Assembly: GCF_000942395.1 (NCBI RefSeq)
Contig: NZ_LN812102.1
Span: 155,358 to 219,357 of the forward strand
Reading direction: 5' to 3'
Length of the DNA: 64,000 nucleotides
From: Risungbinella massiliensis
Lineage (GTDB): Bacteria; Bacillota; Bacilli; Thermoactinomycetales; Thermoactinomycetaceae
The position numbers were made by a program, and so were the translations under genes. Shown here in pieces: positions 1 through 64,000 of the stretch (position 1 is the stretch's first letter; every line of letters starts with the position of its first letter). The notes below the pieces were generated by a model, which saw only the letters and a program-made list of their open reading frames with translations, ran no database searches and was not told the DNA's origin.

Positions 1-933
<933 letters not shown>

Positions 934-3462
934 ATGAGAACTCTCATACGTGTGGGACTTTCTACTACGCTGATCGTATTACTAGTTGTTAGCTTAGTTG
1001 TGATAAATTTTGCACCAACAGCTAATGCCGCTTCGAAAGACGCAGAGCTTTGGAAAGCAATACAACCACTAGGTACAGTCGTAAGTTTTATGAACACTGG
1101 TGCACACCCTGATGATGAACAAAGTGGATTACTAGCTTATCTGTCACTTGGCAAAGGAGTTCGCTCGATCAGTCTGATCGCCAATCGTGGGGAAGGGGGT
1201 CAAAATGAGATTGGAAAGGAGCTCTTCAATGGATTAGGAATGATCCGCTCGCGAGAACTCCAAGAGGCAGCAGAACTTTTGAATCTCCATTTGATTCATC
1301 TAAGCGAAAAACCTGATGATCCTATCTTTGATTTTGGCTTTTCCAAGTCTCCTGTAGAAACATTAAATAATTGGGGAGAATCCCTTACTTACGAGCGATT
1401 GATCCGTCAGATTCGGCAGACACGGCCAGATATTGTGATGCCTAGTTTCTTGGATGTACCTTCTCAACATGGACATCATCGGGCGATCAATCAGTTGACT
1501 GTAAAAGCATTTGAAGATGCAGCAAATCCCAATGTTTTTCCAGAACATATGAAACAAGGACTCGCTCCTTGGCAGATCAAAAAATTATACCTCCCAGGTA
1601 CGAGCACCACTACTACGTTACGTTTTAATATTGGCGGGAAAGTAGATCCGATTTACGAACTTACCTATCCACAACTTGGGGAAGAATCCCGTAAGTTACA
1701 CAAATCTCAAGGGATGGGACGAGATATCCCGGTAGCAGACCAATTTGTCAATTTACAACTATTCAAATCGAAGGTAGGGGCTACAGGGTCAGAACAAACT
1801 ATTTTTGATAACCTACCATATGATCTGACAGCATTTAGTCAACAAGTGACAGATAAAAAAGTAAAGAAACAGTTAAAGCAGCTTCAAGTAGAATATAACA
1901 CTATCATTCAAAGCTATCCAAACTATGAACAAGTAACTATTGGAGTTCAAAAAGCACTTAAATCAACTCGTCAACTATTAAATGATCTGAACAAAAAACC
2001 ACTTCCTGGTGAGCAACAATCAGATCTCGTCTACCGTTTGCAGGTAAAAGAAGAGCAGTTACTCCATGCGAGTAAAGTTGCTTCTAAGATTGATTCGACA
2101 TTATCAGTAGGGGATGGAGTATGGACACTAGGCGCTTCGAAGCAAGTATCTATCCAACTGACAAATGGTAGTGCAGATAAGATATCGGATTTAAAAATAA
2201 CACCTGTGCTGGAAAAAGGATGGTCTGCTTCCATCACAAATGTACCAAAACAATTGAAAGAAGGGGAGAAAACCACCCTATCAGTCGATGTAAAGGCCCC
2301 GACTGCTGACAATAGTTTCTTCCAACCATATGAGGTGACTCCTGTTCAGTTTGATGTAAGTTACAAGCTGTATAACGAGACCGTTACCCAGCGAGTAAAG
2401 GTAGATCCAGTATTACAGACACCTGCCAATTTGCCGGACTGGGGTCTTCTGTTGACACCAGAATCAGGTGTTGTTAATACCGAAAAAGAACAGGATACGA
2501 AGAAGGTAACAGTACAAGTAACTAACTTTGTTCAAGGACCAAGTAAAGGAACCCTAGAACTTCAGCTACCAGCAGGATGGAAGGCAGTGTCTAGTTCTCC
2601 AGAGGTATCGTTCCAAAAGTTCCAAGAGACAAAAGATATTACTTTTACCATCACAACTCCGAAAGTTACGGAACAAAAATACTCCATTCCTGTAGTAGCT
2701 AAGGTAAACGGGAAGTCCTTCTCTACACAAGTACAGACGATCTCGTATCCTCATATTGGAAAAGTCTACTATGTACGAGATGCAACCCTCATTTTCCAAG
2801 GTGTTTCACTAAAATATGATGCGACTCGTAAAATTGGTTATGTAGAGAGTGGCTTTGATGATCTTGCTAATGCATTACGTGAAGCAGGACTAAACATCAC
2901 ATCATTAACCGAAAATGACTTAAAAACAGGAGATTTATCACAGTATGACACAATTGTAGTAGGGATTCGCGCCTATCTGTCACGTAACGATCTCCTTGAG
3001 AACAATCAAAAGATCCTAGACTATGTGAAAAATGGTGGGCATGTGGTGATGCAATATCACAAGCCAGGAGACAATTGGAAACCAGAACTGGCACCTTACC
3101 CAATCCAACCTGGTGACCCAGCAATTAATTGGCGGGTAACAGATGAGAAAGCAGCAGTTACATTTCTAGATCTTCAACACCCGATTATTCAAGGACCTAA
3201 CTTGATCACATCTAAAGACTTCGATAACTGGGTTCAAGAACGAGCTGTTTATTTTCCGTCGTCTTATGACCCTGCATACCAAAAGCTCTTTTCTATGGCA
3301 GATCCCAACGAGCAACCTTTTGATACAGGTGTCTTAGTAGCCAATTATGGCAAAGGTACTTATATCTATACCAGTCTAGTGCTCTATCGTGAAATTCAAT
3401 CACAAGTTTCTGGTGGATATCGCCTCATGGTTAACTTGATCGAGTATCCAAATCAACCTTAA
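934..3462 (+). CDS. Secreted PIG-L/LmbE-family deacetylase with NEW3-like domains
   Basis: Protein of 842 residues. A hydrophobic signal sequence (about 8-30, ending TANA) indicates export. The zinc motif AHPDDE is at about 57-62, with a partner HGHH near 180, defining a PIG-L/LmbE N-acetyl hydrolase domain (about 50-270). The middle contains beta-rich repeats of the NEW3/alpha-galactosidase-associated type (about 395-600). The last 220 residues look like a ThuA/GATase-like fold (DTIVVGIRAYLSRNDLL). The family removes N-acetyl groups from GlcNAc-type sugars; the substrate is unknown, with a surface glycan or glycoconjugate as an inference. ATG follows AGGAGG at 922-927. The gene stands alone and ends at a terminator. 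Confidence 0.8.
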   Translation: MRTLIRVGLSTTLIVLLVVSLVVINFAPTANAASKDAELWKAIQPLGTVVSFMNTGAHPDDEQSGLLAYLSLGKGVRSISLIANRGEGGQNEIGKELFNGLGMIRSRELQEAAELLNLHLIHLSEKPDDPIFDFGFSKSPVETLNNWGESLTYERLIRQIRQTRPDIVMPSFLDVPSQHGHHRAINQLTVKAFEDAANPNVFPEHMKQGLAPWQIKKLYLPGTSTTTTLRFNIGGKVDPIYELTYPQLGEESRKLHKSQGMGRDIPVADQFVNLQLFKSKVGATGSEQTIFDNLPYDLTAFSQQVTDKKVKKQLKQLQVEYNTIIQSYPNYEQVTIGVQKALKSTRQLLNDLNKKPLPGEQQSDLVYRLQVKEEQLLHASKVASKIDSTLSVGDGVWTLGASKQVSIQLTNGSADKISDLKITPVLEKGWSASITNVPKQLKEGEKTTLSVDVKAPTADNSFFQPYEVTPVQFDVSYKLYNETVTQRVKVDPVLQTPANLPDWGLLLTPESGVVNTEKEQDTKKVTVQVTNFVQGPSKGTLELQLPAGWKAVSSSPEVSFQKFQETKDITFTITTPKVTEQKYSIPVVAKVNGKSFSTQVQTISYPHIGKVYYVRDATLIFQGVSLKYDATRKIGYVESGFDDLANALREAGLNITSLTENDLKTGDLSQYDTIVVGIRAYLSRNDLLENNQKILDYVKNGGHVVMQYHKPGDNWKPELAPYPIQPGDPAINWRVTDEKAAVTFLDLQHPIIQGPNLITSKDFDNWVQERAVYFPSSYDPAYQKLFSMADPNEQPFDTGVLVANYGKGTYIYTSLVLYREIQSQVSGGYRLMVNLIEYPNQP

Positions 3463-3463
3463 T

Positions 3464-3506
3464 AAAAAACAGACAAGCGCCAAAGTTGGACGCTTGTCTG
3501 TTTTTT
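3464..3506. terminator. Bidirectional terminator
   Basis: A 13-bp stem (3467-3479 with 3491-3503, AAACAGACAAGCG) has an A-run before it and a T-run after it. It serves the PIG-L gene on + and the small gene on -. Confidence 0.85.
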
Positions 3507-3735
3507 ATCGTTCATTACCCCGTTTGAAATTGCCTGTTACTTTTGCCATTATCAATTGTCTCTCTGATTCATCACTTGCCTGGTCCATTTTGGCAAGAAA
3601 CTTCGTAGCCTCTGTGCCTTTTAAGGTTTTCACTTGTTTCTCATACCAGTAAAGTAAGACAGTTTGATTTTTAGTTACTGTATATCGAAACATCTCACCT
3701 GCTAAACGATTCCGTTTATCTATCGGTCCTGACAT
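3505..3735 (-). CDS. Small conserved-looking protein of unknown function
   Basis: A 76-residue soluble basic protein that starts MSGPIDKRNRLAGEMF. ATG has AAGGAG eight bases upstream. It has no membrane segment, cysteine or recognisable domain. The middle (YTVTKNQTVLLYWYEKQVKTL) alternates hydrophobic and polar residues, suggesting beta strands, and the C-terminus is helical and charged. I think similar short proteins occur in Bacillus genomes but cannot name a family. It is followed on its own strand by the shared hairpin at 3464-3506. Confidence 0.65.
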   Translation of the reverse strand: MSGPIDKRNRLAGEMFRYTVTKNQTVLLYWYEKQVKTLKGTEATKFLAKMDQASDESERQLIMAKVTGNFKRGNER

Positions 3736-3754
3736 TTACAGAACTCCTTATTTC

Positions 3755-4426
3755 TCATGTGTGAAACTTCCGAACAATAGTGTATGCAGAAGTAGGTTGG
3801 TAAAAATAGCTACGTAACAAGAAAATAAGTACAACACTAGATGCTGCAAAACCTGCGATAACATCACTTGGATAATGAACCCCTAGATATACACGACTAA
3901 CCCCAATAGCGATCGAGAGAACAACAGACAGGAGAAGGATGGTGATTTTTTGCCAATTCTGCGTGACTATCTTAGTGAAGCAATATCCCATCATACCAAA
4001 GAAGAGCAGGGAACATAGTGCATGTCCACTTGGAAAACTATAACTATTTAATAGAAGGAGTGCATTCTCTGAAGGGCGTGGTCGCTCAAATAAATTTTTA
4101 AGAAATCCAGTTAAAAGAGGTCCCATCACAAACGCAAGGAAAAGAAGTATATTTTCCTGTGTAAGCTTTCTCCGAACCAAGATAAAGGTTGTGCCCAAGA
4201 AAAATATTATCCTAGTGATACCCGATCCCAAAAAAGTAACGGTAGACATGATGGTCGTCCAGAAAGGAGTACGCCATGATTGGATTTTCTGGGTAAAATA
4301 TCGGTCGAAATCATGTAGCTGATTTTCTATTAATGCTGCTGATAGAAGAAAAAAGGCTCCTCCAAACATTACAATTCCGGACCAGAAGAGACTAGGACGT
4401 GAGTTGTGGGTGATTTGAACGTTCAT
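3755..4426 (-). CDS. PAP2-family membrane phosphatase
   Basis: A 223-residue integral membrane protein with about six hydrophobic segments. The three PAP2 phosphatase motifs are visible: KNLFERPRP, SFPSGH and SRVYLGVHYPSDV. The family dephosphorylates undecaprenyl pyrophosphate or lipid phosphates at the outer face of the membrane. ATG at 4424-4426 is preceded by AGGAGGAAACT. A 35-residue longer reading frame upstream lacks a ribosome site and was not used. An undecaprenyl-diphosphatase role (BcrC-like) is possible; phosphatidylglycerophosphatase activity is the alternative. Confidence 0.85.
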   Translation of the reverse strand: MNVQITHNSRPSLFWSGIVMFGGAFFLLSAALIENQLHDFDRYFTQKIQSWRTPFWTTIMSTVTFLGSGITRIIFFLGTTFILVRRKLTQENILLFLAFVMGPLLTGFLKNLFERPRPSENALLLLNSYSFPSGHALCSLLFFGMMGYCFTKIVTQNWQKITILLLSVVLSIAIGVSRVYLGVHYPSDVIAGFAASSVVLIFLLRSYFYQPTSAYTIVRKFHT

Positions 4427-4641
4427 AGTTTCCTCCTTTTGAAAAGAGTATACTAGATTCTCTAATCTATGACATGTTCCACTCAATAAAGGCCAATGAA
4501 TGCCCTTCCATTTTTTTGATTTGACTAACATCTCTCCTAGATGATGTCTCTCTTTATAACTATGGTAGACTAACTAAATTAAAATATTTTATTGCAGTTA
4601 TGTTTGAGACTTTGCAATACTTAGAAAGGTGTTTGAGATTC

Positions 4642-5853
4642 ATGATTCAAAATCCAACAGGAAAAGAACGTTTAGGATTGGCTTTTCTTCTCAGTACGTT
4701 AGCAATATTAGGACCACTTAATATTGATATGTATTTACCAAGTTTTCCTGATATTGCGGATGATTTAAATGCACGTGCGTCGCTTGTACAGCTTAGTTTA
4801 ACAGCCTGTTTAATTGGACTCGCGATTGGTCAGGTAATTGTTGGACCGATCAGTGATGCCCAAGGTAGAAAGAAGCCCTTACTGGTATTTATTTTCTTAT
4901 TTGCATTATCTTCATTTCTTTGTGCACTCGCTCCGAATATCATCACATTGGTAGTAGCTAGATTTTTACAAGGCTTCACAGCATCGGCAGGGGTCGTCCT
5001 TTCACGTGCTGTCGTTCGTGATGTGTTTAGCGGAAGAGAGCTAACAAAGTTCTTTGCACTTTTGATGGTAATCATTTCTATTGCTCCCATGGTTGCGCCA
5101 ATGGCTGGTGGGGCAATCTTACTTTTACCATCTTCCAGTTGGGAAACCATTTTCTTCTTTTTAGGTTTACTGGGAATTTTTATTGTTTTGGTTGTTGCTT
5201 TGCGATTTAAGGAGACCTTACCGAAAGAAAAGCGCATTCCAAGTTCAGTCAGTCATTCTGTTCGTACGATGGGGAGTTTGTTGAAGGATCGTTCCTTTAT
5301 TGGTTACGCCTTAACGGTCGGATTCATTCATGGCGGGAGCTTTGCTTATGTATCTGGAACTCCTTTTGTGTATCAAGGAATCTATAATGTATCGCCTCAA
5401 GTCTTTAGTATTCTATTTGGGATGAATGGTATCGCTATTATTATGGGTAGTTTTATCATTGGGCGATTTGGTGGAATAATTCATGAAAGAAAATTGTTGC
5501 AAACTGCTGTAATGATCGCGGTAAGTGCAACCTTTATACTTCTAGTCATGACGATTATAGAAGGACCATTAGTAACTCTTGTGATCCCGATTTTTATTTA
5601 TATGACCTCTATGGGAATGATTTTAACCAGCTCCTTTACACTGGCGATGGAGAATCAAGAACACCGTGCAGGAAGTGCAAGTGCTGTGTTAGGTATGATT
5701 CCGTTGTTACTCGGATCCATGGTCTCTCCTCTTGTTGGTATTAACGAGGAAACAGCAATACCAATGGGAGCAGTATTATTTATTACTTCTTTTATTGGAT
5801 CTATCGCATTCTTTCAATTAACAAATAGGGTTAACCAAATCGAACAATCATGA
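4642..5853 (+). CDS. Bcr/CflA-family multidrug efflux MFS transporter
   Basis: A 403-residue protein with 12 predicted membrane helices. The N-terminus carries NIDMYLPSFPDIA, typical of the Bcr/CflA drug:H+ antiporters, followed by the loop GPISDAQGRKKPL (MFS motif A) and RFLQGFTASAGVVLSRAVVRD. These proteins export chloramphenicol, bicyclomycin or similar drugs; the substrate here is unknown. ATG 4642 has GAAAGGTG upstream and fits the family better than ATG 4600, which has no ribosome site. Downstream is an acetyltransferase behind an attenuator, so the pair may be a small drug-defence locus. Confidence 0.85.
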   Translation: MIQNPTGKERLGLAFLLSTLAILGPLNIDMYLPSFPDIADDLNARASLVQLSLTACLIGLAIGQVIVGPISDAQGRKKPLLVFIFLFALSSFLCALAPNIITLVVARFLQGFTASAGVVLSRAVVRDVFSGRELTKFFALLMVIISIAPMVAPMAGGAILLLPSSSWETIFFFLGLLGIFIVLVVALRFKETLPKEKRIPSSVSHSVRTMGSLLKDRSFIGYALTVGFIHGGSFAYVSGTPFVYQGIYNVSPQVFSILFGMNGIAIIMGSFIIGRFGGIIHERKLLQTAVMIAVSATFILLVMTIIEGPLVTLVIPIFIYMTSMGMILTSSFTLAMENQEHRAGSASAVLGMIPLLLGSMVSPLVGINEETAIPMGAVLFITSFIGSIAFFQLTNRVNQIEQS

Positions 5854-5888
5854 GGTAGAAGCAAGTGACCGTACTATCTATAAGTTCA

Positions 5889-5917
5889 TTGAATTGTCTT
5901 ACTTGTTGACTTATACT
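5889..5917 (+). promoter_or_regulatory. Sigma-A-type promoter of the acetyltransferase leader
   Basis: TTGAAT at 5889-5894 and TATACT at 5912-5917 are separated by 17 bp. Transcription would start near 5924, giving a leader of about 300 nt in front of the acetyltransferase start codon. Confidence 0.55.
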
Positions 5918-5971
5918 ATTTCATATAAACACTTCATTGAAGGAAATGGCGGAGGGAAGGAGAGGATCCAA

Positions 5972-6076
5972 ATGAAGAAAAGATCAATGAAATCTTTATC
6001 CAAAGGAATTGGGTACTCTACTGCTGTTTTCTTTGATCATGCTAATCACGGGAGAAGTATGTCCAAAATTGGATGA
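5972..6076 (+). CDS. Putative 34-residue leader peptide
   Basis: A short ORF that begins MKKRSMKSLSKGIGYS and has a good ribosome site (GGAGAGGATCCAA-ATG). It lies between a promoter at 5889-5917 and two hairpins at 6128-6195, the last of which is a terminator just before the acetyltransferase. That position is typical of leader peptides whose translation state sets attenuation. It has no hydrophobic signal sequence and no cysteine, so a bacteriocin or pheromone is less likely. The coding evidence is only the ORF, the ribosome site and the context. Confidence 0.45.
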   Translation: MKKRSMKSLSKGIGYSTAVFFDHANHGRSMSKIG

Positions 6077-6127
6077 TTGCGACTTTTATCCTTTCGTTTA
6101 GAATGATCACTAGGATATAGTGGAACT

Positions 6128-6198
6128 CCACAGGTCGCTTTCCTGTGGTTACATATATTTGTCATGTACACCGCAGGATTCCTGTGGTGTTTTTTATT
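6128..6198 (+). promoter_or_regulatory. Attenuator: four mutually pairing segments ending in a terminator
   Basis: Segment 1 CCACAGG (6128-6134), 2 CCTGTGG (6142-6148), 3 ACACCGCAGG (6168-6177) and 4 CCTGTGGTGT (6181-6190) are followed by a T-run. 1:2 and 3:4 form the terminator state. 2:3 (one G-U pair) forms an antiterminator. The T-run ends about 10 nt before the acetyltransferase ribosome site. Confidence 0.65.
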
Positions 6199-6219
6199 AT
6201 CAAAAAGGAGAATGATCCG

Positions 6220-6756
6220 ATGCAATTAAACGGTGAAAACATTTTTGTAAAACTTATAGAGAAATCTGATGCAAATTCACTTTTATCGCTTGAACAGAAA
6301 AACAAAGACTTTTTTCAACTATTTACGGGTTTGAGAGAGGAATCATTTTATACTCACCAAGTCCAAGTAGAGCGAATTCGAAATCAAATAGAATTACAAA
6401 AAGCAGACCAAGGATATTTCTTCTTGATTTGTTTACAAAAATCAAGAAAAGTAATTGGGGAAGTTATGCTCAGTGAAGTGGTACGTGCAAATCTACAAAG
6501 CTGTTGGATTGGGTATTTCTTAGACAAAGATCATAACGGAAAAGGGTATATGACAGAGGCTGTAAAGCTTGTTGTAAACTATGCATTTCGAGAATTAGAC
6601 TTACATCGTATAGAAGCAGGCGTAATGCCACACAACATCGGTTCCATAAAAGTATTGCGGAAAGTCGGTTTCCATAAAGAGGGCATTGCTAAAAAGAATG
6701 TAAAAATTAATGGTCATTGGGAGGATCATCAAATATTAGCTATTATAAATGAATAA
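6220..6756 (+). CDS. GNAT acetyltransferase, RimJ/RimL type
   Basis: A 178-residue cytosolic protein. The acetyl-CoA-binding core is recognisable in WIGYFLDKDHNGKGYMTEAVK, and the C-terminus has RIEAGVMPHNIGSIKVLRKVGF, as in RimJ/RimL ribosomal-protein acetyltransferases and related enzymes that modify antibiotics or amino groups. ATG 6220 follows AAAAAGGAG; the longer GTG frame from 6145 would run through the terminator stem and was rejected. The attenuated leader suggests induction by something that slows ribosomes, so an antibiotic-modifying role is an inference. Substrate unknown. Confidence 0.8.
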   Translation: MQLNGENIFVKLIEKSDANSLLSLEQKNKDFFQLFTGLREESFYTHQVQVERIRNQIELQKADQGYFFLICLQKSRKVIGEVMLSEVVRANLQSCWIGYFLDKDHNGKGYMTEAVKLVVNYAFRELDLHRIEAGVMPHNIGSIKVLRKVGFHKEGIAKKNVKINGHWEDHQILAIINE

Positions 6757-6843
6757 GATAGATAGTGATTACTTGCTTTCTAACGGAAACCAGCTTTTGA
6801 ACGTGTTTTAATAATTACATAGTCCAAGTAGCTTTACTAATAA

Positions 6844-6887
6844 CCTCAATAAAAGATATTATAGATACAAGATATCTTTTATTGAGG
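6844..6887 (+). promoter_or_regulatory. Perfect 16-bp inverted repeat covering the Rrf2 gene ribosome site
   Basis: CCTCAATAAAAGATAT (6844-6859) is the exact reverse complement of 6872-6887, with a 12-nt loop. The right arm ends in the GAGG of the ribosome site, so it may be an operator for the Rrf2 protein, an RNA hairpin masking translation, or both. Confidence 0.6.
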
Positions 6888-6900
6888 AGTATATAAATAG

Positions 6901-7302
6901 ATGAAATATTCAAAGGCAACAAACTATGCACTTCATACAATGCTATATCTAGCAGTTAATACTCCAGAGAATCATATCGGCGTTCACCAACTCGCTGAGC
7001 ATCAAAAAGTATCTACTACATACTTGTCCAAAATATTGACTAAACTCGTGAAATCTGGAATAGTGGAGTCAATTTCTGGCGCAAGTGGTGGATATAAGTT
7101 AAGACATAATTGGGAAAGTATTTCTTTTTTAGATATCATTCGCGCTATTGAAGGTCCTTCATCCATATTTGACTATTGTGTTGATCATAATCCTGATTGT
7201 CCGATACAAAAGGTGATTTTTTCTGCAGAAGAAAAGATGTTGAATGAACTAAGGAATAAAAAAATGGTTGATTTAGCTAAGCAAATAAAAGTGGCTCCCT
7301 AA
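6901..7302 (+). CDS. Rrf2-family transcriptional regulator
   Basis: 133 residues. The winged helix-turn-helix at 1-70 (KATNYALHTMLYLA, then TTYLSKILTKLVKSGIVES and SGASGGYKL) is characteristic of Rrf2/NsrR/IscR regulators. The C-terminal part has two cysteines (YCVDHNPDCP) rather than the three of the Fe-S forms, so redox-cysteine or small-molecule sensing is more likely than a full cluster, though this is inference. Start ATG follows TTGAGGAG. The gene sits directly upstream of a TrxB-like flavoenzyme, its probable target, and its promoter region carries a perfect inverted repeat. Confidence 0.85.
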   Translation: MKYSKATNYALHTMLYLAVNTPENHIGVHQLAEHQKVSTTYLSKILTKLVKSGIVESISGASGGYKLRHNWESISFLDIIRAIEGPSSIFDYCVDHNPDCPIQKVIFSAEEKMLNELRNKKMVDLAKQIKVAP

Positions 7303-7314
7303 GCCGCTTTTATT
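7285..7314 (+). terminator. Weak terminator overlapping the Rrf2 stop codon
   Basis: AAAAGTGGCT pairs with AGCCGCTTTT across the stop codon, and the sequence after it is T-rich. It may only partly separate the Rrf2 gene from the downstream flavoenzyme. Confidence 0.45.
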
Positions 7315-7390
7315 ATTCCTTTAATAAAGACATTAAAGAGTGTTAATATCCCTAATAAGGTTATTATTAAAATGTAAAGGATGGAGCAAG

Positions 7391-8296
7391 ATGGATATTT
7401 TTGATTGTGTCATTATTGGCGCAGGTCCAGCAGGATTAAGTGCAAGTTTAACTTTAGGTAGAGCTAGAAGGAATATTGCTGTCTTGGATGATGGAACAAA
7501 TAGAAATAGAGTTACCCATCAGTCACATGGGTTTCTTACTCGAGATGGAATTAAGCCTCAAGAGTTTAAGGAGATTGGATTAAACGAGCTAAAGAATTAC
7601 CCATCAGTATCATTTTTTCATTCAACAGTGACTGAGATTTTGGATGATATGAATGGTCAGCAATTTATCATCAAAACAAAGAATCATCAGATGTTTCATA
7701 CAGAAAAGATTGTATTAGCAACCGGTATTCAAGAGAGATTCTCTATTCCAAGTGTAAGAGAATATTATGGAAAAAGCTTGTTTAGTTGCCCATATTGTGA
7801 TGGCTGGGAGATGAGGGATCAGCCGTTAGTTATAATTGCAGACAAAGAAGAGTTCGTACTACACATGGCTAGATTAGTCTATAACTGGTCTAAAGATTTG
7901 GTAGTAGTTACAAATGGAGTAGAAATTTCCAAGGAAGGAGTTCGAGAGTTACGTAAACGAGATATCATCATAAAAACTGAACCAATAAAAAACTTAATAG
8001 GGGATGACGGATATCTACAAAAAATTGAATTTGTTTCAGGAGAAACGATTATAAGATCAGGCGGGTTTGTTGTACCATCTTTTTATCGTCCCAATCTATT
8101 TGCTGAACAATTAGGATGTAACGTTCAGGAAAATGGAGCAGTTGTAACAGACGGAGCAGGACGCACGACACGTCAAAATATATATGTTGTAGGAGAAACT
8201 GAAAAATCAGTTCCCTCTTCTCTAGTTATTACAGCTGCTGATGGTAATAAGGTTGCAGCTTCCGTAAATATGGACCTTACTATGGAACGTTTTTAA
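7391..8296 (+). CDS. Thioredoxin-reductase-like NAD(P)/FAD oxidoreductase
   Basis: A 301-residue flavoprotein. GAGPAG at 10-15 is the FAD Rossmann motif, CPYC at 133-136 is the redox disulphide, and the C-terminal segment with VVGETEKS corresponds to the second FAD contact. The size and order match the low-molecular-weight TrxB family. The NADPH Rossmann region (about 145-200) lacks a clear GGGxxA motif, so it may be a TrxB-like protein rather than the housekeeping thioredoxin reductase. ATG 7391 follows AAGGATGGAG. It lies 88 bp downstream of the Rrf2 gene, which probably regulates it under redox or nitrosative stress. Confidence 0.8.
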   Translation: MDIFDCVIIGAGPAGLSASLTLGRARRNIAVLDDGTNRNRVTHQSHGFLTRDGIKPQEFKEIGLNELKNYPSVSFFHSTVTEILDDMNGQQFIIKTKNHQMFHTEKIVLATGIQERFSIPSVREYYGKSLFSCPYCDGWEMRDQPLVIIADKEEFVLHMARLVYNWSKDLVVVTNGVEISKEGVRELRKRDIIIKTEPIKNLIGDDGYLQKIEFVSGETIIRSGGFVVPSFYRPNLFAEQLGCNVQENGAVVTDGAGRTTRQNIYVVGETEKSVPSSLVITAADGNKVAASVNMDLTMERF

Positions 8297-8360
8297 TTCA
8301 ACCACAATTGCTTTTTAACTAATGATTTACTTTCATATTACAAATCAGAAATACACAACA

Positions 8361-8407
8361 AAAAAAGAGGATATATGCCCTCATTTGGACATCGTATCCT
8401 CTTTTAC
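8361..8407. terminator. Bidirectional terminator
   Basis: AAAAGAGGATA (8363-8373) pairs with TATCCTCTTTT (8395-8405), with A and T runs on the two sides. It separates the convergent TrxB-like and mhqN genes. Confidence 0.75.
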
Positions 8408-8425
8408 TTATTTTGTGAATTGCAT

Positions 8426-9025
8426 TTATTTTACTACTTTCACTCGATCTTCAAGAGGCTGGAATTCTTTTGCACCTGGCTCCATTGCTGGTTTTCCAAA
8501 TGGCATTTGAGCGATCAATTTCCAATTAGCTGGAACGTTCCACTCTTTTTGAACTTCTGCATCAATAAGTGGGTTATAATGCTGAAGAGAAGCTCCAAGA
8601 CCTTCCATTTCTAGTGCAGTCCAGATTACAAATTGTAGCATCCCATTGGATTGCTGAGCCCAAACTGGGAAGTTATCAGCATATAGAGCAAATTGTTTTT
8701 GAAGAGACTCGATCACACTCATATCTTCAAAGAAAAGAACCGTACCATATCCATTACGGAAGGAGGCAATTTTTTCCTCAGTAGGAGCAAAGTTCTCTGC
8801 AGGAACAATTTTACGCAATTCTTCTTTTGTGATATCCCATACTTTATTATGACTGTCGTGCAGAAGTACCAATACTCTTGCACTTTGGGAGTTGAAAGAA
8901 GAAGGAGTATATTTCACTGCATGTTCGATTACTTCTTGAATTCTTTCGTCAGAAATGGGGGACTCTTTACTAATTCCATAATAAGAACGACGATCTTCTA
9001 CTGCTTGATAAAAACTTTTTGCCAT
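8426..9025 (-). CDS. mhqN: MhqN-like nitroreductase
   Basis: A 199-residue FMN-dependent nitroreductase of the Frm2/MhqN branch. Visible signatures are the N-terminal RRSYYGISKESPISDERIQ, then YTPSSFNSQSARVLVL, which binds the flavin phosphate, and the C-terminal MPFGKP. In B. subtilis, MhqN is made together with the dioxygenase MhqO when hydroquinones and catechols derepress MhqR. Here the mhqO-like gene is immediately upstream on the same strand (19 bp gap) and mhqR follows, so the same stress role is likely. The ribosome site is AAGGAATGATATAA. It ends at the hairpin 8361-8407. Confidence 0.8.
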   Translation of the reverse strand: MAKSFYQAVEDRRSYYGISKESPISDERIQEVIEHAVKYTPSSFNSQSARVLVLLHDSHNKVWDITKEELRKIVPAENFAPTEEKIASFRNGYGTVLFFEDMSVIESLQKQFALYADNFPVWAQQSNGMLQFVIWTALEMEGLGASLQHYNPLIDAEVQKEWNVPANWKLIAQMPFGKPAMEPGAKEFQPLEDRVKVVK

Positions 9026-9044
9026 TTATATCATTCCTTTTTTG

Positions 9045-10019
9045 TTATTTGATTTTCGTGTCCAGAGGTTTGAGCTTCGCTTCAATCTGGCCACGTTGTG
9101 ATTCAAAAAATGGGGGCAAAGCAAGGGATTCACCAAGATGCTCTAGGTCTTCATCCGTATCAAATCCTGGTCCATCTGTTGCGAGTTCAAATAAGATCCC
9201 ATTTGGCTCACGGAAGTAAAGAGAACGGAAGTAGAAGCGATCTACAAATCCCGAACTAGGTAGTCCTGCTTGACGGATTCTCGGAATCCATGCTCTTAGT
9301 TCCTCTTCATTGTCTACTCGAAAAGCAACATGATGAACCCCGCCTCTTCCTAGACGTTCAGGTGGCAAGTCCGTTCTTTCTTGTACGTGAACCTCTGCAC
9401 CAGTTCCACCTTCTCCTGTTTCCAATACAATTACATCAGGCTGACCTAAAGTACGAGATGGATAAGTTCGAACTTTTCGGAACCCCATTAAGTCGGTTAA
9501 GACTTTAACTGTAGGTTCAACAAAACCAACCGTTAATTGAACTGGACCTAACCCTAATATTCCGTATTCAGTAGGGATTGGGCTATTTCCCCAAGGCATT
9601 CCACCAGCTACCCCTTTATTTTCCTCATCGGATACTAGTACTATTCGTTGCCCTTCGAAATCGGTAAATGCAAGGCTAGCTCTGCCTGTCTCATACGAAA
9701 TTTCCTCATGCTCTACCTGTAGACTTTCGAATCGATTTTTCCAGTATTCTAATGCCTGATCATTCGAAACTCGAAAAGAGATAGCTGATATGCTGTTTGC
9801 ACCTGGATAGTTTCGAGCCAACATGGGTATTTCAAAGAAAGTAAGCTCTGTACCAGGGTTTCCTTTATGATCCCCATAAAACAAGTGATACACAGAGGTA
9901 TCATCTTGATTGATTGTTTTTTTGACTAATCGAAGACCCAGTGTTTGTGTATAGAATTCAAAATTTCGAGGAGCATTGGCTGTCATTGCAGACACATGGT
10001 GAATCCCTTTTAATTCCAT
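9045..10019 (-). CDS. mhqO: MhqO-like ring-cleaving dioxygenase (VOC superfamily)
   Basis: A 324-residue protein with two vicinal-oxygen-chelate halves. The first begins LKGIHHVSAMTANAPRNFEFY; the second carries RGGVHHVAFRVDNEEE and, near 260, FREPNGILFELATDGPGF. The His and Glu metal ligands of extradiol dioxygenases are visible (HH in both halves, FELA). MhqO/MhqA proteins are believed to open hydroquinone-type rings during quinone detoxification. It forms an operon with mhqN. An MhqR-type box lies 49 bp upstream of the start, between it and mhqR. Confidence 0.82.
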   Translation of the reverse strand: MELKGIHHVSAMTANAPRNFEFYTQTLGLRLVKKTINQDDTSVYHLFYGDHKGNPGTELTFFEIPMLARNYPGANSISAISFRVSNDQALEYWKNRFESLQVEHEEISYETGRASLAFTDFEGQRIVLVSDEENKGVAGGMPWGNSPIPTEYGILGLGPVQLTVGFVEPTVKVLTDLMGFRKVRTYPSRTLGQPDVIVLETGEGGTGAEVHVQERTDLPPERLGRGGVHHVAFRVDNEEELRAWIPRIRQAGLPSSGFVDRFYFRSLYFREPNGILFELATDGPGFDTDEDLEHLGESLALPPFFESQRGQIEAKLKPLDTKIK

Positions 10020-10067
10020 TGATAACCCTCCAATGAATTTAGTAAGTAAAAAACCTCTATATAGAGA

Positions 10068-10083
10068 ATCTTGAATTCGAGAT
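10068..10083. promoter_or_regulatory. MhqR-type operator 1
   Basis: ATCTTGAATTCGAGAT lies upstream of the mhqO-mhqN genes. It matches the ATCTcgAATTcgAGAT palindrome described for B. subtilis MhqR with one mismatch. Confidence 0.75.
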
Positions 10084-10101
10084 ATTGAAGAAAAAAATTT
10101 G

Positions 10102-10536
10102 TTAGCCTTGATTAGATGCTTGGTAGCCTATTTTTTTTAAGAGTAGGATGAGCTGTTCTTTTTCTTGCTCGTCTAGGACATCAAACATCTGCTCAATTAC
10201 CTTTTGATGATTGGGGAATTTTTCTCCCATCAGAGTTTTTCCCTTATCGGTTATTTCTATATAGGTAACCCGACGATCTTCTGGGCAATGAGCACGCTTG
10301 ACTAACCCCTTTTTCTCTAACTTATCGATCAGATAGGTCATACTTCCGCTAGCTAGGAGAACTTTTTCTCCGATCTGTTGAATTGTTTGTCGGCCTTTAT
10401 GGTATAAGACTTCTAGTGCTCCAAATTCAGATGGATTTAAACCATAGGATGCGATGTCCTGCTTAATTATCTCTTGAACTGATTGAGTAGCTCTCATAAA
10501 CACCACATATGATTTTAGGGTTAACTCTGGATTCAT
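10102..10536 (-). CDS. mhqR: MarR-family repressor MhqR
   Basis: A 144-residue MarR protein. The winged helix-turn-helix (about 32-100) includes TIQQIGEKVLLASGSMTYLIDKLEKKGLVKRAHCPEDRR, the usual recognition helix and wing. MhqR represses hydroquinone-responsive genes. The neighbours (mhqO, mhqN and a divergent glyoxalase) and two boxes resembling the known MhqR operator support the name. Box 2 overlaps its own upstream region, suggesting autoregulation. One cysteine (about residue 88, in the wing) could allow thiol modification, though B. subtilis MhqR is not considered a classic thiol switch. Confidence 0.78.
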   Translation of the reverse strand: MNPELTLKSYVVFMRATQSVQEIIKQDIASYGLNPSEFGALEVLYHKGRQTIQQIGEKVLLASGSMTYLIDKLEKKGLVKRAHCPEDRRVTYIEITDKGKTLMGEKFPNHQKVIEQMFDVLDEQEKEQLILLLKKIGYQASNQG

Positions 10537-10548
10537 AATGACCCCTTC

Positions 10549-10570
10549 ATTATCTTGAATTCGAGATAAT
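10549..10570. promoter_or_regulatory. MhqR-type operator 2
   Basis: A 22-bp near-perfect palindrome with halves ATTATCTTGAA and TTCGAGATAAT and a single mismatched pair. It lies between mhqR and the divergent VOC gene and could control both. Confidence 0.78.
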
Positions 10571-10660
10571 TTTATGATGTAATGTTCTATTTGTCAACGC
10601 CTAAAGTTGTGGGTATAAGAAGGAATGATAGTACATGGTAGATTAAAAAACATTAACACA

Positions 10661-11023
10661 ATGATTCAAAAAATCGCGACTACAGCAGTATATGTAGAAG
10701 ACCAGGAACAAGCGCTTGTGTTTTGGAGAGATAAAGTAGGATTTGAGGTGGTGGCAAATTATCCAATGGCACCAGGTGCCAGTTGGCTGGAAGTAGCTCC
10801 TACAGGCGCAGAAACGGCACTTGTCATCTATTCTAAGTCGATGATGAAGAACTGGGAAGAATTGAAACCGTCTATTGTTTTTTTATGTGATGATATCCGT
10901 ACTACATATGAAGAGATGAAAAGTCGTGGAGTGAATTTTGCAGGAGAACCTCAAACGATGAACTGGGGAACGTTTGTCCAATTTGCGGATGAAGAAGGAT
11001 ATCACTACTTGTTAAAAGGATAA
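10661..11023 (+). CDS. VOC/glyoxalase-family protein
   Basis: A 120-residue single VOC domain (MIQKIATTAVYVEDQEQALVFWRD, then PGASWLEVAP and GTFVQFADEEGYHYLL). The family includes glyoxalases and bleomycin-type binding proteins; the function is unknown. It is transcribed divergently from mhqR with an MhqR box in the shared promoter region, so it probably belongs to the quinone-stress regulon. The start is uncertain: ATG 10661 fits the family's N-terminus but lacks a ribosome site, while ATG 10625 abuts AGAAGGA with almost no spacing. Confidence 0.78.
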   Translation: MIQKIATTAVYVEDQEQALVFWRDKVGFEVVANYPMAPGASWLEVAPTGAETALVIYSKSMMKNWEELKPSIVFLCDDIRTTYEEMKSRGVNFAGEPQTMNWGTFVQFADEEGYHYLLKG

Positions 11024-11032
11024 TAGATAGGA

Positions 11033-11070
11033 TCAAAAAAGCTCTCTATTATATTAGAGAGCTTTTTTGT
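11033..11070. terminator. Bidirectional terminator
   Basis: AAAAAAGCTCTCT (11035-11047) and AGAGAGCTTTTTT (11056-11068) form a strong stem between the convergent VOC and TspO-like genes. Confidence 0.85.
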
Positions 11071-11084
11071 CTAGAGCAACGTAG

Positions 11085-11819
11085 CTATCTACCTGCTTCA
11101 CCAATATGTAACCTGTCTACTAACTTCCAAGCAATAAATATAGAGAGGATCCCAATCATAATCCAACATGTATAAGGAATAAAAGGATAACCTCCGCGTT
11201 CGATCAAAATTGCTAGGTAACTCCACAGGGTCACAAAGGCATAGGCAATATCTTGTTGACGTACGATCATATACAGCCCAAAATATCCGACTACTAATAG
11301 AAGTAGCAAGGTCCAAAACCATTCACTTAGCCCGAGAATGGAATAGATTCCGTATACCCTAAGTGTAAGAAACAAGTTGACGATAGTTGCAACGGAAATC
11401 CAACCAAGATAGATGGAAAAAGGAAACCTTAGTAAAAAACTACGGTACGTAGTATGTTGGATTTTTCGATAGATGACGATTAGGGTGATTAGAATGAGCA
11501 CCATATCAACTAAGGACCAAAAGAATGCTCCACTGGTAAACAAGAAAATCCATAGTGCATTAAGTAGGAAGTTGGCAGGTAACCAAAAACCAATGTCTTC
11601 TACTAGTTCTGGTTCATCTCGAACGCGAAAGAACCAAATGAGAAGAAGAAGGAAAATAAGAAACCAGATGGAATAAGCAAACCCAGCAGGTTTAAATAAT
11701 GGATCTATCTGTTCGTTTAGTGTCTTAAGATTGTCACGTACAGGAAGTAAGTAGTTGCATGTTAACGCAATGATATAGGTAATTATAATTAGAAAATAGA
11801 GTGATTTGAACTTCGCCAT
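11085..11819 (-). CDS. TspO/MBR-like tryptophan-rich membrane protein
   Basis: A 244-residue membrane protein rich in Trp, with about seven hydrophobic helices. FKPAGFAYSIWFLIFLLL and the following NALWIFLF resemble the conserved FxPPxWxFxxxW and NxxWxxxFF signatures of TspO/MBR sensory proteins, but the protein is longer than classic five-helix TspO. Such long forms are annotated as tryptophan-rich sensory proteins; their ligand is not established. ATG 11819 follows GGAGGATTT; an upstream in-frame ATG has no ribosome site. It stands alone, ending at the shared hairpin. Confidence 0.7.
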   Translation of the reverse strand: MAKFKSLYFLIIITYIIALTCNYLLPVRDNLKTLNEQIDPLFKPAGFAYSIWFLIFLLLLIWFFRVRDEPELVEDIGFWLPANFLLNALWIFLFTSGAFFWSLVDMVLILITLIVIYRKIQHTTYRSFLLRFPFSIYLGWISVATIVNLFLTLRVYGIYSILGLSEWFWTLLLLLVVGYFGLYMIVRQQDIAYAFVTLWSYLAILIERGGYPFIPYTCWIMIGILSIFIAWKLVDRLHIGEAGR

Positions 11820-11995
11820 AAATCCTCCAAATGGAAAATTTTTCAACATCCTCTAGTATGCCCAACAAAAAGAGCTATATATCCTAGTAACGTCTATTTA
11901 TGTGGTGAAGTTACTTTATTTCTGAATTAAATTTCTATATACTCTGCTATTGGGAATAATAAAAATAAATCCTTAAGCAGAAAGAAGAGAATAAC

Positions 11996-12406
11996 ATGTG
12001 GAGTGAATTTAAACAATTTGCCTTAAAAGGAAACGTTGTAGATTTAGCCGTTGGGGTCATCATAGGTGCAGCATTCGGAAAAATCGTAACATCATTGGTG
12101 AATGATATGATCATGCCGTTACTTGGCTTGCTTGTAGGCGGGATTAATTTTACTGATTTACATATAACAGTTGGTAGTGCTGTAGTAAAATACGGGAATT
12201 TTGTACAGTCCGTTTTGGATTTCGTAATTGTTGCTTTTTCTATCTTTGTATTCATTAAGCTGTTCAGTAAGCTTAAGAGAAGAGAGGAGCAAGAAGAGGA
12301 ACAGGAGGCACTAAAACCTAGTAGAGAAGAAGAATTACTTAGCGAAATCCGTGATTTATTAAAAAATCGTGCTATTAAAGAAGATAACGATAAATCATTA
12401 TTCTAG
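11996..12406 (+). CDS. mscL: Large-conductance mechanosensitive channel
   Basis: A 136-residue MscL. The N-terminal helix and first membrane helix ([20 protein letters not shown], then [13 protein letters not shown]) form the gate, the loop has GGINFTD, and the second helix is [20 protein letters not shown]. The C-terminus is a charged helical bundle. It opens under membrane tension to release solutes during hypo-osmotic shock. Ribosome site AGAAGAGAATAAC; no operon partner. Confidence 0.95.
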
Positions 12407-12525
12407 CTTTGTCAGGATCTTATGGGTAATGGTTATTTTTAATATTTTTTTGAAATTTAATATTCAGATATGTATGAAGTTATGTTAAAATGATTATACC
12501 CTGACAATCCTACTTAAGGAGAGAT

Positions 12526-12759
12526 ATGCGTATCAACAACGCGCAGGCTCAGGAGTTGCTCGAGGCACTGAAGAAGAAGGAGCGCAAGCTGACTTCGTCC
12601 AGCACCAAGTCGCTGATGCGGCGTGGTGACAACAACTCGTTGCTTCCCGAGGTCCGTGAGGCCAAGGAAGAGCTCGAGCGTTGCATCGGCAACACCAGTC
12701 AGGGGGATGTCCAGATCAGCAACTCGCAGTTCCGGACGATCCGCCGCCTGCTCGGCTAA
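12526..12759 (+). CDS. GC-rich minigene of unknown function, probably foreign
   Basis: A 77-residue hydrophilic helical protein beginning MRINNAQAQELLEALKKKER and ending QFRTIRRLLG, with a single cysteine. By my count the coding sequence is about 59% GC, and 65 of 77 sense codons end in G or C; every Lys is AAG and every Asn AAC, unlike all neighbours. Ribosome site AAGGAGAGAT precedes ATG. A U-tract-free hairpin typical of actinobacterial terminators follows. The AT-rich promoter region upstream looks native. I recognise no domain. Transfer from a high-GC actinobacterium is the simplest explanation. Confidence 0.7.
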   Translation: MRINNAQAQELLEALKKKERKLTSSSTKSLMRRGDNNSLLPEVREAKEELERCIGNTSQGDVQISNSQFRTIRRLLG

Positions 12760-12776
12760 CCACTGAGTAGGTAGCA

Positions 12777-12808
12777 GGTTGGACACGTAGAAATCTACGT
12801 GTCCAACC
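12777..12808 (+). terminator. GC-rich hairpin without U-tract
   Basis: GGTTGGACACGTAG (12777-12790) pairs perfectly with 12795-12808 around AAAT and is followed by CCCC rather than T. This form is common at the ends of actinobacterial genes. Confidence 0.65.
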
Positions 12809-12835
12809 CCCCGCAATCATATCTTTCTTTCTATT

Positions 12836-12889
12836 AAGCCGTTTACATTCCCTGCTTATTAATTTGGGAATGTAAACGGCTTGTTTTTA
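12836..12889 (+). terminator. Intrinsic terminator
   Basis: A 17-bp perfect stem (12836-12852 with 12866-12882) is followed by TTTTT. It is a conventional low-GC terminator just after the GC-rich hairpin. Confidence 0.85.
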
Positions 12890-13072
12890 TCCTTTTGGAT
12901 GAATGCAACTTCAGCTCATTGTGCCGCTCAGTTTATTAACTAGCATCTACATTGATAGTTTATTGAGCAACGAGCTTAATCATCTATCTGTAGAATATAT
13001 TATATAAAATGCATACTAGTTTGCATTACAGATAGAAATAATATACTGACTAAATAGCAGACTATCCACCAT

Positions 13073-13111
13073 AAAAAAAGAGGCTCTATGATTAGAGTCT
13101 CTTTTTTTATG
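13073..13111 (-). terminator. Terminator of the purine permease gene
   Basis: AAAAAAAGAGGCTCTA and TAGAGTCTCTTTTTTT form a stem with one mismatch. It lies directly after the stop codon of the permease on the minus strand. Confidence 0.8.
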
Positions 13112-13121
13112 CAATATCAAA

Positions 13122-14435
13122 TTATGAAGTAGTAGTTTGTTCCGTTGTTATTGTTGTCTCTTGTTGTTTCTTGTTTAGTAAAAGATTGAGGAAAAACGCA
13201 GTAAAACTCCCTAAGACAATTCCATTTTCAACAATAACTTTTAGAGATTCTGGTACTTCCGTAAAGACAGCAGGAACTACTGCAGAACCAAGTCCGATTC
13301 CGACGGAACAAGCAACAATCAATAGGTTTTCGTTCCGTTTAAAATCTACAGTAGAGAGAAGGCGAATTCCAGAAGCAACTACCATCCCAAACATCGGGAT
13401 CATCGCTCCACCCAATACAGCATTTGGAATGATCGTCGTAATCGCTGCTACTTTTGGTAACAGCCCAAGGATCATTAGGATCACACCAGCTGCTATCACG
13501 ACACTCCGTTTCTTTACTTTGGTCATGGCGACTAGTCCAACATTTTGGGAGAAAGTCGTGTATGGGAAAGCGTTAAATAATCCCCCGATTACCACTGCCA
13601 ATCCTTCTGCACGTAGTCCGCGCTTGATATCAGTTGGTGCTAGTTTCTTCTCGCACACTTCGGACAGGGCAAGGAAAACCCCTGTTGATTCTACCATGCT
13701 AACAATCGCTACCAAACTCATTGTAATAATGGAAGAGAGATGGAACTCAGGTGCACCAAAATAGAATGGGCGTACCATGGAGAACCAATCTGCTTTTCCA
13801 ACAACAGATAAATCTACGAGCCCCATTAAATACGCAACAAAGGAACCCATTACTAAAGCAATTAAAACAGAGATTGCTTGCAAAAAGCCTTTGGTAAAGC
13901 GCTGTAACAAAATCACGCAGAGAAAGGTGAACAGCGCAAGAAAAAGATTCTCTAGATGACCGAAAGTTGGCGATCCATCTCCACCAGCTACATTGGTCAT
14001 GGCGACAGGAACAAGCGAAACCCCAATAGTGGTTACAACGGAACCAATAACAACAGGTGGGAAGTATTGGAGAATCTTCCCAAAGAATTGGGCTACGATC
14101 ATCACCACGATACCAGAAGCAATAATCGAGCCATAAATTCCTGCAACCCCTTCTACTTTCCCAATGGCGATCATGGGGCCCACTGCGGTAAAGGTACATC
14201 CTAGGATGACAGGTAACTTGATACCGAAGTGTTTTCCTCCCATAACTTGTAGTAGCGAGGCTATCCCACTAGTAAATAGATCAATTGCGATTAGATATGC
14301 TAGTTGTTCTTGGGTCAAACCTACTGCTGCTCCCACGATCAGCGGCACTACAACAGCCCCTGCATACATGGCCAATACATGCTGGAAGCCTAATAAGGAT
14401 GTTCTACCTAATTCTTTCGTCTGGATGCTTTTCAT
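13122..14435 (-). CDS. NCS2 nucleobase permease, xanthine/urate type
   Basis: A 437-residue protein with about 12-14 membrane helices. It opens GFQHVLAMYAGAVVVPLIVG and later has the NCS2 signature QNVGLVAMTKVKKR, the form usual for xanthine and urate carriers (PbuX, PucJ/K), whereas uracil carriers usually have NxGVxxxT. It imports purine bases with protons or sodium. Ribosome site AGGAGGAGAAC precedes ATG. No purine riboswitch core was found upstream. A weak inverted repeat ATATGAT-N4-ATCATAT (14525-14542) lies in the promoter region. Xanthine rather than urate is uncertain. Confidence 0.82.
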   Translation of the reverse strand: MKSIQTKELGRTSLLGFQHVLAMYAGAVVVPLIVGAAVGLTQEQLAYLIAIDLFTSGIASLLQVMGGKHFGIKLPVILGCTFTAVGPMIAIGKVEGVAGIYGSIIASGIVVMIVAQFFGKILQYFPPVVIGSVVTTIGVSLVPVAMTNVAGGDGSPTFGHLENLFLALFTFLCVILLQRFTKGFLQAISVLIALVMGSFVAYLMGLVDLSVVGKADWFSMVRPFYFGAPEFHLSSIITMSLVAIVSMVESTGVFLALSEVCEKKLAPTDIKRGLRAEGLAVVIGGLFNAFPYTTFSQNVGLVAMTKVKKRSVVIAAGVILMILGLLPKVAAITTIIPNAVLGGAMIPMFGMVVASGIRLLSTVDFKRNENLLIVACSVGIGLGSAVVPAVFTEVPESLKVIVENGIVLGSFTAFFLNLLLNKKQQETTITTEQTTTS

Positions 14436-14578
14436 GTTCTCCTCCTACTAGGACCATTGTCCAACGTCTGAAATACGTAAATTAATAATTGCTCATATCG
14501 TAAAATCGAATAAAACGCTAATAATATGATGAATATCATATAACAACGTTCGTAAAAAATCTAGAAAAAAACGGGCGG

Positions 14579-14648
14579 AAAAGTTCAAAAAAGCGACATT
14601 TTCTCTTCTTTTAGTAGATAGTAAATTCAAAAGCTTTTGTGTTATATT
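14579..14648 (+). promoter_or_regulatory. Promoter region of small paralogue 1
   Basis: The 13-mer AAAGTTCAAAAAA, followed by GACATTTT, lies about 59 bp before TTATATT (14642-14648). The same arrangement recurs before paralogue 2. No good -35 box sits at the usual distance, which suggests an activator or another sigma factor. Confidence 0.45.
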
Positions 14649-14660
14649 TGCGAAGGTACA

Positions 14661-14774
14661 ATAAGACGCTCCCTTGTGGAGATAAACAGTTTATCTCCAC
14701 AAGGGAGCGTCTTTGCCAATACCAGTGGTAATTGGAAAAATACCAAGGATGCGTTTTTCCAGAAGGAGAAAATC
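14661..14774 (+). promoter_or_regulatory. Structured leader RNA, copy 1
   Basis: A 25-bp perfect hairpin (14663-14687 with 14689-14713) is followed by a second hairpin: CCAA-UACC (14716-14723), loop AGU, GGUA (14727-14730), bulged A 14731, UUGG (14732-14735). A further CCAA (14743-14746) can compete for UUGG, and GATGC (14748-14752) can compete for the right arm of hairpin 1. It ends TTCCAGAAGGAG at the ribosome site. The same architecture recurs at 15123-15236. Confidence 0.7.
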
Positions 14775-14978
14775 ATGAAAAATTTTAACGAACTTGTGGA
14801 AAGAAGATTAGCAGGAGATAACGTAATTACCACAACTGAATTAAATGAATTGTATGCTGCTAGATTTTCAGGGAAACTTACACGTTCCACGATCCAGGTG
14901 ATGGATCAAGTCAAGTGGAGTAACGCTGAAAAATCCATTATTTCTCAAATCAACGCACACCATGGTTTTCATATGTAG
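14775..14978 (+). CDS. Small protein, paralogue 1, unknown function
   Basis: 67 residues, soluble and helical, beginning MKNFNELVERRLAGDN. ATG 14775 follows AGAAGGAG at the end of the structured leader. The C-terminal half shares a pattern with the next gene: LTxxxI, then a Trp-containing motif (VKWSNAEKSIIS versus IRWESKEIAIIS). I do not recognise the family. The conserved leader suggests strong regulation, but nothing in the protein indicates an activity. Its own hairpin terminator follows at once. Confidence 0.65.
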   Translation: MKNFNELVERRLAGDNVITTTELNELYAARFSGKLTRSTIQVMDQVKWSNAEKSIISQINAHHGFHM

Positions 14979-14990
14979 TTCCAATTACCG

Positions 14991-15024
14991 ATACCCTCCT
15001 GTATTTTTTGGAGGGTGCTTTGTT
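14991..15024 (+). terminator. Terminator after small paralogue 1
   Basis: ACCCTCC (14993-14999) pairs with GGAGGGT (15010-15016). The same stem sequence ends paralogue 2. Confidence 0.6.
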
Positions 15025-15040
15025 ATATTGAAAAAGAGTT

Positions 15041-15111
15041 AAAGTTCAAAAAAAAGACAATTTTTTCGCTGGTTCATAGATAATATATTCTAAAATATCT
15101 GTTATTATATT
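15041..15111 (+). promoter_or_regulatory. Promoter region of small paralogue 2
   Basis: The 13-mer AAAGTTCAAAAAA, then GACAATTTTTT, lies about 61 bp before TTATATT (15105-15111), matching the block upstream of paralogue 1. Confidence 0.45.
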
Positions 15112-15122
15112 AGGGAGGTGGC

Positions 15123-15236
15123 GCTAAGACGCTCCCTCCTGAAGAACCACATTTTGGTCTGTGGGAGGGAGCGTCTTAGCCAACACCGATGGTGATTGGT
15201 AACTACCAAAGACGCTGTTGTCCAGAAAGGGTCAAT
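15123..15236 (+). promoter_or_regulatory. Structured leader RNA, copy 2
   Basis: Hairpin 1 has a 17-bp lower stem (15123-15139 with 15164-15180) sharing AAGACGCTCCC with copy 1 but with a different upper stem. Hairpin 2 is CCAA-CACC, loop GAU, GGUG, bulged A 15195, UUGG, so the U-A pair of copy 1 is C-G here. TTGGT (15196-15200) can instead pair with ACCAA (15205-15209), and AAGACGCT (15209-15216) can compete for AGCGTCTT (15170-15177). It ends GTCCAGAAAGGG at the ribosome site. Confidence 0.7.
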
Positions 15237-15485
15237 ATGTGTCGTTCTCTAGCTACTAAAAAAACTTATTTCACAGCAAAAGACATCGAAAGAAGATTAC
15301 GTAATCGAAAACAGGAACAAAGAATCATCCATTACAAACCAGAATTAGCAGAAATATGCAAGGCGATAGAGGACAATATACTTACAGAAGAGGCAATTGA
15401 AATCTTCCGATCGATCAGATGGGAGAGTAAAGAAATTGCAATCATCAGCATTTATGAAAAAGCTAACGAGATTAGGAAGAGTTAA
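15237..15485 (+). CDS. Small protein, paralogue 2, unknown function
   Basis: 82 residues, very basic in the first half (KDIERRLRNRKQEQR), then a helical C-terminus with NILTEEAIEIFRSIRWESKE that aligns with paralogue 1. ATG 15237 follows AAAGGG. The basic segment could bind nucleic acid, but this is only a composition argument. With its neighbour it forms a tandem pair of leader, gene and terminator units, most simply explained by duplication. Confidence 0.65.
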   Translation: MCRSLATKKTYFTAKDIERRLRNRKQEQRIIHYKPELAEICKAIEDNILTEEAIEIFRSIRWESKEIAIISIYEKANEIRKS

Positions 15486-15495
15486 CCAATCATCC

Positions 15496-15537
15496 GCACC
15501 CTCCCAAATAAAAAGGAGGGTGTTTTCATTTTTTTCT
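15496..15537 (+). terminator. Terminator after small paralogue 2
   Basis: CACCCTCC (15497-15504) pairs with GGAGGGTG (15515-15522) and is followed by a T-rich run. Confidence 0.75.
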
Positions 15538-15657
15538 GAAAGAAAGAGTAATGGAAGCTATGTTGGAAAATATTGATAGTATTCGCTCCTGAATCAGAGT
15601 AAAATGAATATCAGCAATTTGCCTTTTTTTGTATGTATTGGGAAAGGAGCATATTAG

Positions 15658-17145
15658 TTGGAACTAAGTAAAAGCAGTATGAATTATGTAATTGCCGGAC
15701 TAATGCTTGGAATTTTTGTTGCTTCACTAGACAATACAATTGTCGCTACAGCAATGCCGACTATTGTGGGGGAACTAGGACAATTTGATCAATTTGTCTG
15801 GGTCACCTCTGCCTATATGATCGCTACCGTAGCAGGGATGCCGATCTTTGGCAAGCTTTCGGATATGTATGGGCGTAAGATGTTTTTTTTATTTGGTCTC
15901 ACTCTTTTTATTGTTGCTTCGATGCTCTGTGGTATTGCTAATTCCATGACTCAGTTAGCATTTTACCGTGCCTTGCAAGGATTGGGAGGCGGAGCATTAA
16001 TGCCTATTGCCTTTACGATTATTTTTGATGCTCTTCCAGCAGATAAACGCGGTAAAATAACGGGGCTTTTTGGTGCAGTATTTGGTTTGTCTAGTATTAT
16101 AGGACCACTATTAGGTGCTTTTTTAACAGATGCAATAGGATGGCGTTGGATTTTTTATATCAATGCTCCTATTGGTGCAATTTCAATCTTTTTTATTTAT
16201 AAGTTTTATCATGAATCCGGCCAGCGCAACAAACAAAAAATTGACTGGGGCGGAGCAATTACCTTAGTCCTAGGACTTGTTAGTTTTATGTTCGCTGTGG
16301 AGTTTGGTGGGAAAGATTATGCATGGGACTCGGTGCAAATTTTAGGACTCTTTGGTTTGTCGTTGATATCGTTCATTATATTTGGTTTTATTGAGCGAAA
16401 AGCATCGGAACCAATCATTACCTTCTCCTTGTTTAAAAGACGTCTCTTTGCCTCTGCGCAATTAGTCGCTTTCTTCTATGGTTTGGTCTTCATATCAGCA
16501 AGCGTTTATATCCCTATTTTTATACAAGGAGTGTACGGGGGATCTGCAACCAACTCAGGGCTGATTCTGATGCCGATGATGCTGGGTTCCGTTGTGACTG
16601 CTCAGATTGGTGGGCGGGCACCCATGAAGTTTGGTTTTCGTAATGTCATGATTGTCTCAGGAATCCTACTCATATTAGGACTTTACCTACTTAGTACGAT
16701 GGATACCGAAACCCCACGATGGATGGTTACGCTTTTTATGGTGGTATTAGGACTTGGAGTGGGTTTCTCTTTTTCCTTACTGAACCTTGCTTCTATTCAA
16801 GGCGTTCCATCTTATCAACGTGGATCTGCGACTTCGGTAGGTTCTACTTTTCGTACGATCGGGATGGCTCTCGGTGTGACCATCTTTGGATCGATTCAGC
16901 AGCGACTATTTACAGATCAGTTATCTTCTTCTCTTCCTGGCGATACTCCTGTTGCCAATTTCTCTGCCAATGCGCTAAGTGGAGAAGCATCGAAAAATAT
17001 CCCTGGACCGATCCTAGAAGCAATTCAAAATGCACTGTCTAACTCGATTTCGACTGCTTTCCTATGGTCTGTGATCCCAGCAATATTTGCCTTGATCGTT
17101 ATTTTTATGATGGGGAAGGAACGAATGAGTGATAGCAGAGGGTAA
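15658..17145 (+). CDS. DHA2-family (EmrB/QacA) MFS multidrug exporter
   Basis: A 495-residue transporter with 14 predicted membrane helices. LDNTIVATAMPTIVGEL in helix 1 is the DHA2 signature, GKLSDMYGRKMFF is motif A, and RALQGLGGGALMPIAFTIIFD is motif B/C. It exports drugs or toxic metabolites in exchange for protons; the substrate is unknown. The start is TTG 15658, eight bases after GGAAAGGAG. The gene is monocistronic and ends at a hairpin. Confidence 0.88.
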   Translation: MELSKSSMNYVIAGLMLGIFVASLDNTIVATAMPTIVGELGQFDQFVWVTSAYMIATVAGMPIFGKLSDMYGRKMFFLFGLTLFIVASMLCGIANSMTQLAFYRALQGLGGGALMPIAFTIIFDALPADKRGKITGLFGAVFGLSSIIGPLLGAFLTDAIGWRWIFYINAPIGAISIFFIYKFYHESGQRNKQKIDWGGAITLVLGLVSFMFAVEFGGKDYAWDSVQILGLFGLSLISFIIFGFIERKASEPIITFSLFKRRLFASAQLVAFFYGLVFISASVYIPIFIQGVYGGSATNSGLILMPMMLGSVVTAQIGGRAPMKFGFRNVMIVSGILLILGLYLLSTMDTETPRWMVTLFMVVLGLGVGFSFSLLNLASIQGVPSYQRGSATSVGSTFRTIGMALGVTIFGSIQQRLFTDQLSSSLPGDTPVANFSANALSGEASKNIPGPILEAIQNALSNSISTAFLWSVIPAIFALIVIFMMGKERMSDSRG

Positions 17146-17153
17146 TTCATTAA

Positions 17154-17184
17154 GAAAAGCATCTCCATATGAGGTGCTTTTTTA
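17154..17184 (+). terminator. Intrinsic terminator
   Basis: AAAAGCATCTC pairs with GAGGTGCTTTT around CATAT, followed by T residues, between the exporter and the phosphoesterase gene. Confidence 0.75.
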
Positions 17185-17208
17185 TTTGATAGTGAATAGG
17201 GGGATAAC

Positions 17209-17973
17209 ATGAAACGTTTCGCAGTAGTGACAGATTTACATGGAAATGACTATGCTCTACAAGCAGTATTAGAAGAACTAGAGAATGAAGAGATTCGAGA
17301 GGTTTACTGTCTGGGGGATATTTTATCCATAGGACATCAATCAAAAGAAGTATTGCAGAGGTTACAGGAATACCCCAATCTTCATCTTGTATTAGGTAAT
17401 CATGATGAATACATCTTGGCAATTCACCGTGGAGAGGCAGTCCCAGAGGACACAGCAGAGAATAAAGCACATCACGAATGGGTTTACCGACAAATAGACG
17501 ATAGATTGCTAGATTGGTTAGCAAACAAGCAACGGTCTCTTGTGCTTGAGGAGAATGGTCACTCTATTCGACTACTACACTATCATATTCCACTGGAGCA
17601 TAATGGTTTACATATTTCTCAAAGTCCCTATGCACCCATTCATTCCTATCCGACTCCTGTCTCGTATCTACAAGAACTATTTGCGCCTTATCAAGAAAAT
17701 CTCGTACTGTTTGGTCATACACACGTTACTGCTTATTGGCAGACTGATCAACAACAAGTACGATTTAATCCAGGTGCTCTGGGAGTTTCTCATGATAGAT
17801 TCGCACGATATGGGGTGATTGAGTTAGAAAAGGGTCAAATTCGTTGTCACCTGAAAAAAGTTCCTTATGATCGGGAAAGATATATTCAAGAACTCCAGAA
17901 TGCAAAAATGCCTGCTAGTATAGAAATTTTTCCTATGTTTTTTGGTGTGAAATATGAAACGAAGAATATCTGA
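17209..17973 (+). CDS. Calcineurin-like metallophosphoesterase
   Basis: 254 residues. The dimetal motifs are all visible in order: TDLHGN (9-14), GDIL (about 37-40), GNHDEY (about 63-68) and FGHTH (about 168-172). Proteins of this class with this length act on phosphodiesters or diadenosine-type nucleotides; specificity cannot be read from the sequence. Ribosome site AGGGGGATAAC. It has no operon partner. Confidence 0.85.
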   Translation: MKRFAVVTDLHGNDYALQAVLEELENEEIREVYCLGDILSIGHQSKEVLQRLQEYPNLHLVLGNHDEYILAIHRGEAVPEDTAENKAHHEWVYRQIDDRLLDWLANKQRSLVLEENGHSIRLLHYHIPLEHNGLHISQSPYAPIHSYPTPVSYLQELFAPYQENLVLFGHTHVTAYWQTDQQQVRFNPGALGVSHDRFARYGVIELEKGQIRCHLKKVPYDRERYIQELQNAKMPASIEIFPMFFGVKYETKNI

Positions 17974-18030
17974 TTTCCATATAGATAAATATAAATACTC
18001 ATACTCTTTGATGATCTATTCAACAAGCAC

Positions 18031-18067
18031 TAAGGCCAATCTTTTTTATAGATAAAGATTGGCTCTT
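18031..18067 (+). terminator. Intrinsic terminator
   Basis: GCCAATCTT pairs with AAGATTGGC and is followed by CTTTT, downstream of the phosphoesterase gene. Between this hairpin and the promoter at 18233 nothing else was recognised. Confidence 0.65.
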
Positions 18068-18232
18068 TTACTATTATTCTCTCTTTGGAACATTGATGAA
18101 ATAACCAGTATTTTTCCCAGAGAGCTGTGATTCCTATCGGGTGGGAATTGGGCATTAGGAAAGAAGCATGATATCCGCTCACTCTAAAGCAGGTAGGAAA
18201 AATCGTGAGAACATAAAATGGATCCTTGATTA

Positions 18233-18269
18233 TTGACACAAGATGTTATTGTAACTATAATTGTTACAA
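18233..18269 (+). promoter_or_regulatory. Promoter and operator of the YwnA-like regulator
   Basis: TTGACA (18233-18238) and TATAAT (18256-18261) are 17 bp apart. The inverted repeat TTGTAAC-N7-GTTACAA (18249-18269) covers the -10 box, so binding would block transcription. The same motif recurs at 18739-18759. Confidence 0.8.
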
Positions 18270-18284
18270 CGGTGGTGACACAAG

Positions 18285-18698
18285 ATGCAAATCAGTACGC
18301 GCTTTTCCATTGCTATCCATACCCTTTCCCTGATTGCTATTAGTCCGACGGATTGTACTGGGGACTTTATCGCAAGTAGCGTCAATACTAATCCCGTTGT
18401 AATCCGGAGAATTATGGGCATGCTAAAAAAAACTGGGTTAGTGGACGTTCGTCCAGGGGTAGGAGGTGCATCCTTGCTCAAGGATCCCGACCAAATCACA
18501 CTTCTTGATGTTTACCGGGCTGTCAATGTGACAGAGGAGAAGGGACTATTTCGTATACACGAAAACCCCAATATTCATTGCCCTGTCGGGCGGAATATTG
18601 AGCAAGCTCTTCAAGCGGAATTGAAAGATGCTCAATCCGCTATGGAACAAAGGTTGGGGCAAACGACATTAGACCAATTGACTAGAAAGTTTATATAA
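18285..18698 (+). CDS. Rrf2-family repressor, YwnA-like
   Basis: 137 residues. The DNA-binding domain has ISTRFSIAIHTLSLIA at the start, SSVNTNPVVIRRIMGMLKKTGLV as helix-turn-helix and GVGGASL as the wing, close to B. subtilis YwnA. The sensory part has one cysteine (NIHCPVG, about 103), plus one near residue 24, so no three-cysteine iron-sulphur site. The operator motif in its own promoter and before the next gene indicates autoregulated control of the NmrA-type reductase downstream. Ribosome site GGTGGTGACACA. Confidence 0.82.
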   Translation: MQISTRFSIAIHTLSLIAISPTDCTGDFIASSVNTNPVVIRRIMGMLKKTGLVDVRPGVGGASLLKDPDQITLLDVYRAVNVTEEKGLFRIHENPNIHCPVGRNIEQALQAELKDAQSAMEQRLGQTTLDQLTRKFI

Positions 18699-18731
18699 AA
18701 TAAAAGCTCATTTTTAGAGCTCTTATTTTAT
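18695..18731 (+). terminator. Weak hairpin after the YwnA-like gene
   Basis: ATAAAATAAAAGCTC and GAGCTCTTATTTTAT pair with one mismatch, giving an AT-rich stem without a strong T-run. Confidence 0.4.
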
Positions 18732-18738
18732 ATAAATG

Positions 18739-18759
18739 TTGTAACTTATTTTGTTATAA
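18739..18759 (+). promoter_or_regulatory. Second YwnA-type operator
   Basis: TTGTAAC-N7-GTTATAA lies 37 bp before the NmrA-type reductase start and matches the operator in the regulator's own promoter, with one base different. Confidence 0.7.
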
Positions 18760-18795
18760 CATAAATAGATACAACAAAAACTGGAGGAATCAACA

Positions 18796-19659
18796 ATGAA
18801 ACTATTGGTTACTGGAGCAACAGGGAAACTGGGAACAAAAGTGGTAGAGATATTATTGAAATCTACACCCGCAAATCAACTGGTTGTAAGTGTTCGTAAC
18901 CCGGAGAAAGCAGAAGGTCTTCGTGCCCGCGGAGTAGACGTCCGACACGGAGACTTTGACCGTCCAGAAACTTTGGATGTTGCTTTTTCTGGGATTGATC
19001 GGTTATTGATCATTTCTGCGGATGGAGACAATGAAACTAGAATCACTCAGCATACCAATGCTGTAGAAGCAGCAGCACGCGCAAAAGTAGGCTTCATCGC
19101 TTATACGAGTTTGGCGAATGCAAGTGAAAGTAAGATGTTTCTCGCACCACCACACCAAGCCGCAGAAAAAGCCATTCTCAAAACCGGTATTCCATACTCG
19201 TTCCTACGCAATAACTGGTACCTTGAAAACGAGATCGCGAGCATTCAAGGTGGGTTGGCAGGAGCACCTTGGGTAACATCTGCGAAATCTGGCAAGGTGG
19301 GTTGGGCTATGCAGGAAGAATATGCGGAAGCAGCAGCAACGGTATTGACAGGAAACGGACATGAGAACACTGTCTATGAGTTGTCTGGCAAGCTATTGAC
19401 TCAAGAAGAACTAGCGCATGCTCTCGGTACTGTTTTGGGTAAGGAAGTACCTGTAAAACAAGTCGATGATGCCACCTATGCTGACATAATGAAAAATGCT
19501 GGTGTACCGGACTTCGTTATTCCGATGCTTGTAGAAATCCAGAAAGGCATTCGGGAAGGTGCCCTTGAGATCGAGAGCAATGATTTCGAAAAGATTCTTG
19601 GCCGGCCGTTAAAACCGATTGACAAAGCCTTGAGTCAACTTGTGAGTGGGATCTCTTAA
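18796..19659 (+). CDS. NmrA/QorB-type NAD(P)-dependent reductase
   Basis: 287 residues. VTGATGKLG (about 5-13) is the Rossmann motif; VRNPEKAEGL is the dinucleotide-selecting turn; the later PYSFLRNNWYLEN matches the atypical SDR/NmrA group that includes E. coli QorB, a quinone reductase. The YwnA-like regulator and shared operator make a quinone or electrophile response likely, but the substrate is unproven. Ribosome site TGGAGGAATCAAC. It ends at a strong hairpin. Confidence 0.83.
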   Translation: MKLLVTGATGKLGTKVVEILLKSTPANQLVVSVRNPEKAEGLRARGVDVRHGDFDRPETLDVAFSGIDRLLIISADGDNETRITQHTNAVEAAARAKVGFIAYTSLANASESKMFLAPPHQAAEKAILKTGIPYSFLRNNWYLENEIASIQGGLAGAPWVTSAKSGKVGWAMQEEYAEAAATVLTGNGHENTVYELSGKLLTQEELAHALGTVLGKEVPVKQVDDATYADIMKNAGVPDFVIPMLVEIQKGIREGALEIESNDFEKILGRPLKPIDKALSQLVSGIS

Positions 19660-19689
19660 ATACTTAGAAACGTGATTTTCCTATTGAAT

Positions 19690-19738
19690 TAAAGCCAAAA
19701 GTCTAGGATTTACTTTCCTAGGCTTTTGGCTTTTTGAA
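19690..19738 (+). terminator. Intrinsic terminator
   Basis: AAGCCAAAAGTCTAGGA pairs with TCCTAGGCTTTTGGCTT (one mismatch) and is followed by TTT. Confidence 0.85.
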
Positions 19739-19740
19739 AT

Positions 19741-19887
19741 GTATTTCTGGTTCGGGTGGCATTGTTTGATCGATTGGAACACAACATCCAACAGGAGATT
19801 CTGCATAAGCGTCAGGAAGTATTACAAGAAAAACTGAACTATTACCACCATATCGAGAATACTCATTCTCAAACCCCTTTTGTGTGA
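19741..19887 (+). pseudogene. Gene remnant, possibly MerR-type regulator C-terminus
   Basis: One frame reads VRVALFDRLEHNIQQEIL, then HKRQEVLQEKLNYYHHIEN and stops at 19885-19887. It resembles the coiled-coil tail of a MerR-type regulator. There is no start codon or DNA-binding part, and the 300 bp after it contain only short broken frames. Family assignment is weak. Confidence 0.35.
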
Positions 19888-20191
19888 TAGAGGTCATCGA
19901 TTTTCAAAAAACACAGGTGGAACAGGAACTATCCTAGATTGCGATCTTGAAACAAAAGGGAGAATTACGAGGAAACGGATACTAAATAAATGACTGTATT
20001 TAGTCTTTTGGTGGCACTTGAGGACGTACCAATAAAGATATTAATAGATTATTGTTAGGTGATCCTATCATTTCAAAAAATGACGGTGTGCTTCTGTATA
20101 AAACTTCTTATTATTTTTAAATACAAAGGATTCTCTAATATAATAATATAAGATATTTTGTTGTAAAGTTGATGAAATAGGGGGCAGCAAG

Positions 20192-20728
20192 ATGAATGAG
20201 AAAGTTGCTTTATTACTGATAGATGTTCAAAACATCATGTTTTCTTATGAAGGTGGATCTTTATGGAACGAACAAGAAGTACTCCATAACATTTCTACTC
20301 TGCTTACAAAAGCACGTCAATCAAATATACCAGTGATCTATATACAGCATACTGATCTTGATTCTGATAGTGTGCTTAGTGAAGGAAAACGAACATGGGA
20401 GATTCATCATGATGTCCAGCCGTTCGCAACCGATATTGTTGTTCGAAAGTCTTCGTGGGATGCCTTTTACCAAACAACATTACACGAAAAATTACAAGAA
20501 CTCGGAATCGAAAAACTAATCATTGCAGGTATGCAAACCCAATTTTGCGTGGACACAACTTGCAGAAGAGCATATAGCATAGGGTACAAAGAGAATATAT
20601 TGGTAAAAGATGCTCATAGCACATTTGATACTGCAGTGCTTTCAGCTTCTCAAGTTGTAGAACACCACAACAATATGCTAGGTGGCAGATTTGTCACATT
20701 AAAAGAAACAAGCGAAATCATGTTTTAA
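20192..20728 (+). CDS. Isochorismatase-family cysteine hydrolase
   Basis: 178 residues. ALLLIDVQNIMF supplies the catalytic Asp (about 10), VRKSSWDAF the Lys (about 84), and GMQTQFCVDTTCRRAYSIGY the nucleophilic Cys (about 119), all in family order. These enzymes hydrolyse amides such as nicotinamide or N-carbamoyl compounds, or isochorismate. The immediate context gives no substrate. ATG follows GGGGGCAGCAAG. It ends at a hairpin terminator. Confidence 0.85.
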   Translation: MNEKVALLLIDVQNIMFSYEGGSLWNEQEVLHNISTLLTKARQSNIPVIYIQHTDLDSDSVLSEGKRTWEIHHDVQPFATDIVVRKSSWDAFYQTTLHEKLQELGIEKLIIAGMQTQFCVDTTCRRAYSIGYKENILVKDAHSTFDTAVLSASQVVEHHNNMLGGRFVTLKETSEIMF

Positions 20729-20763
20729 CAAAACTACTACATTATAAAGAATCCTCCATTTGA

Positions 20764-20803
20764 AAAAACCAACTAATTCAAAAAAGAATCAGTTGGTTTT
20801 TGT
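20764..20803 (+). terminator. Intrinsic terminator
   Basis: AAAAACCAACTAATTC and GAATCAGTTGGTTTTT form a stem with one mismatch. The 195 bp after it hold no supported gene; one frame encodes a short, start-poor fragment (GTIAVLAGLIDSPNFENYT). Confidence 0.75.
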
Positions 20804-20998
20804 TATTAGTTATCGTTCAGATATGATTTTGAAATCCTAAGTCTATTGGGAATGGTAACAAGAGTTTCACCCATATGGGCACTATCGCTGTATTGGCAGG
20901 GCTGATAGATAGCCCTAATTTTGAGAACTACACATAGTAGAATCGAATGGAGTTTGCTAATTCTCCAAGAAGAGTCCCACTCTGTTTAGGGAGACCCA

Positions 20999-21316
20999 TT
21001 AATGCCCTATAAATCGAAGTCCAATCACCCCGATTATAATCAAGCTAAGAAAGAGGATCCGAAGCCAGTCTTTGGATTCTCGGAAAAAGAGCATTCCAAT
21101 CAAAACGGAACCTGCTGCCCCGATTCCAGTCCAGATACTGTAAGCCGTACCCACTGGAATCTCACGCATCGCAAGGGAAAGAAAGTAAAAGCTAGCTACT
21201 GTAGCTGGTATTCCAAAAAAAAGGGGCTTTTTGTTATGGAAACCATTGGTCAAGTTAAGAGCAATGACTCCCGTAACCTCTCCAAGCCCAGCTAATACAA
21301 GATAGATCCACGCCAT
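20999..21316 (-). CDS. SMR-family exporter subunit, YkkD-like
   Basis: A 105-residue protein with four hydrophobic helices. WIYLVLAGLGEVTGVIALNL contains the essential membrane Glu of small multidrug resistance transporters (about 13), and PVGTAYSIWTGIGAAGSVLIG is the dimerisation segment. It follows a second SMR gene without a gap, the arrangement of two-component SMR pairs such as YkkC/YkkD. It probably works as a heterodimer exporting a cationic drug or guanidinium-type compound. No guanidine riboswitch precedes the operon; control is by the TetR gene upstream. Confidence 0.85.
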   Translation of the reverse strand: MAWIYLVLAGLGEVTGVIALNLTNGFHNKKPLFFGIPATVASFYFLSLAMREIPVGTAYSIWTGIGAAGSVLIGMLFFRESKDWLRILFLSLIIIGVIGLRFIGH

Positions 21317-21693
21317 TAGTGGGTTCCCCTCTCTATAGAATGGGACTCTTCTTTTCCTTTATCACTTAACTTCAGTCCGATTACCCCGATAAGTAAGATT
21401 ACGAGAAAGGTGATTTTTCCAATACTCGCTGGTTCCTCCATAAAGAGAATCTCATATATAACAGTACCAGCAGACCCAATTCCGGTAAAAACAGTATAAG
21501 CTGTTCCTATAGGTAGGATCTTTAGTGCTTTTGCAAAAAGATAAAAACTGATCGGTAATAAGACTAGAACAACAAGAGAGGGGATCAACTCTGTAAAACC
21601 ATGGGAAGATTTTAATCCGATCGCCCACCCGATCTCCAAAACACCTGCAATCAGTATAATTCCCCATGCAGCATTGCTAGTCTGTTTCTCCAT
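21316..21693 (-). CDS. SMR-family exporter subunit, YkkC-like
   Basis: A 125-residue four-helix SMR protein (AAWGIILIAGVLEIGWAIGL with the conserved Glu, then PIGTAYTVFTGIGSAGTVIYE). The C-terminal tail is hydrophilic. It overlaps the end of the TetR gene by 17 bp and the next SMR gene by one base, so all three are translationally coupled. The start is ambiguous: ATG 21693 has GGAGG very close, with in-frame ATG 21702 and GTG 21711 as alternatives. Confidence 0.82.
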   Translation of the reverse strand: MEKQTSNAAWGIILIAGVLEIGWAIGLKSSHGFTELIPSLVVLVLLPISFYLFAKALKILPIGTAYTVFTGIGSAGTVIYEILFMEEPASIGKITFLVILLIGVIGLKLSDKGKEESHSIERGTH

Positions 21694-22240
21694 TACCTCC
21701 ATCCTCTTCACCCCTTGTCATCTCTTCTAGTAGTAGAAATACTTGTCGTCTTAGATCACCTGATGGGGGAGCCAATTGAAAGAGATCCGCAAAGAAGATC
21801 CCATCAGATGCTAGTCTTACCACGGTAGCGAGAGCAGGATCGATCCCATCGTTTTCAACGCGTTCCTGCCAGTTTTGGTAGTGTTCACGAACAGTTTGAA
21901 GTAATTCAGGATTGGTTACAAAAGCCGCAATCAGTCCTGCACTAAGTTCTCTCTGCTTTGGGGAGACTTCCGTAGTCTCCAAGAACGCTCTTACAAAGTG
22001 TCCTTTGTCAGATCCTTGGGTCTTATGTTCTAACAAGGTATGAGTGTTTAATTGCATCAGGTAGTCTACCATGGCTCTGATTAGTGCCTCTTTGTTTGGA
22101 AAATGATAGAGAAGCCCACCTTTGCTTACTCCAGCTTGTTTTGCGACACTCTCTAGCGTTAACTGGCTAACCCCTTTTTCTTGTACAACGACTCCAGCTG
22201 CTTGTAGTAATTTTTCTCTTGTGGTAGAAGCATTCCCCAT
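21677..22240 (-). CDS. TetR-family repressor of the SMR operon
   Basis: 187 residues. The N-terminal helix-turn-helix is clear (TREKLLQAAGVVVQEKGVSQ, then VAKQAGVSKGGLLYHFPNKEALI). The C-terminal ligand domain is variable, as usual. ATG 22240 follows AGGGGATATAAA; an upstream GTG at 22255 is less likely. The gene leads the operon, overlaps the first SMR gene, and is preceded by a large inverted repeat that probably binds the protein. Inducer unknown; likely an exported substrate. Confidence 0.85.
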   Translation of the reverse strand: MGNASTTREKLLQAAGVVVQEKGVSQLTLESVAKQAGVSKGGLLYHFPNKEALIRAMVDYLMQLNTHTLLEHKTQGSDKGHFVRAFLETTEVSPKQRELSAGLIAAFVTNPELLQTVREHYQNWQERVENDGIDPALATVVRLASDGIFFADLFQLAPPSGDLRRQVFLLLEEMTRGEEDGGNGETD

Positions 22241-22256
22241 TTTATATCCCCTCACT

Positions 22257-22304
22257 AAAACCGTCCGGTAGGTACAGTTTTGCTGTACCTACCGGACGGT
22301 TTTT
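22257..22304. promoter_or_regulatory. Double TetR-type operator
   Basis: Two 21-bp arms (22257-22277 and 22283-22304), reverse complements around TTTTG. Each arm contains ACCGTCCGGTAGGT, itself a near-palindrome, so two repressor dimers could bind. A TTGACA on the minus strand adjoins it. As RNA it would also form a stable hairpin. Confidence 0.7.
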
Positions 22305-22733
22305 TGTCAAATATATTTTGTATCATCTATCATTGTAACGTTTTTGAACTATTCCATCCCAATGGCTGATTTTGATAAAATGAACCTCATAAAAAGTTAC
22401 GAGACTATGCTTTGTGCCAGTTTTGTGACAGGAATTATGAATTAATGGATACTAATTGCAATGGTTCCCAAAACTTTGTATGGTGAATTAGGCTTGATTC
22501 TATTGTTTTTCTTGGCTTTGAACGATGGTTGGTTCGTTTCTTGACTTCAAAAGAGAGCAAAAGTTAGAATAGTAGCAGTCGTTTTGAAACTTTTTGATTG
22601 ATTCCACTTGGTTTTTTAAGTGTTGTATAATTTGAACTGAGTGAGACAGGATCCCATTATGAAATGTAGGATCTGATTATCATACATGAACATAATTGTG
22701 AAAAACTACACTAATAGGGAAGAGGCTATTATC
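22305..22733 (+). other. Upstream region of the haem operon
   Basis: No gene is seen. A TATAAT box at about 22626-22631, with a weak TTCCAC 18 bp upstream, could be the hemE promoter. No riboswitch or Fur-like palindrome was recognised. Confidence 0.35.
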
Positions 22734-23771
22734 GTGACCAACAAAACCTTTAACGATAATTTTTTACGTGCTTGTCGTAAGGAACCGACGGACCATACTC
22801 CCGTCTGGTATATGCGCCAAGCAGGAAGGTATCAACCTGAATACCGCAAGATCCGTGAAAAGTATACCTTTTTTGAGATGAACTATTTCCCTGAAGTATG
22901 TGCTGAAGTTACTATGCTCCCAATCCAACAATTAGACGTAGATGCTGCTATTTTGTTTGCAGATATCATGACACCACTTAAACCGATTGGGGTAGATGTC
23001 GAGATTAAATCAGGTATTGGTCCGGTTATTTCGAATCCGATTCAATCATTAGCAGATGTAGAAAGATTAGGGGAGCTAGATCCTCTGTCACATGTTCCTT
23101 ACATAGGAGAAGCAGTTAAAATCCTTACAGAACGCTTACCTGTACCACTGATCGGCTTTGCTGGAGCTCCTTTTACGTTAGCTAGCTATATGGTCGAAGG
23201 CGGACCATCCAAAAACTATTATAAAACCAAAGCGCTTATGTATACCCAACCCCAGACATGGACGAAATTAATGGAAAAACTAGGGGATTTGGTAATTACG
23301 TATCTAAAAGCACAGATTGCAGCAGGGGCTCAGGCTGTCCAAGTATTTGACACATGGGTTGGTGCTTTGAATCGAGAGGATTATCAGACGTTTATTTTCC
23401 CAGTAATGAACCGTATCTTTACGGAACTGAAAAAGACTGATGTTCCAACTATCTATTTTGGCGTTGGGGCAAATCATTTATTGAAAGATATGAACCAGCT
23501 TCCAGTAGATGTGTTGGGACTGGATTGGAGAATTACTATCCAAGAAGCTCGTGAGCGAGAAGGTGTAACTACTGCTTTGCAAGGGAACCTGGATCCAGCC
23601 CTCTTATTAGCACCTTGGGATCAAATTGAGGCGAAAACACGGGAGATTTTAGATCAAGGGATACAACAACCTGGCTATATCTTTAATCTGGGTCATGGTA
23701 TCTTCCCACAATGCGACGTAGAGACTTTGCAGAAACTGACGAAGTTTGTCCACGATTATACCAGTAGATAA
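22734..23771 (+). CDS. hemE: Uroporphyrinogen III decarboxylase
   Basis: 345 residues. [17 protein letters not shown] is the UroD signature 1, and [16 protein letters not shown] with [12 protein letters not shown] are further conserved blocks. The enzyme removes four carboxyls from uroporphyrinogen III to give coproporphyrinogen III in the cytosol. The start is taken at GTG 22734, with GGGAAGAGG upstream; an ATG at 22686 would add 16 residues not seen in the family. First gene of hemE-hemH-hemY, with a 10-bp gap to hemH. Confidence 0.95.
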
Positions 23772-23781
23772 GGGGATTTCC

Positions 23782-24738
23782 ATGGAGAGAAAACGCGTAG
23801 GCTTACTATTGATGTCATATGGAACGCCTAAAAGTATCGAAGAAGTCGAACCATACTACACTCATATTCGTCATGGCAGAAAACCAACCCCTGAGTTACT
23901 CTCAGACTTGATTTCTCGTTATCAGGCTATTGGAGATGTTAATCATTTTGCTCAAATTACAGATGACCAAGTAACGCGTTTGACAGAAGAGATGAATCAG
24001 CAATTCCCGAATGTGGAGTTTGTCGGATACCTTGGATTAAAGCATGCACATCCATTTATTGAAGATGCAGTCACCCAGATGCATCAAGACGGTATTACAG
24101 AAGCGATCAGTTTGGTTCTTGCACCTCACTATTCCACGTTCAGTGTCAAAATTTACAACGAGCGAGCCAAACAAAAAGCTGATGAATTAGGCGGACTTAC
24201 TATTCATTCCGTGGATAGCTGGTATCAGGAGGCACGTTTTATCCAGTTTTGGGAAGAAGGTATTCGTAGTATTATTGACTCTTTTTCAGAGGAAGAACGG
24301 GAGAAAACAGTGGTCATATTCTCTGCGCATAGCTTGCCAGAACGAATTTTGAAGAGTAATGATCCCTATCCTGCTCAACTGGAAGAGACAGCCAAACTGA
24401 TTGCTGAAGTTGCAGCGATCCCGCATTATGCAGTAGGTTGGCAAAGTGCTGGGCGTACTCCAGAGCCATGGCTAGGTCCAGATGTACAAGATCTAACGAG
24501 AGATCTAGCTACGAAAAAAGGATACAACCGCTTTGTCTACTGTCCAGTTGGATTTGTAGCAGAACATCTTGAGGTTCTCTATGATAACGACGTAGAATGT
24601 AAAGCTGTGACGGACGAGCTTGGCGCTAGTTACTATCGACCTCCAATGCCAAATGCAGGTACGGCTTTTATTCAATGTTTATCAGAAGTAGTCACGAAAA
24701 AAATGGTAAGCGTTGGGGTGATCTCCTGTGTTGACTGA
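23782..24738 (+). CDS. hemH: Coproporphyrin ferrochelatase
   Basis: 318 residues. [30 protein letters not shown] is split across the conserved N-terminus, [10 protein letters not shown] contains the metal-binding His, and [14 protein letters not shown] is the later signature. In Gram-positive bacteria this enzyme inserts iron into coproporphyrin III (CpfC). ATG 23782 follows AGGGGATTTCC. The last codons overlap the hemY start by 11 bases, implying coupling. Confidence 0.95.
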
Positions 24739-26149
24739 TCCATCCCATATCACCATCGTAGGGGGTGGATTAACAGGTCTATCGGCAGCCTTTTATCTCC
24801 ACCGAGAGATTCAAGAGCGGAACCTTCCTATTACCATTACCTTATTAGAAGCGAGTGAGCGAGTTGGCGGAAAGATCCAGACAACTCATACTCACGGGTT
24901 TACCATAGAAGGTGGACCTGATTCCTGGTTGGAGCGAAAAGGATACGCAACACAATTAGCAATCGATCTCGGACTGGAAAAAGATTTAGTAAACAATTCG
25001 GTCGGTCAATCGTATATACTTCGTCAAGATCGTCTTTATCCGATTCCATCAGGTTCTGTAATGGGAATCCCTACGAAGTGGCAAGCTGTGTTGGAATCTG
25101 AACTCGTTTCCGAAAAAGGAAAGAAACGTGCTGGAGCGGAGCTATTTCGATCGGTACGCTCTTCTAAATCTGATCAATCAGTCAGGAACTTTTTCCAAGA
25201 CCGATTTGGCAGAGAATGGGTAGATCAAGTGATGGAACCGCTTCTGTCTGGGGTATATGGAAATGATATTGAACAACTAAGTCTTCGTTCCACTTTTCCA
25301 CAATATGAAGGATTATTAGAGCAATACGGCAGTCTCATTACGGCAATGCGCCAAACTCGAACTAAATCCGCTGGAACAGTTACATCCAAAGGAATGTTTC
25401 AGACTTTACGGAGTGGATTAGAAAGTCTTGTCCATCAGTTAGAAGACGTATTACCAACTGGGTTAATCCAAAAAAATGCAGCTGTTGACTCTGTCATACG
25501 AACAGCTGGACATTACCGGATCTTTTTACAAGATGGTCGAGCATTTGATACGGACCAGATTTTGTTTACGACTTCTCATCCTGTTACACAGAAAGTCTTG
25601 GGACGATATATAGAGCTTCCGTCTTTACAACATGCTAGTCCCTCATCTGTTGCAACAGTAGCTCTTGGTTTCGACACCAAGAATGTGCAGATTGAGCTTC
25701 CTGGAACTGGTTTTGTGATCCCACGGAAAGAAGGATACCGGATCACAGCATGTACTTGGTTGCATAAAAAATGGCCGCATACTACCCCTGAGGGAAAAGT
25801 ATTGTTACGTTGTTTTGTTGGCCGATCTGGAGATGACCTATTGGCTAGTCGATCGGAAGACGAGATCATTCAAATTGCATTGGAAGAATTAGCCCGTGTC
25901 CAATCTCTACAGATTAACGGTGAACCTGAGATTGCTGTGGTAGAGAAGCTACTAAATTCTCGTCCTCCTTATGAAGTAGGACACCAAGAATGGCTTCAAG
26001 ATACTCGGAATCGTTTAAGTAACGTACTTCCCGATATATATTTAGCTGGATCTTTTTATGAGGGAATTGGGTTACCAGATTGTATCCAACAAGGAAAAAA
26101 GGCAGTATCTGAAATAATAGAGTCACTCTGTTTAAAGGTACTTCATTAA
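24728..26149 (+). CDS. hemY: Coproporphyrinogen III oxidase, HemY/CgoX type
   Basis: A 473-residue FAD enzyme. [15 protein letters not shown] is the FAD motif, followed by [14 protein letters not shown], and the C-terminus has [20 protein letters not shown]. The Gram-positive enzyme oxidises coproporphyrinogen III to coproporphyrin III before iron insertion. It starts with GTG (or the adjoining TTG) inside the end of hemH, after GGGGTGAT. ChdC/HemQ, needed for the last step, is not in the window. The operon ends at a hairpin. Confidence 0.94.
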
Positions 26150-26153
26150 TCAT

Positions 26154-26191
26154 CACCACTAGATCTTCTTTCGAGGTCTAGTGGTTTTTTG
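26154..26191 (+). terminator. Terminator of the haem operon
   Basis: ACCACTAGA pairs with TCTAGTGGT and is followed by TTTTTT. Confidence 0.8.
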
Positions 26192-26311
26192 GTGTTATCG
26201 CTGGGAGTAGCTAATTCTGATATAGTGAAAAAGTTGATAGGGAATGAAACTTTATAATGCGGACCAAAATGGAGAGTTAGAAAGGTTCCATAAATCGAGG
26301 AGGTACGACTA

Positions 26312-26788
26312 TTGGGTAGATTAAAAGAGAGTGCACAGAGAGTACAAGAGAAACTTCAAGAGTTAGGGTATTCCAATCAGATCCTAGAGTTAGAAGAAAG
26401 CACCCGAACAGCTCAAGAAGCAGCAGATGCAATGGGCTGCGAGGTTGCACAAATTGCGAAGTCTATCATTTTCCGTTTAAAACACGCTAATAAGCCGTTG
26501 TTGGTAGTAGCAAGTGGAGCGAATCGAGTAAATGAAAAACAAATTGCCAATCAAATAGGAGATAAATTAGAAAAAGCAGATGCAAATTTCGTACGAGAGC
26601 GTACTGGGTTTGTAATAGGAGGTGTTGCGCCTCTAGGACATACGGAACCTATTTTAACCTTAATAGATGAAGACCTGTTTCAGTATGACGAACTATGGGC
26701 AGCAGCAGGCCATCCAAAAGCACTGTTTTCTTTAACACCAGAGGAACTAAAGAAAATGACCAGCGGAGCGGTTGTATCCATAAAGTAA
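26312..26788 (+). CDS. YbaK/EbsC-family aminoacyl-tRNA deacylase
   Basis: 158 residues. The YbaK fold is indicated by CEVAQIAKSIIFR (with the conserved Lys), LLVVASGANRVNEK and TGFVIGGVAPLGH. Members clear mischarged Cys-, Pro- or Ala-tRNA species. The start is TTG 26312 after GAGGAGGTAC. The gene is monocistronic and converges on a VOC gene, with a shared hairpin between them. Confidence 0.88.
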   Translation: MGRLKESAQRVQEKLQELGYSNQILELEESTRTAQEAADAMGCEVAQIAKSIIFRLKHANKPLLVVASGANRVNEKQIANQIGDKLEKADANFVRERTGFVIGGVAPLGHTEPILTLIDEDLFQYDELWAAAGHPKALFSLTPEELKKMTSGAVVSIK

Positions 26789-26815
26789 TGGATAGGTAAA
26801 CAAGGAAGTGAAATG

Positions 26816-26858
26816 ATAAAAAGCAATCAGTGGATGAATGATACTGATTGCTTTTTAT
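26816..26858. terminator. Bidirectional terminator
   Basis: AAAAAGCAATCAGT pairs with ACTGATTGCTTTTT, between convergent genes. Confidence 0.82.
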
Positions 26859-26872
26859 CATTGGAAAAAGGA

Positions 26873-27250
26873 CTAGTCCTTTTGTTTTTCTAGAAACTCT
26901 AATCGATTTCCAAATGGATCGTTCACAAAGAATCGATCAATCCCTTCTAGCAAATCATCACCGATTACTTGGATGCCTTGCTGTAGGAGTCGCTTTTTTA
27001 GCCCAGCTAAATTATCTAGGATAAATGCTGGGTGGGCTTTTTTGGCAGGAGAAAAGTCAGATTGTACTCCTATATGAATTTGTTGGGCTCCACATTGAAA
27101 CCAAACACCTCCACGACCTTGCAGGCTTTTCGGTTTTGGAACTTCTGGCAATCCTAATATTTTACCGAAAAATTTACGGGCCTCGGTTTCACATCCAGAA
27201 GGAGCTGCTAATTGTACATGATCTAAACCAACGAAATGATATATCACCAT
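26873..27250 (-). CDS. VOC/glyoxalase-family protein
   Basis: A 125-residue single VOC domain: FVGLDHVQLAAPSGCETEARKF at the start, QIHIGVQ in the middle and FVNDPFGNRLEFLE at the end, with the His and Glu expected of the metal site. Related proteins include glyoxalase I and fosfomycin-modifying enzymes; the substrate is unknown. ATG 27250 is five bases after AGGAG. Confidence 0.8.
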   Translation of the reverse strand: MVIYHFVGLDHVQLAAPSGCETEARKFFGKILGLPEVPKPKSLQGRGGVWFQCGAQQIHIGVQSDFSPAKKAHPAFILDNLAGLKKRLLQQGIQVIGDDLLEGIDRFFVNDPFGNRLEFLEKQKD

Positions 27251-27407
27251 CTTCACTCCTAAGTATCAATTGAGATGCTTGACTATATTATCTCATATTG
27301 AATAATTCCAGATAACAGTCAAGTAGTCGGATGGAAATGTATAAAACTATGTCATATTCGGATTTATGTTATTCAGATAATATTATATTGAAAAGAGGTG
27401 TTTCATT

Positions 27408-27819
27408 GATTTAGAAATTTGGACGAGCATATAAACAAGAGTGGTTCGGAACTATTCGAGGCGATATTTTAGCCGGTACCACCGTAGCTCTTGCGCTAAT
27501 TCTAGAAGCAATTGCATTTTTTATTATTGCTGGTGTCGATCCAATGGTTGGCTTATATGCATCTTTTTGTATTACAGTGGTAATTGCTTTTGTAGGCGGG
27601 AGACCTGATATGATCTTTGCTGCAACGGGTGCCATGGATCTCTTGAGATTACACTAGTAAAGGCACATGCCTAGATTATCTTCTTGCTGCAACAATGTTG
27701 ACTGGTATCATTCAATGGATACTTGGAACATTAAAGATTGGACGTTTTATGACGTTTATCCCTCATTTCGTTGCGGTTGGATCGTGAATGCGTTAGCCAT
27801 ACATAAATCTGCAATATAA
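27408..27819 (+). pseudogene. Decayed SulP-family anion transporter
   Basis: The frames read [20 protein letters not shown], then [38 protein letters not shown], stop; then in shifted frames YLLAATMLTGIIQWILGTLK, IGRFMTFIPHFVAVG and VNALAI. These are the ordered N-terminal helices of SulP sulphate/bicarbonate carriers. A TAG sits before the first recognisable residues, there are at least two frameshifts, and everything after helix 5 is missing. Confidence 0.8.
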
Positions 27820-27929
27820 ATCGTAGTTAATGCAAACAAAGATTTACCAAAATATAAAATTTTCTAATATAATTGATAAAAATATGCTATGATGAAAGAC
27901 CGATCCTAACATGTGGAAGGAGTACCGAA

Positions 27930-29123
27930 GTGGAGATGAATATCTTTTCTTCGCATTTTCGGAACCACTACTACGAGATTTTTTATGAGTTAAGAAGAGA
28001 GGATCCAATTCATTTATATCTATTACCTAATGGAAAAAGAGCCTGGATTATTTCCCGATATTATGACTGTCTGGAGATCTTACAAGACCCAATTCGTTTT
28101 CCAAAGGGAGGAAGAATGATAGTGGGAGAATCTGATTTTCTCCAAGAACTTATTGGGATCGACTCTAACAGTCTCTATATACAAAGCTTGTTTTTGAGAG
28201 AGGGATTTGAATCTCAACGATTAAAATATTGGATCAGAAGAGCTTTTGCTCCTAAATATTTAACTATGTTGATCAAAAGTCTGAATCAACATTTAACAAA
28301 GCTCCTTGAGAAGATGAAAATCGATCAAGAGATAGATTTATTGGAAGCGCTTGCAAAACCATTGTCTATATCTTTACTATGCGATCTGATAAGCATACCT
28401 GAACAATACCGCTCCCGTTTTGAAGTATGGTCTACCTACTTAGTGGGGGATGGAACGAGAACGGAGGAAGGGAAAAGGGCGATGAGAAATTTTCTTCTAT
28501 GTTTGCAACAACTCATAGAGCAGAAGCAAAAAAAACCAATCGATGATTATCTGAGCGAATTGATCCATGATGGTGCAAAAGAGTTACAGGCTCACGAGGT
28601 AATCGCGATTATTTTCAACTTAATCGTTACTAGTTATGAGACGATAGTAAGCCTTCTTACATGCTCCGTTGTAGCCTTACATGATTTCCCTAGTCAGAAG
28701 AGATTGCTTCAGGAACATAGACACCTAATAGATTCTGCTATAGAAGAATTTTTGCGATACTGTACACCTATCGTATTAACCCGAGATCGATGGGTATCTC
28801 GCAATCTTATATTTAGGGGGAAGACGCTTTATAGAGGAGACTATCTCTTTTTAGCGTTAGGTTCAGCAAATCGGGATGAGCAAGTGTTTCAAAATGCAAA
28901 CAAACTTTGGTTGTCACGTAATCCTAATCCGCATATAGCATTTGGTAAAGAAAAAAATTTCTGTGCGGGTGGCTCGTTTATTCGACTATTAATGAAGGAG
29001 GTATTACAACAACTATATCGAGAATTCCCAAGATTACGACTAGGAGTACGTAAAGAAAAATTGGTTTTACGACCTGGAACTTTTGTTCGATCCTATTCAG
29101 TTCTTCCAGTTATTTTAAAATAA
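27930..29123 (+). CDS. Divergent cytochrome P450
   Basis: 397 residues, P450 length. The K-helix EEFLR (ExxR) is intact and the haem-binding Cys is present in AFGKEKNFCAGGSF, but the usual FGxGxHxCxG has Glu for the second Gly and Asn for the His/Arg. The I-helix AGxET is replaced by TSYET. These changes at proton-delivery and haem-propionate positions suggest unusual chemistry or loss of monooxygenase activity. GTG 27930 has AAGGAG seven bases upstream. It is not close to the two P450 paralogues further on. Confidence 0.8.
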   Translation: MEMNIFSSHFRNHYYEIFYELRREDPIHLYLLPNGKRAWIISRYYDCLEILQDPIRFPKGGRMIVGESDFLQELIGIDSNSLYIQSLFLREGFESQRLKYWIRRAFAPKYLTMLIKSLNQHLTKLLEKMKIDQEIDLLEALAKPLSISLLCDLISIPEQYRSRFEVWSTYLVGDGTRTEEGKRAMRNFLLCLQQLIEQKQKKPIDDYLSELIHDGAKELQAHEVIAIIFNLIVTSYETIVSLLTCSVVALHDFPSQKRLLQEHRHLIDSAIEEFLRYCTPIVLTRDRWVSRNLIFRGKTLYRGDYLFLALGSANRDEQVFQNANKLWLSRNPNPHIAFGKEKNFCAGGSFIRLLMKEVLQQLYREFPRLRLGVRKEKLVLRPGTFVRSYSVLPVILK

Positions 29124-29185
29124 GGAATAAAAATAGTATAAGGTGTCCGATAGTCTGAAGGGATTTGGATGGGATTCAAAATAAA

Positions 29186-29199
29186 ATAACGTTACAAAA
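29186..29199 (+). repeat. ATAACGTTACAAAA motif, copy 1
   Basis: Single copy upstream of the broken VOC gene, close to a possible promoter (TTACAA, then TGGTAAT). Two more copies form the palindrome at 29853-29888. Confidence 0.5.
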
Positions 29200-29281
29200 T
29201 AAATGATAGAAAATGGTAATGTAGTTAAATCTAAAGGGAAAGAATGATTTTGAAAGGACTAGCAGGTAGGAGGATATAAAA

Positions 29282-29660
29282 ATGATAGGTGCAAGCCCGT
29301 TTGTGTATGTTGCAAATGTGAAAGAATCAATCGAAAACTATCAACGTATTTTTGGTGGAGAAATCAAAATCCTGAATGAGCATAACCGGAAAGATGCTGC
29401 ATGCTGAATTGCACCTCGGTAGTAGTCTCATTCATTTTTCTGATACATATGGGAGAATACCAACCAGTGAGAATGTGTGTATTATTTTGCAATTAGAGAG
29501 CGAAGAGGAGATCAGAAAAGTATATGATTCCTTGATTAAGGAAGGCGGAACAATCAAAGTTGAACTGGTTGATACGTTTTTCGATGCTTTACATGGGCAA
29601 GTAATCGATCAGAAAAAATTAATTGGATTCTCAATTGGTTTAAAAGAGCCTCCTAATTAA
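29282..29660 (+). pseudogene. VOC-family protein with one frameshift
   Basis: Frame 1 from ATG 29282 (ribosome site AGGAGG, then ATATAAAA) reads MIGASPFVYVANVKESIENY, then QRIFGGEIKILNEHNRK and stops at TGA. The next frame continues KMLHAELHLGSSLIHFSDTY and ends GFSIGLKEPPN. Together they make one PhnB-like VOC domain of about 126 residues. Removing one base from the GGAAAG run near 29391 restores the frame. Either a recent loss or a sequencing error. Confidence 0.8.
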
Positions 29661-29702
29661 GGTCTGACTAATTAAGGTCTGAAAGTAAAAGTATACTTAT
29701 TT

Positions 29703-29735
29703 CCAAAAAGCACTTTATTAGAGTGCTTTTTGTTT
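29703..29735 (+). terminator. Intrinsic terminator
   Basis: AAAAAGCACT pairs with AGTGCTTTTT; T-rich sequence follows. Confidence 0.75.
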
Positions 29736-29852
29736 TATTGACTAAAGTAGTTGTTTCGCATATTTTTAAGCAACAAAAGTACCAACCCTATATTAAGGAC
29801 AAAAATAGAGCTAAATAGGACGATTATAGAGGCTGTTTTTGTTTGTTTTCTC

Positions 29853-29888
29853 TATAACGTTACAAAAGAATTATTTTGTAACGTTATA
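29853..29888. repeat. Perfect palindrome built from two ATAACGTTACAAAA motifs
   Basis: TATAACGTTACAAAA (29853-29867), spacer GAATTA, and its exact reverse complement (29874-29888). It lies in an AT-rich, gene-free stretch (29740-30285) about 400 bp before nos. It resembles a tandem operator more than a terminator. Confidence 0.6.
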
Positions 29889-29956
29889 TAAGGTTTTTTT
29901 CTGTAGTATTTTGCCGTTTTTTCGTAAGTCTCATCTCTTTTTTGTCAGTTTCTCGC

Positions 29957-30051
<95 letters not shown>

Positions 30052-30285
30052 GCTAATTCCATAGTTTCTTTACGATTCGTTATTTAATACTTTTCCTTAT
30101 TAATAGTTTCACCCACCCCTTTCCCGATTATAGAATATTCATTCTATTACCCATAGTTCTTTGTCATAAATTATCTGAAAATTTATATTTTATTTGACTT
30201 TTCTTATTAAAGACAAGTACACTAAATCAAGAAACTTTTAATATCGAAGTATTTTCATTTGTAGTTTGGAGGAACACGGAAAATA

Positions 30286-31377
30286 ATGAATAAAAATATG
30301 TTGTTTTTAGAAGCGGCAAGTTTTATATATTCTTGCTATGATGAATTAGGAAAGGATTTGCATGAGACTCAACGAAGAGTTGAGGAAGTAAAAAAAGAAA
30401 TTGAAGCAACAGGACACTATGAACATACATATGAAGAGTTAGCACATGGGGCAAAAATGGCATGGCGAAACTCAAATCGTTGTATTGGACGATTATTTTG
30501 GAACCGGCTAGATGTATTTGATGCACGTGAACTCGATAATGCAGAAGACGTCTATCACTCTTTATTAGACCACATTCAATATGCAACAAATGACGGAGAG
30601 ATCCGACCATGCATAACTGTTTATAAACCAGAACAACAAAATGGACAAGTACCTGTTCGTATCTGGAATCATCAATTGGTTCGCTATGCAGGATATGAAA
30701 CAGATCAAGGAATTATTGGTGACTCCGCCTCAGTTGAATTTACGAAAGTTTGTTTGGAGTTGGGATGGCAAGGTGAAGGAACTCACTTCGATATTCTCCC
30801 CCTCGTAATTCAGATGAATGAAGGACAACCTCAATATTTTGATATCCCAAAAGATATGGTACTGGAGGTACCGATTCAACATCCTGAGTTAGATCTATTT
30901 CAAGACTTTCCAGTGAAATGGTATGCTGTTCCTATTATTTCGGAAATGCGCATGGAAATAGGCGGGATTAACTATGTAGCAGCTCCATTCAACGGATGGT
31001 ATATGGGTACCGAGATTGGAGCTAGAAACTTATCCGATGATAATCGTTATAATCTTTTACCGGTTGTAGCAAAGGAAATGGGTCTAGATACAAGCTCAAG
31101 CTCTTCTTTGTGGAAAGATAAAGCTTTAGTCGAACTAAATGTGGCTGTGTTGCATTCTTTCCGTAAGCTTGGAGTCACCATAGTAGACCATCATACTGCA
31201 GCTCAACAGTTCAAAGCATTTGAAAAAAATGAAGATAAATCTGGACGAGCCACTACAGGCGACTGGACATGGCTAATCCCACCAGTCTCCCCTGCTACTA
31301 CTCATATCTTCCACCGTGGATACGATAATAAAGATCAAAAACCAAACTACTATTATCAACCAGTTCCATACAAGTAG
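30286..31377 (+). CDS. nos: Bacterial nitric oxide synthase, oxygenase domain
   Basis: 363 residues, the length of the stand-alone Bacillus enzymes. [13 protein letters not shown] places the haem-ligating Cys at 66; [14 protein letters not shown] contains the substrate-binding Glu (about 243); [10 protein letters not shown] and GDWTWLIPP are the pterin/dimer region. It makes NO from L-arginine using electrons from general flavodoxin reductases, since no reductase domain is attached. In Bacillus, NO protects against oxidants and some antibiotics. Ribosome site TGGAGGAACACGG. Monocistronic. Confidence 0.95.
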
Positions 31378-31378
31378 T

Positions 31379-31417
31379 AAAAAAGAGATCAGCTACTATT
31401 TGCTGATCTCTTTTTAA
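31379..31417. terminator. Terminator after nos
   Basis: AAAAAGAGATCAGC pairs with GCTGATCTCTTTTT around TACTATTT. Confidence 0.85.
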
Positions 31418-31448
31418 TGCAATGGAGAATTAATTTTTTTACACTGTA

Positions 31449-31589
31449 TTAATCTTTTGGTCTTTCAAAAATCAATTCATAATACCGTGGGTTCCCTCCT
31501 CTACTTGGCGCAAAGATTTGAACGAATCTCCATCCTTGACTTGCCTGTTCTGCTTAGAATCTAAGCGGATGAAGCTTATATTCAAACAT
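31449..31589 (-). pseudogene. DUF4177-like small gene with an in-frame stop
   Basis: From ATG 31589 (ribosome site AGAGAGGGATTTCAAT) the frame reads MFEYKLHPLRF, TAA, then AEQASQGWRFVQIFAPSRGG and NPRYYELIFERPKD. The second part matches the end of DUF4177 proteins (typically QGWRFV). Everything is in one frame, so a single base change at codon 12 (for example from CAA or GAA) explains the break; a short deletion is also possible, because the N-terminal half is brief. Confidence 0.65.
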
Positions 31590-31685
31590 ATTGAAATCCC
31601 TCTCTTTCTATCTTGTAGTGGCTTCTCTAAGACACCTGGTAGTTGAAATAATCAAATATAACAACTAGCTATAGAGAAATAGAGT

Positions 31686-32894
31686 TTAATATTTAACTGG
31701 TAATTCTGTAACTCCTCTTATTAAAATACCAGGACGGTACTTTATTTCTTCTACTGGTACAGCTAACTCTAAATTAGGCATTTTGTTAATCAGTGTTCGA
31801 AACACTATTTCTCCTTCTAATCTTGCTAGAGGTGCTCCCAAACAAACATGGATTCCATGCCCAAATGCCATATGTTTATTAGGAGTTCTCGAAATATCAA
31901 AGACATCTCCATTTGTGACAAGATTTTCATCTCGGTTAATCGATCCAAGTACTAAGAAGACCGTCTCCCCTTTGCTGATCTGTTCACCTCCAAGTACAAG
32001 ATCTTCTTTTGCCCATCTGGTAGTTGCTACCTCTACAGGGCTGTAGTACCGTAAAACCTCTTCGACTGCATTAGGAATCAAATCCGGATTTTCTTTTAAC
32101 TTCTCCCATTGCTCTCGGTTTTCCATAAAGGCTAAAACACCATTGCCAATGAGATTTACAGTAGTCTCATGTCCGGCGATGATAAGGAGAAAAATCATTG
32201 CGTATAATTCCTTCTCATTTAACTTATCTCCCTCCTCTTCTGCTCGGATCCAAGAAGCGATTAAATCATCACGGAGATCCCTTTTTCGCTCAGCTACTAA
32301 ATCTTTTATATAATCAAAAAACGCTTGGTAGTGAGGTTGTGCTTTCTGGATTGACTTAGGATCATTGAGAGCCTCTATAATGGTATTAGACCACATCTTA
32401 AACTGTTCATGGTCGTCACTTGGAACTCCTAGCATCTTAGCGATCACCAAAAATGGTAAGGGAAATGCAAAGTCTCGAATCAGGGAAAACTCTTTGGTTC
32501 CCCGTTTTTCGATTTGAGCTATTAATTTATTAGCTAATGCCTCAATTATTTCTTTGCGAGCTTTAATTGCTTGAGGGGTAAAAGACGGTTGTACTAATCT
32601 TCGGATTCGCGTATGATCTGGCGGATCAGTATTTAACATATGACTCATGATAATTTCCCGATAGTTATCGTGGTGTGCGTTTATAATGCTATTTTCAAGA
32701 AATACGTGAGGATCTTTAATAAAGCGAGGGTCCTTCACTACTTCTAAAGCGTGTTGGTAGGTAGTAACAAACCACGCTTGATTTCCATCTGGCATTTTTG
32801 CAGGATACACTGGTCTATTTTTACGAATTTGGGCATAGAAAAAATGGGCGTGTTTTTTGAATTCTGGCGAAAAGACGTTGAAAGTTGTCTTCAA
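31686..32894 (-). CDS. Cytochrome P450, CYP107-like (paralogue A)
   Basis: 402 residues. Canonical motifs: I-helix AGHETT, K-helix EEVLRYY, and haem loop FGHGIHVCLG, followed by APLARLEGEIVF. The family hydroxylates fatty acids, macrolides or small natural products using external redox partners; none is adjacent. TTG 32894 follows AAGGAG by eight bases. The protein is strikingly similar to the P450 at 39086-40294 (same length, shared stretches such as NAVEEVLRYYSPVE), so the two are recent duplicates. Substrate unknown. Confidence 0.9.
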   Translation of the reverse strand: MKTTFNVFSPEFKKHAHFFYAQIRKNRPVYPAKMPDGNQAWFVTTYQHALEVVKDPRFIKDPHVFLENSIINAHHDNYREIIMSHMLNTDPPDHTRIRRLVQPSFTPQAIKARKEIIEALANKLIAQIEKRGTKEFSLIRDFAFPLPFLVIAKMLGVPSDDHEQFKMWSNTIIEALNDPKSIQKAQPHYQAFFDYIKDLVAERKRDLRDDLIASWIRAEEEGDKLNEKELYAMIFLLIIAGHETTVNLIGNGVLAFMENREQWEKLKENPDLIPNAVEEVLRYYSPVEVATTRWAKEDLVLGGEQISKGETVFLVLGSINRDENLVTNGDVFDISRTPNKHMAFGHGIHVCLGAPLARLEGEIVFRTLINKMPNLELAVPVEEIKYRPGILIRGVTELPVKY

Positions 32895-32984
32895 TAAACT
32901 CGCTCCTTCTCTTTAAAAAAGAATATATTTACATTATAACTTAAGATCTTTATAACAATTAGGAATTTTCGTAAAGAAGATTTA

Positions 32985-35270
32985 TTATTCTTTTTCTAAG
33001 ATGTTTTCCCTTCTAGCAACATCTTTGTTTCGAATGCCAATATCATTGATCAATACGGTACCTTTTTTCGATCGATCGAAAACAAAACTGATATTGCTCA
33101 ATTGATCTGGATCAAAATTTGGGTTTACCTTTTGAAAATCGGCCAATCGAAATGAAAAATTTTGAAACACAGGTTCCTTTGTTGGTGAAAAAGAAGTAAA
33201 TGGCCATTTAATAATTTTCCCTTCCAACATTGGGAGTAAATGAGTTACACTGCTGAGCGGAAGAGTTGCTTGGTCGCCATTTTTATCAACAACTTTTATA
33301 GTTAAATCGATAAGTGAATCGTTCTCTTCACTACTCTTCTCATCATCAGCGTTGGCCATTGAAAAGACAACGGAACTATTATTCCGTACATCAAGTTGGC
33401 TATTCGTCAAATCAGCCGTATAGCTGGGGACATTAGATGTTTTTTCATGGTTCCACTCGAGACGTACCGCGCTGTACAATTCAGAAGTGAACTTCATCTC
33501 GACCTTTTCTTCCTTCCATGCCTTCAGATTCTCCCCTATTAGCCTTCCGCCCGTAAGAGTTGTACTCTCTAGATTGATATCTTCATCGAAAGAACTAATT
33601 AGTTCCGTATGAGAATCCCAGTAGTTACTAATGTACATTGTATCTGGAAGCCATCGTTGAGCGTAACCGATATCTTGAAAGATTTGTTTGTACTCGTTTT
33701 TTCCTTTTATCGTTGCATCTAAGAAGGATGAAATGAGTACCTTGGCCGCCTGTTGCTGCTCTTCTTGTGACATTAGCTGACCGATATTGTATAGTTTATT
33801 TCCGAGTCCTACACCATCGATTTTTCCCCATTTACTGTTAAACTGACCGTGGTTTGCCCTGTAAATGTATACTGATGATTTGAAATAATCACTACCACCG
33901 GAAAAATTGATCCGGCTATATTGGCTGGCACTGTCAAACGAGCTGACATCCATATCATGAGAGCCTTGTATCGCCAAATAATTCAAATCTTTTAAGAAAA
34001 TTGGCTTTCCCGTAGGTTTGTATTGCTGATCAGTGCCTGCAATCGAAATAACGGAACGGATCCCAAAATGATAGTTGAACTTGATATTCCCATTTTCAGG
34101 ATTAGCATCTAATTGATTGAATGCAGTAGCGACCGTAACCGCTTCGCCACCCCGAGAATGGCCGATGAGCGCAATTCGACTCATATCCACTTTTTCGAAG
34201 AAGGGAGTTGACTTGATTTTGTTCCATTTTTCCCAAGTTTTGAGATGCTCCAGTATTAGCCAACCCCTGGCTAAATTTTCTTGCTCCAACACACGAAACA
34301 TAAACAAATCATCATAAGGTGATGTATTGAGGAAATTTTGATCGATCGATACAAAGATATAACCACGACTTGCTAGAAGTTTGCCTAAATATTCGTATCC
34401 TGGATCAGAATAGTCAGTTGCAATATGATTGCCATGAACGGCAACAATTAACGGAAACGGTCCCTTTCCTTCAGGATACCAAACCAATCCATTGAGCGGC
34501 ATCTTATCTGGTCCGAAGCCAAATGTATCCGTTCGAATCGATGACCAGTTTTCTATAAAAGCAGACCCATTCACTGGTTTGGTCAAAAGAGATCCTCTCT
34601 GATTGAATTCTTTACGGTAGCTGTTCGTGCTACCATAAGACAATGTGTGTACTGGATATGATCCCTGTACAGTCGGATTCTCCAAATTTGTTTGGTAACG
34701 GTCTGCTGCTTTCATCATTTTTAGCCAGTACGGTTTCATCGGGTCCGCATGACCTTCATCTAGTAGCCAGTACATACCAGTGCCTATGAAAATCAAAACG
34801 ATCATTGCTAACAAAATTGCGATCACTTTCGAAAAAAGCTTAACCTTCTGGTATTTCCCTACAAAGAACCGATAAAGAAGTGCCCCTAATACAGAAACCG
34901 CAATGATGATCGATACTACAACAATGGCAGTCAATGACAGTGGGCCAATGAAGCTGATGATCAACAAGCAAACCGAAGTAAGTGTCACCCAAATGTAACG
35001 TGTTGGCATTTTCTTGGCTATATGCAACACCCCTGCAATCACACCAGTTGCTAGAAAGATTCCGAGCAAGAAGATTAGTGCCCCAGTTAAGAAATCACCA
35101 AAACCATGTGTTCCCAACAAATAATATCCTTGGACAATGTAGATTAAAAACGAAACGGAAGCAAGTAATAAGCAAGCTCCCATCCACCCAGGCGTTAACG
35201 GATGGTTTTCCTTGATTTTATTTATAATCGATTTGACAGACCCTATCCTATCCAGTTCCGGTTTTGCCAT
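32985..35270 (-). CDS. Membrane-anchored alpha/beta hydrolase
   Basis: 761 residues. Four hydrophobic helices (about 30-170) are followed by an extracytoplasmic alpha/beta-hydrolase domain: FPLIVAVHGNH with the oxyanion turn, IALIGHSRGGEAV with the nucleophilic Ser, GSHDMDV with a likely Asp, and RANHGQFN with a likely His. A beta-rich C-terminus (about 540-750) may bind substrate. It resembles dienelactone-hydrolase or PAF-acetylhydrolase-like lipases; the substrate is unknown. It is divergent from a two-component system and could be its target. Ribosome site AGAGGTTGATCTT. Confidence 0.75.
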   Translation of the reverse strand: MAKPELDRIGSVKSIINKIKENHPLTPGWMGACLLLASVSFLIYIVQGYYLLGTHGFGDFLTGALIFLLGIFLATGVIAGVLHIAKKMPTRYIWVTLTSVCLLIISFIGPLSLTAIVVVSIIIAVSVLGALLYRFFVGKYQKVKLFSKVIAILLAMIVLIFIGTGMYWLLDEGHADPMKPYWLKMMKAADRYQTNLENPTVQGSYPVHTLSYGSTNSYRKEFNQRGSLLTKPVNGSAFIENWSSIRTDTFGFGPDKMPLNGLVWYPEGKGPFPLIVAVHGNHIATDYSDPGYEYLGKLLASRGYIFVSIDQNFLNTSPYDDLFMFRVLEQENLARGWLILEHLKTWEKWNKIKSTPFFEKVDMSRIALIGHSRGGEAVTVATAFNQLDANPENGNIKFNYHFGIRSVISIAGTDQQYKPTGKPIFLKDLNYLAIQGSHDMDVSSFDSASQYSRINFSGGSDYFKSSVYIYRANHGQFNSKWGKIDGVGLGNKLYNIGQLMSQEEQQQAAKVLISSFLDATIKGKNEYKQIFQDIGYAQRWLPDTMYISNYWDSHTELISSFDEDINLESTTLTGGRLIGENLKAWKEEKVEMKFTSELYSAVRLEWNHEKTSNVPSYTADLTNSQLDVRNNSSVVFSMANADDEKSSEENDSLIDLTIKVVDKNGDQATLPLSSVTHLLPMLEGKIIKWPFTSFSPTKEPVFQNFSFRLADFQKVNPNFDPDQLSNISFVFDRSKKGTVLINDIGIRNKDVARRENILEKE

Positions 35271-35360
35271 AAGATCAACCTCTTTTCATCAGTGAATTCA
35301 TGTATACACAAGACAGGTTTCATTATACGGATCAATCCTTTCACTCGACTTTCCGTTGTC

Positions 35361-35377
35361 TTACATTAACCTTACAT
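35361..35377. promoter_or_regulatory. Direct repeat, possible response-regulator site
   Basis: TTACAT at 35361-35366 and again at 35372-35377, an 11-bp period as in OmpR/PhoB-type binding sites. It lies in the divergent promoter region of the hydrolase and the regulator genes. Confidence 0.4.
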
Positions 35378-35429
35378 GGAAGGAGTTTGACTTCACAGAT
35401 CGAACTGAACGTAAATGAGGAGGAAAAAC

Positions 35430-36146
35430 GTGCGTAAAACGATTTTAATTGTCGATGATGAGCCGGACATCGTTGACTTACTAAAACTGTTTTTGGAAAA
35501 GGAATACGTCATTTTGGAAGCAAGTAATGGTCAGGAGGCCATTCACTTATTTGCTCAAGCTTCAATCGATATAGCAATTATCGATATTATGATGCCGCAT
35601 ATTGACGGCTTTGAACTTCTTCAGTGGATTCGAAAACATTCTAAACTACCAGTTATTATTCTATCGGCGCGAAATCAAGACATGGATAAAATCGTCGGGC
35701 TTGGCTTGGGGGCAGATGATTTTATCTCAAAGCCGTTTAATCCATTAGAAGTAGTGGCACGCATCCAAGCTCAGCTACGCAGAACATATGAGTTCAATGA
35801 ACCACTGCTGGTTCAACCAAGCGCTCGTGAGACATCTGTTGGCGATTTAACACTGGATCACGATGCTTGCCTCTTATATAAACGGGGAAAGGTGATTACC
35901 CTTAGTGCGATCGAATATAAACTTTTAAAGCTATTTATGGACAAACCTGGTCGAATATTTACGAAAAAACAAATATTTGAGAATGTCTGGTCCTACCAAT
36001 ATTTAGCCGATGACAACACAATCATGGTGCAAATTAGCCGATTGCGAGACAAAATTGAAGATTCTCCCCGCGTACCTACCTATTTGATAACAGTTCGTGG
36101 GCTTGGCTATCGATTTGCCAAAAAGGATGAGCTCAATGCGCCATAA
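35430..36146 (+). CDS. OmpR-family response regulator, VanR-like
   Basis: 238 residues. Receiver domain: LIVDDEPDI acidic pocket, phospho-acceptor Asp 52 in IIDIMMP, and Lys in ISKPFNP. The C-terminal winged helix ends with DNTIMVQISRLRDKIE and YLITVRGLGYRF. GTG 35430 has GAGGAGG upstream; the ATG at 35415 has none. It overlaps the kinase gene by 11 bp. The group is close to VanR and related envelope-stress regulators. The divergent membrane hydrolase is a probable target. Confidence 0.9.
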   Translation: MRKTILIVDDEPDIVDLLKLFLEKEYVILEASNGQEAIHLFAQASIDIAIIDIMMPHIDGFELLQWIRKHSKLPVIILSARNQDMDKIVGLGLGADDFISKPFNPLEVVARIQAQLRRTYEFNEPLLVQPSARETSVGDLTLDHDACLLYKRGKVITLSAIEYKLLKLFMDKPGRIFTKKQIFENVWSYQYLADDNTIMVQISRLRDKIEDSPRVPTYLITVRGLGYRFAKKDELNAP

Positions 36147-37551
36147 ACCAAAAATTTTCGACACGCTCGTCCGAAACTACATCTTCTTTTCCTTAACAGT
36201 AGGTGTTAGTGTATTTTTCCTACTCCTCTATTTTGTTGAGCGGACTAACCAGCAAATGCCTGATACAGAAACCCCTCAGTTAAAGGCGAGTGAGATCGTC
36301 CTGCAATATGATGCCAACATCCCTTCGAAAACACTAGAGGCATTTCATGGTTGGCTGGAGATTCTCGACGAAAACTTACAGATTGTAGATGTCAAAGGAA
36401 ACAAGGTGGACCGCACAACTTCTTATTCAGAAAAGGAACTGAATAGTCTATTTTATGATGTAAAAGATAATCCCTATTATGTATCAATAGCTCCTTTTCG
36501 GACGAATGGAGGAAAGACTTGGTATGGGCTTGTCAAAATACCTAAAGACAACATCAGTATGGATTTTACAGTAAATGATGAGAAGGAAGAAATCTGGATA
36601 GTTTTTTGGCAGTCTTTATCAGAAACCGGACTCTTGTTTGCTCTTCTGTTTGGAATCAACGTCTATGTGTACAGCAGATGGACGGCTGTCAAAATCACGA
36701 ATCCTTTAAATGAAATCACTTCAGGAATACGTAGTATTGCTGGCGGACGTTATCATGAACGACTACACTTTAAGGCTAGCTACGAGCTGGTACAAATTCA
36801 GGAAAATTTCAATTTAATGGCAGAAAAACTAGAAAATGCAGAAAAGGAAAAACTATTGTTAGAGGAAAGTAAGCAGCGCATGCTTGTTCATATATCCCAT
36901 GACTTAAAAACTCCGATCACTACGATTCAAGGTTATGCAAAGGCGCTACAACTTGGTATGATTGAAGAGGAATCGAAGAAACAAAGAACGATTAGCCTCA
37001 TCCACGACAAAGCCCAACTTGTTGCGGAGTTAATTGACGATGTGTTCGAGTTATTCAAACTCGATAGTTCAGACTACCCTCTTAAAACGCAAGCAGTGGA
37101 CATCGCTGAATTTATTCGAGAAATTGCTGCCGAATATTATGACCAGTTCGAGGATAAGCAATTTTCTTTTGAATATGAAATTCCTTCGTGGGAAGTTATT
37201 GTTTTGTTTAATAGAAAGCTACTATATCGTGCCATCTCGAATCTGTTATCTAACGCGTTAAAATATAACCCGAAAGAAACGCATGTACGGGTCGCATTGA
37301 TCGATGAAAGTAAAGAGATTCGTATTGAAGTTGTAGACAACGGGATCGGCATTCCAGATCATTGGCGAGACAAGGTGTTTGATGCGTTTGTCCGGGGCGA
37401 TGCGGCGAGAAAAAGCGATGGCGGAACTGGGCTTGGGTTAACGATCGCTAAACATATTGTAGAAAAGCATGATGGTTGTCTTCGATTAAATACGAGCGAT
37501 GGAACAACGAGGTTTGAAATAACACTACCAAAGATGGGATTTGATGTTTAG
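36136..37551 (+). CDS. Sensor histidine kinase, VanS-like
   Basis: 471 residues. Two membrane helices (about 15-35 and 155-180) flank an extracytoplasmic loop, followed by HAMP, the H-box HISHDLKTP (His about 255), N-box NLLSNALKYNP, and G-boxes DNGIGIP and GGTGLGLTIAK. It phosphorylates the regulator encoded just upstream. ATG 36136 follows AAAGGA; the ATG at 36127 is less well placed. The signal is unknown; the paired hydrolase suggests an envelope or lipid cue. Confidence 0.9.
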   Translation: MRHKPKIFDTLVRNYIFFSLTVGVSVFFLLLYFVERTNQQMPDTETPQLKASEIVLQYDANIPSKTLEAFHGWLEILDENLQIVDVKGNKVDRTTSYSEKELNSLFYDVKDNPYYVSIAPFRTNGGKTWYGLVKIPKDNISMDFTVNDEKEEIWIVFWQSLSETGLLFALLFGINVYVYSRWTAVKITNPLNEITSGIRSIAGGRYHERLHFKASYELVQIQENFNLMAEKLENAEKEKLLLEESKQRMLVHISHDLKTPITTIQGYAKALQLGMIEEESKKQRTISLIHDKAQLVAELIDDVFELFKLDSSDYPLKTQAVDIAEFIREIAAEYYDQFEDKQFSFEYEIPSWEVIVLFNRKLLYRAISNLLSNALKYNPKETHVRVALIDESKEIRIEVVDNGIGIPDHWRDKVFDAFVRGDAARKSDGGTGLGLTIAKHIVEKHDGCLRLNTSDGTTRFEITLPKMGFDV

Positions 37552-37679
37552 TCATGCAGCAATAGATAGAAAATAGCGGTAGTTACTTTTCATATGAAGA
37601 TATAGTTAGTCATTCAACGAACTAGATCACTCTATCTATGACGATAACGATGTAAAGCCAAACTATTTTCAACCACACC

Positions 37680-37727
37680 AAGGAATATACTTAAACTAAA
37701 GGGCAGTTTAGTTTAAGTATATTCCTT
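37680..37727. repeat. Long palindrome, copy 1
   Basis: Two 21-bp arms (37680-37700 and 37707-37727), exact reverse complements around GGGCAG. The inner sequence ACTTAAACTAAA-GGGC recurs in altered form at 38852-38877. It has no T-run, so it is not an obvious terminator. Confidence 0.6.
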
Positions 37728-37737
37728 CACAAAGCTA

Positions 37738-37786
37738 TAGAAAAAGCCGATTATACTAGTTAGAAAAAAGAAATCGGCTTTTTTTC
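37738..37786. terminator. Bidirectional terminator
   Basis: AAAAAGCCGATT pairs with AATCGGCTTTTT, between the kinase gene and the SDR remnant. Confidence 0.75.
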
Positions 37787-37825
37787 ATCGAACCACACTT
37801 AAACACCAAATAATTTTCTGTATCG

Positions 37826-38212
37826 CTACCAATCGATTCGTTTTCTATCTCTAAAGAATTCCCCGTTAGGTCCTTCAGGTCCTGTAGTAGCTAACCAAAG
37901 GAGAGACTCAGCAGCTTGCTCAGGAGTTCTTGGAGCAGATGGTCCACCCATATCTGTACTTACCCAACCCGGATCGACCGCATTTATTTTGATATCACCA
38001 TTGATTTCTGCAGCCACCAATCGTGTCAACCCATTTAGTGCAAATTTAGACAACTTATAAGCTCCTACTCCTGGATATGACATTTCGCTCATCGCCCCAT
38101 ATTCTGAGGAAACATTAATAATTCTCCCATAGCCTTGTTTTTCCATAATGGGAATAAAGGAACGGATTACATGGTAAATTCCATAGAAATTGGTAGCCAT
38201 CGGGGTTAACAT
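37826..38212 (-). pseudogene. 3' half of an SDR-family dehydrogenase
   Basis: The reading frame matches the second half of a classical short-chain dehydrogenase: TNFYGIYHVIRSFIPIMEKQ, RIINVSSEYGAMS with the catalytic Ser, YPGVGAYKLSK with YxxxK, and INAVDPGWVSTDMGG. The Rossmann half is absent. Its homology stops at about 38212, exactly where the oppositely oriented TetR gene begins, so a deletion or rearrangement joined the two. Confidence 0.8.
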
Positions 38213-38756
38213 GATAAAAGTAGATAGAAGGATAGCAAGAACCCAAGAAGCAATAAAAAAAGCATTCCTTGAATTGATGTCTGAGAAAAATTTCAATAGC
38301 ATTACCATTCAGGATATTTCTGACAGGGCAAATATTAACCGTGCAACTGTTTATCTTCATTACTTCGATAAATTTGATCTGTTGGATAAGATCATCGAAG
38401 AACATATCAGTAACATGGCTAAATTTTGTAAGTTAGAAGCTGAAATGGATTGGATTGAAGCGACTGTACTCTGCATGGAATATCTTGAAAGTAATTATTT
38501 ATTTTTTTCGACGATGTTGGCAAGTGGAGGAGCTCCGTATTTTCGTAGCCGGTTTGTTCAACATAATATCGAAGAATTCAAAAAAGACGTAGATGTAACA
38601 AAAGGCACGAATCTCGGTCAAAATGAAGATATAGTTGCCGAATTTGTTGCAAATGCTTACGTAGGTGTAGTGGAATGGTGGCTAAAAAATGGCATGCCTT
38701 ATCCACCGCAGGAAATGGCAGAAAAAGTGGGGGATTTATTAGACAGGATTATTTAG
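38211..38756 (+). CDS. TetR-family regulator
   Basis: 181 residues, with the helix-turn-helix TQEAIKKAFLELMSEKNFNS, then DISDRANINRATVYLHYFDKFDLLDKII. The C-terminal part (EYLESNYLFFSTMLASGG, then VGVVEWWLKNGMPYPPQEMA) is typical of the TetR_C_33/DhaS-like group. ATG 38211 follows GGGGTTAAC and lies at the breakpoint of the truncated SDR, so its original promoter may be lost; upstream is now coding debris. Target unknown, perhaps the former SDR. Confidence 0.8.
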   Translation: MIKVDRRIARTQEAIKKAFLELMSEKNFNSITIQDISDRANINRATVYLHYFDKFDLLDKIIEEHISNMAKFCKLEAEMDWIEATVLCMEYLESNYLFFSTMLASGGAPYFRSRFVQHNIEEFKKDVDVTKGTNLGQNEDIVAEFVANAYVGVVEWWLKNGMPYPPQEMAEKVGDLLDRII

Positions 38757-38851
38757 ATTTATCGCATAAAAAATTTCTATTATTTATTTAGGAATGAGGA
38801 GGATAATGTGCCCTTTCCTCTTCAATAAAAATGTTGTATGTAAAAAGTTGC

Positions 38852-38877
38852 ACTTAAACTAACGGGGCGTGTTAGTT
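38852..38877. repeat. Related palindrome, copy 2
   Basis: ACTTAAACTAAC-GGGGCGT-GTTAGTT resembles the centre of the palindrome at 37680-37727. The pair brackets the SDR remnant and TetR gene. Confidence 0.45.
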
Positions 38878-38953
38878 GAACTAGAAATAAGAGGTTTTTA
38901 GGCTCGAGGATAAATCTAAGTTATTCAATTGAAGGGCGCGTTTATGTAGTAAC

Positions 38954-39001
38954 AAAAAAGCGTAATTTCTCAGCATTAAATTGAGAAATTACGCTTTTTA
39001 A
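38954..39001. terminator. Bidirectional terminator
   Basis: AAAAAGCGTAATTTCTCA pairs perfectly with TGAGAAATTACGCTTTTT. The rest of 38757-39085 contains no supported gene. Confidence 0.8.
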
Positions 39002-39085
39002 TATTGAAAATTCCTTAACGTTGTTTTTCTGACGCTACCCCACGAAGTAATAGCTGAACTCTTCTTGTTTTGGTGGTAATTCTCA

Positions 39086-40294
39086 TTAATACTTAACTCG
39101 TAACTCCCTTAGTCCTCTTATCAATAATCCTGGACGATATTCTATTTTGTTAGCAGGGATGGCTAGATCCAGATCCGGCATTCTGTCTATTAATACTCTA
39201 AATATTACTTCTCCCTCTAATCTCGCGAGTGGTGCTCCTAAACAAATATGAACTCCATGTCCAAACGCCATATGTTTATTAGGTGTTCTCGTGATGTCAA
39301 AAACATCCCCATTCTCGACCAAATCTTCATCTCGATTGATTGAAGCGAGCACTAAGAAAACGAAATCCCCTTTTTGTATCTGTTCGCCACCTAGTACAAG
39401 ATCTTCACTGGCGAATCTGGTAGTCGTTATTTCTACAGGGCTGTAATACCGTAGTACCTCTTCTACTGCATTTGGAATCAACTTTGGATGGCTTTTCAGC
39501 TTATCCCACTGCTCTTTATTTTCCATAAACGCAAGGACACCGTTCCCTATTAGATTTACAGTAGTCTCATGTCCAGCGATGATAAGAAGGAAAATCATTG
39601 CGTATAATTCCTTCTCATCCAATTTATCTTCCTGTTCTTCTGCTTGAATCCAAAGAGAAATTAAATCATCTCGAATATCTTCTTTCCGCTCTGCTACTAG
39701 ATTTTTTATGTAATCAAAGAACGCTTGATACTGAGGCTGGGCGTCTAGGATTGATTTTGGATTATTGGATGCTTCTACTATAGTATTGGACCATTTCCGG
39801 AATTGCTCGTGGTCCTCCTTAGGCACACCTAACATGTTTGCTATTACTAGAAATGGTAACGGAAAAGCAAGATCCTGAATAAGAGAAAACTCTCTTGTTC
39901 CTCTCTCTTCAATCGAATCAATAAATTGATTTGCTAAAACCTCTACTAACTCTTTTCGAGCTTTGATTGCTTGAGGAGTGAAAGACGGTTGTACAAGCCT
40001 TCTTAGTCTCGTATGGTCTGGTGGATCTATATTGAGTAAATGACTCATCATGATTTCTCCATAATTATCATCAAAAAGATGGTAATTTGTTTTCTCATAG
40101 AATTCATGAGGGTCTTTCATAAATCGTGGATCCTTTACTACTTCTACAGCGTGTTCATAGGTAGTAACAAACCATGCTTTATTTCCATTGGGCATGATAA
40201 CAGGACAAACAGGCTTGTTTTTTCGCATTTTGGCATAATATGCGTAGGCGTTTTTTTTGAATTCTGGGGAAAAGATATTAAAATTGGTTGTCAA
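39086..40294 (-). CDS. Cytochrome P450, CYP107-like (paralogue B)
   Basis: 402 residues, the same length as paralogue A and alignable without gaps by eye. I-helix AGHETT, K-helix EEVLRYY, haem loop FGHGVHICLG. The TTG start at 40294 (AAGGAG eight bases upstream) gives an N-terminus that aligns with paralogue A. Differences cluster in the substrate-facing B-C region (EFYEKTNYHLFDDNYGEIMM versus FLENSIINAHHDNYREIIM), suggesting altered substrate choice. No redox partner is adjacent. Confidence 0.9.
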   Translation of the reverse strand: MTTNFNIFSPEFKKNAYAYYAKMRKNKPVCPVIMPNGNKAWFVTTYEHAVEVVKDPRFMKDPHEFYEKTNYHLFDDNYGEIMMSHLLNIDPPDHTRLRRLVQPSFTPQAIKARKELVEVLANQFIDSIEERGTREFSLIQDLAFPLPFLVIANMLGVPKEDHEQFRKWSNTIVEASNNPKSILDAQPQYQAFFDYIKNLVAERKEDIRDDLISLWIQAEEQEDKLDEKELYAMIFLLIIAGHETTVNLIGNGVLAFMENKEQWDKLKSHPKLIPNAVEEVLRYYSPVEITTTRFASEDLVLGGEQIQKGDFVFLVLASINRDEDLVENGDVFDITRTPNKHMAFGHGVHICLGAPLARLEGEVIFRVLIDRMPDLDLAIPANKIEYRPGLLIRGLRELRVKY

Positions 40295-40324
40295 TGATGT
40301 CACTCCTTGATGTTAGGGGAATAT

Positions 40325-40617
40325 AATATAAAAAAATTATATCCTATTATGAAATATGAGATATCTGAAAAAGGAGGAAGCTGTTTTTAAGAGCTTATAC
40401 TTGTATTTCAAACTGTTTGAAATACGGATGTTGGATAATCGTTTCAAAACTATTGTACAAGAGTGCTTCAGCCTTGTACGTATTTTTTCGACTGTTGAGA
40501 AAACGATTATTTTCGCGATTGAATTTCTCAATCTCCATTTGCTCATTAGCAAACGATTTTACTACACGGATCCCTGTTAAATACGTCCCTTATTCGCTCT
40601 TTGTTTCTTGATTTCGT
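40325..40617 (-). pseudogene. Internally deleted copy of the downstream ABC exporter gene
   Basis: This stretch matches two separate parts of the gene at 42204-43937 and its 3' flank. 40370-40433 resembles the stop region (42180-42235: GAGCTTATACTTGT, then TTCAAACTG). 40434-40610 resembles 43169-43370 (TTGGATAAT, then TTGTACAAGA, GCTTCAGCCTTGTACG and CAAACGATTTTACTAC). About 930 bp, including the whole ATPase domain, is missing between them, with a further small gap near 40580. No frame stays open. Confidence 0.85.
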
Positions 40618-40627
40618 TTTCCAAAAA

Positions 40628-41200
40628 TCATATCTTCTTTTCAAGTTTCCTAAACCCTATATAAATCAAACCAACACAAATTGCTAAACCAATGATTGCA
40701 GGGACAAAGATAGATTTCCCGGCTTCTCCACCAAATGCTATACTCCAAACCATTTTACCCACTGCCATCAAAACAACTACAGATAATCCAAACAATAAAC
40801 TACGCTTCCAGAAAGCTGCTCCTAAAGCAATGAATGAAACGGGGATAAGAGATGTCATCAAGAATTTTGTAAATCCCCAATCACCGCTTAAATATTCTAT
40901 TTCTATCTCTAAGAATTGTTTCGCTTGTTCGCTTACAACATCAGGCTTCGGAAACCAGAACATACTTGATAGGAGCAGGAAAATGGTTCCCAAAATGCCC
41001 GCCCAACTTCTTTTGTATGCAAAATAGCAAAAAGGTATAAGGAACAATGGTCTGAAATACCAACTTAATGGGTTTTGGTGACGTTCAAAAGCCCAATCAA
41101 AAAAATTTTTATTAGTAAATGCTAAAACAAGCAATAACAAAGTGACTAACCCAAAAATTAGAGCAATTGTTTTGTCATATCGCCTTAGATTTCTTTCCAT
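40628..41200 (-). CDS. Multi-pass membrane protein of unknown function
   Basis: 190 residues with about five or six hydrophobic helices (for example TIALIFGLVTLLLLVLAFTN and KSIFVPAIIGLAICVGLIYI). Cytosolic ends are basic (MERNLRRYDK, FRKLEKKI). No transporter or enzyme motif is visible. ATG 41200 follows GGGGCGTG. It lies 30 bp downstream of a TetR gene on the same strand, under the double operator at 41871-41900, so it is probably the regulated membrane partner, perhaps in membrane stress or drug tolerance. Confidence 0.65.
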   Translation of the reverse strand: MERNLRRYDKTIALIFGLVTLLLLVLAFTNKNFFDWAFERHQNPLSWYFRPLFLIPFCYFAYKRSWAGILGTIFLLLSSMFWFPKPDVVSEQAKQFLEIEIEYLSGDWGFTKFLMTSLIPVSFIALGAAFWKRSLLFGLSVVVLMAVGKMVWSIAFGGEAGKSIFVPAIIGLAICVGLIYIGFRKLEKKI

Positions 41201-41230
41201 GTTATCACGCCCCATATTGGTATAAACGGT

Positions 41231-41851
41231 CTATTTACCTAATCCTCTTCTCATAAAGTCAACGTAATGATCAAGATTCATTATCATTCTTTGAAACTCC
41301 AAATCCTCTTCCATATAAAATATCTCATCAAAATGAACAAACAGATAACTTATAGTCCTTATAAGAAAATCCTCGGAAAATTCTTCTTTGAAGTCACCAT
41401 TTTTTATTGCTTTCTTTATCATTTCTTCAAGCAATTTTTCTGTATTACTTCCTAATGTAGCCTTTGCTATATCATAAATTTTGTTACCCTTTTCTTTCAT
41501 GAACATCTTGCTTAATTGGTGATACTTAGGAAAAGTCATAGCAAATTCTACACCAATCCTTCCTTGGGATTTAAACCTTTCAAAAATATCCTTTCCCTCA
41601 TAGTCTTCTATATTTTCGTTAATTCGGTTACGTACAAATTCCCATTTTGATTTAGAGGCTGACTCCAACAAGAATAGATAAAGATCCTGCTTATCTTGAA
41701 AATGATAATAAAAAGTACCTTTGCTGATACCTGCATTTTTTATAATGTTATTTAGTGAGGCTTCTTTATAATTTTTTGATGTAAATTCATCTAATGCTGC
41801 TTCAAATAGTTCTGCTTTCCTTTCAAATGACTTCTCCTTCAACTTTTTCAT
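41231..41851 (-). CDS. TetR-family regulator
   Basis: 206 residues. Helix-turn-helix: RKAELFEAALDEFTSKNYKE, then IIKNAGISKGTFYYHFQDKQDLYLFLL. The C-terminal domain is acidic and hydrophobic. Ribosome site AGGAGGAAT (AAAAAAGGAGG upstream). Its promoter region has two overlapping palindromes, each typical of a TetR dimer site. It heads a two-gene unit with the membrane protein that follows. Confidence 0.85.
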   Translation of the reverse strand: MKKLKEKSFERKAELFEAALDEFTSKNYKEASLNNIIKNAGISKGTFYYHFQDKQDLYLFLLESASKSKWEFVRNRINENIEDYEGKDIFERFKSQGRIGVEFAMTFPKYHQLSKMFMKEKGNKIYDIAKATLGSNTEKLLEEMIKKAIKNGDFKEEFSEDFLIRTISYLFVHFDEIFYMEEDLEFQRMIMNLDHYVDFMRRGLGK

Positions 41852-41870
41852 ATTCCTCCTTTTTTATCTG

Positions 41871-41900
41871 TAGACTACCGAGTCTAGACCACTCGGTCTA
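41871..41900. promoter_or_regulatory. Two overlapping TetR-type palindromes
   Basis: TAGACTACCGAGTCTA (41871-41886) and TAGACCACTCGGTCTA (41885-41900) share two bases. Each has 6-bp half-sites around a 4-bp centre. It lies just upstream of the tetR ribosome site. Confidence 0.8.
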
Positions 41901-42148
41901 TATCTAGTATAAGCATTTTAAAAATGTTTTCAATATTGTATAAAAGATGCTATGCCTTGTGTGGAAAAGAACTGCTGACACTAGACCAATGAGCAGAATG
42001 AATAGCCCCACCTACTGGTGAATAAAGACCTCAGCGTGTTGATACATAGTCTGATTGTAATGAAGACTCTACTTACATAAAGGAATAGAATACAAAAAAA
42101 TAATAACCTATTATGTAATATCGGAATTAGAAGTCTCCCAAAAAAGAA
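41901..42148. other. Gene-free region upstream of the TetR gene
   Basis: Nothing recognisable beyond a likely promoter near the operator. Bases about 42090-42130 resemble 40325-40360 (both contain CCTATTATG), marking the edge of the duplicated ABC transporter block. Confidence 0.4.
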
Positions 42149-42192
42149 AAACAGCTACTCCCTTTCGTAAGGAGAGAACTGTTTTTTTAAGA
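42149..42192 (-). terminator. Terminator of the ABC exporter gene
   Basis: AAAAACAG and CTGTTTTT pair around an inner CTCCCTTT/AAGGAGAG stem, just after the stop codon on the minus strand. Confidence 0.7.
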
Positions 42193-42203
42193 GCTTATAC
42201 TTG

Positions 42204-43937
42204 TTATTCAAACTGCTTGGAATACAGATGTGCATATACTCCATCGCTTGCAAGTAACATATCGTGCGTACCTTGTTCCACAATGCCATCTTCCGTTAGT
42301 ACCATAATCCGCCCCGCATTGCGAATAGTAGAAAGGCGATGAGCAATTACGATAGTCGTCCGTCCTTTAGCTAACAATTCCAGAGATTCCTTGACGATGC
42401 TTTCACTCTCGTTATCTAGTGCACTGGTAGCCTCATCTAAAATAAGCACTCGTGGATTCTTTAAGATTACACGAGTGATACTTAGTCGCTGCTTTTGCCC
42501 ACCAGATAGTTTGACACCTCGTTGACCGATCTCAGAGTGGTAGCCGTTTGGCAAACTCATGATAAAGTCATGAGCATTGGCATGCTTGGCTGCCGCGATT
42601 ATTTCTTCTTCGCTCGCTACCGGATTTCCGTAACGGATATTTTCCATCACCGTTCCCGTAAAAAGATAAACATCTTGCTGTACTATTCCGATGTTATTTC
42701 TAAGTGACTGTAGGTCGATATCACGGACGTCGATACCATCTAGTAACAACTCCCCATCTGTTACATCGTAGAAGCGAGGAATGAGTGAGCATAATGTAGT
42801 TTTTCCCGCACCAGACGGACCCACTAACGCAACATACTCTCCTGGTTGTACATGAAGCGACAGGTTTATGAAGACATTGTCCAAATGGTCTTCGTAACGA
42901 AAAGAAACTTGCTTAAACTCAATTTCACCATGTACTTCTGGCAAGGTGATAGCATTTGGTTTGTTTTCGATTGCTGGCTTCAGATTCATGATTTCTATAA
43001 AGCGCTGGAAGCCAGTAATTCCTTCTTGAAGCTGTGTACTCATATGAGTCAGTTTTTGAATCGGTTCAATCATAAAGCTGATATATAATAAAAAAGTAAT
43101 CAAATCTGCTAAATCTAATGTGTTGTTAACGATATTGGTGCTACCAAAGATGATTACCGTAATCGTAATTAGTTGGATAATTGTTTCAAAAATATTGTAC
43201 AAGAATGCTTCAGCCTTGTACGTATTTTTTCGACTGTTGAGGAAACGATTATTCTCACGGTTAAATTTCTCGACCTCTACTTGCTCGTTGGCAAACGATT
43301 TTACTACCCGGATTCCCGACAGACTATCTTCTACCTGTGCGTTTACGTCCCCAATTCGCTCTTTGTTTCTTCTTAATGCCTTGTTCAACATCTTATTAAA
43401 ATACAATGTAAAGACACCTAAAAACGGTAGAAAACAGAAAACTGCGATCGTTAATGGGGTGTTAATATGGAACAAGATAATAAATGCTCCAATAAACCGT
43501 ACGAGATATTTGATGTAGTCTTCTGGACCGTGGTGGTATAGTTCGGATAGCAGTAGCAGATCGTTTGTAATCCGAGACATAAGCTGACCTGTCTTTTCCT
43601 TATCGTAAAAGCTGAAGGAAAGCTTTTGCATATGTGCGAATAGCTCGCTACGCAGATCTCGTTCCATACGAGCACCGATTTCATGACCTTTGTAGTCCAC
43701 AAAATAGTTCCCGATGTTCTGGACTGCGACTAAAACAAGCATCAGTCCACCAATCCAATACACTTCACTTAGCGCAGTGGACAAATCTCCTTCGAGAACA
43801 TCTTTTGTAATATATCGAACGAGCAACGGAAACACTAAAGTCACACTAGATACGATAAAAGCGCATGCCAATACCGAAAGAAACAGCATTAAATATGGTT
43901 TGTAATAGGAGAAAAATTTTTTTACTGGAAAACGCAT
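42204..43937 (-). CDS. ABC exporter, permease-ATPase half transporter, YwjA-like
   Basis: 577 residues. The N-terminal six-helix exporter domain (1-320) precedes an ATPase domain with Walker A GPSGAGKT, signature LSGGQ, Walker B VLILDEATS and the His of AHRLS. It resembles B. subtilis YwjA/MsbA-type homodimeric drug or lipid exporters; the substrate is unknown. ATG 43937 follows AAAAGGGGTAAATC. The leader encodes an 18-codon ORF and can fold in two ways, so translation may be regulated. A decayed copy of this gene lies at 40325-40617. Confidence 0.9.
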   Translation of the reverse strand: MRFPVKKFFSYYKPYLMLFLSVLACAFIVSSVTLVFPLLVRYITKDVLEGDLSTALSEVYWIGGLMLVLVAVQNIGNYFVDYKGHEIGARMERDLRSELFAHMQKLSFSFYDKEKTGQLMSRITNDLLLLSELYHHGPEDYIKYLVRFIGAFIILFHINTPLTIAVFCFLPFLGVFTLYFNKMLNKALRRNKERIGDVNAQVEDSLSGIRVVKSFANEQVEVEKFNRENNRFLNSRKNTYKAEAFLYNIFETIIQLITITVIIFGSTNIVNNTLDLADLITFLLYISFMIEPIQKLTHMSTQLQEGITGFQRFIEIMNLKPAIENKPNAITLPEVHGEIEFKQVSFRYEDHLDNVFINLSLHVQPGEYVALVGPSGAGKTTLCSLIPRFYDVTDGELLLDGIDVRDIDLQSLRNNIGIVQQDVYLFTGTVMENIRYGNPVASEEEIIAAAKHANAHDFIMSLPNGYHSEIGQRGVKLSGGQKQRLSITRVILKNPRVLILDEATSALDNESESIVKESLELLAKGRTTIVIAHRLSTIRNAGRIMVLTEDGIVEQGTHDMLLASDGVYAHLYSKQFE

Positions 43938-44045
43938 GATTTACCCCTTTTTTGTGTTATTTAAATACACACATATAAGGGGCACCGTATACAAATTAAG
44001 AAAATGTTTCACCCTTATATGTTTGTACGGTTTGATTCGTCATGT
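43938..44045 (-). promoter_or_regulatory. Leader with alternative hairpins before the ABC exporter gene
   Basis: On the minus strand, CATATAAGGG inside the leader ORF can pair with CCCCTTATATG (about 43970-43980). Alternatively that CCCCTT can pair with the AAGGGG of the exporter ribosome site. The pairings exclude each other. Confidence 0.5.
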
Positions 44046-44052
44046 TTTTCAT
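43996..44052 (-). CDS. Putative 18-residue leader peptide
   Basis: MKNMTNQTVQTYKGETFS, preceded by a near-perfect ribosome site (AAGGAGGAAATTCAC). It ends 58 bp before the ABC exporter start, and its 3' half forms one arm of the alternative hairpins. A TATAAT box lies about 25 bp before its ribosome site. It fits a regulatory leader peptide; no other function is suggested. Confidence 0.5.
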   Translation of the reverse strand: MKNMTNQTVQTYKGETFS

Positions 44053-44173
44053 GTGAATTTCCTCCTTGTTCGTTATACTTTCATTATAGATGAATATGGG
44101 TGTGTCATTCCTAATTTTCTGTATAAAAAAATCGCACTCTTATGTGCGATAAGGTACACTAACTTCTTCTTAT

Positions 44174-44341
44174 CTAATCTCTATCCTTCCAGAGTTTGCT
44201 CAACTTCTCCTTCACTTTTAATCGTTCATCATCAAAAGATCCGTTCTTCATCTCTCTCATCAATTGTTCCTTGCTAATTTCTCCAGCACGAAATAATCTA
44301 TTTAATTCTTCACGAACCTTTTTCGGTACCCATTTCAGAAT
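44174..44341 (-). CDS. Small protein with a probable non-AUG start
   Basis: A frame of 55 codons with no ATG at its beginning reads ILKWVPKKVREELNRLFRAG, then EISKEQLMREMKNGSF and ends LSKLWKDRD. A GGAGGTGA ribosome site sits nine bases before ATT 44341 (six before ATC 44344), so initiation at ATT or ATC is likely; an internal ATG would leave only 28 residues. It overlaps the end of the GAF-protein gene by 32 bp. The product is basic and helical, with a SHOCT-like GEISKEQ turn. Function unknown. Confidence 0.5.
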   Translation of the reverse strand: MLKWVPKKVREELNRLFRAGEISKEQLMREMKNGSFDDERLKVKEKLSKLWKDRD

Positions 44342-45221
44342 GATTGTTCACCTCCGGATTTCTGACCTCTGTCAAGATAAGCGGAAATAGCAGCTTTGTA
44401 AACAGTACCACTCGCTCCAGCTCTATTTTCTCATATGCATTTACTGGTGTTCCCGTTAGGGACAATACTCCAATACATGAGTCTGGTTCCGTTCCTGCAC
44501 TAATGGGAACTGAGACCAAAGTACGATATGCACGACTAGATCTAGCCTTGCGCTCGTATTCATACTCTGAAGATTCTACATCTGGAATGTAATAGAGATC
44601 TTGCGTTCGCCATGCTCTCCCTGCTGCACTACCAAAAATAGGTGGCATATATTCTTTTACTCGATGAGTAAATCCACTAGAGTGTGTAAAATGAACGAGA
44701 AGTCCTTCTTGATTGGGGTGTTTTACGTGTATGACAATTCGCGGACTTTTCTCACGAAAATCTTTTAACGTATTAATTAAATAATCTAACAAATTATCAT
44801 AGACATCATCTCGGTTTTTTAGAAAGTTAGGTTGGTCATACAAGGCGAGGGATACCTCTGAGGCTGCATACATAATCTGAGAAGTCGAATACGTCTCATC
44901 ATCATATTTTTGATCGAGTTCGTCATATAGGCTCTTTAGCATTTGTGCTTCTTCTTGTGCTAGTGCAAGTTGTTCCGTCGCTGCTTCAAGCTCTTTTCGT
45001 AATAACTCATGACTCGCTACAAGTTCAGACGTTCCTTCACCCTCGATTAATTCTTGAGTTGGCTGTCCTAACCAGTTAATTTCACCTTTCCATAAACGGA
45101 TTACATAAACAACAAAGACTGTAATAAGAACCCCAGCGAAAAAATAGCTTAAAAATTGAAAAAACCATCCCCCGCTCTTATCTAACTTTTCAAATAGGCT
45201 AAATAGATCTGATATCATCAA
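44310..45221 (-). CDS. Membrane-anchored GAF-domain protein
   Basis: 303 residues: one membrane helix (about 22-43), a coiled coil (about 65-110, ELLRKELEAATEQLALAQEE) and a GAF-like domain (about 125-285; VIHVKHP, GSAAGRAW, SVPISAGTEPDSCIGVLSLT). There is no kinase, cyclase or other output domain, so it is either a ligand-binding adaptor or works with a partner, perhaps the small protein translated from its 3' end. Ribosome site GCGAGGCGTTG. Ligand unknown. Confidence 0.75.
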   Translation of the reverse strand: MMISDLFSLFEKLDKSGGWFFQFLSYFFAGVLITVFVVYVIRLWKGEINWLGQPTQELIEGEGTSELVASHELLRKELEAATEQLALAQEEAQMLKSLYDELDQKYDDETYSTSQIMYAASEVSLALYDQPNFLKNRDDVYDNLLDYLINTLKDFREKSPRIVIHVKHPNQEGLLVHFTHSSGFTHRVKEYMPPIFGSAAGRAWRTQDLYYIPDVESSEYEYERKARSSRAYRTLVSVPISAGTEPDSCIGVLSLTGTPVNAYEKIELERVVLFTKLLFPLILTEVRNPEVNNHSEMGTEKGS

Positions 45222-45320
45222 CGCCTCGCTTTCTAAAAAAAGATAAAAATAAATTATGTTACTATCCTAATTATATGAAAAAAAGGAACATTTTTTCTAT
45301 TGTTTCTATAAATAGGAAGA

Positions 45321-45366
45321 AAAAAACCGGCAAGATGAGTACTAGGACCAACTCTTTAGCCGGCTG
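45321..45366 (-). terminator. Terminator of the flavodoxin-like reductase gene
   Basis: On the minus strand GCCGG pairs with CCGGC, with an inner ACTC/GAGT stem, followed by TTTTTTT. Confidence 0.65.
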
Positions 45367-45379
45367 GGTATGTATTGTT

Positions 45380-45931
45380 TTATCCATTCAACTTATCTTG
45401 AAAAAACTTGTTCCAATATTTACTTTCCGCTAGTGCACGGCGATCTTTAATTATTTCACCTGGCTTGGTTCCTTGACCAATCAAATAACCTAAAGGCTTG
45501 ATATGGAGAAAGTCACAAATATAATAAAACTGTTCAATCACTGGTAATGCTTTTCGATGAATCTGATCTCCGCCAACCACAAGAAAAAAAGCTTCTTTTT
45601 GGGCCATAGCAGACCGCAGATCATAGTTTTTATTTCGTAGGCTCTGGGACCAGCGATCAATAAAGTTTTTTAATTGTCCAGACATTCCATACCAATACAA
45701 CGGAGTCGCAAAAAATAAGAGATCATGCTCCAATACCTTTTGGATTATGCTTTCGTAGTCATCGTCTACATCGTGGAACCCAGAATCTTCATGTCGTTGA
45801 TCAACAATTGGCTTTATATGATGCTCGCGTAGATGTACATGATAAGCTGGAACTCCCGTAAGAAGATGTTCCGTCAAAATCTCGGTATTTCCATGATTGC
45901 GGGAACTTCCATTCATTACTAACATTTTCAT
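45380..45931 (-). CDS. Flavodoxin-like NAD(P)H-dependent FMN reductase
   Basis: 183 residues. VMNGSSRNHGNTEILTEHLL is the FMN phosphate-binding loop, and FFATPLYWYGMSGQLKNFIDRW is the second flavin contact of the NADPH-dependent FMN reductase/iron-sulphur flavoprotein group. It is likely a cytosolic quinone or flavin reductase; B. subtilis YwqN is of this type. No cluster-binding cysteines are seen. Monocistronic. Confidence 0.82.
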   Translation of the reverse strand: MKMLVMNGSSRNHGNTEILTEHLLTGVPAYHVHLREHHIKPIVDQRHEDSGFHDVDDDYESIIQKVLEHDLLFFATPLYWYGMSGQLKNFIDRWSQSLRNKNYDLRSAMAQKEAFFLVVGGDQIHRKALPVIEQFYYICDFLHIKPLGYLIGQGTKPGEIIKDRRALAESKYWNKFFQDKLNG

Positions 45932-46081
45932 TCTGCTTCCCTTCCCTTCTCCTCATCCCATCATTCCCTATTACATAAGGAAAGAAACCACTTAGATGAG
46001 TATGATATCGGGCTGATTTCCAATTATTCCGACTCCATACTTTATTATACAGAAGAAGAAATATTTACAGACATCGCGAAT

Positions 46082-46115
46082 GAAAAAAGAGACCCATTTT
46101 GGCCTCTTTTTAATC
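46082..46115 (-). terminator. Terminator of the M42 peptidase gene
   Basis: AAAAAGAGACC and GGCCTCTTTTT pair around CATTTT, just after the stop codon on the minus strand. Confidence 0.75.
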
Positions 46116-46124
46116 GATCCCTTG

Positions 46125-47931
<1,807 letters not shown>

Positions 47932-47949
47932 TTACCAGGAGGGATATTC

Positions 47950-48141
47950 ATGATTACGGACAAACTAATTGCTCGCATCAATGAACTGGCTCGAAAGAAA
48001 AGAACATCTGGTCTAACAGAGGCGGAACAAAAAGAACAAAAAGAACTGTATGCGGTCTATCTCAAAGGGATTCGAGGTCAAGTAAAAGGACAACTTTCTC
48101 AAATCCGTTATGTAGGAGATAAAAAGACCCCATTACAATAA
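47950..48141 (+). CDS. DUF896 (YnzC-like) small protein
   Basis: 63 residues beginning MITDKLIARINELARKKR and containing the family core GLTEAEQKEQKELYAVYLKG. DUF896 proteins are short helical hairpins found throughout Bacilli; no activity is established, though B. subtilis ynzC is SOS-linked next to yneB. Here it is divergent from the yneB-like gene. ATG follows AGGAGGGATATTC. The shared intergenic space contains AAAAGT-CGGT-ACTCTTTT, a possible operator but not a LexA box. Confidence 0.85.
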   Translation: MITDKLIARINELARKKRTSGLTEAEQKEQKELYAVYLKGIRGQVKGQLSQIRYVGDKKTPLQ

Positions 48142-48172
48142 AAATAATATGTAGGCTTCTAGTATAGCATAC

Positions 48173-48216
48173 GAAAAACCAACCTTGCGTAAGCGAACCA
48201 GTGAGGTTGGTTTTTC
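48173..48216 (+). terminator. Intrinsic terminator
   Basis: AAAAACCAACCT pairs with AGGTTGGTTTTT, downstream of the DUF896 gene. Confidence 0.82.
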
Positions 48217-48532
48217 TATATAAAAAGGTCCCATCGTAAACTACTTAATTTATGGCTGATCGTCTTTGCGATGTTCATTTTAATATTCTTTAAGAAACAT
48301 ATATCCAAGAATGTTCTGCCGATAATGCCGTCGCATGCTTGTCCAAATGAATGAAAGAACCATTTCTTATACTGTTGGAGATGCAATCTAAGGCTATGTC
48401 CATTTTAATAACATGCAGAATTCGCATATTTGTCTCTACTCCTATGGTGCATTTGTAATTGATCGTCTCTTCCCTTAATTTTGAATTAAGTTTATAATGC
48501 AAACTAGTTAGAGTTTAGGAGGTGTTTGTATT
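48217..48532 (+). other. Gene-free region before the winged-helix regulator
   Basis: TTTATAATG near 48491 is a likely -10 box for the next gene. A minus-strand frame of 70 codons here has no ribosome site and no recognisable sequence, so it is not called. Confidence 0.4.
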
Positions 48533-48889
48533 ATGATGGGATTCCAAAAAATGGCTCGGTTAGATAAAATGATTCATGAACCAGCCAGATTGGCGATTAT
48601 GAGTGCATTAGAAGCATGTTCCATGGCTGAATTTCTTTTTTTGCAAGAACTAACAGGTTTAACAAAAGGGAATCTCTCTTGTCATTTGTCCAAGTTAGAA
48701 AAAGCAGAATATATCATCATTGAGAAATCATATATTCGTCGAAAGATTCCTCAAACTACCATCCGGATCACCTCTGAAGGGACAGCTGCTCTAGAAAGGT
48801 ATTGGGAACAAATGGATAAGATTCGGGAGTTCACGAAAAAATGGCAAGAAGAGCGGGAAAACCAACGTACTGGAGGCCTCATTGGTTGA
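48533..48889 (+). CDS. Winged-helix transcriptional regulator (HTH_34/MarR-like)
   Basis: 118 residues, a single winged helix: HEPARLAIMSALEACSMAEF, then LTGLTKGNLSCHLSKLEKAEYI and the wing RRKIPQTTIRITSEGTAAL. Such short regulators resemble ArsR/MarR proteins without a sensor domain. AGGAGGTG lies eight bases before the first of two ATGs. Its stop codon overlaps the TTG start of the NUDIX-GNAT gene, so the two are coupled and the regulator may control this unit. Confidence 0.82.
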   Translation: MMGFQKMARLDKMIHEPARLAIMSALEACSMAEFLFLQELTGLTKGNLSCHLSKLEKAEYIIIEKSYIRRKIPQTTIRITSEGTAALERYWEQMDKIREFTKKWQEERENQRTGGLIG

Positions 48890-49749
48890 AACAAATTATA
48901 TTAGTAAGAGGTGTTCTCATCCAAAAAGGGAAACTTCTCCTAATTCAACGCGCGGAACAGGAGCGAAGTTTTCCAGGACATTATGAGTTACCAGGCGGAA
49001 AAGTAGATGCAGGAGAAGACCCTGTGGAGGCATTAGAGAGAGAATTTTGGGAAGAAACAGGGATTCAAATACAAGTGGGAACCCCCATACAAACACTGAA
49101 GAAATCAAGTCAAGATCATCATCTAATAGAAATTGTTTATCATGTATCAGCTGATCATACTACTGTCACCTTGAGTGAAGACCATCAAGATGTTCGGTGG
49201 GTACAGGAACTATCTGAAATAGAAGGACTTCAGATCACCCCGGAAGATTATCAAGTGATCAATCCTTTTCTAAAAAAGATAATGAGGATCGAAGCCATTA
49301 CCCACATCCAAAAGGTGGAAGAATTATGGGGTGATAAAGTAGTTTCTCGAGGAAGAGTTCATCACACAAGAGAACTATCAGGTTTTCAGGCGATCTTAGA
49401 TAACGAACCAGTTGGATTTATCACATATCATCAAGAAGGAGATCAATGGGAGATTGTAACCCTAGACAGTATCGTCGAAAATCAAGGAGTCGGTAGAGCA
49501 CTATTGGAGCATATGATCGTTTTTGCCAAATCCCATAACGGTGCTCGACTATGGCTCATCACCTCTAATGATAATGTGCATGCACTGCGCTTTTACCAAA
49601 AACGAGGTTTTGAGATGTGCGCTATCCATTTGGATGCCATAACAGAGGCACGTAAGATAAAGCCAACCATCCCTATAGTTGGACTAGATGGAATACCAAT
49701 TCGTCATGAGTTGGAATTAGAATATCTAATGAACCTCTCCCACCTATAG
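48886..49749 (+). CDS. NUDIX hydrolase-GNAT acetyltransferase fusion
   Basis: 287 residues in two domains. Residues 1-135 hold a complete NUDIX box at 37-60 (GGKVDAGEDPVEAL, then EREFWEETGI). Residues 140-287 are a GNAT domain with VENQGVGRALLEHM and DNVHALRFYQKRGFEM. The first probably cleaves a nucleoside-diphosphate derivative and the second acetylates an amine; the link between them is unknown. TTG 48886 follows TGGAGGCC and overlaps the previous stop. The longer ATG at 48841 lacks a ribosome site. Confidence 0.85.
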   Translation: MKQIILVRGVLIQKGKLLLIQRAEQERSFPGHYELPGGKVDAGEDPVEALEREFWEETGIQIQVGTPIQTLKKSSQDHHLIEIVYHVSADHTTVTLSEDHQDVRWVQELSEIEGLQITPEDYQVINPFLKKIMRIEAITHIQKVEELWGDKVVSRGRVHHTRELSGFQAILDNEPVGFITYHQEGDQWEIVTLDSIVENQGVGRALLEHMIVFAKSHNGARLWLITSNDNVHALRFYQKRGFEMCAIHLDAITEARKIKPTIPIVGLDGIPIRHELELEYLMNLSHL

Positions 49750-49811
49750 AGGTGGGAGTTTCTTATGCAAGTTGGTTAAATAGGATCAATCAAAAAAAGG
49801 AGGTTAAAAAA

Positions 49812-50249
49812 ATGTCCCTCCAATCTATTTCTCCTTTTTTGCAAGTACTGGAGTTTCTGCAAGACTCAATCGATCTTCACGTCCAACAAGTAAATCCCAA
49901 TGCTCCTCAAATGAGAAGCTATGATCTGATACAAGTAGAATTAGACTATCAGTCTTTCTATCTTCTGCTTCATAGAGAGTCAAAGATGATAGCTTTTGCA
50001 ATCGATAAGAAGAATAGTAATGGCAGTCGATTTGATTTTCCTGAGTTCATCGATCATTCTTTGTTAACCAAAATCTTTGAAAACCTCTATTCAGAATATC
50101 GTGTTCTGTCCAAAGAAACTCTCGAAACTCCCCTTTCAGGCAACCCAACATTCCTAGAGCATGCCTTCTTACAATATGCTTCCTCATATGATTTGCGCTA
50201 TTGGCAGCCACGAACATACGGCCAAGTTCTATTTAACTGGTGGGACTAA
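49812..50249 (+). CDS. Soluble protein of unknown function
   Basis: 145 residues beginning MSLQSISPFLQVLEFLQDSI and ending QVLFNWWD. Mixed alpha/beta composition with many aromatic residues (YWQPRTYG, FYLLLHR); no signal, membrane helix or cysteine. ATG 49812 follows AAAGGAGG; the longer frame from 49752 lacks one. It lies 62 bp downstream of the NUDIX-GNAT gene and may be co-transcribed with it. No family recognised. Confidence 0.65.
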   Translation: MSLQSISPFLQVLEFLQDSIDLHVQQVNPNAPQMRSYDLIQVELDYQSFYLLLHRESKMIAFAIDKKNSNGSRFDFPEFIDHSLLTKIFENLYSEYRVLSKETLETPLSGNPTFLEHAFLQYASSYDLRYWQPRTYGQVLFNWWD

Positions 50250-50282
50250 AAAAAGAACCCTTTTTACCGGTTCTTTTTTTAG
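50247..50282. terminator. Bidirectional terminator
   Basis: AAAAAAAGAACC pairs with GGTTCTTTTTTT, between convergent genes. Confidence 0.85.
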
Positions 50283-50312
50283 TCTTTTCAAATGGTTTAG
50301 CATAAAGCCTTA

Positions 50313-51788
50313 TTATTGAATCGCAGACTTCGTCAAGTACTTATGACACTCCCGAGCTGCCTCTCGTCCTTCGTGTATCGCCCAAACTACTAAACTTTGT
50401 CCTCTTCTTGCATCTCCTGCTACAAAAACACATTCCAAATTAGTCTGGTACTCACCATAAGATGTTTTTACTTTCCCATTTGTGTATTCTACACCAACCT
50501 GTTCGTAAAAAGCGGTCTCTCCTCCTGAATATCCGATGGCGATTAGGACCATTTGGGTTGGCCATATTTGTTCCGTACCAGGTATTTCTCGAAAGGTAAC
50601 TTCTCCATTCTCGTCAACCGATTTTTCCATTTGGATTGTATGAAGCTCTTGGACACTACCCGATGCATCTCGTAGTATTTTTTTCGTTTGAATACAATAC
50701 TCCCGGGGATCTTTCTCAAATCGACTTGTAGCTTCTTCATAAGCATAGTCTAGTGAAAAGACATAAGGAAACTCCGGCCAAGGATTATCTTCTGCACGAT
50801 CCTGTGGTAAAGAAGGATGTTTACCAAATTGCGTAACACTCCGACATTTTTGGCGAAGGGCGGTGGCTACACAATCTGCTCCTGTATCGCCCCCGCCAAT
50901 TACGATTACGTCTTTTCCTGCTGCATTGAATGAAAGGGTATGATCATTTGGGTCTAATAGATGTTTAGTCGAATCAGTCAAATAATCCATTGCATAAATA
51001 ACACCAGCTACATTGCTACCTTCCACATTTAATGTGCGCGGTTGCGTAGCACCAGTACATAGAATCACTGCATCATAGTCGGATTGAAGCTGTTCCATTG
51101 AAATGTTTTTTCCAACTTCCATATTGGTTACAAACTGGATTCCCTCCTGTATTAGAAGATCTACTCGACGCTGTATCGTGCTTTTTTCTAATTTCATATT
51201 GGGGATTCCGTACATGAGAAGACCACCTATTCGATCGGAACGCTCTAGAACCGTAACTTCATGTCCTTGCTTATTCAATTCGTCAGCGCAAGCGAGACCT
51301 GCTGGCCCAGAACCCACAATTACGACTTTCTTTTCAGTACGTTGAGTAGGAGGATTGGGTGTAATCCAACCTTCTGCAAACCCCTTATCTATAATGGCTT
51401 GTTCAATACTTTTGATGGAAACAGCCGAATCATGGATCGCAAGAGTACAAGATCCTTCACAGGGAGCAGGACAAATCTTCCCAGTAAATTCAGGGAAATT
51501 ATTTGTTTCTAAAAGACGGTCCAATGCCTCCTTCCAGCGATTTCGATAGACAAGATCATTCCAATCTGGGATGAGATTGGAAAGGGGGCATCCTGTATCT
51601 CTTCCTTGGAATAAAATACCTGTATGGCAAAATGGTGTTCCACAGTCCATACATCGTGACGCTTGTTCTGTGATTTTCTCGTCCGATAACGGAATTTGGT
51701 ACTCCAGCCAATTTTGTGTTCGATGAAGAGGATCTTGTTTGGAAGGTTCCTCTCTTTTTCGATTCATAAAACCTGTTTTACTTCCCAT
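50313..51788 (-). CDS. gltD: Glutamate synthase small subunit
   Basis: 491 residues. The N-terminal cysteines (RCMDCGTPFCH, GCPLSN, CPAPCEGSCTLA) bind the 4Fe-4S clusters; VVIVGSGPAGLACADEL is the FAD site and VIVIGGGDTGADCVATAL the NADPH site. It passes electrons from NADPH to the large subunit, in which glutamate is made from glutamine and 2-oxoglutarate. Called gltB in B. subtilis. ATG 51788 has AGAGGAGG upstream. It follows the large-subunit gene with a 12-bp gap. Confidence 0.95.
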   Translation of the reverse strand: MGSKTGFMNRKREEPSKQDPLHRTQNWLEYQIPLSDEKITEQASRCMDCGTPFCHTGILFQGRDTGCPLSNLIPDWNDLVYRNRWKEALDRLLETNNFPEFTGKICPAPCEGSCTLAIHDSAVSIKSIEQAIIDKGFAEGWITPNPPTQRTEKKVVIVGSGPAGLACADELNKQGHEVTVLERSDRIGGLLMYGIPNMKLEKSTIQRRVDLLIQEGIQFVTNMEVGKNISMEQLQSDYDAVILCTGATQPRTLNVEGSNVAGVIYAMDYLTDSTKHLLDPNDHTLSFNAAGKDVIVIGGGDTGADCVATALRQKCRSVTQFGKHPSLPQDRAEDNPWPEFPYVFSLDYAYEEATSRFEKDPREYCIQTKKILRDASGSVQELHTIQMEKSVDENGEVTFREIPGTEQIWPTQMVLIAIGYSGGETAFYEQVGVEYTNGKVKTSYGEYQTNLECVFVAGDARRGQSLVVWAIHEGREAARECHKYLTKSAIQ

Positions 51789-51800
51789 AAGCATCCTCCT

Positions 51801-54800
51801 CTATGCTAGTCCTGTTCTTTTTTTGGTAGTTGCTGCTTTTGGTTTCTTCTTCTGATTCCCATCCCAAGGTAAAGTAGTAGTGTTCTCTTTTCTTTCTTCG
51901 GTTTCTTGTAGATATTGGATCATCTTACTATATTCATGTGCAATGACCTTTACGAATTTACCTACTCGTTCATTCCAGTTTTGTAATACCCTCTGTCCCA
52001 TGTCACTTCCCGTGTACTTCACATGACGTTGGATCATTTGTTGTACTTCTTTTATTTCTTTTTTGTCTTGTAAACTTTGGATATCTACCATTGCTAGATT
52101 GCAGTTTTGCAGGAAGGATTCTTTCTCCTCTGCTAACACATAGGCAATGCCTCCTGACATCCCTGCTGCAAAATTTTTCCCAGTAGGACCGAGGATGACC
52201 ACTTTGCCACCTGTCATGTACTCACACCCATGGTCCCCCACACCTTCTACTACAGCTCGGATTCCACTGTTTCGTACACCAAATCGCTCACCAGCGATAC
52301 CATTTATATATGCTTCACCTGAAGTTGCACCATAAAACGCTGCATTCCCGATCACAACATTTTTCTCTGCTTGAAAAACAGAAGTTTTCGCAGGGTGAAT
52401 GATTATTTTGCCGCCTGATAACCCTTTGCCTACATAATCATTGGCATCTCCGACTAGGGTGAGTGTAAGCCCATTGGGGATAAAGGATCCAAAACTTTGT
52501 CCGGCGGATCCATAAAAATCGACAGATATGGTGTCCTCGGGTAGACCTTTCTCTCCATATTTTTTGGTTATCTCCCAACCTAACATCGTTCCTACCACTC
52601 GATCAGTATTGGTGATAGAGAAACGTGCTTTCGTAGGTTGAAGCGGATCTTGAATTGCCTTTTTAGCAAGCGGAAGAAGAAATTGAGCATCTAGCGATTC
52701 TTCCAATTGGTGGTTTTGTTGCTTTTGCTGGTATCTTCCAACCGTTGTATCTACCTCCGGTTGGTATAAAAGAGAAGAAAGATCCAGATGTTTAGCTTTC
52801 CAATGTGTTTTCGAGATTTTTCTTTCTTGCAACACATCTGTACGACCTACCATCTCATCTATCTTGTGGAAACCTAGTCTTGCCATGAGTTCGCGAACCT
52901 CTTGGGCGATAAATCTCATAAAAGTAACTACATGCTCTGGATCTCCCGTAAAATGTTTTCGTAACTCTGGATTTTGGGTAGCTACTCCTACTGGACAAGT
53001 ATCTAAATGACATGCCCGCATCATGATACACCCAAGCACAACCAATGGAGCAGTAGCAAATCCAAACTCTTCTGCGCCAAGCAGTGCAGCGATCACCACA
53101 TCACGACCTGTCATCAACTTTCCGTCTGTTTCGATGACAATACGATCTCGCAAATTATTTAGCAATAGAGTTTGGTTTACTTCCGCTAAACCTAACTCCC
53201 ATGGAACTCCCGCATGTTGGATACTACTTCTAGGAGAAGCGCCGGTTCCTCCATCATGTCCACTGATTACAATCCCATCTGCTTTGGCCTTTGCCACCCC
53301 AGCCGCGATCGTTCCCACGCCTGCTTTGGCAACTAGCTTGACACTAATTCGTGCTTTGGGATTGGCGTTCTTTAGATCGTGAATTAATTGCGCTAAATCC
53401 TCAATCGAATAAATATCATGATGTGGGGGAGGAGAGATCAAGCCAACACCGGGAGTAGATCCTCTTACCTCCGCTATCCATGGATACACTTTAGAACCTG
53501 GAAGATGACCACCTTCACCAGGTTTTGCACCTTGGGCCATTTTGATTTGGATCTCTTGTGCATTCACTAAATATTGACTCGTAACTCCAAAACGCCCTGA
53601 CGCCACCTGTTTGATCGCACTGGCACGAGAATCTCCCTGCTCATCTAACATATAACGATTGGGATCTTCCCCACCTTCTCCGCTATTACTCTTTGCCCCA
53701 AGACGATTCATTGCAATTGCTAGTGTTTCATGAGCTTCTTTACTTAGAGACCCAAAAGACATTGCCCCTGTTTTGAATCGCTTCACAATCGATTCCACTG
53801 GTTCTACCTCTTCAAGTGGAACTGGAGTGCGATCTTGGCGGAAATCTAATAAGCTACGTAAAAACAGAACCTCCTCATCCTTCATCATCGCAGAGTATTT
53901 TTGGAATAGAGAGTAATCCTTTTGGCGACAGGCGCGTTGTAGCAAATGAATTGTTTGAGGAGAATAGGCATGTGCCTCACCATTTCGTCTCCACTGTAAC
54001 TGGCTTCCAGAATCTAGCGGCAATGGGGATTTAGTAGAGGGAAACGCTCGTTGATGACGAAGAAGAGTCTCGCGAGCAATAACGTCTAGCGTAATACCGC
54101 CAATTTGCGAAGGAGTTCTGGTGAAATATCGATCGATGACAGAAGAATGGATTCCAATGGCTTCAAAAATTTGTGCTCCACGATAACTCTGGATCGTAGA
54201 AATCCCCATTTTGGACATGATTTTCACGATACCTTCCGTAGCAGTCTGAATATATTTCGTTACTGCATCGTCTGGATCGTCCGATAATAATCCTTCTCGA
54301 ACACATTGCCTTATGATGGCAGTAGCTAAATATGGATGGATCGCATCCGCGCCATATCCGATTAACATCGCCAGCTGATGCACATCACGTGCTTCTGCTG
54401 GTTCACAGATAATACTAACTTTTGTTCGGGTACCTTGACGCACAAGATGGTGATGAAGTCCACTTACCGCTAATAAGGCAGGGATCGGCGCTAACGTTGG
54501 ACTAGTCCCGCGATCAGAAAGTACGATCAGACTGTATCCTTCTCTAATGGCTTGGTCTGCTTCATCAAATAGCTTTTCTAAAGCTTGTTCTAGCTCAGAT
54601 TCGTCATCCGCAGAAAACAAGGTACACAACTTCTTCACTTGAAACTCTTCATAAGAGTTGTGTACTAACTTGGAAAAGTCATCTTCAGATAAGATTGGTG
54701 TGTTAACAAGAATACGCCGAGCGTTTTGAGCAGTAGGGTGAAGAAAATCTCCTTCTTTACCTAAGAGCGTCCTCGTAGAAGTAACAGACACTTCCCGAAT

Positions 54801-56369
54801 TGCATCGATTGGAGGGTTGGTCACCTGAGCAAAAGACTGTTTAAAGTAGTTGTAAAGTAACTGAGGACGATTAGATAGAACCGCCAAAGGGGTATCTGAA
54901 CCCATCGAACCGATTGGATCTTTTCTTTCTATCACCATAGGTAGAAGGTTTTTATTTAGCTCTTCATGTGTATATCCATGCATTTGTTGCAAAGATATAA
55001 TTTCCTGATCTCGCAATTCCACAATAGATCGTGTTTCAAAATGATCTAACTCTACCATTTGCTCCTGGATCCAATGGCGGTAGGGATGTTCCTTGGCAAT
55101 TTTTTCTTTTATCTCTTTATCTTCGATAATCCTACCTTCGTCTAGATCGACTAACAGTATCTGACCTCCTTTTAATCGCCCTTTCTGTGCAATTTTCTCA
55201 TCTGGAACCGGAACAACTCCAACCTCAGAGGAAAAGATAACATTCCCTTCTGTCGTAACATAATAGCGTGCAGGACGTAAGCCATTTCGGTCTAGAATAG
55301 CTCCTACTTGTTTTCCATCCGTAAAGGTGATAGCTGTAGGTCCATCCCACGGCTCCATCAAACCACTATGGTACTCATAAAAAGCTTTGGTGGAATCATC
55401 TAATTCATGATCATGCTCCCATGGTGATGGGATCATCATCATCGCTGCATGAACTGGGGAACGACCTGTTAGTACCAGAAACTCAAAGCAATTGTCCAAA
55501 ATCGCAGAATCAGTTCCATCCAGATCCAAAATAGGATGAATTTTGGCTAGATCTTCTCCAAATAATGGAGTGTCAAATCGTTTTTCACGTGCTATCATCC
55601 AATTTATATTGCCTTGGAGTGTGTTAATCTCACCATTGTGTAGCAGATATCGATAGGGATGCGCACGCTTCCAACTGGGGAATGTATTGGTACTAAACCG
55701 GTTATGCACCATAGCGAACATAGATGTAAAAAGAGGATCTTGTAAATCCATGTAAAAGGCACCCAGCTGTTCTGGAGTAAGCATTCCTTTATAAACGATT
55801 GTTCTACTCGATAGACTAACAAAGTACGCATCGTCCTCTACAGATTTTTCTAATTGCTTTCGGATGACATATAGCTTCCTCTCAAATGCTAGTAAGTCTG
55901 CTACACCTTCACTTGCTTCAATAAATACCTGACGAATAACTGGTTGGCTTTCGGAAGATAATTGACTTAATATTCCGATATCAATTGGTGTATCTCTCCA
56001 CCCTAATACATGTTGTCCTTCTTGTTGAACAATAAACTCCAGCCTTTCCTCAAACTGTTTCTGCGCTAATTGATCGGAGGGGAGAAAAACCATTCCTACT
56101 GCATATCGCCCTGGTTCGGGTAATGAAAATCCTAGATTATTACAAGCGTTTTGAAAGTAAGAATGAGGAATTTGAACTAAGATCCCAGCCCCATCCCCAA
56201 CTCCATTATTTACTCCTCCACGATGGTCTAATTGACGGAGCATATGAATAGCTTGTTTTACTATTTCATGTGATGCTTCTCTTTTGAGATTTGCAACAAA
56301 TCCTATTCCGCATGCATCATGTTCTCGTTCTGGGGCATATAGACCTTGTTTGATTGGGTAACCATTCAT
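51801..56369 (-). CDS. gltB: Glutamate synthase large subunit
   Basis: 1522 residues. A propeptide of 19 residues precedes Cys 20 ([11 protein letters not shown]), the nucleophile of the glutaminase domain after processing. The central domain and FMN/synthase domain follow ([29 protein letters not shown]), with the 3Fe-4S cysteines in [15 protein letters not shown], then the beta-helix C-terminus. Called gltA in B. subtilis. ATG 56369 follows AAAGGAG; the 25 codons upstream lack a ribosome site. Divergent from gltC. Confidence 0.96.
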
Positions 56370-56667
56370 AACATCTGCTCCTTTTCTGTGTGAGGATGGA
56401 AAACTATTGCACATGCAACGCTCATGGAAAGAATTTAAATTCAAGGAAATGTTTTTGTATTATCTAGATATCATAGTTGTTCTTTTAAAAAATCTTCGTA
56501 ATTCCCTTCTATTGGATACCGGTTTCCATTAATTTTATTGCTAGTTATTGTTTTTTGTATAAGTTGGTAATTCCCATTGTAGATTTTTAAGTTGATCCGT
56601 ACAATATATAATTTAGATAGGAATCATCGCAAACCGAGATGGATTAATTAGGAAAGGAGAGATAAAC
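56370..56667. promoter_or_regulatory. gltC-glt operon divergent promoter region
   Basis: About 300 bp that must hold the GltC sites. One candidate is ATC-N9-GAT close to the gltC start (about 56629). A TATAAT lies near 56610. The B. subtilis box ATCTCATTTTGAGAT is not present. Confidence 0.4.
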
Positions 56668-57579
56668 ATGGAATTGAGACAACTTCAGTACTTTATCGAA
56701 GTAGCCAAGCGTGAGCATGTTACAGAAGCCTCCAATGCGCTACATGTAGCACAATCTGCAATCAGTCGACAAATCTCCAGTCTAGAAGATGAATTAGGTG
56801 TTCCCTTGTTTCATCGAGAAGGACGAAATATTAGATTAACCGTTTTAGGTAAAATTTTTTTGCATCATGCGGAAGCAGCTATACGAGAAATAGAAAAAGC
56901 TCAGCAAGTCATGAAAGAGTATCTCGATCCTGAGCGTGGTACCATTCGGCTTGGCTTTCCTAGTAGTTTAGCAGCTAATACACTTCCTACCATCATCTCT
57001 GCTTTCCGAAAGCAACATCCTCATGTCGGTTTCCAACTTCGGCAAGGATCCTACAAGTATTTAATCGATGCTGTTAGAAAAGCGGAAATAGATATCTCAT
57101 TAATTGGTCCTGTCCCGACTAGCGAAAAAGATATAGATGGTCATGTTCTTTTTGTGGAGAGAATCGATGCTCTGTTACCTATGACTCATCCCAAGGCAAA
57201 TCAATCCACGATCCGTTTGAGCGACTTGCAACAAGATTCTTTTGTCTTGTTTCCAACAAAATATATTCTCCATAAAATTGTAGTGGAAGCTTGTCAGATG
57301 ATAGGTTTTACCCCGAAGGTTTCTTTTGAAGGAGAAGACATCGATGCAATCAAAGGGTTAGTTGCAACTGGATTGGGAGTAACTCTTTTACCTGAAGTGA
57401 CCTTGCATGAAAACATTCCAAGAGGAACAAAACGTATTCCCATTAGCGAACCACCTCTCAAAAGAAATGTAGGGATCATCACACCTAACAATCGAAAACT
57501 TCCACCATCCGAACAAATATTTTATCAATTTGTTATCCAATTCTTTGATCAAATATATCATTCCAATCAATTTGTTTAA
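56668..57579 (+). CDS. gltC: LysR-type activator GltC
   Basis: 303 residues. LRQLQYFIEVAKREHVTEAS, then LHVAQSAISRQISSLEDELG, form the LysR helix-turn-helix; EYLDPERGTIRLGFPSS and EGEDIDAIKGLVATGLGVTL match B. subtilis GltC very closely as I recall it. GltC activates glutamate synthase when 2-oxoglutarate is high and glutamate low. It is transcribed divergently from the glt genes, the classic arrangement. Ribosome site GAAAGGAGAG. Confidence 0.93.
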   Translation: MELRQLQYFIEVAKREHVTEASNALHVAQSAISRQISSLEDELGVPLFHREGRNIRLTVLGKIFLHHAEAAIREIEKAQQVMKEYLDPERGTIRLGFPSSLAANTLPTIISAFRKQHPHVGFQLRQGSYKYLIDAVRKAEIDISLIGPVPTSEKDIDGHVLFVERIDALLPMTHPKANQSTIRLSDLQQDSFVLFPTKYILHKIVVEACQMIGFTPKVSFEGEDIDAIKGLVATGLGVTLLPEVTLHENIPRGTKRIPISEPPLKRNVGIITPNNRKLPPSEQIFYQFVIQFFDQIYHSNQFV

Positions 57580-57640
57580 CTTGTTCGCATATTTTGAAAG
57601 CGATTTCAGTTAATGAAATCATCTCTTTATTGGCCAGACA

Positions 57641-57688
57641 CAAAAAGAAGCAACATAAGGGATCATCCCTTGCGCTGCTTCTTTTTTA
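57641..57688. terminator. Bidirectional terminator
   Basis: AAAAAGAAGCA pairs with TGCTTCTTTTT, with an inner AGGGAT/ATCCCT stem, between gltC and the DsbA-like gene. Confidence 0.8.
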
Positions 57689-57691
57689 ATC

Positions 57692-58306
57692 TTATTCTGC
57701 TTCGGCAAATGCCCGTAAAAAGTTCTCTACAGGATGGGCACCAGATAACCCTAACTTTTCATTTAAAACAAAGAACGGAACACCAGAAACACCTAATTCT
57801 TTCGCGCGAGTTAATTCGGATGTGACTGCTTGTACGGTTTCTTCGTTACCCCATGCCTCTTGAATTTGATCTGCAGCGAGCCCGGATGACAGGGCAATCT
57901 CTGTGAGAACTTCTTTCTTACCAATATCTTTTCCTTGAGTAAAGTAAGCTTCAAAAATAGATTCAGACAACGTCATTTGTTGGTCTTCTGGTAGAGATTT
58001 GATCAATCGATGAGAGAGAATTGTATTAGGCATTTGCTCTACTAGATCAAAACGGAATGAGATTCCTACTTGTGCTCCTGCCCGTGTTACACGCTCGGTA
58101 ATTTGTTTTACCGCTTCCGCATTCCCCATTTTTTGAGACATCGACTCAAGGAATCCGATTCCTTCTTTTGGAATGGTAGGATCAAGTAAGAATGATCTAT
58201 GTACTAGTGTGACCGGTTTTCCCCATGCTTGGATTGCTTTAAGCAAATTTTGTTTTCCAATATAGCACCAAGGACATACCAAATCTTGAAATACTTCTAT
58301 TTTCAT
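57692..58306 (-). CDS. FrnE-like DsbA-family oxidoreductase
   Basis: 204 residues. The active site CPWC is at 11-14 (FQDLVCPWCYIGK), a helical insert follows, and the thioredoxin cis-Pro segment is GVSGVPFFVLNEK. There is no signal peptide, so this is the cytosolic FrnE/2-hydroxychromene-isomerase-like group, linked to thiol-disulphide handling under stress. Monocistronic, converging on gltC. Confidence 0.87.
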   Translation of the reverse strand: MKIEVFQDLVCPWCYIGKQNLLKAIQAWGKPVTLVHRSFLLDPTIPKEGIGFLESMSQKMGNAEAVKQITERVTRAGAQVGISFRFDLVEQMPNTILSHRLIKSLPEDQQMTLSESIFEAYFTQGKDIGKKEVLTEIALSSGLAADQIQEAWGNEETVQAVTSELTRAKELGVSGVPFFVLNEKLGLSGAHPVENFLRAFAEAE

Positions 58307-58564
58307 GATAAGACCCCCTATCTTTAGACATTATAAAGGAGTGAGGATGAAAATAGATAGTTAGACACATTTGAATTGACAATAATTACATATAAAAAGC
58401 ACGAAAAGCCTATTGATTATCCTATTTACAAGTTATTACTTAATATAAATATTAAGATATAATTTGACATTTTAATAATATCCTTCTAAAATAGCAATGT
58501 TATTCACGGTCTGCGGATACAATATTCAGAAAGATATATTCATTTTGAAGGAGGACCAGAAGAC

Positions 58565-59959
58565 ATGGCACAAACTGCAGATGCTGCATTAAGCGGCACA
58601 CAACAGTCGAAGAAGAAACACCCTCCGGGCTTATATCTTCTTTTCTTAACTGAGATGTGGGAACGATTTAGTTATTACGGGATGAGAGCGATCCTTGTCT
58701 TGTATTTGACTACCTCATTAGTGAGTGGTGGACTAGCATTCGATGAAAGTGTTGCCCTTTCCATTTATGGATTCTTTACAGGGGCTTGTTACTTTTTACC
58801 GATTTTAGGTGGATATCTCACCGACCAATTCATGAAAAGACGAGTTGCGATTACAATCGGTGGGATTGTGATGGCGCTTGGTAACTTGGTGCTCTTTGCT
58901 GATCAGAGCAAATTAGCCCTTTATATTGGTCTCGGTCTTCTCATTATCGGGAACGGATTCTTTAAGCCGAACATTTCAACCCTCGTTGGGGAGCTATATG
59001 GACCAAAAGAAAAAGAGCGTCGTGACGCTGCATTCACCATTTTTTACATGGGAATTAACTTAGGTGCTTTCTTCTCACCACTTATTGTTGGATTCTTGGC
59101 GGAAGATTATTTCAAAACTACCTTTAATGGCGTCGTACAATATGGATTCAAATATGGATTCTTAGTAGCTGCGATCGGGATGATCATTGGGCAGATTATA
59201 TTCAACCTGTTATCTAAACGTTATTTAGGTAACATCGGTGCTGAGCCTCCAGTCCGCAAGGCCAAAGCAAATAGTGGTCAAGCAGTTTCCGACCAACCAT
59301 TAACCAAAAAAGAAAAACAGCGTACTACTGTTGTATTGATCATTACCTGTTTTGTTGTCTTTTTCTGGGCTGGATTTGAACAAGCTGGTAGCTCCCTAAC
59401 CTTATATACAGACCGTTTTGTAGATAAGAGTCTCTTTGGTTGGGAAATGCCAACCTCTTGGTTCCAATCCATCAATCCATTCTTTATTATCATACTAGCT
59501 CCTCTGGTATCTGCACTCTGGCTAAAATTAGCTAAAACCAAACGTGGAGATCTACCAGTTCCTGTTAAAATGGGACTTGGAATGGTATTGCTCGGAATCG
59601 GTTTCCTGATCCTTTCCATTGCAGTATTACAAACCGGTAGTGATCCAGAGAACATCAAACAAAAAGCTAGTTTGTTCTTTATTATCTTTACCTATCTATT
59701 CCATACCATTGGGGAACTCTTCCTATCTCCAGTAGGACTATCCCTCGTAAGCCGTATCGCTCCAGTGAAATTGGCTTCCCTTCTAATGGGTGTTTGGGTA
59801 TCTAGTAACGGTATTGCCAACCTATTATCCGGACAAATTGCTGTCTTTACCCAATCTCTTGGATATCTCGAAGTATTTACCGTAATCGGGATTGTAGCGA
59901 TGGTTATTGGTCTTATTCTCGTTGCAATCTCCAAAAAACTAGTTGCTATGATGGACTAA
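58565..59959 (+). CDS. POT-family peptide:proton symporter
   Basis: 464 residues with about 12-14 membrane helices. EMWERFSYYGMRAI (about 30) is the ExxERFxYY proton-coupling motif; GNGFFKPNIS and FYMGINLGAFFSPLI are the PTR2 signatures. It imports di- and tripeptides (DtpT type). Ribosome site AAGGAGGACC, then AGAAGAC and ATG. The upstream 258 bp show no further features. Ends at a hairpin. Confidence 0.92.
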   Translation: MAQTADAALSGTQQSKKKHPPGLYLLFLTEMWERFSYYGMRAILVLYLTTSLVSGGLAFDESVALSIYGFFTGACYFLPILGGYLTDQFMKRRVAITIGGIVMALGNLVLFADQSKLALYIGLGLLIIGNGFFKPNISTLVGELYGPKEKERRDAAFTIFYMGINLGAFFSPLIVGFLAEDYFKTTFNGVVQYGFKYGFLVAAIGMIIGQIIFNLLSKRYLGNIGAEPPVRKAKANSGQAVSDQPLTKKEKQRTTVVLIITCFVVFFWAGFEQAGSSLTLYTDRFVDKSLFGWEMPTSWFQSINPFFIIILAPLVSALWLKLAKTKRGDLPVPVKMGLGMVLLGIGFLILSIAVLQTGSDPENIKQKASLFFIIFTYLFHTIGELFLSPVGLSLVSRIAPVKLASLLMGVWVSSNGIANLLSGQIAVFTQSLGYLEVFTVIGIVAMVIGLILVAISKKLVAMMD

Positions 59960-59969
59960 AATCACACTT

Positions 59970-60005
59970 TAAACCTCCTAACTTATGCGTTGGGAGGTTT
60001 TTTCT
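59970..60005 (+). terminator. Intrinsic terminator
   Basis: AAACCTCCTAAC pairs with GTTGGGAGGTTT (one mismatch) and is followed by T residues, downstream of the peptide transporter gene. Confidence 0.8.
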
Positions 60006-60158
60006 ATCTTAAATTGTTCCTTTTGTGTACACATCGAACACAATTAACTATATTAGCAAAAGGAAACAAAATAAGATAGAGGCATTGAGGAACTCATAAA
60101 AGTTTTATTATTGAGTTTTTAAGAGATTAGCTACTCTTTTCACTCGTAATCCTCTTAC

Positions 60159-60506
60159 TTATTCTTCTATACTCCAAAACCATCGTTCTCCAACTTTGAT
60201 CTGGTAATCTTGGATGGTACCAGAGCTAAATTCAATTACATGCGCTGCTCCTTTAAAGTATTCTCCGTAACTGTTAGGAGGCAGTGCTTCCTCCAAACCG
60301 ATAATGAATCCTTCTTTATTTAAATAGACGACATCGATGGGAAATTTCATTCCAACCATATGGATTTGGGAAGTTCCCATAAGAAACAAACCTCTACCAG
60401 CTGATGTGCGTCCAAGAAGACCTTGCATCAGTTCTGTTATCGTTACAGCTAGTTCTATTTTTCGAAAAAAGGTATTGTGGCGATACACATTCACCCATCT
60501 CACCAC
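60159..60506 (-). CDS. DUF192-family protein
   Basis: 115 residues. The family core is clear: ELMQGLLGRTSAGRGLFLMG, then IHMVGMKFPIDVVYLNKEG and AAHVIEFSSGTI. DUF192 proteins are small beta-rich domains, often exported, of unknown activity. This one has no signal peptide, so it is cytosolic. No operon partner is evident; the small membrane-protein gene upstream may be co-transcribed. Confidence 0.82.
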   Translation of the reverse strand: MVRWVNVYRHNTFFRKIELAVTITELMQGLLGRTSAGRGLFLMGTSQIHMVGMKFPIDVVYLNKEGFIIGLEEALPPNSYGEYFKGAAHVIEFSSGTIQDYQIKVGERWFWSIEE

Positions 60507-60554
60507 ATCATCTCCTTCTTCTTTGTATCTTTTGTTTTACATCCTATTCTAAAA

Positions 60555-60752
60555 TCATTTCTTTGTAACAACCAATAACCTCTTTTTAGAGAGCCAAATG
60601 GAAGCAATAACTAGTACAATCGGAAAAATCAAATCAATCCAGGAACCATACCATGAGTAGTAAGTGAAAGTAAAGAATAGATACATGAGCGTAAAAAATA
60701 AGAAAAAATAAACTGGGAACTTTTTTATCGAAACTGGAATCTGCCATTTCAT
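60555..60752 (-). CDS. Small two-helix membrane protein
   Basis: 65 residues: two hydrophobic helices (FPVYFFLFFTLMYLFFTF and WIDLIFPIVLVIASIWL), with a basic tail (SKKRLLVVTKK). ATG 60752 follows AGGAGG by seven bases, good evidence for translation. No family recognised. It lies 48 bp before the DUF192 gene on the same strand. Confidence 0.65.
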   Translation of the reverse strand: MKWQIPVSIKKFPVYFFLFFTLMYLFFTFTYYSWYGSWIDLIFPIVLVIASIWLSKKRLLVVTKK

Positions 60753-60870
60753 AGATGCTCCTCCTAACAAAAACGCACAAGCTGACTAGCCTGTGCTTTT
60801 GTATATTTAAGATCTTTTCAGAAACTATCAAACTATTCATATTTTGTCTATATTTATTTGTGCTAATTCA

Positions 60871-61827
60871 CTACCATAACGAACTTACATTAACGATAGA
60901 GCGATCAGCTAGTATGTCCTCTCTTCTATTTTGCAAAAACCAATGATCTGCTCCTTTTGCTGTAAGCACAATATAAAGAGCAATCTCGCGCTGGCGAATA
61001 AAATATGGGATTTCATTTAGCCACTTTTTATCTAGATGATTCTCTTTTTTATAGCCAGTTAACAATGACTTCCAAAACAATGTTGGATAATCTGGATCCA
61101 TCCCACGTGGGTATTCCGTAAAGATTGCATAGAACAGTGCCATCGCTAGATCTTCTACAAACCAAGAATAATGGCAATCTTGGAAGTCAAATAACATGAT
61201 CTGCCCATTATTTACAAAGAAATTTCCTGCATGTACATCAGCATGAACCAATCCATAACTATCTCGATCAACTGTCAAACTCTTCGGATAATCTAGTATC
61301 TCTTGGAACTTGGCAGCAATCTCGCGATCCTCAAACGTCATGTATTCCTTTATCTGCTTTAGCGAATCTTTCCAAGTAGGAGATGTTGCTTCCTTTGGAG
61401 CGCAATAGTCACGTGTTAGACGATGCATCTTGCCAATTGTCTGCCCCATTGTTTCAAATAAGGTATCATTCCAATCGTTTTCGTTTGGAGGATTTCCTAA
61501 TGCTTTCTCAAAAAAGACAGTAGGATACTTTTTTCCGTCTACCTCCAATACTTCTACGAGATTTCCATTAGGAGAAGGGACTGGTTTGCAAGCAGCAACT
61601 CCTTGATCGGTAAGGTTTTTAATCCATAATACCTCTCCTAGTATTAGCTCTGGTGGGTGAAATGGCTCATGGGAGATCCGCATGATTGCTGTCTGATCTT
61701 GAAGTCGTGTCTCATATACCCAATTATGAAATCCCCCTAAAAATACAGGAGAAGTAGTATCTAAACGAAATTGATTGATTGCATGTTCTAACACCTTGAT
61801 CCGCTGCTGGTCTATTGTTTGTAACAA
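60871..61827 (-). CDS. APH-type phosphotransferase, copy 1
   Basis: 318 residues with the aminoglycoside/choline-kinase fold: YGLVHADVHAGNFFVN is the catalytic loop and IMLFDFQDCHYSW the metal-binding DFxD. The N-lobe Lys lies in the AIMRISH strand region, which is unusual for carrying no clear Lys. Members phosphorylate small alcohols, sugars or antibiotics; the substrate is unknown. The start is TTG 61827 after GGAGGG. A paralogue precedes it at 61856 with a 28-bp gap, so they form an operon. Confidence 0.82.
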   Translation of the reverse strand: MLQTIDQQRIKVLEHAINQFRLDTTSPVFLGGFHNWVYETRLQDQTAIMRISHEPFHPPELILGEVLWIKNLTDQGVAACKPVPSPNGNLVEVLEVDGKKYPTVFFEKALGNPPNENDWNDTLFETMGQTIGKMHRLTRDYCAPKEATSPTWKDSLKQIKEYMTFEDREIAAKFQEILDYPKSLTVDRDSYGLVHADVHAGNFFVNNGQIMLFDFQDCHYSWFVEDLAMALFYAIFTEYPRGMDPDYPTLFWKSLLTGYKKENHLDKKWLNEIPYFIRQREIALYIVLTAKGADHWFLQNRREDILADRSIVNVSSLW

Positions 61828-61855
61828 TATAATCCCTCCATCTTATTCGATCTAT

Positions 61856-62854
61856 TTAGACTAATCCAACTAGATCTTGTTTAGATTCATATCCAATTGG
61901 TCTAGCCTGCTCGATGTCCATTCGTGTTTGATCTACTATTTGTTGATCTTGAGGAGATAGGTTCGCTAAATCATAATCCATTACATAAAAAAGATAGATA
62001 AAGACACGTCGCAGCTGGAGAAATGCTTGTAATTGTTCCATCCAAGAAGAATCTAGCGCTTTTTCTGTCTGATATCCTGCAAGAAAAAAGCGGAGGAATC
62101 TTCTTGTGAAGGTAACTTCATCCTTTCCTGCTAGAGGAGGCTTTCTTAAACGGGTAAGCGCATGGTATAGGGAAACAGCAATATCTTGGAGATAATAATG
62201 GTAGCAACAATCTTCAAAATCAAAGGCACAAAGAACGCCATCATCAGTCATATGGAAGTTACGGTTATGCAGATCATAATGAATAAGCCCGTAGGTAAAG
62301 GGAGTTTGCGGAAATGATTGAATCTGCTCTATTAACTCAGTTGCACGCTGATATACAAGGCACTGATCTTTTGGGAGATACTTATCTAACTGGAACCATT
62401 CCTCTTGATCCCATTGCTTCCGTGTCGGTGAGGGTGCTTGGTATTCCATAGCTAGTTGATGAAATTGACCTGTCATTTTACCCCATTTCAAAAAGTACTC
62501 ATCTGTCCAATCCTCGAACTCTAATGGGATCCCTGATGCCTTTTCAAAACAGACTACATAAAAACCGGCAACTTCGATCATTTTTGCCCCTGTTTTGGTT
62601 GAGAATATACTTGTTGCGGATGCCCCATTTTTTGCTAAGTAATCAACAAAGTGAACTTCCGCCTCCACATCCCAAGGCTCTCTACGATGATTCGGAGAAC
62701 ACCGTAGGATAATGGTTTTATTGTTCGTTTGTAACTCATAGACGATATTTACACTGCCTCTTCGTAATCTCATTGATAGGATCTTCCAGCCATATTGCTC
62801 CTCGATCTCATGGAATACCTCATCTGTGACTTGATAGATTCTTTTTTTCTCCAT
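61856..62854 (-). CDS. APH-type phosphotransferase, copy 2
   Basis: 332 residues, paralogous to the next gene: catalytic loop YGLIHYDLHNRNFHM, and VLCAFDFEDCCYHYY with DFxD. Catalytic-loop Asp and Asn are present. The strand ILRCSPN replaces the usual Lys-bearing strand with Arg, as in copy 1. Ribosome site GGGAGATGC. The pair could phosphorylate related substrates or form a heteromer. Divergence between them is large, so the duplication is old. Confidence 0.82.
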   Translation of the reverse strand: MEKKRIYQVTDEVFHEIEEQYGWKILSMRLRRGSVNIVYELQTNNKTIILRCSPNHRREPWDVEAEVHFVDYLAKNGASATSIFSTKTGAKMIEVAGFYVVCFEKASGIPLEFEDWTDEYFLKWGKMTGQFHQLAMEYQAPSPTRKQWDQEEWFQLDKYLPKDQCLVYQRATELIEQIQSFPQTPFTYGLIHYDLHNRNFHMTDDGVLCAFDFEDCCYHYYLQDIAVSLYHALTRLRKPPLAGKDEVTFTRRFLRFFLAGYQTEKALDSSWMEQLQAFLQLRRVFIYLFYVMDYDLANLSPQDQQIVDQTRMDIEQARPIGYESKQDLVGLV

Positions 62855-62883
62855 GCATCTCCCTCCTATAATTCATTATATTG

Positions 62884-62915
62884 AAAAACCACCTCCTATT
62901 AGTAGAAGGTGGTGG
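62884..62915 (-). terminator. Terminator of the Gfo/Idh/MocA gene
   Basis: On the minus strand CCACCACCTT pairs with AGGAGGTGG and is followed by TTTTT. Confidence 0.7.
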
Positions 62916-62927
62916 AATGAAGTGGTT

Positions 62928-63968
62928 TTATGAAAGGGATATAACCCGTTTTTCTCGATGAGACTTCATCGCAAGCTCGATGATTTGGATCACACACAGC
63001 CCTTCTTCAGCAGAAACAGGTAAAGTAACATTCTCTGAAATAGCTGCTGCTATCCCTTGATAATAGGACTCATAACTTCCTGGTAATAGCTCTGTTTTTT
63101 TCATGCCGTTTTCTAGAGTTACTACTGTTCCATGTTGGGATTCAGTTGCTGCTCCCCATCCATTCATCCCTGGACGAGATCCAGCTTTTAAGGCATCTTC
63201 TTGTCCATCAATTCCATACTGAACAAAACTACCTTGTGTACCATGAACCTCATAGCGCGGTCCTGGTTGGAGAGAAAGCGAACCAGATCGTAAGATAACT
63301 TTCCGTTCATTTGGATAGTAGAGTGTTAGATGAAAACCATCTGGAGCTACTGCTTCTTTACGTTGTGTAAAAATATCTGCATAACCTGCTTCCGGCTTCC
63401 CAAATAAAATAAGTGCTTGATCAATCAAATGAGAACCTAGATCATATAACACCCCTGCACCTTCCGGGTCTTGTTCTTTCCAACGCGCCTGCACTTCAGG
63501 GCGGAAACGATCAAAATGGGCATAGTAGGTATGTATATCTCCTAGCTCGTTGGTTTGAATCAGATGACGCATTGTTAAAAAATCGTTATCCCATCGACGG
63601 TTATGAAAGACACTCAAAATCTTGTTCTTTTCTTTACTAAGGCGGATTAGCTCTTCTCCTTGCTCGGAACGAACAACAAACGGCTTGTCCACCACAACAT
63701 GTTTTCCGGCTAGAAGCGCCGCTTTGGCTAATTCATAATGACTAGAATTAGGCGTTGCTATTACTACGAGATCAATGCTAGGATCGTCTAAAATCTCACT
63801 CGTCTCTAATACCGCCTCTACTCGATTTCCTAAACTCTGTTTTACTTTTTCTTTTTGACTGGTTCGTACTTTCGTAAGTTGCAGTGATTCGGTAGACTGA
63901 ATAAGTGGAGCATGAAATACTTCTCCTGCAAGACCAAATCCTATTAATCCAACTGATAATTTTTCCAT
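62928..63968 (-). CDS. Gfo/Idh/MocA-family dehydrogenase, IolW-like
   Basis: 346 residues. VGLIGFGLAGEVFHAPLI is the NAD(P) Rossmann motif, GKHVVVDKPF contains the catalytic EKP-type lysine (DKP here), and GVLYDLGSHLIDQAL the active-site His/Asp. It resembles B. subtilis YvaA/IolW, an NADP-dependent scyllo-inositol dehydrogenase, but other sugar substrates are possible. ATG 63968 follows AGGGAGTGATTCATA. The last 32 bp of the window are its upstream region. Confidence 0.87.
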   Translation of the reverse strand: MEKLSVGLIGFGLAGEVFHAPLIQSTESLQLTKVRTSQKEKVKQSLGNRVEAVLETSEILDDPSIDLVVIATPNSSHYELAKAALLAGKHVVVDKPFVVRSEQGEELIRLSKEKNKILSVFHNRRWDNDFLTMRHLIQTNELGDIHTYYAHFDRFRPEVQARWKEQDPEGAGVLYDLGSHLIDQALILFGKPEAGYADIFTQRKEAVAPDGFHLTLYYPNERKVILRSGSLSLQPGPRYEVHGTQGSFVQYGIDGQEDALKAGSRPGMNGWGAATESQHGTVVTLENGMKKTELLPGSYESYYQGIAAAISENVTLPVSAEEGLCVIQIIELAMKSHREKRVISLS

Positions 63969-64000
63969 TATGAATCACTCCCTTTTCTTCCCTATTATAA

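Follow-up and report, generated by a model that had tools for sequence, protein, structure and literature searches.

Two tandem small-gene units in Risungbinella massiliensis with structured leaders and predicted end-to-end pairing of their messages

Two neighbouring units in the 64,000-nt stretch of Risungbinella massiliensis DNA analysed here (contig NZ_LN812102.1; hereafter the window) each combine a structured RNA and a conserved control region with one of two related small proteins, and these three features are supported by our analysis. The paired control region is real and structured, and its 3' end is more interesting than had been recognised by an earlier reading of the letters alone (the sequence-only reading). 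Our preferred interpretation, to which we assign a probability of roughly one in three, is that each unit would give rise to a self-closing, end-protected one-gene mRNA, an interpretation drawn from two paralogous copies in one genome. It brings together what was computed, namely the elements themselves, their complementarity in both units, the excess of the resulting pairing over that in folds of shuffled sequences, a linked base change and two leader states of near-equal energy.

In the proposed scheme, for which we infer both the order of folding and the start of transcription, a long hairpin (hairpin 1) would block the 5' end, and a second one (hairpin 2) would form during transcription as a local, temporary structure. 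A box behind the stop codon, once made and free of ribosomes, would then capture the 3' arm of hairpin 2, and the freed 5' arm (YACC) could seal the 5' end (GGUR) of the message. As the box helix adjoins the terminator, both ends of the message would be held in one structure. The likely effect would be on message lifetime, either by protection from end-dependent decay, which a strong stem and a seal at the 5' end, together with closure of the 3' end, would slow, or by presenting a duplex target for RNase III; message lifetime would in turn set the amount of the small protein.

The units lie head to tail (14,580–15,018 and 15,041–15,521) between a minus-strand permease gene (Xan_ur_permease, PF00860) and an MFS transporter gene (PF07690), the two Pfam-named neighbours both being transporters. 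In each unit a 13-mer is followed by a conserved stretch, a TATATT box, hairpin 1 and hairpin 2, and then by a CCAA-R-GAYGC segment, a ribosome site, an ORF and a terminator-like hairpin (alignment of 511 columns; Table 1). The elements named in the sequence-only reading were all found in both units where it had placed them; it had overlooked the post-stop box and the GGUR at the 5' end.

Table 1 Features of the two units; positions count from the first letter of the window
Feature	Unit	Position	Strand	Remark
13-mer AAAGTTCAAAAAA	1	14580..14592	+	start of the conserved upstream region
13-mer AAAGTTCAAAAAA	2	15041..15053	+	
Likely -10 box TATATT	1	14643..14648	+	follows TG (extended -10); by eye
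Likely -10 box TATATT	2	15106..15111	+	by eye
GGUA, putative 5' end	1	14655..14658	+	can pair with 14720-14723
GGUG, putative 5' end	2	15117..15120	+	can pair with 15184-15187
Hairpin 1	1	14663..14713	+	perfect 25-bp inverted repeat, 1-nt centre
Hairpin 1	2	15123..15180	+	perfect 17-bp base, imperfect top
Hairpin 2	1	14716..14735	+	CCAAUACC/GGUAAUUGG, bulged A
Hairpin 2	2	15180..15199	+	CCAACACC/GGUGAUUGG, bulged A
Downstream segment ACCAA-G-GATGC	1	14742..14752	+	
Downstream segment ACCAA-A-GACGC	2	15205..15215	+	
Ribosome site AAGGAG	1	14763..14768	+	
Ribosome site AAAGGG	2	15226..15231	+	
ORF, 67 aa	1	14775..14978	+	four predicted helices, mean pLDDT 73
ORF, 82 aa	2	15237..15485	+	related to the 67-aa ORF
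Box UUCCAAUUACC adjoining the stop codon	1	14979..14989	+	exact complement of 14727-14737
Box CCAAUCAUC adjoining the stop codon	2	15486..15494	+	pairs with 15191-15199, one G-U
Terminator-like hairpin ACCCTCC/GGAGGGT	1	14993..15018	+	
Terminator-like hairpin	2	15496..15521	+	

Between the units, identity reaches 52/71 positions in the upstream stretch and 84/120 in the leader, compared to 88/204 in the coding part and 25/40 in the post-stop stretch with the terminator. The entire control region is thus better conserved than the coding part, which holds for its promoter side no less than for its RNA side, and since the upstream DNA is kept as well as the leader, leader identity alone is no proof of selection on the RNA. 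The 13-mer that opens this region has two exact copies genome-wide, both of them here, while its letter-reversed control has three; taken alone, it is near chance frequency. Neither likely -10 box was listed by a consensus promoter scan, and a terminator scan listed neither terminator-like hairpin. Each of the latter two closely resembles the reverse complement of the other, including in the loop (85%), and one may be an inverted copy of its counterpart. What we take to be a possible PurR-type box (CGAAC motif; 14,535–14,560, minus strand) lies before the permease gene. Elsewhere in the window, a 77-aa ORF (12,526–12,759; 59.4% G+C compared to 39.2% for the window) is followed by two strong hairpins; searches of Pfam, NCBIfam and PADLOC at E 1 gave no match to it, and it may come from a high-G+C donor.

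The post-stop box (CCAAUYAYC) of each unit is complementary to the 3' arm of its hairpin 2 (GGURAUUGG), and in folds of the full-length messages this pairing outcompeted hairpin 2. Its predicted probability, averaged over nine pairs, was 1.00 for unit 1 and 0.92 for unit 2. When the leader was kept fixed and everything after the start codon was shuffled, mean pairing with the box region fell to 0.014 and 0.032, compared to 0.999 and 0.992 for the actual sequences, values reached by none of 200 shuffles in either unit. Blocking the box was predicted to cost 9.8 kcal/mol in unit 1 and 8.8 kcal/mol in unit 2. Counting complementary bases only, the longest stretch shared by leader and box in unit 1 is 11 nt (0/1000 shuffles; 26/1000 with G-U pairs allowed), and that in unit 2 is 8 nt with Watson-Crick pairs (20/1000) or 10 nt with G-U pairs (112/1000). 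As a control, 121 nt of leader and 16 nt of post-stop sequence were compared for the 52 other mechanically defined ORFs of at least 100 aa in the window, for which the longest complement was 4 nt in 6 cases, 5 nt in 28, 6 nt in 11, 7 nt in 6 and 8 nt in 1. By the same strict measure, unit 1 scored 11 and unit 2 scored 7, the latter equalled or exceeded by 7 of the 52 controls, so that unit 2 by itself proves nothing on strict complementarity. Together, the folds suggest that the strongest alternative pairing runs from the 5' to the 3' part of the whole mRNA rather than only inside the leader, a pattern that would match the hok and aapA mRNAs, where end-to-end pairing takes over from a temporary hairpin.

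The 5'-terminal GGUR is in turn complementary to the YACC of hairpin 2 in both units. With hairpin 1 in place, the state with hairpin 2 was predicted to be 2.5 kcal/mol better than the state with a sealed 5' end in unit 1 and 1.9 kcal/mol worse in unit 2; the two leader states are thus near-equal in predicted energy. The predicted probability of sealing was 0.60 with the box present and 0.01 with the box blocked in unit 1, compared to 1.00 and 0.99 in unit 2, suggesting that sealing would depend on the box in the former but not in the latter.

These alternative helices share one position at which the units differ. The change from U-A in unit 1 to C-G in unit 2 within hairpin 2 sits where the sequence-only reading had placed it, and is accompanied by changes in step from A to G in GGUR and from U to C in the post-stop box. 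A single position is thus linked over four strands, which read U/A/A/U in unit 1 and C/G/G/C in unit 2. Owing to this, the three alternative helices each stay intact. The terminator arm also contains a YACC that varies in parallel, which means that the linked change is not confined to the helices proposed here. As a single position in two sequences, the linked change appears suggestive but is no proof.

A long-distance end helix that replaces a temporary hairpin and carries a linked change would equally fit a translational lock of the hok or aapA kind, in which closure silences the full-length message until its 3' end is trimmed or the box removed, whereupon it opens. The predictions for the ribosome site speak against this. 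In unit 1, its predicted openness was 0.43–0.44 in six of seven forms of the message and 0.34 in the shortest nascent form; in unit 2, it was 0.62 in all seven. That of the start codon was 0.36–0.39 in unit 2 and, in unit 1, 0.90–0.94 except for 0.47 in the shortest form. In thermodynamic terms, holding the box of the full form unpaired altered the predicted openness of neither site, so that closure had no predicted effect on the ribosome site in either unit, and a translational switch is not supported by these predictions. The arm of hairpin 2 ends 27 nt before the ribosome site in unit 1 (14,735 to 14,763) and 26 nt before it in unit 2 (15,199 to 15,226). By reading, the 5' arm of the terminator carries a CUCC that could, upon opening of this terminator, pair with the GGAG of unit 1. 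Further counterarguments are that a consensus scan of 14,400–15,700 returned no minus-strand promoter, although it also missed the likely plus-strand promoters, and that, by reading, both proteins are neither hydrophobic nor membrane-like. We therefore regard a translational lock as possible but doubtful. Since closure leaves the predicted openness of the ribosome site unchanged, we place the likeliest effect of the self-closing mRNA on message lifetime.

The sequence-only reading had proposed a regulatory leader. In one form of this proposal, a factor common to both units, be it a metabolite, a protein or a small RNA, would bind the leader and control translation. The identity between the two leaders, together with the conservation of hairpin 2 and of the downstream segments, is in line with such a factor, and as conservation of the control region contrasts with divergence of the proteins, one common factor would fit better than self-control by each protein. 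The sequence-only reading was also right in matching the RNA to no class: Rfam gave 0 matches at gathering score in the window, and the 24 matches at E up to 5 in 14,560–15,560 were all below the cut-off of their family, the best by score being to a microRNA family (28.5 bits, cut-off 83). For a leader that controls translation, however, the predicted openness of the ribosome site should switch, and it does not; nor did the searches recover a match at the curated Rfam cut-off or a relative in the other genomes covered. What stands of the regulatory leader is thus a structured RNA outside any Rfam class, whereas displacement by GAYGC (see below) and a predicted change at the ribosome site upon closure do not. 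We consider a shared factor unlikely.

The search for relatives relied largely on a two-sequence covariance model, R1, which in the own genome recovered both units along with their reverse strands, the next match scoring 16.4 bits. Its best E value in the other 22 genomes of the family was 0.13, and it gave no match at E 0.01 in the other 41 genomes of the order or at E 0.001 in the other 397 of the class; these sets (23, 42 and 398 genomes) overlap, the larger searches used stricter filters, and the class search scored at most nine candidates per genome among the genomes listed. The family set of 23 contains no second genome of the genus, so absence elsewhere may reflect the species sampled. 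The exact pattern of hairpin 2 plus ACCAA had 0 matches in genome contigs. A 16-base segment of hairpin 1 together with CCAA occurred in at least 119 stretches and in 14 viral ones, and among the 133 matches listed, none had a 5' arm matching at least 9 of 11 positions within 90 bases upstream. Six viral matches to hairpin 2 alone (17.6–24.8 bits) had been selected by that very motif and were taken as chance, and a DNA search of phages and plasmids returned only short matches at E 0.08 or more. Further homologues, whose absence the sequence-only reading had named as a refuting result, have so far been found neither with R1 nor with exact patterns or proteins. We also discarded the end of a mobile element, as a repeat search of 12,400–18,000 revealed no terminal inverted repeats framing the units.

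Neither ORF was found (tblastn, E 1) in the flanks of 13 permease loci from 10 relatives (L175–L187), each flank spanning 1500 bases except for one of about 1100 in L181 and in L182. The MFS gene had a single match at these loci, of E 0.63, within the permease span of L187. In 12 loci (L183 left out), long hairpins lie by the permease gene in L176, L180, L181 and L182; the 7-mer AAGACGC occurs in L181, and CCAATACC in none of the 12. The L180 permease homologue is listed with one internal TAG stop. L183 carries, on the 3' side of its permease gene (minus strand, 1501–2727), 7.5 tandem copies of a 176-bp unit (51–1375) with inverted repeats at the same spacing, and, on the 5' side, a purine riboswitch match (3458–3559, minus strand). 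A literature search at the level of the family found nothing joining Thermoactinomycetaceae with a riboswitch.

A simpler explanation would be that an orphan gene was duplicated along with its control region, the RNA serving mainly as a strong stabilising 5' hairpin with little further regulation. The leaders fold at z -9.4 (unit 1) and -8.2 (unit 2), with 0/200 shuffles as low in each case, and the full transcripts fold 7 to 8 standard deviations below shuffles. We take most of the low folding energy of leaders and transcripts to come from hairpin 1. An 11-mer at its base occurs genome-wide only in these units (its reversed control has 3 matches), and the motif of hairpin 2, with up to three mismatches, has two matches in the window compared to 0.03 expected. 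Consistent with a plain duplication, there are only two copies, in one genome, and the upstream DNA is conserved like the leader. Evidence from covariation points the same way, as it is only mildly above permutation: 12 stems of at least 4 pairs carry a double change, compared to a permutation mean of 6.7 (16/400 permutations with as many), and for stems of at least 6 pairs 51/400 permutations match the count, all for two paralogous copies in one genome. Covariation above background, the lack of which would have counted against the sequence-only reading, is only mild. The top of hairpin 1, said there to pair in both copies despite a different sequence, does still pair in unit 2, but the case is weaker than that reading had it, with 62/1000 residue permutations folding equally well. 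A mere duplication would leave unexplained, however, why post-stop pairing occurs at the same place in both units and why the control region is better conserved than the coding part, and we hold this explanation to be improbable.

A further claim of the sequence-only reading was that GAYGC can displace hairpin 1, to whose base it is indeed complementary; the displacement probability was 0.00 in five uncut forms per unit. That hairpin 1 instead acts as a cut site for a double-strand RNase, after which its downstream half refolds and GAYGC pairs with GCGUC, is improbable. The perfect 25-bp stem of unit 1 would suit it, and an in-silico cut near the loop (5' arm removed, short 3' part with leader plus 60 nt) gave the alternative helix at 1.00 in unit 1; against it, the same cut gave only 0.08 in unit 2, and 0.00 resulted in both units with the full 3' part.

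The two small proteins are 28% identical. Their local alignment score of 53 compares to a shuffle mean of 23.5 (0/2000 shuffles as high), and the proposed pair of frames scores highest of 36 combinations, the next reaching 33. Within a block of 36 codons, first, second and third positions are identical in 17, 18 and 10 cases, the third being the least conserved. Judging from these comparisons of sequence, both ORFs are genes, diverged but related. Searches for relatives gave no match to the 67-aa protein in Pfam and one below the cut-off for the 82-aa protein (E 0.026), best E values for the two of 0.12 and 0.089 in PHROGs and of 0.046 and 0.07 in NCBIfam, the latter far below cut-off, no match to either in PADLOC, and a best E of 0.71 in the PDB by sequence. 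Viral contigs contained no relative of either protein, phages none of the 82-aa protein and plasmids none of the 67-aa protein, which in 60 related genomes had matches only at E 0.156 or above. A profile of both proteins found four weak matches (E 0.005–0.028) in the 397 other genomes of the class, two in ORFs of more than 900 aa, one of 197 aa and one in an 80-aa frame with an internal stop.

The structure model of the 82-aa protein was poor (pLDDT 50). For the 67-aa model, the best structural matches were to the helical domain of thymidine phosphorylase and TrpD (Glycos_trans_3N, PF02885), with Z up to 6.9, which for a single-sequence model of pLDDT 73 is within the range of common helical arrangements; the best Foldseek E was 0.99. 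The sequence score against this domain was equalled by 3/500 shuffles for the 67-aa protein and by at least 102/500 for the 82-aa protein, and hhalign against a profile built from 24 of 30 loci gave P values of 0.0066 for the first protein, 0.40 for the second and 0.093 for both. The Pfam model PF02885 matched neither ORF at E 1, nor at E 10 in the genome search. These results give a hint that the 67-aa protein may be related to Glycos_trans_3N, with sequence support that is weak for this protein and lacking for the 82-aa one.

A terminating ribosome would cover the post-stop box, as the latter touches the stop codon, and closure of the self-closing mRNA may thus depend on translation. Going further, the units could represent a new class of self-closing bacterial mRNA in which a temporary 5' hairpin gives up its arm to the post-stop box, and closure reports whether ribosomes are still at work on the message and sets its lifetime, the product being a fast-changing small protein other than a membrane toxin; we think this rather unlikely. 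If true, end-to-end folding of the hok type would not be confined to toxin messages, and a post-stop box would be a simple way for translation to decide when a message closes. The pair offers a natural two-copy test, with one RNA design and different proteins.

Among known systems, Bacillus messages such as aprE (the subject of a title cited in PMC3997798) reportedly carry a 5' stabilising stem-loop. Such stem-loops likewise place a strong stem near the 5' end; unlike them, the stem here has a conserved base sequence and is accompanied by further pairing segments linked to the 3' end. In hok mRNA (hok/Sok type I toxin-antitoxin), for which coupled nucleotide covariations are reportedly the subject of a 1997 paper, a temporary 5' hairpin likewise forms and later pairing silences the full-length message. 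Unlike in hok, no antisense promoter was found here, the proteins are not membrane-like by reading, and the partner of the box is hairpin 2, with no masking of the ribosome site predicted; the temporary hairpin of hok, too, does not itself mask the ribosome site (PMC6733600). Long-distance pairing between the 5' and 3' parts of the full-length mRNA, a feature of type I toxin-antitoxin systems, was predicted for both units. In aapA/IsoA of Helicobacter, a 5'-3' long-distance helix likewise follows successive local hairpins, and in aapA3 a local temporary hairpin gives way to such an end-to-end helix; there the 3' element is an anti-Shine-Dalgarno sequence, (PMC6733600), whereas here the 3' box pairs with an arm of hairpin 2. 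The icaR message of Staphylococcus aureus has a long 3'-UTR with a motif whose pairing with the ribosome site gives an RNase III target, and end-to-end pairing is also discussed for it (PMC3868564). Unlike in icaR, the box here adjoins the stop codon and has hairpin 2 as its predicted partner, and pairing of the 3'-UTR with the Shine-Dalgarno sequence was not predicted. We therefore assign the units neither to icaR-type control nor to the type I toxins; the predictions suggest that they would work, in outline, like known self-folding messages.
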